Shown here in pieces: positions 1 through 64,000 of a stretch of 64,000 bases of DNA. The number at the start of each line of letters is the position of its first letter. The stretch's first letter is position 1. A model generated the notes under the pieces. That model saw only the letters and a list, made by a program, of their open reading frames with translations. It did not search any database and was not told the DNA's origin. The translations under genes and the position numbers were made by a program. The stretch comes from a bacterium (lineage in GTDB: Bacteria; Bacillota; Bacilli; Lactobacillales; Streptococcaceae). The stretch spans positions 1 to 64,000 of the forward strand of contig CAJNDF010000003.1 of assembly GCA_905221455.1 (NCBI GenBank), read 5' to 3'.

Positions 1-77
1 CGAACACAGAAGTTAAGCCCTAGAACGCCGGAAGTAGTTGGGGGTTGCCCCCTGTGAGATATGGAAGTCGCTTAGCT
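1..77 (+). rRNA. rrf: 5S ribosomal RNA, 3' part
   Basis: The window opens inside a 5S rRNA: the segment with CGAACACAGAAGTTAAG followed by the GGGGGTTGCCCCCT helix and a 3' end GTCGCTTAGC is typical of Firmicute 5S. The 5' part, and the rest of the rRNA operon, lie off the left edge. The tRNA cluster begins four bases after the estimated end. The exact 3' end is an estimate. Confidence 0.9.
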
Positions 78-80
78 CTA

Positions 81-153
81 GGGAGTTTAGCTCAGCTGGG
101 AGAGCATCTGCCTTACAAGCAGAGGGTCAGCGGTTCGATCCCGTTAACTCCCA
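81..153 (+). tRNA. tRNA-Val (TAC)
   Basis: A complete 73-nt cloverleaf. The anticodon arm is CTGC-CTTACAA-GCAG, giving anticodon TAC. It is the first of 17 tRNAs after the rRNA operon. CCA is not encoded. Confidence 0.97.
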
Positions 154-155
154 AA

Positions 156-228
156 GGTCCCGTAGTGTAGCGGTTATCACGTCGCCCTGTCACGGCGAAG
201 ATCGCGGGTTCGATTCCCGTCGGGACCG
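156..228 (+). tRNA. tRNA-Asp (GTC)
   Basis: A 73-nt cloverleaf with anticodon loop CTGTCAC (GTC). The acceptor stem is GGTCCCG paired with CGGGACC, then discriminator G as expected for Asp. Confidence 0.97.
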
Positions 229-252
229 TTTAAGATAACGGAAGTTATTTTA

Positions 253-325
253 GACTCGTTAGCTCAGTTGGTAGAGCAATTGACTTTTAATCAATGGGTC
301 ACTGGTTCGAGCCCAGTACGGGTCA
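253..325 (+). tRNA. tRNA-Lys (TTT)
   Basis: A 73-nt cloverleaf with anticodon loop CTTTTAA (TTT). A second lysine tRNA, with anticodon CTT, lies at 51.6 kb on the other strand. Confidence 0.97.
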
Positions 326-330
326 TATAT

Positions 331-412
331 GCGGGTTTGGCGGAATTGGCAGACGCACCAGATTTAGGATCTGGCGCTTAACGGCGTGGGGGTTCAAGTC
401 CCTTAACCCGCA
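331..412 (+). tRNA. tRNA-Leu (TAG)
   Basis: A class II tRNA with a long variable arm. The anticodon loop is TTTAGGA (TAG) and the acceptor GCGGGTT pairs with AACCCGC. Confidence 0.96.
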
Positions 413-430
413 TTAAGATATAATAAATGA

Positions 431-503
431 GCCGGCTTAGCTCAGTTGGTAGAGCATCTGATTTGTAATCAGAGGGTCGCGTGTTCAAGTCATGTAGCCG
501 GCA
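431..503 (+). tRNA. tRNA-Thr (TGT)
   Basis: A 73-nt cloverleaf with anticodon loop TTTGTAA (TGT) and acceptor GCCGGCT paired with AGCCGGC. Confidence 0.96.
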
Positions 504-525
504 TTTTTAGATAGAAGAAAGTAGT

Positions 526-597
526 GCGAACGTAGTTCAGTGGTAGAACACCACCTTGCCAAGGTGGGGGTCGCGGGTTCGAATCCCGTCGTTCGCT
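526..597 (+). tRNA. tRNA-Gly (GCC)
   Basis: A 72-nt cloverleaf with anticodon loop TTGCCAA (GCC). A second Gly tRNA, with TCC, follows later in the cluster. Confidence 0.96.
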
Positions 598-604
598 TAG
601 AGAG

Positions 605-690
605 GCCGGGGTGGCGGAACTGGCAGACGCACAGGACTTAAAATCCTGCGATTGGTAACGATCGTACCGGTTCGATTCCGGTCCTCGGCA
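605..690 (+). tRNA. tRNA-Leu (TAA)
   Basis: An 86-nt class II tRNA with anticodon loop CTTAAAA (TAA) and a long variable arm. Confidence 0.96.
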
Positions 691-701
691 TAATATAATG
701 A

Positions 702-775
702 GCACCCTTAGCTCAACTGGATAGAGTACCTGACTACGAATCAGGCGGTTAGAGGTTCGACTCCTCTAGGGTGCA
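702..775 (+). tRNA. tRNA-Arg (ACG)
   Basis: A 74-nt cloverleaf with anticodon loop CTACGAA (ACG). The wobble A is normally deaminated to inosine by TadA in this family. Confidence 0.96.
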
Positions 776-790
776 TTTTTCTTTTTAACT

Positions 791-864
791 CGGGAAGTAG
801 CTCAGCTTGGTAGAGTACTTGGTTTGGGACCAAGGTGTCGCAGGTTCGAATCCTGTCTTCCCGA
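791..864 (+). tRNA. tRNA-Pro (TGG)
   Basis: A 74-nt cloverleaf with anticodon loop TTTGGGA (TGG) and acceptor CGGGAAG paired with CTTCCCG. Confidence 0.96.
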
Positions 865-869
865 TTCAT

Positions 870-943
870 GGCGGTGTAGCTCAGCTGGCTAGAGCGTCCG
901 GTTCATACCCGGGAGGTCGGGGGTTCGATCCCCTTCGCCGCTA
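870..943 (+). tRNA. tRNA-Met (CAT), elongator
   Basis: A 74-nt cloverleaf with anticodon loop TTCATAC. It lacks the initiator marks (C1:A72 mismatch, three G:C pairs in the anticodon stem) and resembles the Bacillus elongator Met tRNA, so it is read as elongator methionine. Confidence 0.9.
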
Positions 944-956
944 TAAAGATCTTGTT

Positions 957-1030
957 GGACCTTTAGCTCAGCTGGTTAGAGCTCTCGGCTCATAACCGAG
1001 TGGTCGTAGGTTCAAGTCCTACAAGGTCCA
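957..1030 (+). tRNA. tRNA with CAT anticodon, probably tRNA-Ile2 (lysidine)
   Basis: A 74-nt cloverleaf with anticodon loop CTCATAA. Its acceptor GGACCTT/AAGGTCC and D arm resemble the Firmicute minor isoleucine tRNA whose C34 is changed to lysidine by TilS, so it probably decodes AUA. It would be labelled Met by anticodon alone. Confidence 0.8.
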
Positions 1031-1042
1031 TTTGAATAGTAT

Positions 1043-1132
1043 GGAGGATTACCCAAGTCCGGCTGAAGGGAACGGTCTTGAAAACCGTCAGGCGTGTAAA
1101 AGCGTGCGTGGGTTCGAATCCCACATCCTCCT
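1043..1132 (+). tRNA. tRNA-Ser (TGA)
   Basis: A 90-nt class II tRNA with anticodon loop CTTGAAA (TGA) and a long variable arm; acceptor GGAGGAT pairs with ATCCTCC. Confidence 0.96.
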
Positions 1133-1141
1133 TTTTATTAA

Positions 1142-1215
<74 letters not shown>

Positions 1216-1218
1216 TAA

Positions 1219-1291
1219 GGCTCGGTAGCTCAGTTGGTAGAGCAATGGATTGAAGCTCCATGTGTCGGCGGTTCGATTCCGTCTCGCGCCA
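1219..1291 (+). tRNA. tRNA-Phe (GAA)
   Basis: A 73-nt cloverleaf with anticodon loop TTGAAGC (GAA). The acceptor stem GGCTCGG against CTCGCGCC has a T4:C69 mismatch; the other pairs are sound. Confidence 0.94.
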
Positions 1292-1311
1292 TTTTTATTA
1301 ATAGTATTTAT

Positions 1312-1382
1312 GCGGGTGTAGTTTAGTGGTAAAACTACAGCCTTCCAAGCTGTTGTCGCGAGTTCGATTCTCGTCACCCGCT
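1312..1382 (+). tRNA. tRNA-Gly (TCC)
   Basis: A 71-nt cloverleaf with anticodon loop CTTCCAA (TCC). The D arm (GTTTAGTGGTAAAAC) is short, as is usual for glycine tRNA. Confidence 0.95.
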
Positions 1383-1416
1383 TTGAACTTTGTTCAAATT
1401 ACCAAGTTTTTAACTT

Positions 1417-1490
<74 letters not shown>

Positions 1491-1496
1491 TTAATT

Positions 1497-1584
1497 GGAG
1501 AATTACTCAAGAGGCTGAAGAGGACGGTTTGCTAAATCGTTAGGTCGGGTAACTGGCGCAAGGGTTCGAATCCCTTATTCTCCG
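1497..1584 (+). tRNA. tRNA-Ser (GCT)
   Basis: An 88-nt class II tRNA with anticodon loop TTGCTAA (GCT). It is the last member of the cluster and is followed nine bases later by a hairpin with a T-run. Confidence 0.95.
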
Positions 1585-1592
1585 TTTTAATG

Positions 1593-1613
1593 AGAGTTTA
1601 TAACTCTTTTTTT
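1593..1613 (+). terminator. terminator of the rRNA-tRNA transcript
   Basis: AGAGTT-TAT-AACTCT forms a 6-bp stem directly followed by seven T residues. It lies just after the last tRNA. Confidence 0.7.
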
Positions 1614-1634
1614 GTTTTGTGATAAAATGCAATT

Positions 1635-1702
1635 GTTCCATATGAATCTTTCTAATGAGTTGTTTAGTAGCTTTTCATTATAGGTCATATGGGACTTTTT
1701 TC
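1635..1702 (+). repeat. inverted repeat with T-run after the tRNA cluster
   Basis: GTTCCATATGA at 1635 and TCATATGGGAC ending at 1695 are 11-base inverted arms with one mismatch, about 39 bases apart, followed by a T-rich tract. It could be a second terminator or the end of a small RNA; no coding sequence is visible. Confidence 0.4.
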
Positions 1703-1713
1703 TACACAAAATA

Positions 1714-1749
1714 GGCTCCATAATATCTATAGGGGAAATATTATAGAGC
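1714..1749. repeat. palindromic element between tRNA cluster and birA
   Basis: GCTCCATAATAT and ATATTATAGAGC form 12-base inverted arms with one mismatch around a short loop. By position it could end birA transcription from the right. The motif also resembles, from memory, the termini of ISL3-type streptococcal insertion sequences, so it may be a small relic; this is unproven. Confidence 0.4.
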
Positions 1750-1766
1750 TTTATAATTGTGTTATT

Positions 1767-2702
1767 TTACTTCCAACCCTTGAGTGAAATTTCGCCGCTA
1801 TTGAGCCAGATTTCTTTTCCGTTATCACATTGAATTAAAAGCTTGCCATTTTCTGAGATGTCTTTAGCAAGTCCCTTGTAGTCTTTTTGATCTAGTGTGA
1901 AAGTAACTTCTTTTCCTAGAACGAATGACTGTTTTTTATATAGGTATAATAACTCATCTGCTGGTGTTTCGAAGAAAGCACGCCAGATTTCTATGATTAA
2001 TTCATTCCTTGTTATTGGAGCTGTAGTTTTAAATAAGCTAGCAGCTTTTTCTTTTAATTCTTGTGGGAAATCATTAATAGTGAAATTGATACCTACTCCA
2101 ATAATGATATCTGTGACTAAGTCAGTTTCTACAGAGGTCATTGCTTCAGTGAGGATTCCTCCAATTTTATGATTGTTGAGGTAGATATCGTTGACCCATT
2201 TTATGTCGACATCTATTAAAGTTAGGTTCTTAATGGCTTTGTAGATAGCTCCGGCTACAAGTAGTGTGTAGGAAGGTAATTTGTCGTAAGGAAGATTTGG
2301 TTTGAGATGGAGTGTCATATAAATACCACCTTGTGGTGAGTAGAAGGAGCGTTGGAAACGGCCTCGCCCTGCTGTTTGATAGGAAGCTAGATAGAGGGTG
2401 TTTGCTTCATTCCCTAAATCAATTGCTTCTTTTGCATCCATTTGTGTTGATTTTGTTTCGGGTTTAAAACTGACTTTAATTGGAAGATTTTCTTCTAGAA
2501 TCTCTGGAAGAATAAGGTCACCGTTCATCAGTTTATAGCCTTTGTTTTTGATGCTATCAATTTCAATACCTTCTTGTTCGAGGCGCTTGATAGCTTTCCA
2601 AATTGATGTTCGGCTCAATGATAGTTCTTCTGCAATTTTTTCTCCGCTGATATAATCGGTTTCTTTTGCTAGAATTTGGTAGACGGCTTGGTAAGACTTC
2701 AT
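1767..2702 (-). CDS. birA: biotin-protein ligase / BirA-type regulator
   Basis: A 311-residue protein with the two-part layout of bifunctional BirA. An N-terminal winged helix (residues about 1-60, LSLSRTSIWKAIKRLEQEG) is followed by a biotin-protein ligase domain with the GRGRFQR loop that binds biotinyl-AMP and the KWVNDIY motif. The enzyme would attach biotin to carboxylase subunits. Its ATG overlaps the stop of rafR by four bases (ATGA), so the two are translated from one message. In pneumococcus a BirA-like gene at this place has been called rafS and linked to raffinose control; whether this copy regulates raf genes or serves general biotinylation cannot be told from sequence. Confidence 0.9.
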   Translation of the reverse strand: MKSYQAVYQILAKETDYISGEKIAEELSLSRTSIWKAIKRLEQEGIEIDSIKNKGYKLMNGDLILPEILEENLPIKVSFKPETKSTQMDAKEAIDLGNEANTLYLASYQTAGRGRFQRSFYSPQGGIYMTLHLKPNLPYDKLPSYTLLVAGAIYKAIKNLTLIDVDIKWVNDIYLNNHKIGGILTEAMTSVETDLVTDIIIGVGINFTINDFPQELKEKAASLFKTTAPITRNELIIEIWRAFFETPADELLYLYKKQSFVLGKEVTFTLDQKDYKGLAKDISENGKLLIQCDNGKEIWLNSGEISLKGWK

Positions 2703-3559
2703 AGTGTTTCCTTTCTCATTAGTAGATGTTGAGAATATTCTTTTCTTGTATGACTTGGAGTCTGATTAAAGTATTGTTTATAGGCTTTAGAAAAATGTAG
2801 TGGATCTGAAAAACCTACCGAGTATGCAATTACCTTGATGGACTCTTGGGTATTTTCGAGAAGTTGTTTAGCACGGTGCATTCGAACGTATAGTAGGTAT
2901 TCTTTTGGGGATAAGGTGTTAAATTCTTTGAATACGCTTGATAAGTAGCTTCTGTGAACAGATAGTTCTTTCGCTAAATCTTGAATTGTAATTGATTGAG
3001 GATAGTGGCTATCAATTAATCTTTTGCATTCAAGATAGAGTTGGTGGGTTGATGAAATATTCTTTTTTTTCTGATTGGGAGCAATAGTTCCCAGATGAAA
3101 CATCAGTTCATGGAGTTGTCCCATGATATGGAGTTGAGCTAATTCATTTGATTTTGTAATCTGAGCGAAGCGAACAATGTCTGAGATGAGTTTTGCAGTA
3201 GTCTGGGTATGACAAGTTTCAGATTGGATAAGATAGGATTGGTCAGAAATTTGAGAAAGAGAAAAATAGTCAGGAGCTTTCCCTCCTGTTATTCCTAACC
3301 AGTAGTAGGCCCAAGGTTTCTCACTATCTGCTTGATAAAAGGTTAATTCATCTGGTTTTAATAGAAAGAAATCTCCTTCTTTTAAATCAACAATTTTACC
3401 TTTGTAATGAAATTTACCTTGTCCTTTAGTAATGTAATGTAGAACGTATGTATCACGAATCGCTGGACCAAAAGAGTAATTAGGTGTGCATTCCTCATAT
3501 CCATAAAAGCTTAGGGAAAGGTCAATTGTTCCAGTCTGGTATTCTGAAAAAACTAGCAT
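2699..3559 (-). CDS. rafR: AraC-family activator of raffinose/melibiose genes (RafR/MsmR)
   Basis: A 286-residue AraC-type regulator. The N-terminal cupin-like sugar-sensing part ([19 protein letters not shown]) is followed by two helix-turn-helix motifs over roughly the last 100 residues ([19 protein letters not shown] and [19 protein letters not shown]). It lies divergent from aga, as RafR/MsmR does in streptococci, and would activate aga-rafEFG when raffinose or melibiose is present. The start was set at ATG 3559 because TAGGAGGTGGCAC lies just before it; an upstream in-frame ATG (3601) has no ribosome site and would add 14 residues. The stop overlaps birA. Confidence 0.92.
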
Positions 3560-3612
3560 GTGCCACCTCCTACCTAACATTTTACCATATTCTTGAGACA
3601 TTTTTCTATTTT

Positions 3613-3637
3613 AGAAAGCGCTTTTATGTGTTAAAAT
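3613..3637 (+). promoter_or_regulatory. cre site and extended -10 of aga
   Basis: AGAAAGCGCTTTTA (3613-3626) matches the CcpA catabolite-responsive element closely. It is followed by an extended -10, TGT-TAAAAT (3629-3637), about 30 bases before the aga start. CcpA bound here would block the promoter, giving glucose repression. Confidence 0.75.
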
Positions 3638-3666
3638 TTTTTCAAGAAATAGGTGAGGTACAATTT

Positions 3667-5829
3667 ATGGGAATTCGGATAGAGAATAATCTATTTTACG
3701 TTGAGAGTAAAGATTTAAGTTTGATTATTGAAAATAGAGATGGCTTCTTACTATTAAAACATTTTGGAAAGACTATTAAGAACTATAGAGGTGCTAATAG
3801 TGTTTACGAACGAGATCATGCTTTTTCAGGGAATCCGACAGCTACTAATCGAACCTTTAGTTTAGATACGCAACGTCAGATTTTTGGACAACATGGTTTG
3901 GGTGATTTTAGAAAACCAACTTTACAGGTTCAGCACGATGCAACTGAAGTAACGGATTTTCGATTTATAGAAGCAAAGATTTTAAAAGGTCAAAATGGTC
4001 CACAAGGTTTACCTTCTCCACACAGCATGGATGGTACAGAGACTCTTGCCTTGATTTTAGAAGATTCTAAGGTTCAACTTAGTCTGACTTTGTATTATAC
4101 TGCTTTTGATAATGATGCGACAATAGCTAGCTACAGTAAATTGGAGAATAAGAGTAACCAGGAAGTTGTTATCCATAAAGACTTTTCTTTTATGGCTGAT
4201 TTTCCAGCGGCAGCTTACGAAATAGTAACTTTGCAGGGTGCTTATGCTCGTGAAAAGACTGTTCGACGTCAACAGGTAGAACAAGGAATTTTTTCGATTA
4301 GTTCGAACCGTGGTGCTTCTGGTCATGCTCAAACACCAGCCCTTCTCTTATGTGATCAAGGAGTCACAGAGGATGCTGGGAATGTGTTTGCTATTCAACT
4401 ACTGTATAGTGGCAACTTTGAAGCTTTTGTTCAAAAAAATCAATTGAATGAAGTTCGGGTGGCTATTGGCATTAATCCAGAAAACTTTTCTTGGAAATTA
4501 GGCCCTGAGGAGTACTTTGAAACACCGGTAGCTTTAGTGTCCTATTCAGATAAGGGATTAACTGGTATTAGTCATGAAAGTCAGAATTTTGTACTTCAGC
4601 ATATTATGCCAAGTGAATTTTCTAAAAAAGAACGTCCAATTCTAATCAATAACTGGGAAGCTACTTACTTTGACTTTCAGAGAGAAAAACTGTTAGAGCT
4701 AGCTGATGAAGCTAAGAAAGTTGGAATTGAACTTTTCGTATTAGATGATGGGTGGTTTGGCAATCGCTTTGATGATAATCGGGCTTTAGGTGATTGGGTT
4801 GTTAATGAGAAAAAACTGGGTGGAAGCCTAGAAAGTCTGATTTCAGCTATCCATGAAAGAGGTTTGAAGTTTGGACTTTGGTTAGAACCTGAAATGGTTT
4901 CTGTAGATAGCGATTTGTATCGTAAACATCCTGACTGGGCTATTCAGGTTCCAGGATATGAACATACTTATTCTAGAAATCAATTAGTACTTAATCTTGC
5001 AAATTCTCAGGTAGTAGAATATTTGAAAAATGTCTTAGATGAACTCCTATCTTATCATGAGATTGACTACATCAAATGGGATATGAATCGTAATATGACT
5101 AACCTAGGAAATGGCTTTACTTACCTAGAGACACAGATGCAATCTCATCAGTACATGCTGGGGTTTTATGAACTTGTTTCTTATCTGACAGAAAAGCACA
5201 ACCATATTCTCTTTGAGTCCTGCTCTGGTGGTGGTGGACGAAATGATCTTGGTATGATGCGTTATTTCCCTCAAGTCTGGGCAAGTGATAATACTGATGC
5301 TATTGCACGTTTACCAATTCAATACGGTTCATCCTATCTCTATCCAACCATTTCTATGGGGGCTCATGTGTCAGCAGTACCGAATCATCAGATGGGACGA
5401 ATAACACCATTAGAAACTCGAGGTCATGTGGCAATGATGGGGAATCTGGGTTATGAGCTTGATTTGACAAGTTTATCAGATGAAGAGAAGGCTGAGATTG
5501 CTAATCAGGTGAACTTGTATAAAGAGTTGCGACCAGTAGTCCAGCTGGGAAACCAGTATAGGCTCATTAATCCCGATGCTGAATCCAATGAAGCAGCTGT
5601 ACAATTTAACTATGAAAATCAAACGATTGTGACCTACGTTCGAGTTTTATCAGTTGTAGAGACCATGGAAACAACTTTAAAGTTAAAAGATTTGGATGAA
5701 GAGGACCTGTATGAATTACAGGAAAATGGAGAAGTTTACTCAGGTGCCGAACTAATGTATGCGGGCTTAACTGTTATCTTATCCCAAGGAGATTTTTTGA
5801 GTAGACAGTATATTTTTAGAAGACTATAA
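3667..5829 (+). CDS. aga: alpha-galactosidase, GH36
   Basis: A 720-residue cytoplasmic GH36 alpha-galactosidase that releases galactose from raffinose, melibiose or stachyose brought in by RafEFG. The catalytic nucleophile lies in KWDMNRN (Asp near residue 472) and the acid/base Asp in CSGGGGRND (near residue 527). LDDGWFGNR and WLEPEMVS of the family barrel are also present. An open frame extends upstream to 3484, but the start at 3667 has an appropriate ribosome site (GGTGAGG) and gives the usual family length. The sucrose left from raffinose would be handled by GtfA downstream. Confidence 0.95.
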
Positions 5830-5863
5830 TAAAGGTGCATAAATTTATAAAGGAGGCTTTCCA

Positions 5864-7114
5864 ATGAAATGGTATAAGAAAGCAGGTTTTCTTTTAGTCG
5901 CTGGTGTTAGTTTACTAGGCCTAGCAGCTTGTGGTCAGAATAATCAATCGACTGAAGGAAAAGTTACGATTGAATTTTTTAACCAGAAGACCGAGATGGC
6001 AGATACATTGCAAAAAATTGTTGATAATTTTGAAAAGGATCATCCTACTATTGATGTAAAACTGACGACTGTGCCGTCAGCTGGGATTGTTCTAAAGACT
6101 CGTATCTTATCAGGGGATGTTCCAGATATTATTAATATCTATCCTCAAAATATGGATTTTCAGGAGTGGGCAAAAGCAGGTTATTTTGCAGATATGACAG
6201 GGAAGTCCTATCTTGAGAACATCAAGAATGATTATGCTGAAAAGTATGCAATCAATAACAAGATTTATAGTGTACCTTTAACGGCCAACCTTTATGGAAT
6301 CTATTACAATAAAACAAAGTTTAAAGAATTAGGACTTGAGGAACCGAAGACTTTTAAAGAGTTTCAAGAGATTGTTAAAAAGATAAAAGATAGTGGAAAT
6401 TCTCCGTTTGCGGTTGCAGGCAATGAAGGCTGGACATTAAATGGTTACCACCAACTTTCTCTCATTACTCTTACGGGTAGTGGAGACGCGGCTAATAACT
6501 ACCTTCGCTTTTCAAAACCAAACGCTATCTCTGCAGATGATGCTATTTTAAAAGCAGATGCAGAACGACTCGATTTATTAGCAGATAATGCTCAAGATGG
6601 TTGGCGTGGTGCCTCTTATAATGATGCGGTGGTAGCATTTTCGAGCGAAAAAGCCTTGATGATGCCACAAGGATCATGGGCATTAGCGGCAATTAATCAA
6701 CAGGATCCAAAATTTGAGGTAGGAATGTTTGCTTTCCCAGGCGAAGAAGTAGGAAAAGAAGTTACTGTTGGTGCTGGGGACATGGCATTATCAACTTCAG
6801 CTACTACCAAACATCCTAAAGAAACCGAAGAATTTATCAGCTATATGACTAGTCCAAAAGCTATGCAGTCATACTATGATGTAGATGGATCACCAGTTGC
6901 GGTGAAAGGCATACAGGAAAAAGAAGATTCAGCGCTTGCAGAGATTTCTAAACTGGCTTTTACGGACAAACATTATGTTTGGTTGGGCCAACACTGGAAC
7001 TCTGAAGAAGACTTTTTTAATCTAAGTGCAGGTTATCTCATGGATAAAAATCTGAAAAATATGGCAAATAATCTCAATGCTTTCTTTAATCCAATGAAGG
7101 CAGATTTGGACTAG
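5864..7114 (+). CDS. rafE: raffinose ABC transporter, substrate-binding lipoprotein
   Basis: A 416-residue extracellular sugar-binding protein of ABC family 1. It starts with a lipoprotein signal (basic MKWYKK, hydrophobic stretch, lipobox LAAC with Cys near residue 23) and so is anchored to the outer face of the membrane. The following fold (EFFNQKTEMADTLQK..., YGIYYNKTKF..., MMPQGSWAL) is typical of oligosaccharide binders. AAAGGAGG precedes the start. Two permease genes follow, but no ATPase is encoded here; in pneumococcus the shared ATPase MsmK, encoded elsewhere, energises Raf. Confidence 0.93.
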   Translation: MKWYKKAGFLLVAGVSLLGLAACGQNNQSTEGKVTIEFFNQKTEMADTLQKIVDNFEKDHPTIDVKLTTVPSAGIVLKTRILSGDVPDIINIYPQNMDFQEWAKAGYFADMTGKSYLENIKNDYAEKYAINNKIYSVPLTANLYGIYYNKTKFKELGLEEPKTFKEFQEIVKKIKDSGNSPFAVAGNEGWTLNGYHQLSLITLTGSGDAANNYLRFSKPNAISADDAILKADAERLDLLADNAQDGWRGASYNDAVVAFSSEKALMMPQGSWALAAINQQDPKFEVGMFAFPGEEVGKEVTVGAGDMALSTSATTKHPKETEEFISYMTSPKAMQSYYDVDGSPVAVKGIQEKEDSALAEISKLAFTDKHYVWLGQHWNSEEDFFNLSAGYLMDKNLKNMANNLNAFFNPMKADLD

Positions 7115-7132
7115 AATAGGAGTTAAGATGAT

Positions 7133-8005
7133 ATGGCTATTCGAAAATTTTTAAATAAATACTGGGGTTGGACATTTTTGCTTATCCCGCTTGCTCTACA
7201 AGCTGTCTTCTTTTACTTTCCGATGGTGCAAGGTGCTTTCTATAGTTTGACTAACTGGACTGGATTGACCTATAATTATAAATTTGTTGGTTTGAATAAC
7301 TACAAACTACTTATGATTGATGGGAAGTTCTTCACAGCTATAGCCTTTACTTTGATTTTAACTCTGGCATTGATTATTGGAGAGATTACGATTGGGATGG
7401 TTGTGGCACGAGCCTTAAATTCTAAGATGAAAGGGCAGACATTCTTTAGAGCTTGGTTCTTTTTCCCGGCTGTTTTGTCTGGTTTGACAGTTTCCTTGAT
7501 TTTTAAACAATTCTTCAACTATGGTCTTCCAACGATTGGAAAAATTTTAGGAATTAGTTTTTTACAAGAGAGTCTATTAGGAACACCAATCGGAGCGGTA
7601 GTGGCAACTATTTTTGTTCTTCTATGGCAAGGAGTAGCAATGCCAATTATTCTCTTTCTTGCTGGTCTTCAGAGTATTCCAAGTGATATTTTGGAGGCGG
7701 CATCAATTGATGGTGCAACAAGCAAACAAACTTTTTGGAAGATTGAATTACCATATTTATTGCCAACGGTTTCTATGGTTTTTATCCTGGCTCTTAAGTC
7801 CGGTTTGACAGCCTTTGACCAGATTTTTGCGTTGACGAGTGGTGGCCCTAATAATGCTACAACGTCTCTTGGTCTTTTAGTCTACAACTATGCTTTCAAG
7901 AGTAATCAATATGGATATGCGAATGCAATTTCCTTGATTTTATTCTTAATTATTGGAATTGTTTCTCTGATCCAAATCAAACTATCAAAGAAATTTGAAA
8001 TCTAA
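7133..8005 (+). CDS. rafF: raffinose ABC transporter, permease 1
   Basis: A 290-residue inner-membrane permease of the MalF type, with about six hydrophobic segments. The cytoplasmic loop EAASIDGATSKQTFWKIELP is the EAA motif that contacts the ATPase. It starts 18 bases after rafE and overlaps no neighbour. Together with RafG it forms the channel for raffinose and related sugars. Confidence 0.92.
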   Translation: MAIRKFLNKYWGWTFLLIPLALQAVFFYFPMVQGAFYSLTNWTGLTYNYKFVGLNNYKLLMIDGKFFTAIAFTLILTLALIIGEITIGMVVARALNSKMKGQTFFRAWFFFPAVLSGLTVSLIFKQFFNYGLPTIGKILGISFLQESLLGTPIGAVVATIFVLLWQGVAMPIILFLAGLQSIPSDILEAASIDGATSKQTFWKIELPYLLPTVSMVFILALKSGLTAFDQIFALTSGGPNNATTSLGLLVYNYAFKSNQYGYANAISLILFLIIGIVSLIQIKLSKKFEI

Positions 8006-8021
8006 TAGAGGAGTCCTACAC

Positions 8022-8855
8022 ATGAAAAAAGAAGAAAAATTGAATCAGTTTTGGAAATATGTCCTCTTGATAGTAGGTGGTATTCTTATACTTGTTCCTT
8101 TGTTGGTAACAGTTTTTAGTTCCTTCAAGACAACCAAGGATATCATGAATCATTTCTTTAGTTTGCCCAACCCTTTTACATTAAGTAACTATGAACGCTT
8201 GATTTCGGATGGGATTGGAGGCTATTTCTGGAATTCAGCTGTTATTACGGTGTTATCTTTGATTGTAGTAGCTTTCTTTATACCAGCTGCAGCTTATTCC
8301 ATTGCTCGAAATATGTCCAAGAAAAAAGCCTTTGCAATTATGTATTCGCTCTTGATCTTAGGGATATTTGTTCCATTTCAGGTGATTATGATTCCTATCA
8401 CAGTTATGATGAGCAAACTCGGCTTGGCAAATATGTGGGGGTTAGTACTACTTTATCTAACTTATGCAATTCCACAGACTCTCTTCTTGTATGTTGGTTA
8501 TATTAAAATCAGTGTACCAGACAGTTTGGATGAAGCTGCGGAAATTGATGGGGCTGATCGATTTACAACTTACCGTCGAATCATCTTTCCAATGCTGAAG
8601 CCTATGCATGCTACAACTTTGATTATCAATGCTCTCTGGTTCTGGAATGACTTTATGTTGCCACTGTTGATTCTGAATAAGGATTCCAAGATGTGGACTT
8701 TACCTCTTTTCCAATACAACTACCAAGGTCAGTACTTCAATGACTATGGTCCAAGTTTTGCATCTTATATTGTGGGAATTGTAACGATAACCATTGTCTA
8801 CCTCATCTTCCAAAAACATATCATTTCAGGAATGAGTAATGGGGCAGTGAAGTAA
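8022..8855 (+). CDS. rafG: raffinose ABC transporter, permease 2
   Basis: A 277-residue MalG-type permease with six predicted membrane spans and the EAA loop DEAAEIDGADRFTTYRRIIFP. The start at 8022 is chosen because GAGGAGTCCTACAC stands before it; an in-frame codon at 7995 inside rafF would add nine residues without a ribosome site. It is the last transporter gene before a 206-base gap. Confidence 0.92.
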   Translation: MKKEEKLNQFWKYVLLIVGGILILVPLLVTVFSSFKTTKDIMNHFFSLPNPFTLSNYERLISDGIGGYFWNSAVITVLSLIVVAFFIPAAAYSIARNMSKKKAFAIMYSLLILGIFVPFQVIMIPITVMMSKLGLANMWGLVLLYLTYAIPQTLFLYVGYIKISVPDSLDEAAEIDGADRFTTYRRIIFPMLKPMHATTLIINALWFWNDFMLPLLILNKDSKMWTLPLFQYNYQGQYFNDYGPSFASYIVGIVTITIVYLIFQKHIISGMSNGAVK

Positions 8856-9012
8856 GAAAGTGCTTAGGGAATTTATAATTCCATACATAGAGGGAATAGT
8901 TCAGCTTATTGACAATTCTATATAGAAAACAAGAAAGTAGTACTTAGTTGCTTGCAGTCTATATTAATACGAGTTCAATGTGAACAAAAATTTTAAAATA
9001 TTTTTTATTTAC

Positions 9013-9040
9013 GAAGCCAGGTCATATGAGACTTGGCTTC
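9013..9040 (+). other. stable hairpin between rafG and gtfA
   Basis: The 8856-9061 gap contains a strong stem, GAAGCCA pairing with TGGCTTC, with an inner GTC/GAC extension. No T-run follows; GGAGAG of the gtfA ribosome site begins ten bases later. It may stabilise or process the polycistronic mRNA. A TTGACA at 8909 has no matching -10, so no separate gtfA promoter is claimed. Confidence 0.5.
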
Positions 9041-9061
9041 AATTAAAAAAGGAGAGTAATT

Positions 9062-10504
9062 ATGCCAATTCAAAATAAAACCATGTTGATTACCTATTCT
9101 GATAGTCTTGGAAATAATCTTAAAGATCTATATACGAATTTGGAAGAGCATTTTGGAGATGCTATTGGAGGAGTTCACCTTCTACCATTTTTCCCGTCAA
9201 CAGGTGATCGTGGATTTGCACCGGTTGACTATGACGAAGTAGATTCAGCGTTTGGTGATTGGGAGGATGTTAAGCGTTTAGGTGAGAAATATTATCTTAT
9301 GTTTGACTTTATGATTAATCATATTTCTCGTCAATCTAAATATTATAAGGACTATCAAGAAAAACATGAAGCCAGTGAATTTAAAGATCTCTTTTTAAAC
9401 TGGGATAAGTTTTGGCCAGAAAACCGTCCGACACAGGCTGATGTAGATTTAATTTACAAGCGTAAGGATCGTTCACCAAAGCAAGAGATTGTTTTTGCAG
9501 ATGGTTCAGTAGAACATTTGTGGAATACCTTTGGTGAGGAGCAGATTGATCTTGATGTGACCAAAGAAGTAACGATGGGATTCATCCGTAAGACCATTCA
9601 ACATCTAGCAAGTAATGGGTGTGATTTGATTCGCTTAGATGCCTTTGCTTATGCAGTGAAGAAATTGGATACCAATGATTTCTTTGTGGAACCAGATATT
9701 TGGGATTTATTGGACAAAGTTCGAGATATCGCTGCTGAGTATGGGACAGAGCTTTTACCTGAGATTCATGAACACTATTCGATTCAGTTTAAAATAGCGG
9801 ATCACGATTACTATGTTTATGATTTTGCTCTTCCAATGGTGACACTTTATACTCTTTACAGTTCCAGAACAGAGCGTTTGGCTAAGTGGTTAAAGATGAG
9901 CCCAATGAAGCAATTTACGACGCTAGACACCCATGATGGGATTGGAGTGGTGGATGTCAAGGATATCCTGACCGATGAGGAGATTGACTATGCTTCAAAT
10001 GAACTCTATAAGGTTGGAGCTAATGTCAAACGTAAGTACTCCAGTGCCGAGTATAACAATTTAGATATCTATCAAATCAATACAACCTACTATTCTGCGC
10101 TTGGAGATGATGATGTCAAGTATTTTCTCGCTCGTCTAATTCAAGCTTTTGCTCCAGGTATTCCCCAGATCTACTATGTGGGTCTACTAGCAGGAAAGAA
10201 TGACTTGAAACTATTAGAAGAAACTAAGGAAGGTCGAAATATTAATCGTCATTACTATAGCAACGAGGAAATAGCAGAAGAAGTCCAACGTCCTGTAGTG
10301 AAGGCCCTTCTCAATCTATTTTCTTTCCGCAATCGATCAGCAGCATTTGATTTAGAAGGAACTATTGACGTTGAAACACCAACAGTCCACAGCATTGTAA
10401 TTAAACGTCAAAATAAAGATAAGTCCGTAACAGCAGTAGCTGAAATTGATTTGCAAAATCAGACTTATCGGGTAATTGAGAACGGAATTGAAGTAACATT
10501 TTGA
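9062..10504 (+). CDS. gtfA: sucrose phosphorylase, GH13
   Basis: A 480-residue GH13 subfamily 18 enzyme that splits sucrose with phosphate into glucose-1-phosphate and fructose in the cytoplasm. The nucleophile Asp sits in IRLDAFAY (near residue 193), the acid/base Glu in LLPEIHEHY (near 234) and the third carboxylate in LDTHDG (near 292). In the raf operon it uses the sucrose freed when Aga removes galactose from raffinose. The ribosome site AAAAGGAGAG is good. Confidence 0.95.
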
Positions 10505-10539
10505 AGCCTTGATATGGTTGATAAAATAGGGTTTTTATT

Positions 10540-10587
10540 TTAGAAAACGTTTCCTTTGTTTTCAAATTGCTAAAAAAGTGGTACAAT
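10540..10587 (+). promoter_or_regulatory. cre-like site and extended -10 promoter of tacL
   Basis: GAAAACGTTTCC (about 10541) resembles a cre site. TGG-TACAAT (10579-10587) is a good extended -10. The gap therefore gives tacL its own promoter, separate from gtfA. Confidence 0.6.
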
Positions 10588-10646
10588 ACAATATAGGATA
10601 GCTTACTATTATCTGAATCAATTGATTTGGAGAGAAAGGATTCGTT

Positions 10647-11840
10647 TTGAAATCAATAGGCTTTATTGAAAAGCTGAAAGGGTTGTCTAGTAAAGAGCTA
10701 ATTTTATTGGGAATTATCCTGAGTATCTTTTTACCCTTTTATCTTTTTGTAGTTGTATTCTGTTTATATATTATCAGTTTAATTTTTACAGGGGACATGA
10801 AAAGTATTCTTCAGAAAATGGGGGAGCATCCGATGTTGCTTCTTTTTCTTGGTTATAGTACTGTTATATCCGTTTTTGCACAAAATTGGATGGGTCTTGT
10901 GGCTTCAGTAGGAATTTTTCTATTTACTGTTTTCTTTTTGCACTATCAGTCGATTTTATCCCATAAATTCTTTCGCTTGATTTTGCAGCTCGTCTTGTTT
11001 GGTAGCGTCTTGTCAGCTGCTTTTGCGAGTTTAGAGCATTTCCAAATTGTGAAGAAATTTAACTATGCCTTTCTTTCACCCAATATGCAGGTTTGGCATC
11101 AGAATCGTGCAGAAGTGACCTTCTTTAATCCTAATTATTATGGAATTATTTGTTGTTTCTGTATCATGATTGCCTTCTATCTGTTTACAACAACCAAGTT
11201 AAATTGGTTGAAAGTATTCTGTGTGATTGCAGGCTTTGTGAATCTCTTTGGTTTGAACTTTACTCAAAATCGAACTGCCTTTCCTGCTATTATCGCTGGA
11301 GCCATCATCTATCTCTTTACGACCATTAAAAACTGGAAGGCCTTTTGGCTTAGTATTGGGGTCTTTGCGATTGGCTTGAGTTTCCTCTTTTCTAGTGATT
11401 TGGGAGTTCGGATGGGGACTTTAGATTCTTCTATGGAAGAACGCATTTCTATCTGGGATGCTGGGATGGCCTTGTTTAAGCAAAACCCTTTTTGGGGTGA
11501 GGGGCCATTGACCTATATGCACTCTTATCCTCGAATAAATGCTCCTTATCATGAACATGCTCACAGTCTTTATATTGACACGATTCTGAGTTACGGAATT
11601 GTGGGGACTATTCTATTAGTTTTGTCTTCTGTTGCTCCTGTTCGTTTGATGATGGATATGAGTCAGGAGTCGGGGAAACGTCCGATTATCGGTCTTTATC
11701 TATCTTTCCTTACAGTGGTTGCTGTACACGGAATTTTTGACTTGGCCCTCTTCTGGATTCAGTCAGGTTTCATTTTCTTGCTAGTTATGTGCAGTATTCC
11801 ATTAGAGCATCGAACGTTGGTATCGGACATGACGGATTAA
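10647..11840 (+). CDS. tacL: lipoteichoic acid ligase TacL (Wzy/O-antigen-ligase family)
   Basis: A 397-residue multi-span membrane protein with around ten hydrophobic segments and a large external loop near residues 250-310 (EERISIWDAGMALFKQNPFWGEGP, then HEHAHSLYID), the hallmark of WaaL/Wzy-type ligases. The gene at this place behind the raf operon in pneumococcus, formerly rafX, is TacL, which moves teichoic acid chains from the undecaprenyl carrier to the glycolipid anchor to make lipoteichoic acid. The start is a TTG with AGAAAGGA six bases upstream. The assignment rests on family and position. Confidence 0.85.
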   Translation: MKSIGFIEKLKGLSSKELILLGIILSIFLPFYLFVVVFCLYIISLIFTGDMKSILQKMGEHPMLLLFLGYSTVISVFAQNWMGLVASVGIFLFTVFFLHYQSILSHKFFRLILQLVLFGSVLSAAFASLEHFQIVKKFNYAFLSPNMQVWHQNRAEVTFFNPNYYGIICCFCIMIAFYLFTTTKLNWLKVFCVIAGFVNLFGLNFTQNRTAFPAIIAGAIIYLFTTIKNWKAFWLSIGVFAIGLSFLFSSDLGVRMGTLDSSMEERISIWDAGMALFKQNPFWGEGPLTYMHSYPRINAPYHEHAHSLYIDTILSYGIVGTILLVLSSVAPVRLMMDMSQESGKRPIIGLYLSFLTVVAVHGIFDLALFWIQSGFIFLLVMCSIPLEHRTLVSDMTD

Positions 11841-11853
11841 GTTTATAAGTTTA

Positions 11854-11885
11854 AAATCTTCTATCTTGGGTAGGAGATTTTTTTA
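11854..11885 (+). terminator. terminator of tacL
   Basis: AAATCTTCTA and TAGGAGATTT form an imperfect stem followed by a run of seven T. Confidence 0.8.
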
Positions 11886-11899
11886 CTTGGAAAAAATAT

Positions 11900-11961
11900 T
11901 TCCAAATCGAAATAGTTGACAATTGGAATAGTAAGTATTATAATAATTTTATTCGTTTCGA
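11900..11961 (+). promoter_or_regulatory. promoter and probable MarR operator
   Basis: TTGACA (11916-11921), a 17-base spacer and TATAAT (11939-11944) form a perfect consensus promoter. Two inverted repeats overlap it: TTCCAA/TTGGAA flanks the -35, and ATCGAAA/TTTCGAT flanks the whole promoter. Such repeats around the promoter of a marR gene suggest autorepression. Confidence 0.75.
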
Positions 11962-11984
11962 TATAGAAATAAATTGGAGGTGTT

Positions 11985-12428
11985 ATGAAAGATAGTCATT
12001 TGCTAGCCCATCATATTCGTTTGTTGAATGGTCGGATTTTTCAGAAGTTACTGAGCCAAGATCCTGAGGCTCTTTATCGGGGTGAACAGGGCAAGATTTT
12101 AGCGGTTTTATGGAATAGTGAAACTGGCTGTGCAACTGCGACAGATATTGCTTTGGCGACTGGACTTGCTAATAATACTCTGACGACTATGATAAAAAAG
12201 CTAGAGGAACAAAAGCTTGTAACCGTTAGTCCGTGTGGAAAAGACAAGCGTAAGAAGTATTTAGTTTTAACGGAGTTAGGCAAGTCCCAGAAAGAAGTAG
12301 GACATCGTGTTAGTCAGAAATTGGATAGGATCTTTTACAAAGGTTTTTCAGAGGAAGAAATTCGGCAATTTGAAGCCTTTCAAGAAAGAATTTTGGCGAA
12401 TCTGAAAGAGAAGGAAAATGAGGTTTAA
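11985..12428 (+). CDS. MarR-family transcriptional regulator
   Basis: A 147-residue winged-helix regulator. The DNA-reading helix lies in ATDIALATGLANNTLTTMIK and the wing in VSPCGKDKRKKYLVLTELG. It heads the operon with the SnoaL-like protein and the ProV-ProWX transporter and is separated from the next gene by three bases. It probably represses its own promoter, which carries inverted repeats. The ligand is unknown; a Cys in the wing (SPCGKDKRKK) could be redox active, which is speculation. Confidence 0.88.
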   Translation: MKDSHLLAHHIRLLNGRIFQKLLSQDPEALYRGEQGKILAVLWNSETGCATATDIALATGLANNTLTTMIKKLEEQKLVTVSPCGKDKRKKYLVLTELGKSQKEVGHRVSQKLDRIFYKGFSEEEIRQFEAFQERILANLKEKENEV

Positions 12429-12431
12429 ATC

Positions 12432-13196
12432 ATGTCACAACAAGTGAAAAATGCTCACAACCTATACATTCATGCTATCCAAGATGGACGAGTTGCTGAG
12501 GCTCAAGCCCAGTCTGTAGGGGATACTTATATCCAACATTCGACAGGAGTGCCTGATGGAAAAGAAGGGTTTGCGGTCTTCTTTGCAAATTTCTTCGAGC
12601 GTCATCCAGAACGTCAGATTAAGATTGTCCGCACTATTGAGGATGGCAATCTGGTCTTTGTTCATGTTCATCAATATCTGAATGGTGGGGAAGCTCAGTG
12701 GGTGACGACGGATACTTTCCGTGCAGATGAGAATGGACGTATCGTGGAGCATTGGGACGTTATTGACTACTATCGAACGCCTGAAAATGGTCAATTAGAC
12801 CAGATTTTTGGAGATTTTGAAATAACGGATTTGGATAAGACAGCAGAAAATAAAAAGTTGGTTCGCCGTTTCTTGACAGAAATTTTCCAAAATGGGGAAC
12901 TGGAGCAGTGGAGTGATTATGTGGCAGACGATTTGATGCAGCATAATCATGAGATTGGCCAAGGAAGTGTTGCTTATAAAAACTATGTGGCTGAACATGG
13001 TGTCACTTTTGATTTTGTTTTCCAACTCTTAGGACAAGGAAACTACGTAGTTAGCTATGGTCAGGCTCAGATTGATGACGTTGCTTATGCCCAGTACGAT
13101 ATCTTTCGTCTAGAAAATGGGAAAATTGCGGAGCATTGGGATAATAAAGAAGTTATGCCTAAGGTTGAAGATTTGACCAACCGAGGAAAGTTTTAA
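12432..13196 (+). CDS. SnoaL-like (NTF2-fold) protein, two repeats
   Basis: A 254-residue protein made of two similar halves. YIQHSTGVPDGKEG and RIVEHWDVID in the first half match LMQHNHEIGQG and KIAEHWDNKEV in the second. This is the SnoaL / NTF2-like fold used by many small-molecule isomerases and hydrolases; no specific reaction can be inferred. It has no signal peptide. It is translated right after marR and 14 bases before proV, which ties it to whatever the MarR protein senses. Confidence 0.8.
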   Translation: MSQQVKNAHNLYIHAIQDGRVAEAQAQSVGDTYIQHSTGVPDGKEGFAVFFANFFERHPERQIKIVRTIEDGNLVFVHVHQYLNGGEAQWVTTDTFRADENGRIVEHWDVIDYYRTPENGQLDQIFGDFEITDLDKTAENKKLVRRFLTEIFQNGELEQWSDYVADDLMQHNHEIGQGSVAYKNYVAEHGVTFDFVFQLLGQGNYVVSYGQAQIDDVAYAQYDIFRLENGKIAEHWDNKEVMPKVEDLTNRGKF

Positions 13197-13210
13197 ATTG
13201 AGGACAAAGA

Positions 13211-15452
<2,242 letters not shown>

Positions 15453-15499
15453 TTTGAAAATGTCAAACTCAACTTGCTTAAACGACTATAGAAAAGAAT

Positions 15500-15527
15500 G
15501 CTCAGACAATGTCGTCTGGGCTTTTTT
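15500..15527 (+). terminator. terminator of the marR-proWX operon
   Basis: GCTCAGAC pairs with GTCTGGGC (one G:U pair) and is followed by six T. Confidence 0.9.
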
Positions 15528-15610
15528 GATATTAGAGTTACTGAATGTCTTTCAAAATGGAAAATAAGAGGAAATTTTTAGGATTTTCTAAAATTTTACT
15601 GTAAATACAC

Positions 15611-15638
15611 TTGACTATTCACAAAATAGGTGTATAAT
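15611..15638 (+). promoter_or_regulatory. promoter of the ECF operon (ancestral pnuC promoter)
   Basis: TTGACT, a 16-base spacer and TATAAT. It lies about 20 bases before the structured leader and 150 bases before the ECF S gene. Confidence 0.8.
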
Positions 15639-15659
15639 GTGTTGTGAACTAATTAACAA

Positions 15660-15763
15660 ATAAAGATTTACAGCTCATGTCGACTAAGGCTGGAAATCAT
15701 GTGTATATACAGTTCGTTATCTAATAGAGCGTTGCGTCCGAAAGTCTATCCAGAAACGGCTCT
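15660..15763 (+). ncRNA. structured leader, candidate pnuC-motif (NAD+-II) riboswitch
   Basis: The leader can form an H-type pseudoknot: CAGC (15671-15674) pairs with GCTG (15689-15692), and CATG in the loop (15676-15679) can pair with CATG (15698-15701). A second hairpin, AGAGCGTT with AACGGCTCT (15726-15763), lies just before the ribosome site AAAGGAGAAG. In streptococci a compact pseudoknot, the pnuC motif or NAD+-II riboswitch, sits in front of pnuC, and a pnuC remnant lies downstream here. The identification is inferred from position and fold, not from a consensus match. Confidence 0.5.
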
Positions 15764-15785
15764 TTAAAAACAAAAGGAGAAGATT

Positions 15786-16388
15786 ATGAAAACAGAACCG
15801 ATTCATCGTACCAGTATGTGGAAATTTAAGTTAAGTGCTGCCACCATGACTTTGATTCCCGCTGCCGTGGGGATTAACTATGTTGCCAAAGCCTTGGCGG
15901 AGGGGTTAAAGTTGCCCGTTTGGCTGGGGTCTTTGGGAACCTTTCTTACCAGCATGTTGGCTGGGCCGGTTGCCGGTGCCATTAGTGGTTTCATCAACAA
16001 CGTGATCTATGGGCTGACCTTATCACCAATTTCAACCGTGTATGCGATTACCAGCATCGGAATTGGGATTGCTGTCGGAGTTTTGCACGCCAATGGGTGG
16101 TTCTCGTCAGCGCGACGAGTATTTGTTTCTGCTATTATTATTGCCATCGTTTCAGCTGTCATTTCAACGCCACTCAACGTCATCTTTTGGGGTGGTCAGA
16201 CCGGTATCGCTTGGGGTGACTCATTGTTTGCGGTAATGGTCGCCAATCATGCACCAGTGTGGCTGGCCTCATTTATCGATGAGTTTGTCTTGGATATTTT
16301 GGATAAAGTCTGCGTGGCCTACCTGGCATTCTTCATCTATCGTCAGCTGCCGAAGCGGATGGTGCACTTCTTTAGCGATGATAAATGA
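15786..16388 (+). CDS. ECF transporter S component (substrate-binding membrane protein), substrate unknown
   Basis: A 200-residue, highly hydrophobic protein with about six membrane segments and the glycine-rich turns of ECF S components (LGSLGTFLTSMLAGPVAGAI, then SPISTVYAITSIGIGIAVG). It is the first gene of a four-gene set with EcfT and two EcfA ATPases, so the module is self-contained (group I arrangement). The substrate cannot be read from sequence. Its place behind the pnuC leader would fit a vitamin B3-type compound, which is inference only. Base composition is higher in G+C than in flanking genes, suggesting transfer, perhaps from a Lactobacillus-like donor. Confidence 0.8.
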   Translation: MKTEPIHRTSMWKFKLSAATMTLIPAAVGINYVAKALAEGLKLPVWLGSLGTFLTSMLAGPVAGAISGFINNVIYGLTLSPISTVYAITSIGIGIAVGVLHANGWFSSARRVFVSAIIIAIVSAVISTPLNVIFWGGQTGIAWGDSLFAVMVANHAPVWLASFIDEFVLDILDKVCVAYLAFFIYRQLPKRMVHFFSDDK

Positions 16389-17179
16389 TGACTGATAAAA
16401 CATTGATTTCTGGAGCGCCACGGGTCAAGCTCAAGTGGTACCAGGTGATCGATCCGATTACTAAGCTCTTGTTCATCTTGGACATGACGTTGTTGAGCTT
16501 TGCCAGTATGAATTTATTGCTTCAGGCCGGATTAATTCTTGTCGCAACACTGCTATTGTTATTTTCCAAATTGAGTTCTACCACCTTTAAGGCGCTGGGA
16601 TTCAGCTTGTTTCTGATTTGCACCATGCTGATCATCCAAGGGTTATTTTACAGTCGGAATCAAACTGTACTGTTTTCTGTGCTTGGGGTGTCGTTCTACA
16701 AAGAAGGCCTGATTTACGCCACCACTCTGGGTTGTCGAGTATTGGTGATTATTTTGACCAGTGGCTTTTTTATGGTGACCACGAGTATTTCAGAAAACGC
16801 GGCCTATTTGGAACTGTCCGGATTGTCTTATAAAACCGTCTACGTTCTGATGTCGGTGTGTTATATTTTGCCGGAAATGATGCGCAATATGCGGAAAATC
16901 CAGCAGGCACAAAAAGTTCGCGGAACCAATCCGCAAAAAACGTTGATTCAGAAATTAAAGTCAGTCCTGCCGGTTCTAATTCCATTGGTGATTAAGACCT
17001 TGGATCAATCGATGACGCGGTCGATTTCTCTCCAACTGAGAGGTTTTGATAATCTCAACCGGACTGTCAGAACCTCCCAGCGCGTGTATCGCCTGTCGCG
17101 GACGTTGCACATTGGTCTGACTGGATTGGCAATTTTATTGATTGGGTGGAAGATATGGACGAAGATAAACGGATTGTAA
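16385..17179 (+). CDS. ecfT: ECF transporter T component
   Basis: A 264-residue membrane scaffold protein of the CbiQ/EcfT family with hydrophobic N-terminal spans and a helical cytoplasmic region carrying the family A-R-G pattern (AQKVRGTNPQ near residue 178, and SLQLRGFDN near 217) that couples to the ATPases. Its ATG overlaps the S gene stop (ATGA). It shares the raised G+C content of the cassette. Confidence 0.88.
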   Translation: MMTDKTLISGAPRVKLKWYQVIDPITKLLFILDMTLLSFASMNLLLQAGLILVATLLLLFSKLSSTTFKALGFSLFLICTMLIIQGLFYSRNQTVLFSVLGVSFYKEGLIYATTLGCRVLVIILTSGFFMVTTSISENAAYLELSGLSYKTVYVLMSVCYILPEMMRNMRKIQQAQKVRGTNPQKTLIQKLKSVLPVLIPLVIKTLDQSMTRSISLQLRGFDNLNRTVRTSQRVYRLSRTLHIGLTGLAILLIGWKIWTKINGL

Positions 17180-17991
17180 TTGAAAATTTGACCACCCGTT
17201 ATCCGGGTACTGAGCAACCACAACTGCGTCAGATTAACGCGGAGGTTCATACCGGCCAGGTGGTTGGGATTATCGGGAATAGCCACTCCGGCAAATCGAC
17301 TTTGTGCCGTGTGCTGGCAGGGATCATTCCCAAAATTGTGTCTGCTGAGATTGAGGGCGATTGGCACGTGTTTGGCCAGCGAGTGTCCGACAATTGGCTC
17401 GTTTATAATGCCATGAATGGAGTTGTACTGCAAAATCCAGCTGGCCAACTAAGCGGGTTGGCAGACACGGTTGCCGATGAAATCGCCTTTGACTTGATTA
17501 ATCAGGGAATGGCTGAAGGACTGATTCAAAAACGGGTTGAAGAAGTTGCCACGCAAATGGGTCTGATTGAACAGCTGAATTTGCGTCCCGAGAGTCTTTC
17601 CGGTGGTCAGAGCCAGCGGTTGGCAATTGCCACGGCGATTGCGGCTAACCCGGCTGTTTTGATTATGGATGATCCGACCAGTCAAATGGATCCCCTTGGC
17701 CGCCGACAATTTTTCCAATGGCTGGCCCAAGTCAAAGAGACGACTGTCTTCATTGTCACCAGTGAAATTGACGATTTGTGCGAAGTCGCCGACGTTGTGT
17801 GGGTGCTGCACGAGGGTCAAATGGTAGCCCAGGGCAGGCCGGGTGAGGTGTTTAATCATTTGGCAGCTGACTGGCAGATTCCAGCCCCGACAATCCAGCA
17901 ACTTGCTCAAAAAATGGATTGGCACTTGGCTGATGGCCGGTATCCGGTGAATTACGCTGATCTGAAGGAGGTTCGTTATGCCCACAATTGA
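17155..17991 (+). CDS. ecfA1: ECF transporter ATPase A1
   Basis: A 278-residue ABC ATPase with Walker A GNSHSGKST, signature LSGGQSQRL and Walker B VLIMDDPTSQMD. The residue after the Walker B Asp is Asp, not the usual catalytic Glu, so its own site is probably weak, while its intact signature completes the partner's site. The start at 17155 (ATG after GGTGGAAGAT) is preferred over a GTG nine bases upstream; the gene overlaps ecfT. A regulatory-looking C-terminal tail follows the core. Confidence 0.88.
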   Translation: MDEDKRIVIENLTTRYPGTEQPQLRQINAEVHTGQVVGIIGNSHSGKSTLCRVLAGIIPKIVSAEIEGDWHVFGQRVSDNWLVYNAMNGVVLQNPAGQLSGLADTVADEIAFDLINQGMAEGLIQKRVEEVATQMGLIEQLNLRPESLSGGQSQRLAIATAIAANPAVLIMDDPTSQMDPLGRRQFFQWLAQVKETTVFIVTSEIDDLCEVADVVWVLHEGQMVAQGRPGEVFNHLAADWQIPAPTIQQLAQKMDWHLADGRYPVNYADLKEVRYAHN

Positions 17992-18778
17992 ACTGAGCCA
18001 CCTGACGTTCACTTATCCGGAACGGTCCTTTAGCTTGGATGTTGAAGACAAACACTTCGCCGATCCGATGGTGGCGATTGTCGGCCAAAATGGTGCCGGC
18101 AAATCAACGCTCTTCAAATTGTTGACGGGTTTGCTGACACCACAAACCGGTGTGATTAAGATCGATGGAGAAAATTTTAATGATCTTAAACCAGTCGAAA
18201 AGTTACTGAAGGTTGGGATTACTTTTCAGAATCCTGACGATCAGCTTTTCAACCCGACCGTTCAACGAGAGGTGGAGTGGAGTGTCGCGCAGGTCATGGA
18301 TGACCACGACACGATTACGAGGCGGGCTTTAGCGGCTCTAAAAAGAGTTGGCTTGGATGATAAAACAGCTGAAAGTCCATATGACCTGTCATTGTCGGAA
18401 CGCAAGCTGTTGAGCGTTGCCACAGTTTTGGCAGTGGATCCGGCGATTTATTTATTTGATGAGCCGATGATGTCGCTTGATTGGGAAAGCCGGCGCAAGT
18501 TGACCGCAATTTTCCATCAGTTGGCTGATTCGGGCCACCAAGTTGTGACCATCACCCATGACATGGATTGGGTCGCCGCCGAGTTTGAGTCGGTGTATGT
18601 TATGGAACACGGGAAGTTTGGCTTCGCCGGCAGTCCACGGGAATTGTTCAGCAATCACGAACTTGTCCAGCGAGTGGGATTACTACCACCGCGGATTATG
18701 GACATAGCGGAGTCGCTGGGTGATTCACAGACATATTTATCGGTTAATGATTATTGCCAGAAAAATCGAGATGTATAG
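17978..18778 (+). CDS. ecfA2: ECF transporter ATPase A2
   Basis: A 266-residue ABC ATPase with Walker A GQNGAGKST, Q-loop FQNPDDQLF (typical of EcfA), Walker B IYLFDEPMMSLD and switch ITHDMD. The signature is LSLSERKLL rather than LSGGQ. Paired with A1, the heterodimer would have one normal site (A2 Walker motifs with A1 signature) and one degenerate site. AAGGAGG precedes the start, inside the end of ecfA1. It is the last gene of the foreign-looking block; the pnuC relic follows within about 60 bases. Confidence 0.88.
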   Translation: MPTIELSHLTFTYPERSFSLDVEDKHFADPMVAIVGQNGAGKSTLFKLLTGLLTPQTGVIKIDGENFNDLKPVEKLLKVGITFQNPDDQLFNPTVQREVEWSVAQVMDDHDTITRRALAALKRVGLDDKTAESPYDLSLSERKLLSVATVLAVDPAIYLFDEPMMSLDWESRRKLTAIFHQLADSGHQVVTITHDMDWVAAEFESVYVMEHGKFGFAGSPRELFSNHELVQRVGLLPPRIMDIAESLGDSQTYLSVNDYCQKNRDV

Positions 18779-18789
18779 AAAAAGTCACC

Positions 18790-19160
18790 TCTGCGGGTTT
18801 TCCAGGTTGAAGGATTAACTTCAGCTTCTGGCAAGAACTCACATGGGTTGGACCAAGTATCTTTCCATCAGTGTTCTTTGGTGGTTGGCCTTTGGGTTTA
18901 TTTATCAGTCTATCGGAGCTAATCGTCCCTATCGTGATTCTATCACTGATGCGACCAATGGTGTAGGGCAAATCCTCATGACAGCTGTTTACCGTGAACA
19001 GTGGATATTCTGGGCTGCTACTAATGTCTTTTCAATCTATCTCTGGTGGGGAGAAAGCCTGCAAATTCAAGGGAAATATCTAATTTACCTAATAAATAGT
19101 CTAGTTGGATCGTATCAGTGGAGTAAGGCTGCTAAGCAGAATACTGACTTATCTAACTAG
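18790..19160 (+). pseudogene. pnuC: pnuC, truncated (nicotinamide riboside transporter remnant)
   Basis: From 18843 the frame reads GWTKYLSISVLWWLAFGFIYQ, then NRPYRDSITDATNGVGQ and YREQWIFWAATNVFSIYLWW, which is the C-terminal part of PnuC with its last membrane spans and the conserved QW-x(6)-N motif. The N-terminal half is missing. A neighbouring frame just upstream reads NFSFWQELT, so a one-base shift may also be present. There is no ribosome site before 18843. The ECF cassette stands where the lost half should be, which suggests replacement rather than simple decay. Confidence 0.8.
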
Positions 19161-19238
19161 GAAAAAAAGTTTGAAAGTACTGTTTTGAGTTTTCGGTTAA
19201 AACAGATAGAGTTGATAATCAAGGATTTGAGATAATGA

Positions 19239-19264
19239 AAAAGAGGATTAGTAGGTCCTCTTTT
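19239..19264 (+). terminator. terminator after the pnuC relic
   Basis: AAAAGAGGA pairs with TCCTCTTTT, which runs into T residues. The old pnuC terminator would now end the ECF message. Confidence 0.8.
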
Positions 19265-19283
19265 ATTGTCGAAAAAATAAAAA

Positions 19284-19312
19284 CTCAGTAGCCTGGGCAT
19301 AAGGCGACTGAG
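19284..19312 (-). terminator. terminator of sczA
   Basis: Read leftwards, CTCAGTCGCC and GGCTACTGAG form a stem followed by TTTTTATTTTTT. It lies 13 bases past the sczA stop. Confidence 0.88.
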
Positions 19313-19325
19313 CTCTACTCTGTAT

Positions 19326-19862
19326 TCAATTTTTAGGAATGAGAAGGTCTAGATAAAACTGGACAACTTCTTGTTCTGTGAAGTCTTGTCCTTTTTTGAG
19401 CCACCAGGTCAATGTCTCGATAAAGTTGGTTACAACTAAGTGTTGGAGGTAAGAAGTAGGCAGACTGGGGTGTGCTTCATTCAACTCATCAGCCAGCATG
19501 GGATAGACATGGTGCTCCAGCTCTTTCTGGAGTTGGCGGAGGAAGTAGTCATTTTTGGAGAATAGTAAACTGGTAATATGATCTTGGTTTTTCTGAAAAT
19601 GCAGAAAGAGATGTATGAGGTAATCCTCGGTTGAAATGGATTGCTCTCTTTCAAAGAGGTGATGGAAGAGGTAACGACAGAGCTCGTCCAGAAGCAGTTC
19701 CTTGCTTTCATAGTGACAGTAAAAGGTGGAACGTCCCACATCTGCGAGATCAATGATATCCTGAACAGTAGTGGCCTCGTAGCCCTTAGCATTCAAAAGT
19801 TGTAGAAAAGCTTGATAGATGGCTTTTTTTGTTTTACTGATACGGCGGTCAATCTTAGTCAT
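19326..19862 (-). CDS. sczA: TetR-family zinc-responsive regulator SczA
   Basis: A 178-residue TetR-type protein with the N-terminal helix-turn-helix ATTVQDIIDLADVGRSTFYCHY and a helical ligand domain. It is divergent from czcD, the arrangement described for pneumococcal SczA, which activates czcD under zinc, cobalt or nickel stress through TGTTCA-type repeats that are visible in the shared promoter region. The name comes from this context and the match of operator motifs. Confidence 0.88.
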   Translation of the reverse strand: MTKIDRRISKTKKAIYQAFLQLLNAKGYEATTVQDIIDLADVGRSTFYCHYESKELLLDELCRYLFHHLFEREQSISTEDYLIHLFLHFQKNQDHITSLLFSKNDYFLRQLQKELEHHVYPMLADELNEAHPSLPTSYLQHLVVTNFIETLTWWLKKGQDFTEQEVVQFYLDLLIPKN

Positions 19863-19881
19863 ATGGACACTTGAGGCAAAT

Positions 19882-19964
19882 TGTTCAGAACTGAATAAAG
19901 CTGACCTTTTGCTTCTATCCTTTCTTTGAATTTTAGTGGATAATGATAATGAACAAGGTGTTCA
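19882..19964 (+). promoter_or_regulatory. SczA operators in the sczA-czcD promoter region
   Basis: TGAACA-AGG-TGTTCA at 19950-19964 is a perfect inverted repeat close to the czcD start. A looser copy, TGTTCA-GAAC-TGAATA, lies at 19882-19897 near sczA. Both fit the known SczA motif; the two sites allow separate repressing and activating occupancy. Confidence 0.75.
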
Positions 19965-19994
19965 TGAATCTATTATAACAAAGGAATGAGAAAT

Positions 19995-20882
19995 ATGAAG
20001 GCAAAATATGCTGTTTGGGTGGCTTTTTTCTTAAATTTGACTTATGCTATTGTCGAGTTTATTGCAGGTGGAGTATTTGGTTCGAACGCTGTTCTTGCTG
20101 ACTCTGTGCATGACTTGGGAGATGCGATTGCAATTGGAATATCAGCCTTTCTAGAAACTATCTCTAATCGTGAAGAAGACAATCAGTACACCTTGGGCTA
20201 TAAGCGTTTTAGTCTGCTAGGAGCCTTGATAACAGCGATAATACTCATGACAGGATCTGTTCTAGTTATTTTGGAAAATGTTACGAAGATTTTAAATCCG
20301 CAACCAGTCAATGACGAGGGGATTCTCTGGTTAGGAATTATTGCGATTACTATCAATGTGTTAGCCAGTCTAGTGGTTGGTAAGGGAAAGACAAAGAATG
20401 AGTCTATTCTAAGTCTGCATTTTTTGGAAGATACCCTAGGGTGGCTGGCTGTGATTCTGATGTCGATTGTTCTTCGATTGACGGACTGGTATATCCTAGA
20501 TCCGCTTTTGTCCCTTGTCATTTCTTTCTTTATTCTTTCAAAAGCTCTTCCACGTTTTTGGTCTACAGTCAAGATTTTCTTGGATGCTGTGCCAGAAGGT
20601 ATTGATATCAAGCAAGTAAAGAGTGGCTTAGAGCAATTGGACAATGTGGCCAGCCTTAATCAGCTTAATCTCTGGACTATGGATGGTTTGGAAAAAAATG
20701 CCATTGTCCATGTTTGTATAAAAGAAATGGGAAATATGGAAGCTTGTAAAGAATCTATTCGAATTTTCCTCAAAGATTGTGGTTTCCAAAATATTACCAT
20801 TGAGGTGGATGCTGACCTAGAAACTCACCAAGTACATAAGCGAAAGGTGTGTGACTTGGAGCGGAATCATAGAGATTATTAG
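19995..20882 (+). CDS. czcD: zinc efflux protein CzcD (cation diffusion facilitator)
   Basis: A 295-residue CDF transporter with six membrane spans and a C-terminal cytoplasmic domain. The metal site in span 2 is visible as LADSVHDLGDA. The C-terminal part has the fold and acidic/His-containing tail of dimeric CDF proteins. It exports zinc in exchange for protons. Start 19995 is preferred to the ATG at 19986 because AAGGA (19981-19985) abuts the first but stands nine bases from the second. Confidence 0.92.
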   Translation: MKAKYAVWVAFFLNLTYAIVEFIAGGVFGSNAVLADSVHDLGDAIAIGISAFLETISNREEDNQYTLGYKRFSLLGALITAIILMTGSVLVILENVTKILNPQPVNDEGILWLGIIAITINVLASLVVGKGKTKNESILSLHFLEDTLGWLAVILMSIVLRLTDWYILDPLLSLVISFFILSKALPRFWSTVKIFLDAVPEGIDIKQVKSGLEQLDNVASLNQLNLWTMDGLEKNAIVHVCIKEMGNMEACKESIRIFLKDCGFQNITIEVDADLETHQVHKRKVCDLERNHRDY

Positions 20883-20915
20883 AGAAACAGCCTTGCTAGA
20901 GGTAGTTTTGTAATC

Positions 20916-22044
<1,129 letters not shown>

Positions 22045-22084
22045 ACGTTAAGGTAACTTAACGGACAGTAAAAGGAGAATTCAT

Positions 22085-23263
22085 ATGACACAACATCTTA
22101 CTGCTGAAGCTCTTCGTAAAGACTTTCTTGCCGTTTTTGGTCAAGAAGCAGATCAAACTTTCTTTTCACCAGGTCGTATCAATCTGATTGGTGAACACAC
22201 AGACTACAACGGAGGGCACGTTTTTCCAGCTGCTATTTCCTTGGGAACATACGGTGCAGCTCGCAAGCGTGACGACCAAGTCTTGCGTTTCTACTCAGCA
22301 AACTTTGAAGACAAGGGTATTATCGAAGTGCCTCTAGCTGATCTCAAGTTTGAAAAAGAGCACAACTGGACCAATTATCCAAAAGGGGTTCTTCATTTCT
22401 TGCAAGAAGCTGGACACGTGATCGACAAAGGGTTTGATTTTTATGTTTATGGGAATATCCCAAATGGTGCTGGTTTGTCTTCTTCAGCATCCTTGGAACT
22501 TTTGACAGGAGTAGTGGCTGAGCATCTCTTTGACTTAAAATTAGACCGTCTCGATTTGGTCAAGATTGGGAAACAAACTGAGAATAACTTTATCGGAGTC
22601 AACTCTGGTATCATGGACCAATTTGCTATCGGTATGGGAGCCGACCAACGTGCTATTTACTTAGATACCAATACTTTAGAATACGACTTGGTGCCACTTG
22701 ATTTGAAGGACAATGTCGTTGTTATCATGAACACCAACAAACGCCGTGAATTGGCGGATTCTAAATATAATGAACGCCGTGCTGAGTGTGAAAAAGCAGT
22801 AGAAGAATTGCAAGTTGCCTTGGATATTCAGACCTTGGGTGAATTGGATGAGTGGGACTTTGACCAATATAGCTATCTGATTAAAGACGAAAATCGTTTA
22901 AAACGTGCTCGTCATGCTGTGCTTGAAAACCAACGTACCCTTAAAGCTCAAGCAGCCCTTCAAGCAGGTGATTTGGAAACATTTGGTCATTTGATGAATG
23001 CGTCACACGTTTCCCTAGAGCATGACTATGAAGTAACTGGTTTGGAATTGGATACTCTTGTTCATACAGCTTGGGCACAAGAAGGAGTTCTCGGTGCTCG
23101 TATGACAGGGGCAGGATTTGGTGGATGTGCTATTGCTTTGGTGCAAAAAGATACAGTTGAGGCCTTTAAGGAAGCTGTAGGCAAGCACTACGAGGAAGTC
23201 GTTGGATATGCTCCAAGCTTCTATATCGCTGAAGTTGCAGGTGGCACTCGCGTTTTAGACTAG
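22085..23263 (+). CDS. galK: galactokinase
   Basis: A 392-residue GHMP kinase that phosphorylates galactose at C1 with ATP. Visible motifs are the galactose signature [15 protein letters not shown], the ATP-binding [11 protein letters not shown] and the third GHMP motif [12 protein letters not shown]. It is the first gene of the Leloir operon, with a strong ribosome site AAAGGAGAATTC. Confidence 0.96.
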
Positions 23264-23274
23264 GAGAGAAGTAT

Positions 23275-23934
23275 ATGGAAGCTGTAATATTTGATTTAGA
23301 TGGCTTATTAGCTGATACTGAGATCATTTCTCTAAAAGTTTACCAAGAATTGCTTGAGGATTTTGGAATTCCTTTCACAGAAGATACATATTCTAGAGAA
23401 TACAGTGGACATAGAGAAGAGGAGAATGTTCAACAATTTTTGGATACCTATGATTTACCTTGGAACTTTGACCAAACCTTGGAAAAAGTTTATGAACTGG
23501 AAGCTCAAATTTTAGCCAAAGGTGTAAATTTAAAAAAAGGTGCTAAAAATTTGCTTGCTTTTTTGCAAAGAGAAGGTATTCCAATCGCTTTAGCAACATC
23601 AAGTGTTGAATCTCGAGCTAGAATGATTTTGGATAGCAATAGTATACTGTCCCTATTTGACCATCTAGTTTTTGCAAAAGATGTAAAGCGAAGCAAACCT
23701 TACCCTGATATATTTTTAAAGGCCTGTAGTGATTTGAATGTTTTACCAGAGAATTGCTTAGTATTAGAGGATAGTGAAGCAGGGATTGAAGCAGCCTATA
23801 GAGCTGGGATACCAGTTATTTGTATTCCAGACTTAAAAATGCCAGCACAGTCTTTCTTAAATAAAACAGAACAAGTTTTTCAGGATTTAGATGCTGTCAG
23901 AGACTATTTAGAAAGTAGGAAGGAGAATCAATGA
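23275..23934 (+). CDS. HAD-superfamily phosphatase / beta-phosphoglucomutase-like
   Basis: A 219-residue HAD protein with motif [12 protein letters not shown], motif II ATSS, the Lys in [10 protein letters not shown] (motif III) and motif [14 protein letters not shown]. The helical cap and the LLADTE / SEAG pattern place it with beta-phosphoglucomutase-like enzymes. It sits between galK and galT and its stop overlaps the galT start (ATGA), so it is translated within the gal operon. A role in clearing or recycling a sugar phosphate during galactose use is plausible but unproven. Confidence 0.85.
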
Positions 23935-25418
23935 GTCAGGGAGTTCTAGATGCATTTATCACGGAAGTCATTGCAGAAAGTACCTTTGAGGAAATGGATC
24001 GAATCTACCTGACCAATCGTGTTTTGGCACGAGTGGGAGAAGGTGTTTTGGAGGTCGAGACTGATCTGGATAAATTGATTGACCTCAAGGACCAGCTGGT
24101 TGAGGAGGCGGTTCGATTAGAGACGATTGAGGACAGTCAGACTGCGCGTGAAATCCTAGGTGCTGAATTGATGGATTTGGTGACCCCTTGTCCGAGTCAG
24201 GTTAATCGTGACTTCTGGGCAACTTACGCCCAATCTCCTGAGCAGGCGATAGCGGATTTTTACCAACTTAGCCAGAAAAATGACTACATCAAGCTCAAGG
24301 CCATTGCTAAAAATATTGCTTATCGTGTTCCATCTGACTACGGAGAACTTGAGATTACAATCAACCTCTCTAAGCCTGAAAAGGATCCGAAAGAGATTGC
24401 GGCAGCCAAGTTGGTGCAAGCTAGCAATTATCCTCAGTGTCAGCTTTGTCTAGAGAATGAGGGCTATCATGGTCGAGTCAACCATCCAGCTCGCAGCAAT
24501 CACCGCATTATCCGTTTTGAAATGGCTGGTCAGGAGTGGGGATTCCAGTTTTCGCCCTATGCTTATTTTAATGAGCACTGTATTTTCTTAGACGGCCAGC
24601 ACCGTCCCATGGCCATTAGTCGTCAGAGTTTTGAGCGTCTGCTGGCTATCGTAGAGCAGTTTCCGGGCTATTTTGCAGGTTCGAATGCCGACCTGCCAAT
24701 TGTGGGAGGCTCTATTCTCACCCATGACCACTATCAGGGAGGCCGTCACGTATTTCCTATGGAATTGGCTCCCTTGCAAAAGACTTTCTCTTTTGCTGGT
24801 TTTGAGCAGGTTAAGGCTGGAATTGTCAAGTGGCCCATGTCAGTGCTGCGTCTGACTTCGGATTCCAAAGAGGATTTGATCAACTTGGCTGATAAGATTT
24901 TGCAGGAATGGCGTCAGTATTCAGATCCTAGTGTGCAGATTTTGGCAGAAAGTAATGGAACACCACATCACACCATCACACCGATTGCCCGTAAACGCGA
25001 TGGACAGTTTGAGTTGGACTTGGTCTTGCGGGACAATCAGACATCGCCAGAGCATCCTGATGGAATTTATCATCCCCACAAGGATGTCCAACATATCAAG
25101 AAGGAAAATATCGGCTTGATTGAGATCATGGGCTTGGCTATCTTGCCACCTCGTTTGAAGGCAGAAGTGGAGCAAGTTGCCAGCTACCTCGTGGGAGAAG
25201 AAGTCTCAGTTGCCGACTATCATCAGGAATGGGCAGACCAACTCAAAGCCCAATATTCAGACCTAACAGATAAAGAAAAAGCCCTTGAAATCGTCAAGGA
25301 CTCTGTGGGTACTATCTTTGCGCGTGTTCTGGAGGATGCTGGAGTTTACAAGCAGACTGAGCAGGGACAGGCAGCCTTTATGCGCTTTGTAGAGCAGGTC
25401 GGAATTTTGCCAGACTAG
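23931..25418 (+). CDS. galT: UDP-glucose-hexose-1-phosphate uridylyltransferase, type 2
   Basis: A 495-residue enzyme of the long Gram-positive GalT type, unrelated in length to the 350-residue enterobacterial form. It moves UMP from UDP-glucose to galactose-1-phosphate. His-rich segments typical of this family are seen ([32 protein letters not shown]). It overlaps the HAD gene by four bases. galE is not in this window. Confidence 0.94.
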
Positions 25419-25429
25419 GAGCTTTCTCC

Positions 25430-25458
25430 TTGCACAGTCCTATAAAAAGTAGTATCAT
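25430..25458 (+). promoter_or_regulatory. promoter of the thioesterase gene
   Basis: TTGCAC, a 17-base spacer and TATCAT, 29 bases before the ATG. Confidence 0.65.
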
Positions 25459-25487
25459 AGTGTCGTTTGAAATATCAGGAGGAAACG

Positions 25488-25892
25488 ATGAAAGATTTTC
25501 ATTTTGACGCTATATCTGCCTTTGAAAATTACGAAATTGAAAAAATGAGAGATGGTCACGTTGTGGTGACGACCAAAGTAGTGGACTCGTCGCTCAACTA
25601 CTATGGCAATGCCCATGGTGGCTATCTCTTTACCCTTTGTGACCAAATCAGTGGTTTGGTGGTTATCTCGCTGGGGCTTGATGGGGTGACGCTCCAATCC
25701 TCTATTAACTACCTCAAGGCAGGAAAACTTGACGATGTGTTGACCATTAAAGGAGAATGTGTCCATCAAGGTCACACAACTTGTGTAGTGGATGTGGATA
25801 TCACCAATCAAGAAGGCAAAAATGTCTGCAAAGCAACCTTCACCATGTTTGTCACAGGAAAAAGGTCAGAAGAGAGACAGGTAAGGATATAG
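25488..25892 (+). CDS. PaaI-type hotdog thioesterase
   Basis: A 134-residue hotdog-fold protein. NYYGNAHGGYLFTLCDQISG holds the HGG motif and the following Asp that form the active site of PaaI/4HBT-like acyl-CoA thioesterases, and INYLKAGK follows. The substrate is unknown. The start at 25488 has CAGGAGGAAACG before it; an in-frame codon at 25467 is not supported. Confidence 0.87.
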   Translation: MKDFHFDAISAFENYEIEKMRDGHVVVTTKVVDSSLNYYGNAHGGYLFTLCDQISGLVVISLGLDGVTLQSSINYLKAGKLDDVLTIKGECVHQGHTTCVVDVDITNQEGKNVCKATFTMFVTGKRSEERQVRI

Positions 25893-25898
25893 ATAAAC

Positions 25899-25924
25899 AA
25901 AAAAGAGGCTCGCACCTCTTTTTT
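25899..25924. terminator. bidirectional terminator
   Basis: AAAAAAGAGG and CCTCTTTTTT form a stem with T-runs on both strands, serving the thioesterase gene and pbuX, which converge here. Confidence 0.88.
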
Positions 25925-25925
25925 C

Positions 25926-27188
25926 TTATTTCTTTTTATGATTTAATACTGCATTGAGGACAATAGCGAGTAGGCTGGCTACGACGATTCCGTTTGAGAA
26001 GAACATTTGGAAGGCTGTCGGCATGCTGATGAAGAGATTACTGTTATTTAGTCCGACACCTGCAGCGATTGAAACAGCTGCGATGAGGAAGTTATGTTCA
26101 TTGTTAGCAAAATCAACGCGGGCGAGGATTTGCATTCCTTGAATGGATACAAACCCAAACATCACCAGCATGGCACCACCGAGGACAGGGCTCGGAATGA
26201 TTTGGGCAAGGGCGCCAAACTTAGGAAGGAGTCCAAGGAGAACCAGGAAACCAGCTGCGTAGTAGATTGGCAGGCGTTTCTTGATACCTGATAATTTAAC
26301 CAGACCAACGTTTTGTGAAAATCCTGTGTAAGGGAAGGTGTTAAAGATTCCTCCGAGAAGTACGGCCAAACCTTCTGCGCGGTAACCGTTGCGAAGGCGC
26401 GTGCTGTCGATTGGATCCTTTGTGATATCAGACAAGGCTAGATAAACACCAGTCGACTCAACCATAGACACCGTTGCGATGATACACATCATGACAATAG
26501 ATGAGATTTCAAAGGTTGGCATCCCAAAGTAGAGAGGAGTTGGGACATGGACAAGAGGTGCTGCAGCAACAGGAGAGAAGTCCACTAAGCCCATGCTAGC
26601 AGCGATGGTAGTTCCAACAACCAGGCCAATCAAAATAGAGATAGATTTGATAAATCCTTTGGTAAAGATGTTAATCAAGAGGATAATCAGAACAGTAATA
26701 GCTGCAAGCAAGAGACTTTGACCAGTTGGCTCTGGGACATTATTTCCCATATTTCCAATAGCGACAGGAATCAAGGTTAAACCAATCGTAGTAATAACAG
26801 ATCCGGTTACGATAGATGGGAAAAGATTAGCTACTTTTGAGAAGATGCCTGAAACAAGAACCACGTAAATCCCTGATGCGATAAGGGCACCAAACATAGC
26901 ACCACTACCATGACTTTGACCAATCATAATCAAAGGAGCGACTGATTGGAAAGCAACTCCGAGAACGACTGGGAGTCCAATTCCAAAGTATTTGTTGAGT
27001 TGGAGTTGGAGGAAGGTTGCCACCCCACACATGAAGATATCTGTGGAAATCAGGTAGGTCAACTGCTCAGCTGAATAGCCAAGGGCTGTCGCAATCATGA
27101 TGGGAACCAGGATGGATCCTGAGTACATGGCTAGTAAGTGCTGCAAGCCAAGAATGGCTGCTTGCGAGTGTTTTTCTTGAGTTTGCAT
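25926..27188 (-). CDS. pbuX: xanthine permease
   Basis: A 420-residue NCS2-family nucleobase permease with about 12-14 membrane spans. Family motifs are visible (QHLLAMYSGSILVP near the start, NTFPYTGFSQNVGLV with the conserved Q-N-G-like motif, SIQGMQILARVD). It is the second gene of the xpt operon; its ATG shares a base with the xpt stop (TAATG). It takes up xanthine, which Xpt then traps. Confidence 0.93.
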   Translation of the reverse strand: MQTQEKHSQAAILGLQHLLAMYSGSILVPIMIATALGYSAEQLTYLISTDIFMCGVATFLQLQLNKYFGIGLPVVLGVAFQSVAPLIMIGQSHGSGAMFGALIASGIYVVLVSGIFSKVANLFPSIVTGSVITTIGLTLIPVAIGNMGNNVPEPTGQSLLLAAITVLIILLINIFTKGFIKSISILIGLVVGTTIAASMGLVDFSPVAAAPLVHVPTPLYFGMPTFEISSIVMMCIIATVSMVESTGVYLALSDITKDPIDSTRLRNGYRAEGLAVLLGGIFNTFPYTGFSQNVGLVKLSGIKKRLPIYYAAGFLVLLGLLPKFGALAQIIPSPVLGGAMLVMFGFVSIQGMQILARVDFANNEHNFLIAAVSIAAGVGLNNSNLFISMPTAFQMFFSNGIVVASLLAIVLNAVLNHKKK

Positions 27189-27769
27189 TAGAGATCTGCC
27201 TCCTTAAATACGACCTGACCATTTTCAAAACGATCCAAGCGAGCAAGTGATAGTACAGGGTAGCCTGCTTTTTCAAGTAAATCCCGACCGTCTTGGAAGG
27301 ACTTTTCAATCACGATACCGATAGCTTCGACTGTGGCACCTGCCTGTTCGATGATTTGAATCAAGCCTTTAGCAGCTTGGCCGTTAGCAAGGAAATCGTC
27401 GATAATCAAAACCTTGTCCTCTGGTGAGAGGAATTTTCCAGCGATAGAAACGGTGCTGGTTACTTGCTTGGTAAAGGAGTAGACTTCGGCAGTTAAGATG
27501 CCCTCGTTCATGGTGATGTTTTTAGCTTTTTTGGCAAAAATCATGGGAACGTTTAAGGCTTCAGCTGTAAAAACGGCTGGGGCAATGCCTGACGCTTCAA
27601 TGGTCACAACCTTGGTAATGCCAGTAGCAGCGAATTTTTCCGCAAAAACCTTACCAATCTCTCGCATCAAGCTAAAGTCAACTTGGTGGGTTAAAAAGGA
27701 ATCTACCTTGAGGATGTTATCACCCAAGATATGCCCATCCTTGAGGATGCGCTCTTCTAATAATTTCAT
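27188..27769 (-). CDS. xpt: xanthine phosphoribosyltransferase
   Basis: A 193-residue PRTase that makes XMP from xanthine and PRPP. The PRPP-binding motif is [14 protein letters not shown], and [12 protein letters not shown] binds the purine region. GGAGG stands before the ATG. The operon is preceded by a guanine riboswitch and terminator. Confidence 0.95.
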
Positions 27770-27837
27770 AAGACCTCCTAAAGTCTAAAAGCCAATCCAT
27801 TTGCTTGTTTCTGATCCTTAACCAGAAAAAACTAATA

Positions 27838-27872
27838 GAAAAAAGGACCTACTTAATCTCTAAGTAAGTCCC
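27838..27872 (-). terminator. riboswitch-controlled terminator before xpt
   Basis: Read leftwards: GGGACTTACTTA, loop GAGAT, TAAGTAGGTCC, then TTTTTT. The 5' arm contains CTTACTTA, an exact complement of TAAGTAAG in the 3' strand of aptamer helix P1, so terminator and antiterminator exclude each other. Confidence 0.88.
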
Positions 27873-27913
27873 TAAAATAGGCATGGCAAAAAAGACCATC
27901 CCCTCAAGCTAAC

Positions 27914-27980
27914 TTACTTATTGTTAGGTGTTCCGGCACCTTGTAGAAACGTCGTGCCAATTCACGACATAAACAAGTAA
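27914..27980 (-). ncRNA. purine (guanine-class) riboswitch aptamer
   Basis: Read leftwards: P1 TTACTTGTT/AATAAGTAA; P2 GTCGTG/CACGAC with loop AATTGG; junction J2/3 GTTTCTACA; P3 AGGTG/CACCT with loop CCGGAA; junction J3/1 AAC. The last C of J3/1 is the specificity base that selects guanine or hypoxanthine; an adenine switch has U there. With ligand, the downstream terminator forms and xpt-pbuX is turned off. Confidence 0.93.
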
Positions 27981-28020
27981 AACGATATTCAATTTTAAAT
28001 AGGCTTGCGCCAATGTTTTT

Positions 28021-28049
28021 ATTTTACACTAAATAACTTTAGAAATCAA
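28021..28049 (-). promoter_or_regulatory. promoter of the xpt-pbuX operon
   Basis: Leftward TTGATT (28049-28044), a 17-base spacer and TAAAAT (28026-28021), about 40 bases before the aptamer. Confidence 0.75.
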
Positions 28050-28141
28050 ATGTTTTGTCAGTGTTTTGGAATAAAAAACGAACAAATTTAAGAAAAATGG
28101 ACAAATTCTCAATTATATGCTAACATTTAGAAGATTTTTCC

Positions 28142-28215
28142 ATAATAAAAGGCATATTATCAAGATTCTTCAAAATCTGACAATATGCCTTTTTCTGATT
28201 TGAAAGATTTTTTCT
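28142..28215. terminator. dispersed hairpin, copy 1 (bidirectional terminator)
   Basis: GGCATATTATCA (28151-28162) and TGACAATATGCC (28178-28189) form a 12-bp stem with a TTTTTCTG tail. The same hairpin with the same flanks (ATAAAA before, TTTTTCTG after) occurs at 43582-43619. This copy ends the exoA-VOC transcript from the right. Confidence 0.8.
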
Positions 28216-28600
28216 ATTCGCTAAATCTTAAAAAATAGCCATCTGGATCCAAAACTGCAAATTCGTGAGGGTAAATAAAGCTATCTCCCACTCGAAATTC
28301 TCTTTTGGTCAGCGGACGATGGATAGGATAGTCAGCTTCCAGCAGTTTTTGGTGGAGCTGAGGGACATCTTCAATGCCAAAGGAAATATTAACACCGCGC
28401 CCGAAAGGATAGGTTAGTTGGGCTAATTCTTCTGTGCTGCCTTCTTCTAGCATAAGTTGGCAGTCTTCAAGCGAGAGGAAGAGAAATTTCTCCTCTGGAC
28501 GCTCGTATTCGACAGAAAATCCCAGCAAGTCGCAGTAGAAGTGGCGTGACTTTTCGAGGTCAGATACTACAAATTCAGGAATGACAGCTTGATAGTCCAT
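28214..28600 (-). CDS. VOC-family protein (glyoxalase/bleomycin-resistance fold)
   Basis: A 128-residue protein with two beta-alpha-beta-beta-beta units typical of the vicinal oxygen chelate fold: VVSDLEKSRHFYCDLLGFSVEYE and FAVLDPDGYFLRFSE. It resembles bleomycin-binding or glyoxalase proteins, but ligand and activity are unknown. It is 11 bases downstream of exoA, in the same transcript. Confidence 0.83.
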   Translation of the reverse strand: MDYQAVIPEFVVSDLEKSRHFYCDLLGFSVEYERPEEKFLFLSLEDCQLMLEEGSTEELAQLTYPFGRGVNISFGIEDVPQLHQKLLEADYPIHRPLTKREFRVGDSFIYPHEFAVLDPDGYFLRFSE

Positions 28601-28611
28601 TAGCTTTCTCC

Positions 28612-29439
28612 TTAGAGCTCAATCTCTATGACAATGGGTGTGTGGTCTTGCCGCGCACCAGAGTCAATCATATCAGACTTGGTCACCTTGTCAGCGATAC
28701 GATTACTTGTGAGCCAGTAGTCGATTCTCCAGCCTGTATTGTTGATTTTAGAAGTCTTGCTGCGTTGTGCCCACCAAGTGTAGCGTTCTGGAACATCGCC
28801 ATGAACATGACGGAAGGTGTCGGTAAATCCAGTTACCAAAAGGTTGGTAAATCCAGCACGTTCCTCGTCGGTAAATCCAGGTGAACGGCGGTTGCTAGCA
28901 GGATTTGCAAGGTCGATTTCATTGTGGGCTACGTTATAGTCACCGGTCGCAAGGACTGGTTTTTCTTTGTCTAGTTCAGCCAAATACTCCGCATATTTGA
29001 CATCCCAGACTTGACGTTCTTCCAAGCGTTTGAGGCCGTCGCCAGCGTTTGGAGTGTAAACTTGGGTCACGAAAAATTTATCAAATTCCAAGGTGATGAT
29101 GCGGCCTTCCAAGTCCATGGTAGAAGGGGCACCGATTTCTGGGAAAGTGACAGTGGGTGTGAGTTCTTTCTTATAGAGGAACATAGTACCAGCATAGCCT
29201 TTGCGGGCAGGCTCTTGGGAAGAGCGCCAAGTGTTTTCATAGTCTGGGAAGAGCTCAGCTAAAATTTCCAAGTGTTTTTTAGTAGGACCCTTGGCAGAAA
29301 GCTTGGTTTCTTGGATAGCGATGATATCAGCATTTTCAGCGACCAAGGTTTGTAGGACTTCTTGGGACAATTTCGCGCGAGCTGAGTCACTAGTTAGGGC
29401 TGCGTTGAGGGAATCAATATTCCATGAGATGAGTTTCAT
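28612..29439 (-). CDS. exoA: exodeoxyribonuclease III family (ExoA)
   Basis: A 275-residue AP endonuclease/exonuclease III. Motifs are LISWNIDSL, IIAIQETKLS (metal-binding Glu), ATGDYNVAHNEIDLANP (active-site Asp/Asn) and RIDYWLTS with a final QDHTPIVIEIEL (catalytic His). It cuts DNA at abasic sites in base-excision repair. It is close in length to pneumococcal ExoA. Confidence 0.95.
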   Translation of the reverse strand: MKLISWNIDSLNAALTSDSARAKLSQEVLQTLVAENADIIAIQETKLSAKGPTKKHLEILAELFPDYENTWRSSQEPARKGYAGTMFLYKKELTPTVTFPEIGAPSTMDLEGRIITLEFDKFFVTQVYTPNAGDGLKRLEERQVWDVKYAEYLAELDKEKPVLATGDYNVAHNEIDLANPASNRRSPGFTDEERAGFTNLLVTGFTDTFRHVHGDVPERYTWWAQRSKTSKINNTGWRIDYWLTSNRIADKVTKSDMIDSGARQDHTPIVIEIEL

Positions 29440-29510
29440 AAAGTTACCTTTTTCATTCTGATTATAGATTTTATTATACCAAAAAAAGCTCTATTTCCCC
29501 AACGTATGGT

Positions 29511-29539
29511 TTGAAAAATCACCCTCTTTCGTTTATAAT
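29511..29539 (+). promoter_or_regulatory. promoter of the DUF3290-DUF421 pair
   Basis: TTGAAA, a 17-base spacer and TATAAT, 34 bases before the start codon; divergent from exoA. Confidence 0.82.
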
Positions 29540-29572
29540 GAAGAATGATTTTATGAAAGGGAGTGAAAATAA

Positions 29573-30028
29573 ATGAAATTTTACTCATATGACTATGTAC
29601 TTAGCCAAATCAGTCAGCAAAATGGGATTATGATTGGCTTTGGGATTGTGCTCCTAGCTATCACAGGATTTTTTGCTTTTAAGGCATATCGAGATAAAAA
29701 GGGAACTAAATTTCGGGAATTGGTCATGATTTTAGCCTTGACTTTGGTGGCCATGCTTTTGGTGACGATTTCAAAATATCAGACCAATCAAGCCTCTAAC
29801 AACCAATTTCAAACTTCACTTCATTTCATAGAGGTTGTTTCCAAAGACTTGGGAGTGGATAAATCAGAAGTTTATGTCAATACTTCAGCTGCCACTGATG
29901 GAGCGCTTGTCAAGGTAGGTTCAGATGTCTACCGTGCCATGAACGGGAGTGAACCAGACAAGTATCTTTTAGAGAAATTAGAATTACATCAAACAGACGC
30001 TATTGAATTGGTGGAGGTAAACAAATGA
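29573..30028 (+). CDS. DUF3290 membrane protein
   Basis: A 151-residue protein with two N-terminal membrane spans (residues about 20-38 and 50-68) and a soluble domain of about 80 residues (VVSKDLGVDKSEVYVNTSAA...). This matches DUF3290, which is regularly paired with a DUF421 protein. The function is unknown. It overlaps the next gene by four bases (ATGA). Confidence 0.82.
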   Translation: MKFYSYDYVLSQISQQNGIMIGFGIVLLAITGFFAFKAYRDKKGTKFRELVMILALTLVAMLLVTISKYQTNQASNNQFQTSLHFIEVVSKDLGVDKSEVYVNTSAATDGALVKVGSDVYRAMNGSEPDKYLLEKLELHQTDAIELVEVNK

Positions 30029-30660
30029 CACTCAACTATATGGAAATTTTAATCAAACTGGCCTTGGGTCTTTTCTCGCTGGTTTTTGTTATCAATGTGA
30101 CAGGAAAGGGGAACCTAGCACCTAACTCTGCGACAGACCAAATTCAGAACTATGTTCTTGGTGGTATCATCGGTGGGGTGATTTACAATAGTTCAATCAG
30201 CATTCTCCAGTATGCAGTGATTTTGATGATGTGGACGATTTTGGTCTTGACCCTCAAATGGTTCAATAACAATGTGCGTTTTGTGAAACGCTTGATTGAT
30301 GGGAAACCAACTCTTCTTATCAACAATGGAAAGATTGACCCAGAAGCCTGTCGTTCGGTTGGTTTGTCTGCGGCAGATGTTGCTCTCAAACTTCGTAGCC
30401 AAGGAATTTTCCAGATGAAGCAAGTTAAACGAGCTGTGCAGGAGCAAAATGGCCAACTCATCGTGGTCCAAATGGGAGATGAAAATCCTAAGTATCCAGT
30501 TGTGACTGACGGTGTGATCCAAGTAGATGTTTTGGAATCGATTGGTCGTAGCGAAGAGTGGCTGCTTGATAATCTCAGCAAACAAGGACATGACAATGTT
30601 GCCAATATCTTTATCGCTGAGTATGACAAGGGTGCCGTTACAGTTGTAACTTATGAATAA
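30025..30660 (+). CDS. DUF421 (YetF-like) membrane protein
   Basis: A 211-residue protein with three N-terminal membrane spans and a C-terminal YetF domain (GKPTLLINNGKIDPEA, then SAADVALKLRSQGIFQMKQVKRAV). The domain is found in sporulation and stress proteins of Firmicutes; no reaction is known. Translational coupling to DUF3290 suggests the two form a complex. Confidence 0.84.
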   Translation: MTLNYMEILIKLALGLFSLVFVINVTGKGNLAPNSATDQIQNYVLGGIIGGVIYNSSISILQYAVILMMWTILVLTLKWFNNNVRFVKRLIDGKPTLLINNGKIDPEACRSVGLSAADVALKLRSQGIFQMKQVKRAVQEQNGQLIVVQMGDENPKYPVVTDGVIQVDVLESIGRSEEWLLDNLSKQGHDNVANIFIAEYDKGAVTVVTYE

Positions 30661-30663
30661 GAA

Positions 30664-30689
30664 AAACCTGGGGTATTGGCCTCAGGTTT
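30664..30689 (+). other. hairpin between DUF421 gene and ABC exporter
   Basis: AAACCTGGGG and CCTCAGGTTT form a stable stem that starts three bases after the stop. The tail is only mildly T-rich, so partial termination or attenuation is likely before the ABC genes. Confidence 0.55.
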
Positions 30690-30714
30690 CCATTTGCAAT
30701 CAGAAAGGGATTTT

Positions 30715-32460
30715 ATGTCCATTATTCAAAAACTTTGGTGGTTTTTCAAGTTAGAAAAACGCCGTTATCTAGTCGGGATTGTGGCCTTGGTCTTGGTTTC
30801 CGTCCTTAATCTCATTCCACCTATGGTCATGGGGCGGGTCATTGATGCTATCACATCGGGACAATTAACCCAGCAAGACCTTCTTCTTGACCTATTTTAT
30901 TTGCTACTTGCGGCCTTTGGGATGTACTATCTGCGCTATGTTTGGCGGATGTATATCCTTGGGACTTCCTACCGTCTGGGACAGATTATGCGGTCTCGCT
31001 TATTTGAGCATTTCACAAAAATGTCTCCAGCCTTTTATCAGACCTATCGAACGGGAGACCTGATGGCACATGCGACCAATGATATCAATTCTCTCACCCG
31101 ATTGGCAGGTGGTGGCGTGATGTCTGCGGTGGATGCTTCTATCACGGCGCTGGTGACCTTGTTGACCATGCTCTTTAGCATCTCATGGCAAATGACCTTG
31201 GTTGCCATTCTCCCCCTACCTTTCATGGCCTATGCGACTAGCCGTTTAGGGAGAAAGACCCACAAGGCTTTTGGTGAATCGCAGGCTGCTTTCTCTGAAC
31301 TCAATAACAAGGTGCAGGAGTCCGTATCAGGTATCAAAGTGACCAAGTCTTTCGGTTATCAGGCAGACGAGCTCGAGTCTTTTCAGGCAGTCAATGAATT
31401 GACCTTCCAAAAGAACCTCCAAACCATGAAATACGATAGTCTCTTTGACCCCATGGTTCTCTTGTTTGTTGGTTCATCCTATGTTTTAACGCTCTTGGTC
31501 GGCTCCTTGATGGTTCAGGAGGGGCAGATTACGGTTGGTAATCTAGTTACCTTCATCAGCTACTTGGATATGTTGGTCTGGCCTCTTATGGCCATCGGCT
31601 TCCTCTTTAATATTACCCAGCGAGGCAAGGTTTCTTACCAGCGGATTGAGGAACTTTTATCTCAGGAATCACCTGTAAAAGATCTTGAATTTCCTTTAGA
31701 TGGTATCGAAAATGGGCGCTTGGAGTACGATATTGACAGCTTTGCCTTTGAAAATGAGGAAACACTGACGGATATTCACTTTAGTTTGGAAAAAGGGCAA
31801 ACTCTGGGCTTAGTCGGTCAGACAGGCTCTGGGAAAACGTCCTTGATTAAGCTCCTCTTACGTGAATACGATGTGGATAAGGGAGCTATTTATCTAAACG
31901 GTCACGATATTCGGGACTATCATCTGACAGACCTTCGTAGTCTTATGGGCTATGTTCCTCAGGACCAGTTCCTCTTTGCGACCTCGATTTTAGACAATAT
32001 CCGCTTTGGCAATCCTAACTTACCCCTTTCAGCGGTCGCGGAAGCAACTAAGCTAGCTCAAGTTTACCAAGATATTGTAGACATGCCTCAAGGATTTAAT
32101 ACGCTGATCGGTGAAAAAGGAGTCAGTCTTTCTGGTGGGCAAAAGCAGCGTCTGGCTATGAGTCGGGCTATGATTTTAGACCCTGAAATCTTGATTCTAG
32201 ATGATTCCTTGTCAGCCGTTGATGCCAAGACAGAGTATGCGATTATCGACAATCTCAAGGAGACGCGCAAGGACAAGACAACCATTATCACGGCTCATCG
32301 CCTCAGTGCGGTAGTCCATGCAGATTTGATTTTAGTCCTGCAAAATGGCCAAATCATCGAACAGGGAACGCACGAAGAACTGCTAGCTCTGGATGGCTGG
32401 TATGCCCAAACCTACCAGTCTCAGCAGTTGGAAATGAAAGGAGAAGAAGATGCAGAATAA
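30715..32460 (+). CDS. ABC exporter half, subunit with degenerate site
   Basis: A 581-residue type IV ABC half-exporter: six membrane helices (residues about 20-310) followed by an ATPase with Walker A GQTGSGKTS, signature LSGGQKQRL, and Walker B ILILDDSLSAVD. The catalytic Glu is replaced by Asp, as in the BmrC/TM287 partner of heterodimers. The start at 30715 (after AGAAAGGGA) is preferred to 30676. It overlaps the second half by 11 bases. Substrate unknown; multidrug export is the usual role. Confidence 0.9.
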   Translation: MSIIQKLWWFFKLEKRRYLVGIVALVLVSVLNLIPPMVMGRVIDAITSGQLTQQDLLLDLFYLLLAAFGMYYLRYVWRMYILGTSYRLGQIMRSRLFEHFTKMSPAFYQTYRTGDLMAHATNDINSLTRLAGGGVMSAVDASITALVTLLTMLFSISWQMTLVAILPLPFMAYATSRLGRKTHKAFGESQAAFSELNNKVQESVSGIKVTKSFGYQADELESFQAVNELTFQKNLQTMKYDSLFDPMVLLFVGSSYVLTLLVGSLMVQEGQITVGNLVTFISYLDMLVWPLMAIGFLFNITQRGKVSYQRIEELLSQESPVKDLEFPLDGIENGRLEYDIDSFAFENEETLTDIHFSLEKGQTLGLVGQTGSGKTSLIKLLLREYDVDKGAIYLNGHDIRDYHLTDLRSLMGYVPQDQFLFATSILDNIRFGNPNLPLSAVAEATKLAQVYQDIVDMPQGFNTLIGEKGVSLSGGQKQRLAMSRAMILDPEILILDDSLSAVDAKTEYAIIDNLKETRKDKTTIITAHRLSAVVHADLILVLQNGQIIEQGTHEELLALDGWYAQTYQSQQLEMKGEEDAE

Positions 32461-34192
32461 ACAAGAACAATGGGCTGTATTGAAGCGCTTGATGTCCTAT
32501 CTCAAGCCTTATGGTCTCCTGACTTTTTTGGCACTCAGTTTTCTCCTAGCAACGACGGTCATTAAAAGTGTCATTCCCCTCGTGGCTTCCCACTTTATCG
32601 ACCAGTATCTCAGCAATCTTAACCAACTGGCCGTTACCGTTTTACTGGCCTACTATGGCCTTTATATCCTACAAACTCTAGTTCAGTATGTCGGCAATCT
32701 TCTCTTTGCGCGGGTGTCTTACAGTATTGTTAGGGATATTCGTCGCGATGCTTTTGCCAATATGGAGAAGCTGGGCATGTCTTATTTTGACAAGACACCA
32801 GCAGGCTCCATCGTTTCTCGTTTGACCAATGATACCGAGACTATCAGTGATATGTTTTCGGGGATTTTATCTAGCTTTATCTCAGCAGTTTTCATCTTTC
32901 TGACAACTCTTTATACCATGTTGGTATTGGATTTTCGTTTGACAGCTTTAGTCTTGCTCTTTCTTCCCTTGATTTTCCTTTTGGTCAATCTCTATCGGAA
33001 AAAATCAGTCAAGATTATCGAGAAAACCAGAAGTCTATTATCAGATATCAATAGCAAGCTAGCAGAGAATATTGAAGGAATCAGGATTATTCAGGCCTTT
33101 AATCAAGAGAGGCGCCTGCAGGCAGAATTTGATGAAATCAACCAAGAACACTTGGTCTATGCCAACCGTTCTGTAGCCTTGGATGCCCTCTTTTTGAGAC
33201 CTGCCATGAGTTTGCTGAAACTTCTAGGCTATGCCGTTTTGATGGCCTACTTTGGTTACCGTGGCCTTTCTATCGGGATAACGGCAGGAACCATGTACGC
33301 CTTTATCCAGTACATCAATCGTCTCTTTGACCCCTTGATTGAAGTGACGCAAAACTTTTCAACGCTTCAAACTTCTATGGTTTCTGCAGGTCGTGTTTTT
33401 GCCTTGATTGATGAGAGGACCTATGAGCCACTTCAAGAAGATGGACAGGCTAAACTCAAAGAAGGCAATATCCGTTTTGAACATGTATGTTTCTCGTATG
33501 ATGGCAAGCATCAGATTCTGGATGATATTTCCTTTTCAGTTAACAAGGGTGAAACCATTGCCTTTGTCGGTCATACAGGTTCAGGGAAATCTTCCATTAT
33601 CAATGTCCTCATGCGCTTTTATGAATTTCAGTCAGGGCGAGTTCTCTTGGATGGGGTGGATATTAGAGGCTACAGTCAGGAAGAGCTGAGAAAGAACATC
33701 GGGCTGGTCTTGCAAGATCCCTTCCTCTATCACGGGACTATCAAATCCAATATCGCCATGTACCAAAATCTTAGTGATGATCAGGTTCAGGCTGCGGCTG
33801 CCTTTGTCGACGCAGATTCCTTTATTCAGGACCTTCCGCTGGGATATGATGCACCTGTTTCCGAACGTGGTTCGAGTTTTTCAACTGGACAGCGTCAGCT
33901 TCTTGCCTTTGCCAGAACAGTTGCCAGTCAGCCTAAAATTCTGATTTTGGATGAAGCGACAGCCAATATTGACTCTGAAACAGAAAGCATGGTTCAAGCT
34001 TCTCTGGCGAAGATGAGACAGGGGCGGACAACCATTGCCATTGCCCACCGCCTTTCTACTATCCAAGACGCCAACTGTATCTATGTCTTGGACAAGGGGC
34101 GAATTATCGAGAGCGGAACCCATGAAGAACTTTTGGCCTTGGGAGGAACCTATCACAAGATGTATAGCTTGCAGGCAGGGGCCATGTCTTAA
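32450..34192 (+). CDS. ABC exporter half, catalytic subunit
   Basis: A 580-residue half-exporter with six membrane helices and an ATPase with Walker A GHTGSGKSS and Walker B ILILDEATANID carrying the catalytic Glu. Its signature reads FSTGQRQLL, which is off consensus. Combined with its partner this gives one canonical and one degenerate ATP site, the pattern of asymmetric exporters such as BmrCD or LmrCD. Its ribosome site lies inside the partner gene. Confidence 0.9.
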   Translation: MQNKQEQWAVLKRLMSYLKPYGLLTFLALSFLLATTVIKSVIPLVASHFIDQYLSNLNQLAVTVLLAYYGLYILQTLVQYVGNLLFARVSYSIVRDIRRDAFANMEKLGMSYFDKTPAGSIVSRLTNDTETISDMFSGILSSFISAVFIFLTTLYTMLVLDFRLTALVLLFLPLIFLLVNLYRKKSVKIIEKTRSLLSDINSKLAENIEGIRIIQAFNQERRLQAEFDEINQEHLVYANRSVALDALFLRPAMSLLKLLGYAVLMAYFGYRGLSIGITAGTMYAFIQYINRLFDPLIEVTQNFSTLQTSMVSAGRVFALIDERTYEPLQEDGQAKLKEGNIRFEHVCFSYDGKHQILDDISFSVNKGETIAFVGHTGSGKSSIINVLMRFYEFQSGRVLLDGVDIRGYSQEELRKNIGLVLQDPFLYHGTIKSNIAMYQNLSDDQVQAAAAFVDADSFIQDLPLGYDAPVSERGSSFSTGQRQLLAFARTVASQPKILILDEATANIDSETESMVQASLAKMRQGRTTIAIAHRLSTIQDANCIYVLDKGRIIESGTHEELLALGGTYHKMYSLQAGAMS

Positions 34193-34222
34193 TACTCTTT
34201 GATTTTCATTGAGTTAAAGAAG

Positions 34223-34250
34223 GAAATCCGTCAAATTACAGATTTCTTTC
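34223..34250 (+). terminator. probable terminator of the ABC exporter genes
   Basis: GAAATC/GATTTC with an inner GT/AC pairing, followed by TTTC. It is a weak but well-placed hairpin. Confidence 0.5.
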
Positions 34251-34268
34251 ACCGCCTTTTCCATTTTG

Positions 34269-34277
34269 TGGTATAAT
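34269..34277 (+). promoter_or_regulatory. extended -10 promoter of the sugar transferase gene
   Basis: TGG-TATAAT with no clear -35, 46 bases before the ATG. A TTGACA at 34286 is only five bases from another TATAAT and cannot pair with it. Confidence 0.6.
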
Positions 34278-34322
34278 GAAAAATGTTGACAAATAGTATA
34301 ATAAAAACAAAGGAGAAACAGC

Positions 34323-35015
34323 ATGCTGAAATGGGAAGACTTGCCTGTGGAAATGAAATCAAGCGAGGTTGAGTCTTACTACCAGCTTGTCTCTAAAAGG
34401 AAGGGTTCGCTGATTTTCAAGCGTTGCTTGGACTGGTTTTTGGCCTTGGTTGTATTGGTTCTGACCTCTCCCATCTTTCTCATCTTGAGCATTTGGATCA
34501 AGTTGGATAGCAAGGGGCCTGTCATTTACAAGCAAGAGCGCGTGACCCAGTACAACCGTCCTTTTAAGATTTGGAAGTTCCGTACTATGGTGACGGATGC
34601 GGACAAAAAAGGCAGTCTGGTGACTTCAGCTAACGATAGCCGCATTACCAAGGTTGGAAATTTCATCCGACGTGTGCGCTTGGACGAACTGCCTCAGCTG
34701 GTCAATGTCCTTAAAGGCGAGATGTCCTTTGTTGGGACACGTCCTGAAGTGCCACGTTACACAGAGCAGTATAGCCCTGAAATGATGGCGACCTTACTTT
34801 TGCCAGCAGGAATTACTTCTCCGGCCAGCATCAACTACAAGGATGAGGACACCATCATCAGTCAAATGACCGAAAAAGGCCTGTCAGTTGACCAAGCCTA
34901 TGTCGAACACGTCCTTCCTGAAAAGATGCGCTATAATCTCGCCTATCTCCGAGAGTTTAGTTTCCTTGGAGACATCAAAATCATGTTTCAAACCGTGTTT
35001 GAAGTGCTAAAATAA
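34323..35015 (+). CDS. undecaprenyl-phosphate sugar phosphotransferase (teichoic acid initiation)
   Basis: A 230-residue bacterial sugar transferase with one N-terminal membrane helix (residues about 35-60) and the conserved cytoplasmic part: KFRTMVTDADKKG, RVRLDELPQLVNVLKGEMSFVGTRPE. Such enzymes move a sugar-1-phosphate to undecaprenyl phosphate. In pneumococcus the equivalent pair with an aminotransferase is proposed to make and load AATGal, the first sugar of the teichoic acid repeat. The role rests on that context. Confidence 0.85.
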   Translation: MLKWEDLPVEMKSSEVESYYQLVSKRKGSLIFKRCLDWFLALVVLVLTSPIFLILSIWIKLDSKGPVIYKQERVTQYNRPFKIWKFRTMVTDADKKGSLVTSANDSRITKVGNFIRRVRLDELPQLVNVLKGEMSFVGTRPEVPRYTEQYSPEMMATLLLPAGITSPASINYKDEDTIISQMTEKGLSVDQAYVEHVLPEKMRYNLAYLREFSFLGDIKIMFQTVFEVLK

Positions 35016-35057
35016 AGTAGTCATGAGAAAATGAGTACAGATCAAAGGAGCAAATCA

Positions 35058-36287
35058 ATGCCAAATTACAATATTCCATTTTCACCACCCGATATTACAG
35101 AAGCTGAAATTGCTGAAGTAGCGGATACCCTTCGTTCTGGTTGGATCACGACAGGTCCTAAGACCAAAGAACTGGAGCGTCGCTTATCTCAATATACACA
35201 GACACCTAAGACTGTCTGCCTCAACTCTGCAACTGCCGCTCTTGAGCTGATTTTGCGCGTTTTGAAAGTGGGACCTGGTGATGAAGTCATCGTTCCAGCC
35301 ATGACCTATACAGCTTCATGTAGTGTCATCACTCACGTAGGAGCGACCCCTGTCATGGTGGATATCCAAGCAGATACGTTTGAGATGAACTATGACCTTC
35401 TTGAGCAAGCCATTACTGAAAAGACTAAGGTCATTATTCCTGTTGAGCTTGCGGGGATTGTTTGCGACTATGACCGTTTGTTCCAAGTTGTGGAGAAAAA
35501 ACGTGACCTCTTTACTGCTGCAAGCAAGTGGCAAAAAGCCTTTAACCGTATTGTGATTGTTTCTGATAGTGCCCACGCTTTGGGGTCTACTTATAAAGGA
35601 CAACCAGCTGGATCAATCGCCGACTTTACTTCCTTCTCATTCCATGCCGTTAAGAATTTTACAACTGCTGAGGGTGGAAGTGCGACTTGGAAAGCCAATC
35701 CAGCGATTGACGACGAAGAGATGTACAAGGAATTCCAAATCCTTTCTCTTCACGGTCAAACAAAGGATGCCCTTGCTAAGATGCAGCTGGGCTCATGGGA
35801 ATACGATATCGTCACACCAGCATACAAGTGCAATATGACCGATATCATGGCTTCGCTTGGTTTGGTACAATTGGACCGTTACCCTGGTTTGTTAGAACGT
35901 CGTAAGGACATTGTGAACCGTTATGATTGTGGTTTTGCTGGTTCTCGCATCCATCCATTGGCACATGAGACTGACACAGTCGAGTCTTGTCGTCACCTTT
36001 ACATCACCCATGTAGAAGGAGCAAGTTTAGAAGAACGCAATCTTATTATCCAAGAATTGGCCAAAGCAGGAATTGCAAGTAACGTACACTACAAACCGCT
36101 TCCTCTCTTGACAGCCTATAAGAATCTTGGCTTTGATATGGCTAACTATCCTAAGGCCTATGCCTTCTTTGAAAATGAAATTACCCTCCCTCTTCACACT
36201 AAACTAAGCGATGAAGAAGTGGACTATATCATTGAGACTTTCAAAACAGTTTCTGAAAAAGTGCTAACTTTATCAAAAAAATCGTAA
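35058..36287 (+). CDS. DegT/DnrJ/EryC1 sugar aminotransferase
   Basis: A 409-residue PLP enzyme of the sugar aminotransferase family: GWITTGPKTKELE, LNSATAALELILR, DSAHALGSTYKG, and the PLP lysine in FTSFSFHAVKNFTTAEGG. It would aminate a 4-keto sugar nucleotide, in this setting the precursor of AATGal for teichoic acid. The start at 35058 has AAAGGAGCAAATCA before it; an upstream codon at 35031 is not supported. It forms an operon with the sugar transferase. Confidence 0.88.
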   Translation: MPNYNIPFSPPDITEAEIAEVADTLRSGWITTGPKTKELERRLSQYTQTPKTVCLNSATAALELILRVLKVGPGDEVIVPAMTYTASCSVITHVGATPVMVDIQADTFEMNYDLLEQAITEKTKVIIPVELAGIVCDYDRLFQVVEKKRDLFTAASKWQKAFNRIVIVSDSAHALGSTYKGQPAGSIADFTSFSFHAVKNFTTAEGGSATWKANPAIDDEEMYKEFQILSLHGQTKDALAKMQLGSWEYDIVTPAYKCNMTDIMASLGLVQLDRYPGLLERRKDIVNRYDCGFAGSRIHPLAHETDTVESCRHLYITHVEGASLEERNLIIQELAKAGIASNVHYKPLPLLTAYKNLGFDMANYPKAYAFFENEITLPLHTKLSDEEVDYIIETFKTVSEKVLTLSKKS

Positions 36288-36295
36288 AAAAGTCT

Positions 36296-36324
36296 TGACA
36301 AAGAAAAAACAAAGTATTAAAATA
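36296..36324 (+). promoter_or_regulatory. trp promoter
   Basis: TTGACA, a 17-base spacer and TAAAAT. It starts eight bases after the aminotransferase stop and drives the first T-box. Confidence 0.85.
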
Positions 36325-36344
36325 AGTTCAATAAATCAGAAAAG

Positions 36345-36583
36345 TAACTATTTTTGATCTTCAGGGAGCCTGTGGTGATTGTGAACAGGTGGTTGGGAGT
36401 AGTGAAAGTGGGCTGATTTGAAAAATGAATTTGAAACAATGAAAATTCGGTGCGCACACCTTACAGTGCAACTTGTTGTTAGACAAGGTAGAGATGTAAA
36501 GGGGAATGCTCCCTTTATAATTGAGGTGGCACCGCGTTACCAACGCCCTCACATGGAATTTAATTCTGTGTGTGGGCTTTTTT
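36345..36583 (+). ncRNA. T-box leader 1 (tryptophan), orphan
   Basis: The 3' part holds the T-box sequence AATTGAGGTGGCACCGCG (36519-36536) followed by a strong terminator, GCCC...GGGC with TTTTTT (36545-36583). Stem I has the distal helix CCTGT/ACAGG and a base helix ATTTTT/AAAAAT. The specifier is most likely TGG at 36409-36411, so it senses uncharged tRNA-Trp. No intact gene follows; only a BOX element and a trpB fragment stand before the second T-box. Confidence 0.88.
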
Positions 36584-36711
36584 CTATCCGTCATTTTGTT
36601 TATCTTTTATTAGGGCGTTAAGTCGCTTTGATGAACTTGAGTTCTATCTGCAGCTCCTTGCCTACTACTAAAAGCAAACAAAAAGGCCGAACTAATACGA
36701 AAAAAGCTAGT

Positions 36712-36864
36712 AATACTCAATGAAAATCAAAGAGCAAACTAGGAAACTAGCCGCAGGCTGCTCAAAACACTGTTTTGAGGTTGTGGATAGAACTGACGAA
36801 GTCAGTAACCATACATACGGAAAGGCGACGTTGACGCGGTTTGAAGAGATTTTCGAAGAGTATA
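36712..36864 (+). repeat. BOX element, copy 1 (A-B-C type)
   Basis: It begins AATACTCAATGAAAATCAAAG and ends TTTTCGAAGAGTATA. The core CATACGGAAAGGCGACGTTGACG is a slightly changed form of the BOX-A1R sequence. Internal palindromes CTCAAAACACTGTTTTGAG and ACTGACGAAGTCAGT form the middle module. BOX elements are typical of S. pneumoniae and relatives. Confidence 0.93.
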
Positions 36865-36882
36865 AAGGTGTACCGAGATGAA

Positions 36883-36960
36883 CATCTCTTCATCAATGTC
36901 TCTGGTCGTGGAGACAAGGACGTGGCTGCGATTGCAGACTACCTAGAAGTTAAAAAATAA
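36883..36960 (+). pseudogene. trpB: trpB C-terminal fragment (relic)
   Basis: The frame reads [20 protein letters not shown], then LEVKK and stop. SGRGDKDV is the C-terminal signature of the tryptophan synthase beta chain. It is not a copy of the trpB at 41.5 kb, which reads [20 protein letters not shown]. The fragment has no start or ribosome site. It lies between two Trp T-boxes and so looks like the last trace of an earlier trp gene behind T-box 1. Confidence 0.8.
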
Positions 36961-36961
36961 T

Positions 36962-37207
36962 AGATGGAAAAATTACAGTTATTTCTTTCCCAGAGAGCTT
37001 GTGGTTGCTGGAAACAAGCAGAGAAAGTTGTAAGGTTGGGTCCATCTGAAACAAGAGAAGAAAACATAATTCTCAAGGGAGTGCCCTTTATCGCACAGCC
37101 TGTTACAGGAAGATTCTGAGACAGGAATGAGAGATAGGAGAAATCCTATAATTGAGGTGGCACCGCGAATTTCGTCCTCACGCAAGTTATTTTGCGTGGG
37201 GATTTTT
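36962..37207 (+). ncRNA. T-box leader 2 (tryptophan), of trpE
   Basis: The stem I base AGATGGA (36962-36968) pairs with TCCATCT (37041-37047). Just before the 3' strand stands TGG (37037-37039), the tryptophan specifier. The T-box sequence AATTGAGGTGGCACCGCG lies at 37150-37167, and the terminator CCTCACGCAA/TTGCGTGGGG with TTTTT at 37176-37207. Uncharged tRNA-Trp would favour the antiterminator and expression of trpEGDCFBA. Confidence 0.92.
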
Positions 37208-37253
37208 CATACAGTCGCCACGGACTAGAAGTAGAACTGAAAGGGAAAATACA

Positions 37254-38615
37254 ATGGAACGAATCATTCATGGAGATGTCTTATCACCAATCTTGGCTTA
37301 TATGCGCCTAAAGGGGCAACACAAGGTTATCTTAGAAAGTATTCCGAGAGACAAGGAAACAGCTCGCTTTTCTATCTTGGCCTATAATCCAGTTTTTGAG
37401 ATTAAGTTTGAAAATGGGATCCTTTATCAAAATGGTCAAGTGATTGATTGGGATCCCTTGGATTTCCTTTATGAAGTAACTCATAAGAGTCAGCACCATT
37501 CAGATCTACCTTTTGGTGGGGGAGCCATTGGTTTTGTCGGTTACGATATGATTTCGCTCTATGAAGAAATTGGTCAAATCCCTCAAGATACCATTGGAAC
37601 GCCAGACATGCATTTCTTTGTTTATGAGAGCTACATGGTTTTTGACCACAAGAAGGAAAAAATCCATGTCATCGAGGATGCTCTTTACAGCGAGCGTAGT
37701 CAAGAAGACTTGGAAAAAGCCTTGAATCAAGTGCTTGAGGAATTACGCATCCCTGCTCCAAATGAATTTGAAGACTTGAATTTATCACCACTTGACTTCA
37801 AACCGCATATTGCTCCTCAGAAGTTTGAAGAAATGGTGGAAACAGCTCGTGATTTGATTCGTAATGGTGATATGTTCCAATGTGTGCTCAGTCAGCGCTT
37901 CTCAGCAGAGGTTACTGGCAATCCATTTGACTTCTACAGAAATCTTCGCGTGACCAATCCATCAAATTATCTCTATTTCTATGATTTTGGGGATTATCAA
38001 ATCATCGGTGCCAGTCCTGAAAGTTTGGTTTCTGTTAAAAATGGCATTGTAACAACCAATCCGATTGCGGGTACACGACCAAGAGGGGCTACGGATGAAG
38101 AAGACAAGGCTTTGGCGACTGACCTGCTTTCTGATGAGAAGGAAACAGCAGAACATCGGATGTTGGTAGACTTAGGGCGTAACGATATTGGTCGCATCTC
38201 TGAAACAGCCAGTGTCCAAGTCACCAAGTATATGGAAGTGGAGCTCTTCCGCTATGTCATGCATTTGACCAGCGTGGTGAAAGGGCGTTTGCTTCCAGAA
38301 CTCACTGCCATGGATGCCTTGAAATCAACACTCCCAGCTGGAACAGTTTCAGGAGCACCAAAGATTCGGGCCATGAGACGTATCTATGAACTGGAAACAG
38401 AAAAACGTGGTGTATACGCAGGAGCAATCGGATACTTGTCTGCGACGGGTGATATGGACTTCGCTATCGCCATCCGAACTATGATTCTCAAAAATCAAAC
38501 AGCCTATGTGCAGGCTGGGGCAGGGATTGTCTATGACTCTATCGCAAAAAACGAATACCAAGAAACCATTAACAAGGCTAAATCTATGACTAGAATTGGA
38601 GAACTAAGACCATGA
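37254..38615 (+). CDS. trpE: anthranilate synthase component I
   Basis: A 453-residue chorismate-binding enzyme that, with TrpG, converts chorismate to anthranilate. Family motifs are PIAGTRPRG, DLGRNDIGR, VSGAPKIRAM and YVQAGAGIVYDS. Start 37254 has GAAAGGGAAAA upstream; an open frame back to 37152 runs through the T-box terminator and is not coding. It overlaps trpG by four bases. Confidence 0.96.
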   Translation: MERIIHGDVLSPILAYMRLKGQHKVILESIPRDKETARFSILAYNPVFEIKFENGILYQNGQVIDWDPLDFLYEVTHKSQHHSDLPFGGGAIGFVGYDMISLYEEIGQIPQDTIGTPDMHFFVYESYMVFDHKKEKIHVIEDALYSERSQEDLEKALNQVLEELRIPAPNEFEDLNLSPLDFKPHIAPQKFEEMVETARDLIRNGDMFQCVLSQRFSAEVTGNPFDFYRNLRVTNPSNYLYFYDFGDYQIIGASPESLVSVKNGIVTTNPIAGTRPRGATDEEDKALATDLLSDEKETAEHRMLVDLGRNDIGRISETASVQVTKYMEVELFRYVMHLTSVVKGRLLPELTAMDALKSTLPAGTVSGAPKIRAMRRIYELETEKRGVYAGAIGYLSATGDMDFAIAIRTMILKNQTAYVQAGAGIVYDSIAKNEYQETINKAKSMTRIGELRP

Positions 38616-39178
38616 TTTTATTGATTGACAACTATGATTCTTTTACCTATAACTTGGCGCAATACATTGGGAATTTTGCAGAAGTGCAGGTCTTGAGAAA
38701 TGATGATCCTAAGCTGTATGAAGAAGCTGAAAAAGCAGATGGTCTGGTCTTTTCTCCTGGTCCTGGTTGGCCAGTTGATGCTGGAAAGATGGAAGATATG
38801 ATTCGTGACTTTGCAGGCAAGAAACCGATTCTTGGAATTTGTTTGGGGCACCAAGCCATTGCAGAAGTTTTTGGTGGGAAGTTAGGTTTGGCTCCCAAAG
38901 TCATGCATGGGAAACAGAGCAATATCAGCTTTGAAGCACCATCTGTTTTGTATCAAGGAATTGAGGATGGCCGTGCGGTCATGCGTTACCACAGTATTTT
39001 GATTGAAGAAATGCCAGAAGAGTTTGAAGTGACAGCTCGTTCGACTGATGACCAAGCTATTATGGGAATTCAACACAAAAATCTACCGATTTATGGCTTC
39101 CAGTACCATCCAGAGAGTATCGGAACGCCAGATGGCTTGTCTTCTATTCGGAATTTTATCGAGAATGTTGTAAAGTGA
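38612..39178 (+). CDS. trpG: anthranilate synthase component II (glutamine amidotransferase)
   Basis: A 188-residue class I amidotransferase supplying ammonia to TrpE. The catalytic Cys is in GICLGHQAI and the His-Glu pair in [15 protein letters not shown] is the typical N-terminal motif (usually PGPG-P). It may also serve folate synthesis if no PabA exists elsewhere. Confidence 0.95.
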
Positions 39179-39188
39179 GGAAACTAGG

Positions 39189-40193
39189 ATGAAAGAGATT
39201 ATTGAAAAATTAGCAAAATTTGAAAATTTATCAGGTGTGGAAATGACGGATGTCATCGAGCGTATCGTGACTGGACGTGTAACAGAGGCGCAGATTGCTT
39301 CTCTCCTCTTGGCTCTTAAGATGAAGGGGGAAACACCTGAAGAGCGCACAGCCATTGCCCAAGTCATGAGAGGACATGCCCAACATATTCCAACTGAAAT
39401 CCATGATGCCATGGATAACTGTGGTACAGGTGGAGACAAGTCTTTCAGCTTTAACATTTCGACAACTGCAGCCTTTGTATTGGCTGGTGGCGGTGTTCAC
39501 ATGGCCAAGCACGGTAACCGCTCGATTTCTTCTAAATCTGGCTCTGCAGACGTTCTCGAAGCCTTGGGCATCAACCTAGACCTCAAACCAGCTGAACTAG
39601 GTAAGGTCTTTGATAAAACTGGAATCGTCTTTCTCTTTGCTAAAAATATGCACCCAGCCATGAAATACATCATGCCAGCTCGTTTGGAATTGGGAATTCC
39701 AACGATCATGAACTTGACTGGTCCCCTGATTCACCCAATGGCCTTGAAAACACAGCTTCTTGGAATTAGCCGTCCAGAACTTCTAGAAAGTACAGCTCAG
39801 GTTTTGAAAAATATGGGGCGCAAACGCGCTATCGTAGTAGCTGGACCAGAAGGACTAGATGAAGCTGGTTTGAACGGGATAACCAAGATTGCTCTTCTTG
39901 AAAATGGTGAAATTACCTTGTCGAGCTTTACTCCAGAGGATTTGGGGATGGAGCGCTACGCTATCGAAGATATCCGTGGAGGCAATGCTCAGGAAAATGC
40001 AGAAATTTTGCTCAGCGTTCTTAAAAATGAACCAAGTCCATTCTTGGAAACTACAGTCTTGAATGCTGGTCTTGGTTTCTATGCTAATGGTAAGGTAGCT
40101 AGTATCAAAGAAGGAGTTGCCTTGGCTCGTCAAGTGATTGCTAGTGGCAAGGCACTTGAAAAACTCAGACTGTTACAGGAGTACCAAAAATGA
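39189..40193 (+). CDS. trpD: anthranilate phosphoribosyltransferase
   Basis: A 334-residue enzyme that joins anthranilate to PRPP. The PRPP site is visible as [15 protein letters not shown] and [31 protein letters not shown] follows. It overlaps trpC by four bases. Confidence 0.96.
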
Positions 40194-40957
40194 GTCAAGA
40201 ATTTTTAGCACGAATCTTAGAGCAGAAGGCGCGTGAGGTCGAGCAGATGGAGCTGGAGGAAATCCAGCCCCTGCGCCAGACCTATCGCTTGGCAGCATTT
40301 TTGAAGAATCACCAGGATCGTTTACAGGTAATCGCTGAGGTCAAGAAGGCTAGTCCTAGTCTGGGAGATATCAATCTCGATGTGGATATTGTGCAACAGG
40401 CCCAGACTTATGAAGCGAATGGCGCAGTGATGATTTCGGTTTTGACAGATGAGGTTTTCTTTAAAGGGCATTTGGATTATCTACGAGAGATTTCTAGTCA
40501 GGTAGAGATTCCGACGCTTAACAAGGACTTTATCATCGATGAAAAGCAAATCATCCGTGCTCGAAATGCAGGTGCGACAGTTATCTTGCTCATTGTGGCA
40601 GCCTTGTCAGAAGAACGTCTCAAGGAACTTTACGACTATGCGACAGAGCTTGGTCTGGAAGTCTTGGTGGAGACTCACAATCTAGCTGAACTAGAAGTAG
40701 CCCACAGACTTGGTGCTGAGATTATTGGGGTTAATAACCGCAATTTGACCACCTTTGAAGTCGACTTGCAGACCAGTGTAGACTTGGCCCAGCACTTTGA
40801 AGAAGGTCGCCATTATATTTCTGAATCGGCTATTTTCACAGGGCAGGATGCGGAACGAGTAGCACCATTCTTTAACGGAATTTTAGTTGGGACAGCTCTG
40901 ATGCAGGCGGAAGATGTGGCCCAGAGAATCAAGGAGTTGCAAATTGACAAAGGTTAA
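40190..40957 (+). CDS. trpC: indole-3-glycerol phosphate synthase
   Basis: A 255-residue TIM barrel that closes the indole ring. Conserved parts are [15 protein letters not shown] (catalytic Lys and Glu), [11 protein letters not shown] and [15 protein letters not shown]. It is separate from TrpF, not fused as in E. coli. Confidence 0.96.
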
Positions 40958-41543
40958 GATTTGCGGATTATCTACCAAAGAAGCAGTGGAGACAGCCGTT
41001 TCAGCAGGGGCGGACTACATTGGTTTTGTCTTCGCACCTAGTAAAAGACAGGTGACCTTGGAAGAGGCTGCAGAGCTGGCCAAGCTCATTCCTGCTAATG
41101 TTAAGAAGGTTGGCGTATTTGTTTCACCAAGTCGGGCAGAATTGCTAGAAGCGATTGAAAAAGTTGGTTTGGACTTGGTTCAAGTTCACGGTCAGGTGGC
41201 GAATGATTTGTTTGAGGATTTGCCTTGTGCCAGCATTCAGGCTGTACAGGTGGATGGAGATGGGCATGTGCCCAATTCTCAGGCAGATTATCTACTCTTT
41301 GATGCCCCTGTGGCAGGGAGTGGTCAGACCTTTGACTGGGGTCAACTGGATACGGCAGAACTAGCTCAGCCTTTCTTTATCGCAGGTGGGCTTAATGAAG
41401 ACAATGTAGCAAAAGCAATTCAACACTTTACTCCCTATGCAGTAGATGTATCAAGCGGAGTGGAGACAGATGGACAAAAAGATCAGGAAAAGATTAGAAG
41501 ATTTATAGAGAGGGCAAAGAATGGCATATCAAGAACCAAATAA
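40944..41543 (+). CDS. trpF: phosphoribosylanthranilate isomerase
   Basis: A 199-residue TIM barrel. KVKICGLST contains the catalytic Cys, and [17 protein letters not shown] and [14 protein letters not shown] are conserved. The start is a TTG at 40944 with AAGGAG seven bases upstream, inside the end of trpC; the open frame back to 40914 is not supported. It overlaps trpB by 23 bases. Confidence 0.93.
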
Positions 41544-42744
41544 AGATGGATTTTACGGGAAATTCGGCGGACGTTTTGTCCCAGAAACATTGATGACAGC
41601 AGTTTTGGAGTTGGAGAAAGCCTATCGTGAAAGTCAGGCAGACCCAAGTTTCCAAGAGGAATTAAATCAACTTTTGCGCCAGTATGTGGGACGTGAAACT
41701 CCTCTTTACTATGCAAAAAACTTGACCCAGCATATTGGCGGAGCCAAGATTTACCTCAAACGGGAAGACCTCAACCATACAGGGGCTCACAAGATTAACA
41801 ATGCCTTAGGACAAGTTCTTCTGGCTAAACGCATGGGCAAAAAGAAAATTATTGCAGAAACAGGTGCTGGTCAGCACGGTGTAGCAACTGCAACAGCTGC
41901 GGCCCTCTTTAACATGGAATGTACCATCTATATGGGTGAGGAAGATGTTAAACGCCAAGCCCTCAATGTCTTCCGTATGGAGCTTTTGGGAGCCAAGGTT
42001 GAGGCTGTGACAGATGGTTCGCGCGTGCTCAAGGACGCGGTTAATGCAGCCCTTCGTTCATGGGTGGCTAATATCGACGACACCCACTATATCCTTGGTT
42101 CAGCCTTGGGGCCTCATCCTTTCCCAGAAATTGTTCGTGACTTCCAAAGTGTCATCGGTCGAGAGGCTAAACAACAGTACCGTGACTTGACAGGTCAAGA
42201 TTTACCAGATGCCCTAGTAGCCTGTGTTGGCGGTGGTTCAAATGCCATCGGTCTCTTCCATCCATTTGTAGAAGATGAGTCTGTAGCTATGTATGGGGCT
42301 GAAGCAGCAGGACTTGGTGTGGATACAGAGCACCACGCAGCGACCTTGACCAAGGGACGTCCAGGTGTCCTCCACGGTTCTCTTATGGATGTGCTTCAAG
42401 ATGCTCATGGTCAAATTCTTGAGGCTTTCTCTATTTCAGCAGGTTTGGACTATCCTGGTATCGGTCCAGAACATTCTCACTACCACGATATCAAACGTGC
42501 CAGCTATGTTCCTGTGACAGACGAGGAAGCCTTGGAAGGATTTCAACTCTTGTCTCGCGTGGAAGGGATTATCCCAGCCTTGGAATCTAGCCATGCCATT
42601 GCCTTTGCAGTGAAATTGGCCAAAGAACTTGGCCCAGACAAGTCTATGATTGTCTGCCTATCAGGTCGTGGGGACAAGGATGTGGTCCAAGTCAAAGATC
42701 GCTTGGAAGCAGATGCAGCAAAGAAGGGAGAAGCTCATGCCTAA
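41521..42744 (+). CDS. trpB: tryptophan synthase beta chain
   Basis: A 407-residue PLP enzyme that joins indole and serine. The PLP Lys lies in [28 protein letters not shown], the phosphate loop [10 protein letters not shown] and the C-terminal SGRGDKDV are present. It belongs to the TrpB1 type that pairs with TrpA. The ribosome site is inside trpF. Confidence 0.96.
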
Positions 42745-43513
42745 GACACTAACAGAAAAATTGAATGCTATCAAAGCAGCTGGAAAAGGAATTTTCGTTC
42801 CCTATATCATGGCTGGAGACCATGAGAAAGGTTTGGATGGTCTCGCTGAAACAATCCACTTTTTAGAAGATTTAGGCGTTTCAGCCATTGAAGTGGGTAT
42901 TCCCTTTTCAGACCCTGTTGCAGATGGACCTGTTATCGAAGAAGCAGGCTTGCGCAGTCTAGCTCACGGAACTTCTACCCAGGCTTTGGTTGAAACCTTG
43001 AAAAGCATTGAAACAGAAGTTCCACTGGTTATCATGACCTACTTCAACCCCCTCTTTCAGTACGGTGTGGAGAAATTTGTCAAAGATTTGGCAGATACAG
43101 CAGTTAAGGGCTTGATTATCCCAGACCTGCCTCATGAGCATGCCAACTTTGTGGAGCCTTATTTGGCAGATACAGACATTGCTTTGATTCCCTTAGTTAG
43201 TTTGACAACAGGAATTGAGCGCCAGAAAGAGTTGATCAAGGGAGCAGAAGGTTTTGTCTATGCTGTTGCCATCAATGGGGTGACAGGGAAGTCAGGAAAT
43301 TACCGTGCAGACTTGGACAAGCACTTGGCGCAATTGCATCAAGTAGCCGATATCCCAGTCTTGACAGGTTTTGGCGTATCTAGTCAAGCCGATGTAGAAC
43401 GCTTCAATGCAGTGTCAGATGGCGTGATTGTCGGTTCAAAAATTGTAAAAGCTCTCCACCAAGGAGAGCCGATTGAGTACTTTATCAAACAAGCAGTAGC
43501 TTACCAAAAATAA
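42737..43513 (+). CDS. trpA: tryptophan synthase alpha chain
   Basis: A 258-residue TIM barrel that cleaves indole-3-glycerol phosphate. [29 protein letters not shown] (catalytic Glu) and DLPHEH are typical. The start at 42737 overlaps trpB by eight bases; the frame back to 42650 is a shadow. Its last codons lie in a segment that is repeated in the 3' end of cclA 4.8 kb away. Confidence 0.96.
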
Positions 43514-43518
43514 ATCAG
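43491..43518 (+). repeat. junction direct repeat, copy A (3' end of trpA)
   Basis: Twenty-three bases starting AAGCAGTAGCTTACC and ending at the trpA stop are identical to 48294-48316, and the match extends to 27-28 bases with one extra A. This copy encodes the last residues of TrpA. Confidence 0.88.
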
Positions 43519-43576
43519 TAAAAAGAGATTGGGAAAAACTTAATTTCAGGAGAAAATGAAGTAAATCTTTTCACAA

Positions 43577-43624
43577 TAAAACGCATATTATCAGGTATTG
43601 AATGTACTGATAATATGCGTTTTT
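43577..43624. terminator. dispersed hairpin, copy 2 (bidirectional terminator)
   Basis: CGCATATTATCA (43582-43593) pairs with TGATAATATGCG (43608-43619), followed by TTTTTCTG. Compared with copy 1 at 28151, the base pair at the foot of the stem has changed from G:C to C:G on both sides. It ends the trp operon and probably the ROK gene from the other side. Confidence 0.82.
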
Positions 43625-43712
43625 CTGCTTTTAAATACTTTTTACGATCCAGTTTCTTGGTTTTGATAGGATAAAAGTGGGAATTCTCTCCTATCTCTAA
43701 AAGAATTGCATG

Positions 43713-44891
43713 TTACAAATGTAGAATAGTATGATACAGGCAAAGTCCAATAGCTGAGCGAGCTGCTGTAAAGTCGTTATAGGGTTCCACAATAACTTCA
43801 GGGAGACGGTTGTAGGGAAGTTTAGGAGTGTAGTTCAATTCCTTGTAGAGTTTTTGAATAATGGTGTCATTTGCTAGTAAGGGACTATGAAGGTAGATTT
43901 TTTGAGAGTCAATCATCATACTGATATTTAAAATCGTTTGACTAAGATAGAGCAAAGCTTGGTCGATAAGCGTGATTATACCAGTATCTCCCAATTGATA
44001 GGCATTTAAGATAGTCTGAATATCAATCTCATTAGGATCTTCTACTAGGCTGGGAAGTATTGAATGAGAAGATATTTTGTATAAAATTTTTGCTTTTTTT
44101 ATTAGCCAAGCTTCTCCAGCAAATGTTTGTAAACATCCTTTACGGCCGCAACCACAGTTTTCTCCCTCAGAGGAAACGACCGTATGTCCAATCTCTCCAA
44201 TCATGAGATTGCCTTTCCCGTAAATTCTTCCATTGTAGATATAAGAACAGTGCATGCCTCTAGCAAAGTGGAAGTAGGCAAAGTTAGGGTCATTCTGTGA
44301 ACGGCTAAAAAGTCGTTTACCAATAGCCATACAGTTTACGTTATTTGAAAAAAATACAGGCAGTTCAAACTTTTCCTGAAGACGGCTTAAATCGATTTCA
44401 TGCCATAATGAATTATTTGTTGTAATCTTATAGTCGCCTAGGTAGCGTCCAGGTAGGGCGATACCTATTGATTCGATAAGGTAATCGCTACATTTTTCCA
44501 TAAATTTCTTTAGTGACTGAATGATAAGGTCAGTTCCCTCTTCTTGAATCAGCTCTTTTGTAACCAGTTGTCTATCTTCTTTAAAGATGTTTCCTAGATT
44601 GTCACCAAGAGAAAACGTAAAGTGCTTTTCAGATAATTCACAACCGATATAGTAAAGGTGTTGTGCTTGAATGTCTAGTAGAATTTTTTTTCGTCCGACA
44701 CTGGTATCATTCTCATCTTCACCAAGTTCAAGGAGGAAATTTTCTTTGATGAGATCGTTGGTGATACTACTTGTAGTTGCTGGAGTGATACCTGTTTTAG
44801 TTGCAATATCAATTCGCGAGATAGGTCCCCTTGTATAAATGGTATCTAATATCTTAGCTCTTAATTGTAATTGTTTTTTAGATAAAATCAT
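43713..44891 (-). CDS. ROK-family transcriptional repressor
   Basis: A 392-residue NagC/XylR-like regulator. The N-terminal winged helix reads ISRIDIATKTGITPATTSSIT; the ROK sugar-kinase-like domain has the zinc motif CGCGRKGCLQ after GEIGHTVV. Such repressors respond to a sugar or sugar phosphate. It is divergent from the PTS operon and is its likely regulator. Confidence 0.9.
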   Translation of the reverse strand: MILSKKQLQLRAKILDTIYTRGPISRIDIATKTGITPATTSSITNDLIKENFLLELGEDENDTSVGRKKILLDIQAQHLYYIGCELSEKHFTFSLGDNLGNIFKEDRQLVTKELIQEEGTDLIIQSLKKFMEKCSDYLIESIGIALPGRYLGDYKITTNNSLWHEIDLSRLQEKFELPVFFSNNVNCMAIGKRLFSRSQNDPNFAYFHFARGMHCSYIYNGRIYGKGNLMIGEIGHTVVSSEGENCGCGRKGCLQTFAGEAWLIKKAKILYKISSHSILPSLVEDPNEIDIQTILNAYQLGDTGIITLIDQALLYLSQTILNISMMIDSQKIYLHSPLLANDTIIQKLYKELNYTPKLPYNRLPEVIVEPYNDFTAARSAIGLCLYHTILHL

Positions 44892-44970
44892 CTGTACTCT
44901 CTTTCTGGTAATAGATTCTATCCTAATTATATATTGTTAATAAAAAATAATCAAATATTTCGAAAAATAC

Positions 44971-44999
44971 TTGACAATGCTCATAGATAGTTGTAGAAT
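44971..44999 (+). promoter_or_regulatory. promoter of the PTS operon
   Basis: TTGACA, a 17-base spacer and TAGAAT. An AAAAAACGTTTAAA stretch at about 45124 loosely resembles a cre site. The 155-base leader that follows shows no clear terminator. Confidence 0.78.
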
Positions 45000-45155
45000 A
45001 TAAATAACAAAAGATAATTAAAACGTAAAGATATTTCCTAAAATTGACATAATTGATAACTTTTAGTAATGAAATAGGCCAAATATCAGGAAATGCTACG
45101 AAAAGTTTAAGACGATGTAGCCGTAAAAAACGTTTAAATCATTGGAGGTTTGAAG

Positions 45156-46052
45156 ATGAAACGTTTAATTAGTGCAAATCCGTCTGAGATATTACAGATG
45201 GATGCCAAAGAGCTAAAACAAAGTATTCTAGCAAGCGAAGGACGAGTGGTTTTATCTGAGAATGTAGTCACTCGTGAAACCTTTGTTGGAGATATTACAA
45301 ACTCGGAAATTGCTAGAGCTTTCGGAGCGGATATGATTCTGTTGAATTGCTTTGATGTTTTTGATCCTAAGATTTATGCTTTGGATCGAACAGGAGATCA
45401 AGTGATTCAACGATTGCATGAATTGGTCGGTTGTCCTATCGGGGTAAACTTGGAACCTGTAGATCATTCAGCAAAGATGTTAGAGCAAATGCAAGAAATT
45501 GCTGAAGGTCGTATTGCCAGTGTTGAAACGTTCAAGCGAATAGAAGAGTTAGGCTTTGACTTTGTTTGTTTGACTGGAAATCCCGGAACAGGAGTCAGCA
45601 ATCGAGAAATCATCAAGGCTGTTCAAACTGCTAAGGAAAACTTTTCTGGTTTGATTATTGCAGGGAAGATGCACGGTGCAGGAGTGAATGAGCCTGTAGC
45701 AGAACTTTCTGTCGCAGAGCAATTGTTGGAAGCAGGTGCGGATGTGATACTTGTTCCTGCAGTTGGAACTGTTCCAGCCTTTCATGACCAAGAATTACGT
45801 GAAGTCGTTGATCTCGTTCATAGTAAGGGTGGTCTCGTATTGAGTGCTATTGGTACCAGCCAAGAAACATCTGATACAGATACTATCAAAGAAATTGCCC
45901 TTAGAAATAAGATTTGTGGAGTCGATATTCAACATATCGGTGATGCAGGATATGGAGGTTTGGCAACGATTGATAATATTTATGCTTTGAGTAAGGCTAT
46001 TAGAGGCGTGAGACATACGGTATCCCGTTTGGCTCGATCAGTAAATCGTTAG
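45156..46052 (+). CDS. uncharacterised TIM-barrel-like protein heading a PTS operon
   Basis: A 298-residue soluble protein of a family often found next to lactose/cellobiose PTS genes; I do not know its reaction. Repeating alpha/beta units end in motifs such as ARAFGADMILLNCFD, VGCPIGVNLEP, CLTGNPGTGVSN, LIIAGKMHGAGV, GADVILVPAVGTVPA and LSAIGTSQETSD, which look like phosphate- or metal-binding loops at the end of barrel strands, recalling PEP mutase-like or aldolase-like enzymes. The start at 45156 follows GGAGGTTTGAAG; a TTG two codons earlier is less likely. It is first in the operon, 21 bases before the EIIB gene, so it may process the imported sugar phosphate. Confidence 0.7.
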   Translation: MKRLISANPSEILQMDAKELKQSILASEGRVVLSENVVTRETFVGDITNSEIARAFGADMILLNCFDVFDPKIYALDRTGDQVIQRLHELVGCPIGVNLEPVDHSAKMLEQMQEIAEGRIASVETFKRIEELGFDFVCLTGNPGTGVSNREIIKAVQTAKENFSGLIIAGKMHGAGVNEPVAELSVAEQLLEAGADVILVPAVGTVPAFHDQELREVVDLVHSKGGLVLSAIGTSQETSDTDTIKEIALRNKICGVDIQHIGDAGYGGLATIDNIYALSKAIRGVRHTVSRLARSVNR

Positions 46053-46073
46053 TAAAAATATAAAGGAGAAAAC

Positions 46074-46391
46074 ATGGTTAAGTCAACAATTATGTTAGCC
46101 TGCGCAGCAGGTATGAGCACTAGCTTACTAGTGACTAAGATGCAAAATGCAGCTACTGAGAGAGGATTGGATGTAGAAATCTTTGCAGTTCCAGCTCCAG
46201 AAGTTGAAGAAATCATCGGAACAAAAGAAGTAGATGTACTACTTTTAGGACCACAGGTTCGATACCTACTAGGAGATTTCCAAGAAAAGCTAAAAGAAAA
46301 GAATATTCCTGTTTCAGTTATTCCAATGACAGATTATGGAATGATGAACGGATCTAAGGTGTTGGATCTAGCTGAAAGCTTGTTGCCATAG
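46074..46391 (+). CDS. PTS EIIB, lactose/cellobiose family
   Basis: A 105-residue EIIB with the phosphorylated Cys in ACAAGMSTSLLVTKM near residue 10. It receives phosphate from EIIA and passes it to the sugar bound by EIIC. Small size and motif match the cellobiose/chitobiose (CelA/ChbB) type. Confidence 0.92.
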   Translation: MVKSTIMLACAAGMSTSLLVTKMQNAATERGLDVEIFAVPAPEVEEIIGTKEVDVLLLGPQVRYLLGDFQEKLKEKNIPVSVIPMTDYGMMNGSKVLDLAESLLP

Positions 46392-46407
46392 GAACGGAGG
46401 TTTCGGT

Positions 46408-46725
46408 ATGGATGAAAGTAACTTAGAATCTGTTATGGGATTGATTATGTACGGTGGAGAAGCTAAAAGCAATGCAATGGAGGCTATTCGAGCAGCAAAA
46501 TCAAGTGATTTTGAACTTGCTAGTCAAAAATTAGCAGATGCTAATAGTGCTTTACTACAGGCACATAAAACCCAGACTGAAATGTTAACAAAAGAGGCAA
46601 ATGGAGAGAGTGCTCCGTTGAGTCTATTGATGGTGCATGCGCAAGACCACTTGATGACCAGCATCACTTTTGTAGATTTAGCAAAAGAAGTGGTTGAAGT
46701 GTATGAAAAATTTGAAAATCTTTAG
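46408..46725 (+). CDS. PTS EIIA, lactose/cellobiose family
   Basis: A 105-residue helical EIIA of the Lac/Cel family: GLIMYGGEAKSNAMEAIRAA and the active His region LLMVHAQDHLMTS. Three helices are expected to trimerise. It lies between EIIB and EIIC, 17 bases after EIIB. Confidence 0.92.
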   Translation: MDESNLESVMGLIMYGGEAKSNAMEAIRAAKSSDFELASQKLADANSALLQAHKTQTEMLTKEANGESAPLSLLMVHAQDHLMTSITFVDLAKEVVEVYEKFENL

Positions 46726-46734
46726 GAGTTTGCT

Positions 46735-48090
46735 ATGAATAAAGCTTTGGATAAAATGCAAGAAAAACTTTCTCCAATTGCAATGAAAGTGGGGAATCAA
46801 CGGTTTTTAGTTGCTTTACGTGATTCGTTTGTTGGTACGATGCCCGTCATCATGACAGGTTCAGTTGCTCTGTTATTGAACGCCTTTCTAGTAGATTTGC
46901 CACAACAATTCCACCTAGAAGGTATTACAAAAGCTTTCCAATGGTTAGTAGATATCAATAACTTGGTCTTTAAGGGAAGTATTCCAATTGTTTCCCTCTT
47001 ATTCATTTACTGTCTCGGTGTCAACGTTGCTAAGATTTATAAAGTTGATACGGTTTCAGCAGGTCTTGTTTCTCTTGCATCATTTGTCATTTCTATTGGT
47101 GGTAAAGTGACTCAAAGTTTTCCTCTACCAAATGCAGCTGATATGAAATTAGACCAAATTATACAAGGGATTGATAACTTAAAATTTGATGGTCAAAATC
47201 TCTTGGTAACTGTCGGAAATGTTCTTCCTGGTAACCATGTGAATGCCAGAGGCTACTTTACAGCTATGATCATTGGATTTTTAGCTTCTATCATCTTCTG
47301 TAAAGTGATGAACAAGAATTGGGTAATCAAATTGCCTGACTCAGTTCCACCAGCAATTGCTAAACCTTTTATTTCTATTATTCCTGGTTTTATGGCCATG
47401 TATGTAGTTGCCATTTTAACGTATCTCTTCCATCTACTAAGCAATGATTTGTTGATTGACTGGATTTATAAAGTATTGCAAACTCCATTACTTGGTTTGT
47501 CTCAAAGCTTCTTCGCAGTTGTGCTTATGATATTCTTGAATAAACTATTCTGGTTCTTTGGACTACACGGTGGTAACGTTCTTGCCCCAATCATGGAAGG
47601 ACTCTTTGGTGTCGCTATGTTGGCCAACTTGGATGCATTCCAAAAAGGTGAAGCTATTCCTTATATCTGGACAAGTGGTTCATTCGGTGCCTTCGTCTGG
47701 TTTGAAGGTTTAGGGCTCGTTATCGCTATTCTTCTCTTCTCAAGAAACAATCATTACCGTGAAGTTGCAAAACTTGGTTTGGCACCTGTTATGTTTAACA
47801 TTGGTGAACCAGTCAACTACGGTTTACCAGTAGTTTTGAATCCATTGCTCTTTATCCCATTTGTAATTAGTCCAATTCTCATGGGTACAGTTGCATACTG
47901 GGCAACAGACCTAGGTCTTGTTGCTCCAGTTACACAAAACGTAACTTGGGTTATGCCACCAGTCTTGTATGGTTTCTTCTCGACAGCCTTTGACTGGCGC
48001 TCTATCATCGTTTCTGTCATCTGTTTGTTGATTAGTATTGTTTCTTATTTCCCATTTGTTAGAATGGCTGATAAGACTGAATTGCAATAA
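46735..48090 (+). CDS. PTS EIIC, cellobiose-type permease
   Basis: A 451-residue membrane permease of the lactose/cellobiose EIIC family with about ten spans. FFGLHGGNVLAPIMEG and NIGEPVNYGLPVVLNP carry the conserved sugar-binding His and Glu. The sugar could be a beta-glucoside, chitobiose or similar; no phospho-beta-glucosidase is present in the operon, so the hydrolase must be elsewhere or the substrate is processed by the TIM-barrel protein. Confidence 0.92.
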   Translation: MNKALDKMQEKLSPIAMKVGNQRFLVALRDSFVGTMPVIMTGSVALLLNAFLVDLPQQFHLEGITKAFQWLVDINNLVFKGSIPIVSLLFIYCLGVNVAKIYKVDTVSAGLVSLASFVISIGGKVTQSFPLPNAADMKLDQIIQGIDNLKFDGQNLLVTVGNVLPGNHVNARGYFTAMIIGFLASIIFCKVMNKNWVIKLPDSVPPAIAKPFISIIPGFMAMYVVAILTYLFHLLSNDLLIDWIYKVLQTPLLGLSQSFFAVVLMIFLNKLFWFFGLHGGNVLAPIMEGLFGVAMLANLDAFQKGEAIPYIWTSGSFGAFVWFEGLGLVIAILLFSRNNHYREVAKLGLAPVMFNIGEPVNYGLPVVLNPLLFIPFVISPILMGTVAYWATDLGLVAPVTQNVTWVMPPVLYGFFSTAFDWRSIIVSVICLLISIVSYFPFVRMADKTELQ

Positions 48091-48143
48091 TTCTTGTAAA
48101 TGACAGTTTCTCACTTTGATAGTTTGATTATGGATAAAAAAGG

Positions 48144-48180
48144 AAAGCACAGTAAGAAATGTCATCTTGCTGTGCTTTTA
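48144..48180 (+). terminator. terminator of the PTS operon
   Basis: AAAGCACAG and CTGTGCTTTT form a stem around a 17-18 base loop. The following 48181-48284 stretch has no recognisable gene. Confidence 0.8.
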
Positions 48181-48284
48181 AATCATGTTGAGTATCAATG
48201 ATATTGAAAGACTAGTTCATAATATGACCCGAAAATGATTAGAGTCTATTTTGACTAATGAAAGTGGGGGAAAAGTTTCTTGAT

Positions 48285-48947
48285 TTACCTCATAAGCAGT
48301 AGCTTACCAAAAATAATCAGGCAAGCAGCGAGTAAAAGGAAAGGCACGAAAGGAAGTCTTTCCTTTTTCTTTTGCAGGAGAAAGGCTAGAATGCCCGTCG
48401 CAGAAGCGAACTGAATCAAGATCAGTAACTCCGTTATGCTAAAGACGAGAGCACAAGAAGCTAAAAAGAGGAAATCCCCTGAACCCATGCGGATATCGAT
48501 AAAATGAGCCATGATTCCAAGGACAAGGAAGAAGACCATGACCAGATTCCAACCACAGAAAGCTATGAGGATTAGGTGGAAAGTCAGCCAGACCAGTAAG
48601 GGATATTCCTGATGACGAAAGTCGTAGATACCCAAGGTCAAACCAGCAGTGATTAGGATGACTTGTCCTATGGAAATCCAGCCCCAAGACCAAGTCAAAA
48701 AGAGGAGTCCTAAGCTGAGTTCAAAGAGAGCATACCAGACAGGATAGAGAGCCTTGCAGTAGCGACAGCGAAAGCGATTGAAGACCTGAGATACAATAGG
48801 AATCAAATCTAATGGCCGCAAGCGAGTCTTACAGGAATCACAATGACTAGCTGGTATGATAATGGATTGCTCAGGAAAACGGTCAATGACCAAACCAAGA
48901 AAGGAAGCGAGAATGCTCCCGACAAGAAAAAAATAAATATTAATCAT
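48285..48947 (-). CDS. cclA: competence type IV prepilin peptidase
   Basis: A 220-residue membrane aspartyl peptidase of the PilD/ComC type that processes competence pilins. It has the zinc-ribbon-like CDSC...CRYC segment (residues about 37-62) and the catalytic GSGDF motif with an earlier Asp in YDFRHQEYP. Expression fits late competence: an exact cin-box lies seven bases upstream. The last codons (KLLLMR) include or adjoin the segment duplicated in trpA. Confidence 0.93.
   Translation of the reverse strand: MINIYFFLVGSILASFLGLVIDRFPEQSIIIPASHCDSCKTRLRPLDLIPIVSQVFNRFRCRYCKALYPVWYALFELSLGLLFLTWSWGWISIGQVILITAGLTLGIYDFRHQEYPLLVWLTFHLILIAFCGWNLVMVFFLVLGIMAHFIDIRMGSGDFLFLASCALVFSITELLILIQFASATGILAFLLQKKKERLPFVPFLLLAACLIIFGKLLLMR
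48294..48320 (+). repeat. junction direct repeat, copy B (3' end of cclA)
   Basis: Identical over 23 bases to the 3' end of trpA (43491-43513), and to 27 bases with one base missing. Here it is the antisense of codons for LIIFGKLLL of cclA. The 4.8 kb between the two copies is exactly the ROK-PTS block. Confidence 0.88.
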
Positions 48948-48954
48948 ACTTATC

Positions 48955-48962
48955 TATTCGTA
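48955..48962 (-). promoter_or_regulatory. cin-box (ComX/SigX promoter) of cclA
   Basis: Read leftwards, TACGAATA is an exact match to the competence cin-box, preceded by the usual T-run (TTTTTT). It ends seven bases before the ATG, so the transcript must be nearly leaderless. Confidence 0.88.
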
Positions 48963-49016
48963 AAAAATAGGAGAAGTAGTATAATGGAGAAACATAAACA
49001 AGATAGTGAGGTCAAG

Positions 49017-49472
49017 ATGACAATTCGTTTTGAAGAAAAGGTGAGTATAGAAAATGCTCAGATCGTATGCCAATGGTCTAACTCCCTTGGCAAAGCTTTG
49101 CAAGAACAATGGATGGGACCAAAGATTCCTTTTCCCTTAACAATTCAAATCTTGCAAGATTTAGAAGGAGTTTTTTCTATCTTTGATGGACAAGAGTTTG
49201 CGGGACTTATCCAGAAAATTAGGCTAGAAGACAGTAATCTTCATATCGGACGGTTTTTGATTAATCCACAGAAACAGGGGCAGGGCTTAGGTAGACAGGC
49301 TTTAAGGAAATTTGTTAGATTGGCCTTTGAAAATGAAGACATAGATACTATTTCTCTAAATGTCTTCGAGGCAAATCAAGCAGCCAAGCACCTCTATCAA
49401 AAAGAAGGATTTGAAATCGTAGAAATCATTGAGTCACCCGAACGGAAATACATTATGAAGAAGGGGAGATAA
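49017..49472 (+). CDS. GNAT-family N-acetyltransferase
   Basis: A 151-residue GNAT protein. The acetyl-CoA loop is visible as LINPQKQGQGLGRQALRKFV, and NVFEANQAAKHLYQKEGF is the usual C-terminal signature. The substrate is unknown. The start at 49017 with GTGAGGTCAAG before it is preferred; the ATG at 48984 lies inside a TATAAT that looks like the gene's own -10. Confidence 0.87.
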   Translation: MTIRFEEKVSIENAQIVCQWSNSLGKALQEQWMGPKIPFPLTIQILQDLEGVFSIFDGQEFAGLIQKIRLEDSNLHIGRFLINPQKQGQGLGRQALRKFVRLAFENEDIDTISLNVFEANQAAKHLYQKEGFEIVEIIESPERKYIMKKGR

Positions 49473-49504
49473 AAAGTTTCCAACTATATGAATTGGAAAC
49501 TTTT
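49472..49504. terminator. bidirectional terminator between GNAT and LacI genes
   Basis: AAAAGTTTCCAA and TTGGAAACTTTT are perfect 12-base inverted arms with a nine-base loop. They serve both converging genes. Confidence 0.92.
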
Positions 49505-49518
49505 ACTACTTTTAGCAA

Positions 49519-50463
49519 CTAATTATCTTGCGCTAAAAACTCTGAAATCAAAACTTCTTGACTAATTGTTTCAGATAAAGCTTGTTTAAAAGCTAATTTT
49601 CCTAAAGAATAGGATTTGTGGTCTATGGTTGGGAGTTTCAACAGTTGTCCAACTAATAAATGTTCCTGCCCAATCATATAGGGATATATTTTCCCACTTT
49701 CTTCATATCCTTTTATAAGCCCCACAGCAACTTCATCGCTTGTAGCTAAAATACCGTCAATACGAGCATCGTTTATCAATTGATAAGATAGGTTCAGGCC
49801 ATCATTAAAATCATGAATATTTCCAAATACTGCATGTGGAGTCGATTGTTGCCCATAAACATGGTGATAAGCTAATAGTGCTGATTGATATGTGGCCGAT
49901 GATTCATTGTTTCTGGAAAATAACAATACTAACTGTTTCAGCCCTAGTACTCTCATGGCAGAAAAAGCATCCACAAATGCAGGGTAGCGGTCAAGGTAAG
50001 CAGAGGACAAGTGATAAGATTCCTGCAATTTTTCACAAACGACTATTCGTCCATATTTTGCATAAGTTTCAATAATCTCAAGGCTAATTGCTCTTGAAGT
50101 GAAGATTAGAGCATCAATAGCTTCCATTTTGAGTTGCTTCAGATAGGAAAGCTCTAATTCTTGATTGTAATCTGAAGGCATCATGACAAGTTGATAGTCG
50201 CTAGCTTTAGCAGCGTCTAGGAGGCCATTTATTAATTGTGTAAAATAAGGGTGGCGTGTATGTGGGATGACGACACCTATTTTTTGTGTTTTTCCTCGAC
50301 TTAAATCCCGAGCCAGCTGATTAGGCATATAATCCAATTCAGCGATAAGATCCATAACTTTTTGTCGTGTTTCATCAGAAACATAAGGATGGTGATTGAT
50401 AACACGAGAAACTGTTGATTTAGCCACACCTGCTTTTTTAGCTATATCACTAATACTTGTCAT
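49519..50463 (-). CDS. LacI-family transcriptional repressor
   Basis: A 314-residue LacI regulator with N-terminal helix-turn-helix and hinge (SISDIAKKAGVAKSTVSRVIN) and a sugar-binding domain. It is the second gene of an operon with a HAD phosphatase, ten bases after it. No sugar transport gene adjoins it, so its targets must include this operon (see the palindrome at 51321) and perhaps distant genes. Confidence 0.9.
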   Translation of the reverse strand: MTSISDIAKKAGVAKSTVSRVINHHPYVSDETRQKVMDLIAELDYMPNQLARDLSRGKTQKIGVVIPHTRHPYFTQLINGLLDAAKASDYQLVMMPSDYNQELELSYLKQLKMEAIDALIFTSRAISLEIIETYAKYGRIVVCEKLQESYHLSSAYLDRYPAFVDAFSAMRVLGLKQLVLLFSRNNESSATYQSALLAYHHVYGQQSTPHAVFGNIHDFNDGLNLSYQLINDARIDGILATSDEVAVGLIKGYEESGKIYPYMIGQEHLLVGQLLKLPTIDHKSYSLGKLAFKQALSETISQEVLISEFLAQDN

Positions 50464-50473
50464 TATTGGGCTC

Positions 50474-51283
50474 CTACTTTAAAAATTCATGAATCCCATA
50501 TCCTACCCCATCTTCATCATTAGATTTCGTTATTTTATAAGCTATCTCTTTGATGTCATCAAAGGCATTATCCATCACAATAGGGTAACCAACCATTTCA
50601 AGCATAGGCAAATCATTATGTCCGTCACCAAATGCAGCCGTTTCTTCTTTAGCTAACTGCTCTTTTCGAAGGACATGAGCAATTCCCTTAGATTTTTTGG
50701 CTAAGAGATGTGTAATTTCAAGATAGGCTTTACCTGAACGTTGAATCGTAATTTGGGGTAAGTATAAACTTTGAAGATACTTCTCTAATTCTCGGATCAT
50801 GTCCTCATCAAAAGAAATCATCATAATTTTAAAAGTATTTGCTCGGCCTTCTAAAAACTGTTCTTCAGTCTCAATAAGCGTTGGATCTTGACGAGTTAAA
50901 CTCTGTTCGTATAGGATTCCTACATCTATTTTATCACAATACCAGTTATTCATATCGTAATAAGATAAACTAACTTTTGGAAAATGCTGGCGTATTCCTC
51001 TTAACAACTGTTTTACTGTTTTATTTTTAATAGTTTGTACATGAATAGGTTGAACTTGATGATGATTTCCTATTGTATAAATTAATCCTCCGTTAAAAGC
51101 TACTTGAACTCCTTTCAGTTGAAGAGCATCGATAGCATCCTTCATTTCCATTGGTGCTCTGGCAGATACCAAAGTTATAGGAATTCCTGCTTCACGGATT
51201 AAGGCTGCGTTACTATCACTGACCTGTCCTTTACTATTTAATAATGTACCATCCATGTCACAAAAAATACGTTTGATGTTCAT
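50474..51283 (-). CDS. Cof-type HAD phosphatase
   Basis: A 269-residue HAD hydrolase of the Cof/YidA class with motif I FCDMDGTLLNSKG, motif II TLVSARAP, and the C-terminal FGDGHNDLPMLEMVG motif that binds Mg. It would remove phosphate from a sugar phosphate or flavin-like compound. The start at 51283 follows AGAGAGGTAAATATT; an open frame extending to 51487 runs through the promoter and is not used. Confidence 0.9.
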   Translation of the reverse strand: MNIKRIFCDMDGTLLNSKGQVSDSNAALIREAGIPITLVSARAPMEMKDAIDALQLKGVQVAFNGGLIYTIGNHHQVQPIHVQTIKNKTVKQLLRGIRQHFPKVSLSYYDMNNWYCDKIDVGILYEQSLTRQDPTLIETEEQFLEGRANTFKIMMISFDEDMIRELEKYLQSLYLPQITIQRSGKAYLEITHLLAKKSKGIAHVLRKEQLAKEETAAFGDGHNDLPMLEMVGYPIVMDNAFDDIKEIAYKITKSNDEDGVGYGIHEFLK

Positions 51284-51305
51284 AATATTTACCTCTCTTT
51301 CTTTT

Positions 51306-51344
51306 GAAAACAGTATAAACCATGGAACGCGTTCCATGTCAAGC
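51306..51344 (-). promoter_or_regulatory. promoter with perfect 18-bp LacI-type operator
   Basis: CATGGAACGCGTTCCATG (51321-51338) is a perfect palindrome with a central CG, the classic LacI-family operator form. Read leftwards it stands between TTGACA and TATACT, which are about 19 bases apart, so a repressor bound here would block the HAD-LacI promoter directly. Confidence 0.83.
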
Positions 51345-51379
51345 TTAATTTCAAAGTTTTTTGAGAAAATAAATCCTAG

Positions 51380-51538
51380 ATGACCAACTTGCTCTGTAGG
51401 TTGCTTGCTCATGTAATGGGTCACAAAAATATAAAACAGGTAACAGAAACATATGGTCATCTTTTGAAAGAGAAGAAAGAAGAACATCAGATTATTCGAA
51501 ACCTTTTAACTGAGTATCCATTGGTAGAACAAAAGTAG
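51380..51538 (+). pseudogene. tyrosine recombinase (integrase) C-terminal relic
   Basis: The frame reads LLAHVMGHKNIKQVTETYGH, then LLKEKKEEHQIIRNLLTE and a stop. H-x-x-GH...TxxTYxHL is the C-terminal active-site block of phage-type tyrosine recombinases, including the catalytic Tyr. Nothing upstream continues it. It lies 52 bases from tRNA-Lys, the kind of site such integrases use, so an integrated element was probably here once. Confidence 0.72.
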
Positions 51539-51550
51539 AACAGAAAACAA

Positions 51551-51574
51551 AAAAAGCCTTGATTTTAAGGCTTT
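51551..51574. terminator. terminator next to tRNA-Lys
   Basis: AAAAAGCCTT and AAGGCTTTT form a stem. Read leftwards it follows the tRNA-Lys and would end that transcript. Confidence 0.78.
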
Positions 51575-51589
51575 TCCTGTTGTATTAGA

Positions 51590-51662
51590 TGCCCCCTACA
51601 GGGATCGAACCTGTGACCCACGGATTAAGAGTCCGCTGCTCTGCCAGCTGAGCTAAGGAGGC
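51590..51662 (-). tRNA. tRNA-Lys (CTT)
   Basis: A 73-nt cloverleaf on the minus strand with anticodon loop CTCTTAA (CTT) and acceptor GCCTCCT paired with AGGGGGC. It follows the 6S RNA closely and is the probable attachment site used by the integrase whose relic adjoins it. Confidence 0.94.
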
Positions 51663-51664
51663 AA

Positions 51665-51870
51665 AGAAAAAAGCTGTATTGGTGCCGAAACTTCACGGTT
51701 TGTATTGAACCCGCGCAATTAAGCAGGTGGGCAACTCGCTCTAACTGAAGCTGTTTCCGTGTGAGACGGCCTACATGCTGTTAGAAGACTTTTGTTTCCC
51801 TAATAATACAAAAAATAGTCGGTCAACACTTAAGTGTGAAGTCGTACACCACAGCGTTTCTATGTTTATA
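51665..51870 (-). ncRNA. ssrS: 6S RNA
   Basis: About 200 nt on the minus strand between rarA and tRNA-Lys, the usual place for 6S in Firmicutes. The ends can pair to close the molecule (GCTGTG near the 5' end with TACAGC near the 3' end), and a long imperfect rod lies between. Upstream, leftwards, TTGATT, 16 bases and TATCAT make a promoter, and a T-run follows the 3' end. 6S binds the vegetative RNA polymerase holoenzyme. The ends are estimated. Confidence 0.78.
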
Positions 51871-51926
51871 TGATACCACTTTTTCAAAAAAAATCAAGAG
51901 GAAAGTGCAATTTTTTGAAAAGGATT

Positions 51927-53198
51927 TCAGATTTTTCGCAAACGGTCGATAGCTTCCTTTCTTTGAGCCAAAGCCCGTTCATATTTACCTGTATCTTCTG
52001 CTTGGAAATAGTGATGATTGCGAATTTTTTCTGGCAGATAGTCTTGCTTGACCCAATTTCCAGGATAGTTGTGTGGATAGAGATAATCTTGGGCGTTGCC
52101 CAGTTCCTTGCTTCCACTGTAGTGACCATCACGCAGGTGTCGCGGAATGGGCAAGTGCCCTGATGTTTTGAGGTCGGCAAGTGCCTTATCCATAGCTACA
52201 TAGGCTGAGTTGGATTTTGGAGAAAGGGCCAAATCAATCACGACATTGGCAATGAGAATGCGAGCTTCGGGGAATCCAATCTTTTGGGCGGCATTCATAG
52301 CAGTCACGGTATGAATCTGAGCTTCAGGATTGGCCAAGCCGATATCTTCATAAGCGATAACGGTCAAACGACGAGCGAGACTAGGAAGATCTCCAGCCTC
52401 TATCAAGCGGGCTGCATAGTGGAGGCTGGCATCCACATCTGAACCACGGATGGACTTTTGCAGGGCTGAGAGAACATCGTAGTGACCGTCCCCATCCTTA
52501 TCCATGGTAATGTAGCTTCGCTGCAGGCTATTTTCCATGATGTCAAGTGTGATATGGCGGATGCCCTTATCATTCTCAGGGGTAGAAAGAACAGCCAAGT
52601 CCAGTGAGTTGAAGGCAGAACGCAGGTCTCCATTTGTAGAGGTCGCAATGAAATCCAGCGCATTCTCATCTAGTTCCACTGGAAAATCAAAACCACGCTC
52701 AGGATTACTTAGAGCTATCTGAAGGGCCTCTTTGACGTCTTGATTGGACAGAGGTTCCAACTCAAAAATCTGAACGCGACTGCGAATGGCAGGAGTGACA
52801 GAAAAAAAAGGATTTTCAGTCGTAGCCCCAATCATGATGACCAGTCCACTTTCCAAGAGAGGCAGAAGAAAGTCTTGCTTGGTCTTATCTAGTCGGTGAA
52901 TCTCGTCCAGCAGGAGAACTAGTCCTCCAGAGAATTTTGCTTCCTCAGCGATTTCTTGCAGTCGCTTTTTGCTATCCACCGTCGCATTAAAGGTCCGAAA
53001 GGCATACTTGGTGGTTCCAGCGATGGCCGAGGCAATACTGGTTTTGCCGATTCCCGGAGGTCCGTAGAGAATCATGGAGGACAGACGGTTGGCTTCCACC
53101 ATGCGGCGGATGATTTTTCCAGGTCCGACCAGATGCTCCTGACCGATTACCTGGTCGATGGTTTTAGGGCGCATGCGAAGCGCGAGATTGTCTGGCAT
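51927..53198 (-). CDS. rarA: replication-associated recombination protein A (RarA/MgsA)
   Basis: A 423-residue AAA+ ATPase related to clamp-loader subunits. Walker A is GPPGIGKTS, Walker B LLLDEIHRLD, and sensor 1 GATTEN. The C-terminal part (EDIGLANPEAQIHT, then AYVAMDKAL and LYPHNYPG) is typical of MgsA/RarA. It acts at stalled replication forks. Confidence 0.95.
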   Translation of the reverse strand: MPDNLALRMRPKTIDQVIGQEHLVGPGKIIRRMVEANRLSSMILYGPPGIGKTSIASAIAGTTKYAFRTFNATVDSKKRLQEIAEEAKFSGGLVLLLDEIHRLDKTKQDFLLPLLESGLVIMIGATTENPFFSVTPAIRSRVQIFELEPLSNQDVKEALQIALSNPERGFDFPVELDENALDFIATSTNGDLRSAFNSLDLAVLSTPENDKGIRHITLDIMENSLQRSYITMDKDGDGHYDVLSALQKSIRGSDVDASLHYAARLIEAGDLPSLARRLTVIAYEDIGLANPEAQIHTVTAMNAAQKIGFPEARILIANVVIDLALSPKSNSAYVAMDKALADLKTSGHLPIPRHLRDGHYSGSKELGNAQDYLYPHNYPGNWVKQDYLPEKIRNHHYFQAEDTGKYERALAQRKEAIDRLRKI

Positions 53199-53313
53199 AG
53201 CAGTCCTTTCTAACGTGGATTTTCTGATGTATATGTGGTAAGATGGTAGTATCTATTTTAGCACATTTCCGAGCAATCGGGGCGATTAAAGAGTCGCATA
53301 GAAAGAGGACAAA

Positions 53314-53784
53314 ATGGCAACATACGGATTTTTAGATGTTTTAGAGGAAGAGTTGGAGAAGAATTTTCCCTTTGACTTTGAGATTAGTTGGGACAAGCGT
53401 AACCACTCGGTTGAAGTGAGTTTTCTACTAGAGGCACAAAATGCTGCCGGTGTGGAGATGGTGGACGAGGACGGAGAGGTTTCATCAGACGATATCCTCT
53501 TTGAGGAAGCAGTCCTTTTCTACAATCCTGCTAAGTCAACAGTCAATGAAGAAGATTATCTGACTGTCATTCCTTACCTGCCTAAAAAAGGATTTTCTCG
53601 TGAGTTTTTAGCTTATTTTGCCCTTTTCCTTAAAGATACTGCCGAGGTTGGACTAGATGCTCTTATGGACTTTTTGGAAGACCCAGAAGCAGAAGAATTC
53701 GTCATGGAATGGAACCAAGAAGTCTTTGAAGAAGGAAAAGTTGGCTTGGAAGAGGGAGCATTTTATCCTTATCCGAGATACTAG
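53314..53784 (+). CDS. DUF3013 protein
   Basis: A 156-residue, strongly acidic soluble protein of the DUF3013 family found in streptococci and lactococci. There is no known motif or signal peptide. TGG-TAAGAT about 70 bases upstream is a possible extended -10. It lies 18 bases before the M50 peptidase gene, so the two may be co-transcribed. Confidence 0.8.
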   Translation: MATYGFLDVLEEELEKNFPFDFEISWDKRNHSVEVSFLLEAQNAAGVEMVDEDGEVSSDDILFEEAVLFYNPAKSTVNEEDYLTVIPYLPKKGFSREFLAYFALFLKDTAEVGLDALMDFLEDPEAEEFVMEWNQEVFEEGKVGLEEGAFYPYPRY

Positions 53785-53802
53785 GGATTATTGGGAGAGT
53801 TA

Positions 53803-54870
53803 ATGAAAAAAATTGTGACGTATTTGATTCAGACAGTGTCTGTTCTTGTGATGATGCTAGCTTTTGCTTGTGGAACCATCGCATTTGCAGAGTTGGGGTA
53901 TTCCGCAGTTTTAGTCTTTACTTTTGGTTATGCCTTTGCTCTTCTAAGTATGTATGTAATCTTTATTCTTCATGAGCTTGGTCATGCATTTTGTGGTTAT
54001 CTGACAGGCTATCGGCTGGTGGCTTTTGGATTAGGGAACTTTCTTTTAACCAAAAAGTCAGGAAGGCTTCATCTTAGTCGTACAGCAGTTATAAAAAATG
54101 TTGGTGCTCAGTATATTGGTTTAAAAGAGAATGAAAGTGATCAAAGAACCATCTTGATGCTTTCAGGAGGCTTGATAGTTCACCTTTGCTTGATATTATT
54201 GGCAACACTTTTTGGTTTTTTGACAACAAACTGGTATTTTGCAGGCACTTGGATTTGTCTAAATTTATCTCTTCTTCTATTCAATGCTCTGCCAGTTGGG
54301 ATTACCGATGGAGCAAAAATTTGGGAATTACTACAACACCCTGAAAATACCAAATACGCCTACCTGATGTTGAGGCATTCTGCCCAGACCTTGCTAGCTC
54401 CTCAAGAATATGATTTAAAAGACTTTATCATGCCTGTTGATGAGGATGTGAGAGGGAGTTTTGCAGAAAGTGTTCAGACTCTTCAGGGCTTGGTATTCAT
54501 ATTGGATGATAATATAGAGCTTGCAAAGCAACAGTTTCAGTCTGTGTTAGAGAAAACAGATAATTCAATGTCTAAAACTATTTCTCAAATATACCTTCTT
54601 CAAGTTGCTCTGATGGAAGGAGATAATAAGAAAGCGGAAGAATATGCAAGTATTCGAGGGGTCAAATCCTTTTTATCTCTAAAAACAGCAGATATGCAGG
54701 TCATTCAAGCTTGGTATCAATTTAAGGTAAAGAAAGATGTAGTTCAAACTCACAAGGCTATGAAGCTTGCTAGACAGAAAATGAATAGCAGCCGGATGTT
54801 ACGGGATGAGAAAAGCTATTATCAAAACTGTTTATCCGAGCTGGAAAAGGAATTAACCGAAGGAGTCTAA
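53803..54870 (+). CDS. M50-family membrane metallopeptidase
   Basis: A 355-residue membrane protein with the zinc motif HELGH (residues about 50-54) in the second hydrophobic segment and NALPVGITDGAKIW as the second metal site, as in site-2 proteases. A soluble helical domain of about 150 residues follows, unlike RseP, which has PDZ domains. The target is unknown. The start at 53803 has GGGAGAG before it; the TTG at 53791 is less likely. Confidence 0.83.
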   Translation: MKKIVTYLIQTVSVLVMMLAFACGTIAFAELGYSAVLVFTFGYAFALLSMYVIFILHELGHAFCGYLTGYRLVAFGLGNFLLTKKSGRLHLSRTAVIKNVGAQYIGLKENESDQRTILMLSGGLIVHLCLILLATLFGFLTTNWYFAGTWICLNLSLLLFNALPVGITDGAKIWELLQHPENTKYAYLMLRHSAQTLLAPQEYDLKDFIMPVDEDVRGSFAESVQTLQGLVFILDDNIELAKQQFQSVLEKTDNSMSKTISQIYLLQVALMEGDNKKAEEYASIRGVKSFLSLKTADMQVIQAWYQFKVKKDVVQTHKAMKLARQKMNSSRMLRDEKSYYQNCLSELEKELTEGV

Positions 54871-54871
54871 T

Positions 54872-55300
54872 ATGGAAATAGAAATTTCTGATTTCACAGG
54901 CTGCAAGATTGCTTTGTTTTGTGGGGATAGGCTCTTGACTATCTTACGCGATGATAAGGAAAGCATTCCCTGGCCCAATATGTGGGAACTGCCCGGTGGT
55001 GGACGTGAAGTCGATGAAAGTCCTTTTGAGTGCGCGGCGCGTGAAGTTTATGAAGAACTAGGAATTCATCTGACTGAAGATTGTCTGCTTTGGGCGAAGG
55101 TTTATCCAAGTATGCTCTTTGAGGATAAGCAATCCGTTTTTCTAGTTGGAAAGTTGACACAGGATCAGTTTGACAGTATTGTCTTTGGTGACGAAGGGCA
55201 GGGCTACAAACTGATGGGCATTGAGGAATTTCTTAGCTCAGATAAGGTTGTACCTCAGTTGCAAGAGAGACTAAAAGATTATTTAAAAGTAAGTGATTAG
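54872..55300 (+). CDS. Nudix hydrolase
   Basis: A 142-residue protein with the Nudix box GGGREVDESPFECAAREVYEELGI (residues about 41-64): G-x5-E-x7-RE-x2-EE-x-G. It would cleave a nucleoside diphosphate linked to another group; the substrate is not evident. The start is two bases after the M50 stop. Confidence 0.9.
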   Translation: MEIEISDFTGCKIALFCGDRLLTILRDDKESIPWPNMWELPGGGREVDESPFECAAREVYEELGIHLTEDCLLWAKVYPSMLFEDKQSVFLVGKLTQDQFDSIVFGDEGQGYKLMGIEEFLSSDKVVPQLQERLKDYLKVSD

Positions 55301-55305
55301 AAAGG

Positions 55306-55410
55306 ATGGTTCAGTTAAATTTCTAAACTGAACCCGCCCTAAACATTGTGCCAAAAAGATAAACTTCTCTTAGACACAAGCGTCTTCAGAGAATTCCTAT
55401 TTTGGCTTTG
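55306..55410 (+). other. two hairpins in the 136-base gap before prmA
   Basis: GGTTCAGTT/AACTGAACC (55306-55331) is a strong stem without a T-run. A longer imperfect rod follows: GCCAAAA (55350) with TTTTGGC (55406), inner CTTCTCT with AGAGAA, and AGAC with GTCT. No known RNA family is recognised. Confidence 0.5.
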
Positions 55411-55436
55411 TGTTTTACGGGCTTGGTATCTTAATG

Positions 55437-56387
55437 ATGGAAACATGGCAAGAGTTAAAAGTTACGGTTAAGCGTGAGGGGGAGGAGTTGGTTTCCAACC
55501 TCTTGATTGAGCTGGGAGCTCAAGGAGTCGCAATCGAAGACAGTATGGACTATGTGGGGAATGTCGACCGTTTTGGTGAAATTTTCCCTGAGGTCGAGCA
55601 GCAAGAAGAAATCGTAGTGACCGCCTACTACCCTGATACAGTTGATGTGACAGTAGTTGAAGCAGATTTGCAGGCTCGCCTGGCAGAATTGACAGACTTT
55701 ATGGATTTGGGTGAGGTCAAGATGGGGACGACTGCCTTGGCTGAGGAAGACTGGGCTGACAACTGGAAGAAATACTATGAACCAGCTCGCATTACTCATG
55801 ATTTGACCATCGTTCCCTCTTGGACAGACTATGAGGCGACTGCTGGGGAAAAGATTATCAAGCTAGATCCAGGAATGGCCTTTGGTACTGGGACCCATCC
55901 GACAACCAAGATGAGTCTCTTTGCCTTGGAACAGGTTCTTCGTGGTGGCGAAACGGTGCTAGATGTAGGGACTGGATCAGGTGTTCTTTCTATTGCCAGC
56001 TCGCTACTGGGTGCTAAGGAAATTTTCGCCTATGACCTAGATGATGTGGCAGTTCGTGTCGCTCAGGAAAATATTGAGCTCAACCCTGGTATGGAAAATA
56101 TCCATGTTGCTGCTGGAGACTTGCTTAAGGGAGTTGAGATTGAGGCAGATGTGATTGTGGCTAATATCTTGGCGGATATTCTCATTCATCTGACGGATGA
56201 TGCTTATCGCTTGGTCAAGGATGAAGGCTACCTCATTATGAGTGGAATTATTAAGGACAAGTGGGACATGGTGCGTGAGTCGGCTGAGTCAGCTGGATTT
56301 TTCCTCGAAACTCACATGGTTCAAGGGGAATGGAATGCCTGTGTCTTTAAGAAAACCAAGGATATTTCAGGTGTGATTGGAGGCTAG
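55437..56387 (+). CDS. prmA: ribosomal protein L11 methyltransferase
   Basis: A 316-residue PrmA. The N-terminal substrate domain is followed by [16 protein letters not shown] and the SAM site [25 protein letters not shown] is the catalytic NxxA-like motif. It trimethylates L11. The start at METWQEL (55437) gives the usual length. An ATG one codon earlier (55434) is equally possible; the frame back to 55410 is not supported. Confidence 0.94.
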
Positions 56388-56388
56388 C

Positions 56389-57132
56389 ATGCAGCAGTAT
56401 TTTGTCAAAGGTGGTGCAATCTCTCCGGTCACCATAGAGGACAAGGAAACCAGCAAGCATATGTTTCAGGTCATGCGCCTGAAAGAAGAGGATGAGGTAA
56501 CCTTAGTCTTTGATGATGGCATCAAGCGCTTGGCGCGCGTGCTGGATATGGAAAATCGTCAGTTTGAGTTGGTCCAAGAATTAGCTGACAATGTGGAACT
56601 ACCAGTCCAAGTGACCATCGCATCCGGCTTTCCCAAGGGGGACAAGCTGGAGTTTATCACTCAAAAAGTGACGGAACTGGGTGCTAGCCAAATCTGGGCC
56701 TTCCCTGCCGATTGGTCGGTAGCCAAGTGGGATGGCAAGAAATTGGGTAAAAAGATTGAAAAACTAGAAAAAATTGCCCTTGGAGCAGCAGAACAAAGCA
56801 AGCGTAATCTAGTACCAAGTGTCACACTTTTCGAGAAAAAATCAGACTTTCTAGCTCAACTGGACCAGTTTGACTCTATCGTAGTAGCCTATGAAGAGTC
56901 TGCTAAAGAAGGAGAAGCCGCTGCTCTCTTACAAGCGGTATCTGATCTTGAAAAAGGAGCCAAACTGCTCTTTATCTTTGGTCCAGAAGGCGGTCTCTCA
57001 CCTGCAGAAATCGAGAGTTTTGAAGCTAAAGGAGCCGTTTTGGCAGGACTTGGCCCTCGTATCTTGCGAGCAGAAACAGCACCGCTTTATGCTTTGTCAG
57101 CTCTTAGTGTTTTATTAGAATTAGAGAAATAA
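56389..57132 (+). CDS. rsmE: 16S rRNA (uracil1498-N3)-methyltransferase
   Basis: A 247-residue SPOUT methyltransferase with an N-terminal PUA-like part. FIFGPEGGLSPAEIESFE and LGPRILRAETAPLYALSAL form the knot that binds SAM. It starts one base after the prmA stop, at 56389, with GGAGG inside the end of prmA. The two rRNA/ribosome modifiers form an operon. Confidence 0.94.
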   Translation: MQQYFVKGGAISPVTIEDKETSKHMFQVMRLKEEDEVTLVFDDGIKRLARVLDMENRQFELVQELADNVELPVQVTIASGFPKGDKLEFITQKVTELGASQIWAFPADWSVAKWDGKKLGKKIEKLEKIALGAAEQSKRNLVPSVTLFEKKSDFLAQLDQFDSIVVAYEESAKEGEAAALLQAVSDLEKGAKLLFIFGPEGGLSPAEIESFEAKGAVLAGLGPRILRAETAPLYALSALSVLLELEK

Positions 57133-57142
57133 GAGGAAGAAA

Positions 57143-58939
57143 ATGGAACAAAAACACCGTTCAGAATTTCCAGAGAAGGAACTTTGGGATTTAACAGCCC
57201 TATACCAAGATCGTGAAGATTTCTTGCGTGCAATCGAGAAAGCTCGCGAAGATATCAACCAATTTAGCCGTGATTACAAGGGCAATCTTCATACTTTTGA
57301 GGATTTCGAGAAGGCCTTTGCAGAATTGGAACAAATTTACATCCAGATGAGCCATATTGGCAACTATGGTTTTATGCCTCAGACGACAGACTATAGCAAT
57401 GACGAATTTGCCAATATTGCGCAAGCTGGGATGGAATTTGAAACAGACGCCAGCGTAGCCTTGACCTTCTTTGACGACGCCCTGGTGGTTGCAGACGAGG
57501 AAGTTTTGGACCGTTTGGGTAAATTGCCTCACTTGACGGCAGCCATTCGTCAGGCCAAAATCAAAAAAGCCCACTATCTAGGGGCAGATGTGGAGAAGGC
57601 CTTGACCAATCTGGGTGAAGTTTTCTACAGTCCGCAGGATATTTACACTAAGATGCGAGCTGGAGATTTTGAAATGGCTGACTTTGAAGTCAATGGCAAA
57701 ACCTACAAAAACAGCTTTGTTACCTATGAAAACTTCTACCAAAATCACGAGGATGCTGAAGTTCGTGAGAAATCCTTCCGTTCCTTCTCAGAGGGACTTC
57801 GTAAGCACCAAAATACGGCTGCGGCTGCCTATTTAGCCCAAGTCAAGTCTGAAAAATTACTGGCTGATATGAAGGGATACGACTCAGTCTTTGATTATCT
57901 TCTAGCTGAGCAAGAAGTGGATCGTGCCATGTTTGACCGCCAGATTGACCTCATTATGAAGGATTTTGCGCCGGTTGCTCAGAGATACCTCAAGCATGTT
58001 GCCAAGGTAAATGGTCTTGAAAAGATGACCTTTGCAGACTGGAAATTGGACTTGGACAGCGCCCTCAATCCTGAAGTGACCATTGACGACGCCTATGATT
58101 TGGTCATGAAGTCGGTAGAACCTTTGGGGAAAGAATATTGTCAGGAAGTTGCTCGCTATCAAGAAGAGCGCTGGGTGGACTTTGCTGCTAACAGTGGCAA
58201 GGATTCCGGCGGTTATGCGGCGGATCCATATCGCGTGCACCCTTATGTCCTCATGAGCTGGACAGGTCGTTTGAGCGATGTCTATACCTTGATTCATGAA
58301 ATCGGGCATTCTGGTCAGTTCATCTTTTCAGATAATCACCAGAGTTACTTCAACGCCCACATGTCTACTTACTATGTCGAAGCGCCGTCAACCTTCAATG
58401 AATTGCTTTTAAGTGATTACTTGGAACACCAGTCTGACGATCCGCGTCAAAAACGCTTCGCTCTTGCCCACCGCTTGACAGATACCTACTTCCATAATTT
58501 CATTACCCACCTCTTGGAAGCAGCCTTCCAGCGTAAGGTTTATACATTGATTGAAGAAGGGGAGACCTTTGGAGCAAGCAAACTTAACAGTATTATGAAG
58601 GAAGTTTTGACAGATTTCTGGGGAGATGCTATTGAGATCGACGACGATGCGGCTTTAACTTGGATGCGCCAAGCTCACTACTACATGGGCTTGTATAGCT
58701 ACACTTACTCTGCTGGTCTTGTTATCTCGACTGCGGGTTACCTTCATCTGAAACATTCAGAAACTGGAGCTGAGGACTGGCTCAATCTCCTCAAATCAGG
58801 TGGCAGCAAAACACCGCTTGAGTCAGCCATGATTATCGGAGCGGATATCTCAACAGACAAACCACTCCGTGATACCATCCAGTTCTTGTCAGACACAGTT
58901 GACCAGATTATCGCCTACAGTGCCCAGTTGGGAGAGTAA
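57143..58939 (+). CDS. pepF: oligoendopeptidase F
   Basis: A 598-residue M3B zinc peptidase with the motif LIHEIGHSGQF (near residue 388) and a following Glu in YVEAPSTFNE. It cleaves oligopeptides of about 7-17 residues in the cytoplasm. It lacks a signal peptide. It starts ten bases after rsmE. Confidence 0.95.
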   Translation: MEQKHRSEFPEKELWDLTALYQDREDFLRAIEKAREDINQFSRDYKGNLHTFEDFEKAFAELEQIYIQMSHIGNYGFMPQTTDYSNDEFANIAQAGMEFETDASVALTFFDDALVVADEEVLDRLGKLPHLTAAIRQAKIKKAHYLGADVEKALTNLGEVFYSPQDIYTKMRAGDFEMADFEVNGKTYKNSFVTYENFYQNHEDAEVREKSFRSFSEGLRKHQNTAAAAYLAQVKSEKLLADMKGYDSVFDYLLAEQEVDRAMFDRQIDLIMKDFAPVAQRYLKHVAKVNGLEKMTFADWKLDLDSALNPEVTIDDAYDLVMKSVEPLGKEYCQEVARYQEERWVDFAANSGKDSGGYAADPYRVHPYVLMSWTGRLSDVYTLIHEIGHSGQFIFSDNHQSYFNAHMSTYYVEAPSTFNELLLSDYLEHQSDDPRQKRFALAHRLTDTYFHNFITHLLEAAFQRKVYTLIEEGETFGASKLNSIMKEVLTDFWGDAIEIDDDAALTWMRQAHYYMGLYSYTYSAGLVISTAGYLHLKHSETGAEDWLNLLKSGGSKTPLESAMIIGADISTDKPLRDTIQFLSDTVDQIIAYSAQLGE

Positions 58940-58967
58940 AGATTGGACAGAGTTTTAGGAGAATAAT

Positions 58968-59750
58968 ATGAATAGAATCAAAGAATGGCTAGGGCAAGAT
59001 CCCAAAAGAATGCATTTTATCAAAATTGGTCTAGTTTTGTTGGGAATCATTTTATTGATTGCTTTGCCTACTCTCTATCTTGTATTGAGTGGAGTCGGTA
59101 TCTGGTATTTTGTAAAGAAAGCACCAGATATTCGAAAAAGAAATTTAATGATAGGGCTTTTCATTGTCAGTTTTGTTGCAATTGCTCTCCAAACTCCAAC
59201 TGTTACAAAGAAAACTCCATCTTCTCAGTCAGAAGCTAAGCAGACTATGACATCTACTACTTCGACATCTTCAACGACGGATACTTCATCTAGCATAGAG
59301 GAGGCGAAACGAATCGAAGACGAGAAAAAAGCTAAAGAAAAAGCAGAAGAAGAGAGAATTGTTAAAGAAAAAGCTGTAAATGAGTTGCAAGAAAAAGGTG
59401 AAGACTTAGTCAAACAATTGGAAGAAAGTCAAGATGCGAGTCAAGTGAAGTCTGCCAAAGAAACAGTTAATCAGATTGAAAATAACGATAAAAAGGCAGA
59501 ATTGCTCGATAGGATAGGTGCGGTTGAATCATTAATTTCTCAAAAAGGAGAAGAGAAAAGAATTGCTCATGAAGCTGAGACTAAAGCCCAACAGCAAGAT
59601 AGAATAGTCTATGTTGCAAACCATGGAAAATCAAAAGTTTATTGGTATAGTAAGGATAGAATGCCTTCAAAAACTATTAAATCTAATGTTGTCGAGATGA
59701 CAGAGGCCGATGCAATTGCTGCAGGAAAAACTCTATCTCAAAAAGAATAA
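58968..59750 (+). CDS. membrane-anchored coiled-coil protein of unknown function
   Basis: A 260-residue protein. Two hydrophobic segments lie in the first 75 residues (residues about 18-48 and 60-74), then a Ser/Thr-rich linker (TSTTSTSSTTDTSSS), then a charged coiled coil (residues about 105-205, rich in EEAKR and EKAEEER). The C-terminal block of about 45 residues (VYVANHGKSKVYWYSKDRMP... VEMTEADAIAAGK) resembles a small domain found at the end of other streptococcal and phage proteins. No function is known. Confidence 0.75.
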   Translation: MNRIKEWLGQDPKRMHFIKIGLVLLGIILLIALPTLYLVLSGVGIWYFVKKAPDIRKRNLMIGLFIVSFVAIALQTPTVTKKTPSSQSEAKQTMTSTTSTSSTTDTSSSIEEAKRIEDEKKAKEKAEEERIVKEKAVNELQEKGEDLVKQLEESQDASQVKSAKETVNQIENNDKKAELLDRIGAVESLISQKGEEKRIAHEAETKAQQQDRIVYVANHGKSKVYWYSKDRMPSKTIKSNVVEMTEADAIAAGKTLSQKE

Positions 59751-59811
59751 GATAGAAAGTTATCTTGGGTTGGCTTTTTGAACAGTCGTTAGAAATGTAG
59801 AGGTACTGACC

Positions 59812-60603
59812 ATGTATCAAGAGTTACTAAGAAAAATAGCAGAAGAAAAACCAAGTTATCATGATGAAGAAATCCAGTGGTTGCTTGACCATTTGGGAGA
59901 TCCTTCTCCAGAAATTCGCGATGACCTTGTTTTTACAAGCTTTGCTAGAGGAATTCAGGAAGAGCTATTTACACAGGAACAATTTCATTTTATTGCTAAA
60001 GTAGTCTCATCTGATGGAGGACTAGACAAAGAGATTGATAAGGTAGACCTGTCAACCCTTGAACGTTCTTTTAGGGCACTTGTTTATGCAAACCTCTTGT
60101 CTGCGGATGCCAACCAGCAATCGGTTTTTTATCAGGGATTAAAAGCAGAAATTCGCAATGTCCTTTTAAATCAAGGCTTGCACTATCTTTCAAAAGAAAA
60201 AGACACGACAGGTTTTTCAAGTCAGTATGGTTGGGTTCACGCTTTTGCACATGGAGCCGATTTACTGACGGAGGTAGTTTGTCATCCAGACTTTCCTAAA
60301 AACAGAATTCATGAAGTCTTTGACATACTTGGCCAATTATTTAAAAGAATTCCCATTCGTTTTACAGATGATGAAGATTGGCGTTTAGCCAGAGCACTTT
60401 ATGAACCGATTTTACAAGGGAAGTTAGCGCAAGAGCAAGTAGCCTCTTGGATAAAAACTGTTGATTTTCCGATAGAAGAAAGGGAAGATTTTTACAAATT
60501 TTCCAACTTTAGATCCTGTCTTTTAGAAGTCTATGTCCAACTTGACCAGAGAAATAGTTTACAAGATGACTTGAAAGAAGCTATCCAATCTTTTCAATAC
60601 TAA
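59812..60603 (+). CDS. DUF2785 protein
   Basis: A 263-residue soluble, helix-rich protein of the DUF2785 family. It shows HEAT-like helical pairs and the motif GWVHAFAHGADLLTEVV near the middle. No activity is known. Its own short upstream gap has no clear promoter. Confidence 0.8.
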   Translation: MYQELLRKIAEEKPSYHDEEIQWLLDHLGDPSPEIRDDLVFTSFARGIQEELFTQEQFHFIAKVVSSDGGLDKEIDKVDLSTLERSFRALVYANLLSADANQQSVFYQGLKAEIRNVLLNQGLHYLSKEKDTTGFSSQYGWVHAFAHGADLLTEVVCHPDFPKNRIHEVFDILGQLFKRIPIRFTDDEDWRLARALYEPILQGKLAQEQVASWIKTVDFPIEEREDFYKFSNFRSCLLEVYVQLDQRNSLQDDLKEAIQSFQY

Positions 60604-60697
60604 GAAAAAGCGAGTCAGATTTTCCAATCAATTTTCTTGAAACCCTTTCCTTCTTTTGATAGACTAGTATCTAGTTTTTGAAAAAAGGAGAAAGAAA

Positions 60698-61366
60698 ATG
60701 AAAAAATTTGTTGCTGAATTAATCGGTACTTTCATGCTTGTGTTTATCGGGACAGGAGCTGTTGTTTTTGGAAATGGTCTTGATGGCCTTGGACACCTTG
60801 GAATTGCTTTTGCCTTTGGTCTGGCAATCGTAGTCGCTGCTTACTCAATCGGAACTGTTTCAGGTGCTCACTTGAATCCAGCGGTTTCGATTGCTATGTT
60901 TGTAAACAAACGTTTGTCATCAAAAGACCTTGTCAATTACATCCTTGGACAAGTTGTTGGAGCTTTCATCGCTTCTGGCGCTGTCTTCTTCCTCTTGGCG
61001 AACTCAGGTATGTCAACTGCTAGCCTTGGTGAAAATGCCTTGGCAAACGGTGTCACTGTCTTTGGTGGTTTCTTATTTGAAGTTATCGCAACTTTCTTGT
61101 TTGTCTTGGTTATCATGACGGTGACTTCAGAAAGCAAGGGAAATGGCGCGATTGCTGGTTTGGTCATTGGTTTGTCCTTGATGGCTATGATCCTTGTGGG
61201 CTTGAACATCACTGGACTTTCAGTGAACCCAGCCCGTAGCTTGGCACCAGCTATCTTGGTTGGTGGTGCAGCCCTTCAACAAGTATGGATTTTCATCCTT
61301 GCTCCAATCGTTGGTGGGATTCTTGCAGCCCTTGTTGCTAAAAACTTCCTTGGAACAGAAGAATAA
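60698..61366 (+). CDS. aquaporin (MIP family)
   Basis: A 222-residue six-span channel with the two pore motifs HLNPAVS and SVNPARS. The short length and the residues around the second NPA (NPARSLAPAI) favour a water channel (AqpZ-like) over a glycerol facilitator, which usually has NPARD. The ribosome site is AAAAAAGGAG, and a TTGAAA/TAGACT pair upstream is a possible promoter. Confidence 0.9.
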   Translation: MKKFVAELIGTFMLVFIGTGAVVFGNGLDGLGHLGIAFAFGLAIVVAAYSIGTVSGAHLNPAVSIAMFVNKRLSSKDLVNYILGQVVGAFIASGAVFFLLANSGMSTASLGENALANGVTVFGGFLFEVIATFLFVLVIMTVTSESKGNGAIAGLVIGLSLMAMILVGLNITGLSVNPARSLAPAILVGGAALQQVWIFILAPIVGGILAALVAKNFLGTEE

Positions 61367-61375
61367 TTGAAACTC

Positions 61376-61414
61376 AAAAAGCCTTGCTCCTCGTTTTGAG
61401 GAACAGGGCTTTTT
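61376..61414. terminator. bidirectional terminator, aquaporin / queF
   Basis: AAAAAGCC...GGCTTTTT with inner TCCTC/GAGGA forms a strong stem with T-runs on both strands. Confidence 0.92.
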
Positions 61415-61423
61415 CTTATCTGT

Positions 61424-61915
61424 TTAACGGTTGTCAATTTTCTCTGGATAAAGGTCGTGTTGGAAGAGGCGTTGTTCTGCCAAGCCTTCATATTTAGTTC
61501 CAGGCTTACCGTAGTTGTAGTAGGGGTCAATTGAGATGCCACCGCGTGGAGTGAATTTTCCCCAAACCTCTAAATAGCGAGGGTCTAGCAAGTTGACCAA
61601 GTCTTTCCCGATGGTGTTGATACAGTTTTCGTGGAAATCTCCGTGGTTTCGGTAGCTAAAGAGATAGAGTTTGAGGGATTTTGACTCGACACAGAGCTTG
61701 TCAGGAATGTAGGAAATGTAAATCGTCGCAAAGTCTGGCTGAGCAGTGATTGGGCACAGGGAGGTAAATTCAGGACAGTTGAATTTGATGAAATAGTCAT
61801 TTTCCACATGACGGTTGTCAAAGGATTCGAGAACTTCTGGTTGATAGTCGAAAATGTAGTTGGTTTCTTTGTTGCCTAATAGGCTTAGGTTTTTCAATTC
61901 TTCTTGTTGTGACAT
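61424..61915 (-). CDS. queF: NADPH-dependent 7-cyano-7-deazaguanine reductase
   Basis: A 163-residue type I QueF that reduces preQ0 to preQ1. The catalytic Cys is in [19 protein letters not shown] and the QueF motif in [20 protein letters not shown]. It is the last gene of the que set, separated from queE by a BOX element. Confidence 0.95.
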
Positions 61916-61934
61916 GATTTTTTCTTTCTAATTT

Positions 61935-62041
61935 TATACTCAATGAAAATCAAAGAGCAAACTAGGAAGCTAGCCGCAGGCTGTACTTGAGTACGGTAAG
62001 GCGACGCTGACGTGGTTTGAATTTGATTTTCGAAGAGTATT
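61935..62041 (+). repeat. BOX element, copy 2 (short, lacking the middle module)
   Basis: It begins TATACTCAATGAAAATCAAAG and ends TTTCGAAGAGTATT. The core reads GTACGGTAAGGCGACGCTGACG, close to BOX-A1R. The middle palindromes seen in copy 1 are missing. It lies between queF and queE, and its last bases overlap the stop codon of queE. Confidence 0.93.
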
Positions 62042-62756
62042 AAACACCGCGTTGGTTATCGTAGAGAAGGGTATGCAGTTGAGGAAGGACACGGACATTG
62101 CCCCAGCTATCGTCAGCAGCGACGCGTTCCCAGAGTTCTTTGAGGCGATCCAGTTGGTCTTGGACAATATTGCCTGTAGCCTTGGGCTCAGGATTTCCAG
62201 CCGATAAGAAGAGAACATCTGGTTGGTAGCGTTCTTGAATTCCTTTGGCAAAAGCCAAATCGACATCGTCAAAGACAGGAATTTTAAAGGTGACTTTATC
62301 TGGATCCAATTGGGAAACGATAAAGTCTAAGGTCTCGAAGTTGACCTCCATCTTGGATGAAGGAGGTTTGGGGCTGAGAGTAACCTGGTCGATATCTTTT
62401 AACCAATTTTGCCAGCGGGATCCTTGGGTCTCAACAGCCAGAGTGACACCACGTTCCTTGAGTTTGGTTACTAGCTCAGCCATGTTGGCTGCTAGGATGG
62501 CAGGATTTCCCCCAGATAGGGTGACATAGTCGTAGCTCCCTAGTTTATCCAACTCAGCAATGACTTCGTCAGCCGTCATGCGAGTTGGTTTTTCAGAACC
62601 ATCCCAAGTGAAGGCAGAGTCGCACCAGTCGCAGTGGTAGTCGCAACCGGCAGTGCGGACAAACATGGTTTTCTGCCCGATTGCACGGCCTTCACCTTGA
62701 AAGGTTGGGCCAAAAATTTCTAGAACTGGTAGCTTGAGGACACGCTCCCTAGTCAT
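62040..62756 (-). CDS. queE: 7-carboxy-7-deazaguanine synthase
   Basis: A 238-residue radical SAM enzyme with the cluster motif CDYHCDWC (C-x3-C-x2-C) and the SAM motif LSGGNPA. It makes CDG from 6-carboxytetrahydropterin. Its start overlaps queD by eight bases, and its stop (TAA) is partly formed by the adjoining BOX element. Confidence 0.95.
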   Translation of the reverse strand: MTRERVLKLPVLEIFGPTFQGEGRAIGQKTMFVRTAGCDYHCDWCDSAFTWDGSEKPTRMTADEVIAELDKLGSYDYVTLSGGNPAILAANMAELVTKLKERGVTLAVETQGSRWQNWLKDIDQVTLSPKPPSSKMEVNFETLDFIVSQLDPDKVTFKIPVFDDVDLAFAKGIQERYQPDVLFLSAGNPEPKATGNIVQDQLDRLKELWERVAADDSWGNVRVLPQLHTLLYDNQRGV

Positions 62757-63192
62757 CTAACCACTCCCGTCTAAACTCCGCAAAGGCAGTCGGAGTTTCA
62801 TAGAGGCGAACGTATTCCAAACGGAGACCGCGTTCGTCGGGCAACTCTTGACTCATGGTTTGGAAAATCCAGTAAACCATATTTTCAGCAGTCGTGTTCA
62901 TATAAGGCAGGGTTTCATTGAGATAGCGATGATCCAAGTGGGGCTCTAAGTAGTTCTTGTAGATCGCTTTGATGTCTCCAAAATCGTAGGCCATGCCCCG
63001 TTCATCTAAAAATCCACTGACAGCAATCTGCAGATGATAAGTGTGGCCGTGCAGGGATTTGCATTTCCCTTCATAGTGAAAGAGGTGGTGGGCAGCATCG
63101 AAGGTAAATTCTTTTGATACCAAGGTTCTGTGAGGATTGTAGACAAGAGACTCCCCAGTTTCCTGTTTGATTTCTTTGGGTGCAAAAAACAT
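62749..63192 (-). CDS. queD: 6-carboxytetrahydropterin synthase
   Basis: A 147-residue PTPS-family enzyme. Zinc ligands are FDAAHHL and SLHGHTYHL; HLDHRYLN holds a catalytic His. The start at 63192 follows AAAGGAGAGAGCTA and shares a base with the queC stop (TAATG). Confidence 0.94.
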   Translation of the reverse strand: MFFAPKEIKQETGESLVYNPHRTLVSKEFTFDAAHHLFHYEGKCKSLHGHTYHLQIAVSGFLDERGMAYDFGDIKAIYKNYLEPHLDHRYLNETLPYMNTTAENMVYWIFQTMSQELPDERGLRLEYVRLYETPTAFAEFRREWLDD

Positions 63193-63845
63193 TAGCTCTC
63201 TCCTTTCTGTGAGAGATAAACATCTAAACCATGTTGACGTAGGTGGCAGGCTGGGCAATCGCCACAGCCACTGCCGATAATTCCATTGTAGCAGGTTAAG
63301 GTCTTCTCACGAACATAGTCAAAGGCACCGAGTTGGTCAGCTAATTCCCAAGTTTCAGCCTTGTCCAGCCACATGAGAGGCGTTTGGATAACGAAGTCGT
63401 AATCCATAGCAAGGTTGAGGGTGACATTAAGAGATTTGACAAAGACATCCCGGCAGTCAGGGTAGCCTGAGAAGTCGGTCTCGCAGACACCTGTCACGAT
63501 ATCTTTAATGCCTCGTTGCTTAGCAAGAACTGCCGCAAAGGACAGAAAGAGGTGGTTGCGACCGTCAACGAAGGTATTGGGAAGCTCTCCCTCTTTTTGC
63601 TCAATCTCCATATCAGAGGTCAGGGCATTTTCAGTGATTTGCCCCAGCAGAGACATATCTAAGATGTGATGACGAATCCCCTGTTCCTTAGCGATTTCTT
63701 GGGCAACTTGAATTTCGAGATGATGACGTTGACCATAGGCAAAGGTGACAGCTTCGACTGTTTCATAATGTTTTTTAGCCCAAAAGAGGCAGGTTGTAGA
63801 ATCTTGACCGCCACTAAAGACGACCAAGGCTGATTGACGTTTCAT
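63192..63845 (-). CDS. queC: 7-cyano-7-deazaguanine synthase
   Basis: A 217-residue ATP-dependent enzyme that makes preQ0. The PP-loop is [16 protein letters not shown], and the zinc Cys cluster is [19 protein letters not shown] near the end. Start 63845 has GGAAGGAGTACT before it; an upstream codon at 63884 is not used. It is the first gene of the que operon. Confidence 0.95.
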
Positions 63846-63882
63846 AGTACTCCTTCCAAAATGGGAAATGTTCAGAGCACGC

Positions 63883-63904
63883 AAAAAGCTCCCATGAGGG
63901 AGCT
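63883..63904 (-). terminator. riboswitch-controlled terminator before queC
   Basis: Read leftwards: AGCTCCC-TCAT-GGGAGCT followed by TTTTT. The 5' arm and the preceding TATTTTTT can instead pair with the A-rich tail of the aptamer. Confidence 0.88.
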
Positions 63905-63917
63905 AAAAAATACCAAG

Positions 63918-63958
63918 TCAAGGTTTTTTTTAGCGATGGCATGTCCCAAACATCGTAA
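63918..63958 (-). ncRNA. probable preQ1-I riboswitch
   Basis: Read leftwards: CGATG and CATCG form a 5-bp stem with a 12-base loop, followed by an A-rich tail (CTAAAAAAAACC), the layout of the compact preQ1-I pseudoknot. A few loop Gs can pair with CC at the end of the tail. The tail can otherwise pair with GGTATTTTTTAGC, an antiterminator. It is placed directly ahead of a preQ1 synthesis operon. The loop departs from the commonest consensus, so the class is probable, not certain. Confidence 0.7.
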
Positions 63959-63970
63959 TATTCTATCTAC

Positions 63971-63999
63971 AGTCTAGCATATTTTTTGAAAAATGGCAA
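63971..63999 (-). promoter_or_regulatory. promoter of the que operon
   Basis: Leftward TTGCCA (63999-63994), a 17-base spacer and TAGACT (63976-63971), about 13 bases before the aptamer. Confidence 0.78.
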
Positions 64000-64000
64000 A

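Follow-up and report, generated by a model that had tools for sequence, protein, structure and literature searches.

On the forward strand of the window, the whole stretch of 64,000 nucleotides that was analysed, four overlapping open reading frames form an intact ECF operon, S-T-A1-A2 (15786-18778), which stands between the promoter-leader of pnuC and a C-terminal remnant of the same gene (Table 1). Open reading frames, Pfam and NCBIfam matches and alignments agree on this layout, which the sequence-only reading had proposed. With S, T and two ATPases in a single operon, the system is of the dedicated (group I) ECF type. The S protein has no match in Pfam and, by sequence, no relative among solved structures; its nearest curated model in NCBIfam is the CD3073 S family (NF045596), yet the score of 91.5 bits lies under the 180-bit cutoff. 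The ECF S-component fold is present in a predicted model of the protein.

Table 1. Features of the ECF locus, in window coordinates.
Feature	Position	Strand	Basis
NiaR-operator-like site TTTTACTGTAAATACACTTGAC	15594..15615	+	20 of 22 letters as in the D39 pnuC operator, counted by eye
Sigma-70-type promoter, TTGACT (15611-15616) and TATAAT (15633-15638)	15611..15638	+	Read from sequence; similar in intact pnuC leaders
NAD+-II riboswitch aptamer, 3′ strand = ribosome-binding site	15726..15780	+	Covariance model R1: 78.2 bits, E 2.9e-15
Left joint, 9 nt AAAGGAGAA common to pnuC leader and plasmids	15773..15781	+	Alignment of L059 pnuC, the window, pNZ4000 and the L. plantarum plasmid
ECF S component (substrate-binding membrane protein, 200 aa)	15786..16388	+	ORF
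ECF T component (263 aa)	16388..17179 (ORF listed from 16385)	+	PF02361 CbiQ, E 3.6e-22
ECF ATPase A1	17155..17991	+	PF00005 ABC_tran; best NCBIfam TIGR04520 (ECF_ATPase_1/2 models), below cutoff
ECF ATPase A2	17978..18778	+	PF00005 ABC_tran; best NCBIfam TIGR04521 (ECF_ATPase_1/2 models), below cutoff
Plasmid-derived tail 3′ of A2, ending at GGGT common to pnuC	18779..18848	+	Plasmid alignment
pnuC 3′ remnant	18845..19160	+	nt 492-810 of intact pnuC, 91%; PF04973 and TIGR01528, C-terminal half

The leader in front of the S gene is pnuC's own: from 15600 to 15781 or beyond it aligns at 90-95% with 18 of 30 pnuC loci (L058-L087), and for the remaining 12 the alignment is confined to its final 60 nt, at 87%. 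The predicted NiaR operator would place the promoter in the NiaR regulon; the operator used for comparison is the one mutated in the S. pneumoniae D39 pnuC promoter (PMC5343564). Judged by covariance and conserved positions, the leader is a NAD+-II riboswitch, which is more than the 'pnuC type' first assigned to it. Rfam gave no riboswitch in the leader (at the gathering threshold over the whole window; at E up to 1 over 15450-15850), and the aptamer was identified via the literature and our own covariance model, R1, which was trained on 15 pnuC-led leaders only. Among streptococcal ECF loci R1 scores 76-88 bits in 15 of 16, the exception being L034, whose leader is lost; lactobacillus, plasmid and other-S loci, 16 in all, gave no match. 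Four further R1 matches (E 0.17-0.69) look like chance. The NAD+-II core, P1 and the A-rich strand are present in the window, as are, by eye, C5, G33, C46, C10, A49 and A53, which PMC10085692 puts in two sites, and both pseudoknot strands, UCC and GGA; the strand that is also the ribosome-binding site is kept by the joint. At the base of the P1a stem C30 is replaced by A, a substitution absent from the other leaders compared; assembly of a form without P1a, dependent on ligand, is reported in PMC10085692. Folded freely, the 55-nt aptamer did not yield the published structure (z 0.86 and -0.26), as may be expected of a pseudoknot held by its ligand, and this speaks neither for nor against the assignment. 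In aptamer, position over the ribosome-binding site, genus and promoter the leader agrees with the published NAD+-II riboswitch (PMC7749635, PMC10085692), which is described as almost exclusively associated with pnuC; in contrast, the gene behind the aptamer here, and at half of 84 aptamer places, is an ECF S gene. In the discovery paper some copies of the motif are associated with a 'hypothetical' gene left without explanation, in most cases together with a transposase, and this may be the ECF S gene described here.

The aptamer stays whole because the left joint is a shared 9-nt ribosome-binding site (Shine-Dalgarno). At the other end, the first 64 nt of the tail (18779-18842) are 100% identical to three lactococcal plasmids and 98.4% identical to an L. 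plantarum plasmid, and the right joint falls within the shared GGGT (18845-18848). The last 319 nt of pnuC (18842-19160) align at 91% to nt 492-810 of the intact 810-nt pnuC of L059; since the remnant begins at nt 492, the first 491 nt are gone, so that the loss of the front of pnuC, already suspected, is confirmed. The remnant open reading frame (18843-19160) has an ATG supplied by plasmid DNA.

Six plasmid records from Lactococcus and L. plantarum match the 3,057-nt cassette at 98.4-98.6% identity, and repB, hsdS and ISS1 appear in the annotation of matching plasmids. In a tree that left out the relative L210 (misplaced start), S is nested among Lactobacillaceae and does not follow the streptococcal core. 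The cassette is thus foreign to the locus, as had been supposed, and it is the plasmid match that settles the transfer. The G+C contrast from which transfer was first argued survives in part: GC3 of the four genes is raised, at 52-57% compared with 39.2 ± 8.2% in the 46 other window open reading frames of at least 200 aa, but the highest of these reaches 57.4%, and the high GC3 is only suggestive of foreign origin. The cassette was not found in the phage collection searched, and in the literature consulted on pNZ4000 the operon is not described. The alignments show a plasmid segment, S-T-A1-A2, joined at the 9-nt shared Shine-Dalgarno to the pnuC promoter and riboswitch with removal of the front of pnuC, the cassette now being spread over many Streptococcus species, and what is left of pnuC and of the adjoining plasmid DNA being trimmed differently by strain.

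A survey sample of 284 Streptococcus genomes yielded 84 aptamer places, 42 of which are followed by the ECF S gene (one degraded, G080) and 40 by a near-full pnuC. An S protein at least 87% identical occurs in 42 genomes, and 41 of these keep the aptamer directly in front, the exception (G107) having a deletion at the aptamer position; the operon does occupy the place of pnuC, as the sequence-only reading held. That reading also expected no relative with an intact pnuC and the ECF set side by side. This stands for the riboswitch-led gene, since the cassette and a near-full riboswitch-led pnuC occur together in 0 of 284 genomes, but needs correction for pnuC at large, since many cassette strains have a second, distinct intact pnuC elsewhere, often beside a nadR-like gene. 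No intact PnuC was found in 13 of the 42 cassette genomes.

Outside the streptococci, operators of the type TAAAAGTA-N5-TACTTTTA precede the operon in 14 of 16 lactobacillus loci (some are near-copies of each other), where the best site has 14-16 of the 16 fixed palindrome letters; the L. plantarum plasmid carries two perfect copies, and L032 and L033 lack the operator. The exact palindrome occurs at 34 sites in 27 of 301 Lactobacillaceae genomes (the reversed control in 2), of which nine lie before this ECF S gene, 15 before an MFS gene labelled niaP, which we take it to be (14 with nadC next), two before pncB, one before nadB, three before a FolT-family ECF S gene, one before an isochorismatase-family gene and three before others. 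The best NCBIfam model for the niaP-labelled protein is an aromatic-acid MFS family, below cutoff. An NrtR winged helix was found in 26 of the 27 genomes with a site versus 11 of 27 picked without one (p 1.5e-5, kinship ignored), and in seven genomes the NrtR gene lies 40-105 nt from the palindrome. With an operator that is common to NAD genes and co-occurs with NrtR, the lactobacillus copies fit a predicted NrtR regulon. Their palindrome, a predicted NrtR site, is the one found with nrtR, niaP-like-nadC and pncB; in the literature searched no report names this ECF operon as a member of the NrtR regulon (PMC12735969). No NAD gene was recognised beside the operon in the eight lactobacillus loci with open reading frames listed. 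Two other candidate regulators were rejected: NiaR, whose 3H domain occurs in only three of the 27 palindrome genomes, and a TetR protein encoded beside the niaP-like gene of L160, with a homologue at one of 15 such sites tried (L160 itself). Co-regulation with nadC and pncB would equally fit nicotinic acid.

The genomic company of S relatives provides a nucleoside link, the closest ones outside the operon's own group lying with nucleoside phosphorylase genes. A nucleoside phosphorylase gene accompanies them in six of six Streptococcus loci fetched and in L203 and L205, with another on the 3′ side in L204, and a nucleoside hydrolase gene in L199, L202 and L210; a nucleoside enzyme is nearby in only six of the 27 loci L186-L212 (the 27 include two copies of this operon), and the relatives so linked are about 27-52% identical and may have other substrates. 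From this link and two unrelated NAD controls we infer that the operon imports an NAD precursor, with nicotinamide riboside (NR) the likeliest candidate; the position directly behind pnuC's NAD-sensing RNA switch likewise points to NR or another NAD building block. We consider it likely that the operon, derived from a plasmid of lactic acid bacteria, encodes an ATP-driven importer of this kind wired into the streptococcal NAD feedback loop. The earlier suggestion, that an ATP-driven transporter for the same or a related vitamin replaces an NR channel, would thereby be narrowed to an NAD precursor, probably NR.

Three other explanations bear on this reading. The substrate could be another NAD precursor (nicotinic acid, nicotinamide, nicotinic acid riboside or quinolinate). 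This would agree with the lactobacillus operators, which also precede nadC, pncB and FolT-family S genes of pyridine-acid pathways, and with three Lentilactobacillus genomes in which a search gave no NadR-like gene; it seems unlikely to us, however, because genes for nucleoside phosphorylases and hydrolases accompany S relatives and because the transporter that the operon displaced in streptococci was of the NR type. A general nucleoside importer (for example of uridine or inosine), with NAD controls that it inherited or picked up by accident, would agree with the two phosphorylases scanned, for which uridine phosphorylase models are the best matches, though below cutoff, and with the IU-type hydrolases that adjoin three S relatives. 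We hold it to be very improbable in view of two independent NAD controls on the operon, NrtR-type in lactobacilli and NAD+-II with NiaR in streptococci.

There is a last and slightest chance that the cassette is a hitch-hiking plasmid scrap without present use in streptococci. Pieces of plasmid repB and IS6-type elements lie behind it in some strains (L001, L017), the matching plasmids having repB, hsdS and ISS1, and broken copies exist: that of G080 is degraded, L034, on a contig equal in length to that of G107, has lost the start of S, and L038 (= G012) has a frameshift in S, the disruption of T, A1 and A2 being the same one-base shift, with no separate breaks. Against this, 21 of the 22 streptococcal copies examined (a set to which L034 does not belong) have all four frames open while the pnuC remnant is trimmed to different extents among strains, S is full length in 40 of 42 genomes, dN/dS is 0.31-0.47 in 14 chosen copies, and the aptamer is kept in 41 of 42.

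For an NR importer, the following cycle is proposed. When NAD+, NMN or NR is low, the ribosome-binding site would be free and the operon translated; S would bind the precursor outside, and the T-A1-A2 motor would move it through with ATP. Inside the cell a NadR-like enzyme, where there is one, would phosphorylate NR; failing that, a nucleoside phosphorylase would split it for reuse via nicotinamide. A full pool would shut the operon through the riboswitch, together with NiaR at the promoter. A search for NadR-like genes gave none in the three Lentilactobacillus genomes and none in six of 20 cassette genomes, where NR would therefore have to be used in some other way, and NadR as a universal partner is unsupported; none of the NadR-like matches in 40 genomes reached the cutoff of the NadR model.

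PnuC, the displaced protein, had the same riboswitch and promoter and presumably the same job, but is a single channel-like protein, whereas the cassette encodes a four-protein ATP-driven complex. NiaX, a predicted niacin ECF S component of the NiaR regulon (PMC5343564), is likewise under NAD-linked control; in our tree the palindrome-linked FolT-family S proteins (taken as niacin-type) lie on a far branch, and this operon brings its own T and ATPases. Rather more tentatively, we favour the wider view that this is the first NR ECF transporter, within a broader undescribed family of nucleoside-importing ECF systems, which passed from the lactobacillus NrtR regulon through lactococcal-type plasmids to streptococci, where one microhomology joint gave it an RNA NAD sensor, so that half of the NAD+-II places in the sample run an ECF operon and not pnuC. 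The open-access literature searched gave no description of this replacement, none being known to the sequence-only reading either, nor of an NR- or nucleoside-ECF system. An orphan ECF S family would gain a concrete, testable substrate, the NAD+-II class stands before two unrelated importers, an explanation is offered for the 'hypothetical' neighbour of the discovery paper, and the locus provides a natural case of a plasmid-borne uptake system rewired between NAD controls in one joint. Should the substrate be NR, the locus also has a bearing on the way in which these streptococci acquire an NAD precursor from the environment.

The CD3073-type S genes themselves keep other company: several members of that family above cutoff adjoin a different conserved gene. 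Thiouracil desulfurase (TudS) is a provisional label for such neighbours that carries no weight here, the two scanned having no match in Pfam.

The ECF operon stands in the pnuC locus, with a leader of the pnuC type in front of it and a remnant of pnuC behind it, as the sequence-only reading had claimed; the foreign origin proposed there is likewise supported. The cassette of 3,057 nucleotides that carries the operon is 98.4–98.6% identical to six plasmid records, five from Lactococcus (including pNZ4000) and one from L. plantarum, and the S tree places the streptococcal and plasmid copies inside the Lactobacillaceae. At least 80% of the cassette lies in one place in five of these records, the sixth ending inside it; the stated source is dairy or cheese for two, Homo sapiens for one and absent for three. 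The cassette had no match in the phage collection. For the stretch behind it, the matching plasmids have repB, hsdS and ISS1 in their annotation. In the fetched locus L001, an ORF at 11856–12551 joins part of an IS6-type transposase to the C-terminal end of lactococcal RepB (Pfam), a leftover of plasmid DNA in the chromosome of a streptococcus; a very similar ORF also follows the cassette in L017 (9713–10408).

The left joint is a 9-nucleotide AAAGGAGAA common to both parents and, because this is the last strand of the aptamer, the switch was kept whole. On the other side, pnuC restarts at nucleotide 492 in the window, at 292 in L001 and L017, and at 301, 394, 428, 606, 731 or 733 in other loci; in some cassette loci no remnant was found. 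These varied restart points would fit one replacement followed by differing deletions. Among 14 streptococcal cassettes chosen for comparison, divergence is 0.4–1.9%, while the opuB flank is only 76–95% identical to that of the window where aligned; the cassette has therefore passed from species to species recently. Since the leader beside the cassette tends toward the recipient's own type, the suggested route is homologous exchange whose crossovers fell within or ahead of the aptamer. Over the same 14 copies dN/dS is 0.31–0.47. Of 22 streptococcal copies tested, 21 keep the four frames open, as do three plasmid copies.

Judged by its sequence, the leader before the operon is a NAD+-II riboswitch, a motif that, according to its discovery paper (PMC7749635), is known from Streptococcus, nearly always accompanies pnuC, has NAD+, NMN and nicotinamide riboside (NR) as ligands and holds the ribosome-binding site in its pseudoknot. 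Among 30 pnuC loci, 18 align with the window leader from 15600 to 15781 or beyond (90–95%) and the remaining 12 with just its final 60 nucleotides (87%). A covariance model built from 15 pnuC-led leaders only recovers the aptamer at 15 of the 16 streptococcal ECF loci with 76–88 bits (the window with 78.2, E 2.9e-15), the one missed having lost its leader (L034). Among the 16 lactobacillus, plasmid or other-S loci searched together with these it finds no aptamer, and four further matches (E 0.17–0.69) look like chance. By eye, 20 of 22 letters in the window promoter agree with the NiaR operator of pneumococcal pnuC (PMC5343564). The bases of both ligand sites, as assigned in PMC10085692, are intact in the window aptamer; at 15755, at the foot of P1a, the nearly invariant C30 is replaced by A, which may weaken the switch in this strain. 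Two pnuC-led aptamers (L140 in genome G240, L141 in G141) carry A at a position that is G in the 13 remaining aligned leaders and is G33 of ligand site 1 in the numbering of PMC10085692.

The aptamer pattern occurs in 84 of 284 Streptococcus genomes, one copy per genome. Directly behind it stand an ECF S gene in 42 places (one, in G080, degraded) and a near-full pnuC, stop-free in its matched part, in 40; the other two are G136, where only the start of a pnuC can be read, and G186, a match with three mismatches in an unrelated place. 'Near-full' need not mean working, since two of the 40, G240 and G141, have an in-frame TAA soon after the start codon. Conversely, among the 42 genomes whose S is at least 87% identical, 41 carry the aptamer ahead of this gene, and G107 shows a deletion at that place; S is full-length in 40, frameshifted in G012 (L038) and without its start in G107. 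Intact pnuC beside the ECF set at another place in relatives had been named as evidence against replacement: none of the 284 genomes has both ECF S and near-full pnuC behind the aptamer, but many cassette genomes retain a distinct second pnuC, which adjoins a NadR-like gene where coordinates are comparable. Intact PnuC was not found in 13 of 42 cassette genomes, whose assemblies may be incomplete.

The nearest S components outside the Lactobacillaceae are encoded with nucleoside phosphorylases, in all six Streptococcus loci fetched (S 43–51% identical to that of the window) and in L203 and L205; in L093 the phosphorylase comes as two pieces in different frames, and in L204 such a gene lies downstream. 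More distant S genes (L199, L202, L210) adjoin inosine-uridine hydrolases. Such a neighbour occurs in only six of the 27 loci L186–L212, a set in which our own operon appears twice. Because NR is both a NAD precursor and a nucleoside, and these relatives are nucleoside-linked, we infer that it is the substrate rather than nicotinic acid or nicotinamide, which makes the earlier suggestion of the same or a related vitamin more specific. Six of 20 cassette genomes and three Lentilactobacillus genomes yielded no NadR-like gene, and no NadR-like match reached the model's cutoff; in these bacteria NR would need to be cleaved instead of being phosphorylated by NadR. In L186–L193, from other Bacillota, a CD3073-type S repeatedly adjoins a gene whose product is a conserved protein of some 165–180 residues, two of which gave no Pfam match.

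The lactobacillus promoters carry a different candidate operator. In 14 of 16 lactobacillus loci tested (the fragment L039 was left out of the 17, and some are near-copies of one another), the best site has 14–16 of the 16 fixed letters of the palindrome TAAAAGTA-N5-TACTTTTA, and 12 of these have a second such site; two perfect copies lie on the L. plantarum plasmid and none at the three lactococcal plasmid loci that were tested. Exact palindromes number 34 in 27 of 301 Lactobacillaceae genomes (reversed control, two genomes). Behind them lie this ECF S (nine), an MFS gene that we take to be niaP (15, 14 with nadC next), pncB (two), nadB (one), a FolT-family ECF S (three), an isochorismatase-family gene (one) and other or no clear genes (three). 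NrtR is known to repress NAD salvage genes (PMC12735969); its winged-helix domain was found in 26 of the 27 genomes with a site versus 11 of 27 picked without (p 1.5e-5, kinship ignored), in seven genomes 40–105 nucleotides from the palindrome; the NiaR 3H domain was found in just three of the 27. The FolT-family S genes directly behind NrtR-linked palindromes (L155, L164 and L167, Lactobacillaceae) possibly encode niacin-type S components.

The regulatory wiring of the operon is proposed from likeness in sequence to known elements, and we infer ligand binding, repression and transport. At low NAD+, NMN or NR the aptamer would be open, allowing translation of S. This protein would pick up the precursor on the outside, and the T-A1-A2 motor would bring it in at the cost of ATP, potentially up a gradient that a PnuC channel could not overcome. 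At high NAD pools the switch would close and NiaR would repress at the promoter. ECF transporters, NAD+-II, NiaR and NrtR are known singly; open-access literature searches found no description of pnuC replacement by an ECF operon, of this riboswitch class being widely shared by one, or of the NR/nucleoside assignment. Further features of the window are tabulated below.

Other RNA features of the window
Feature	Position	Strand
T-box leaders, two, about 400 nt apart	36322-36553, 36957-37182	+
Purine riboswitch aptamer	27901-27996	-
Dense run of 17 tRNA genes	81-1584	+
Srn266 RNA, after the tRNA run	1654-1750
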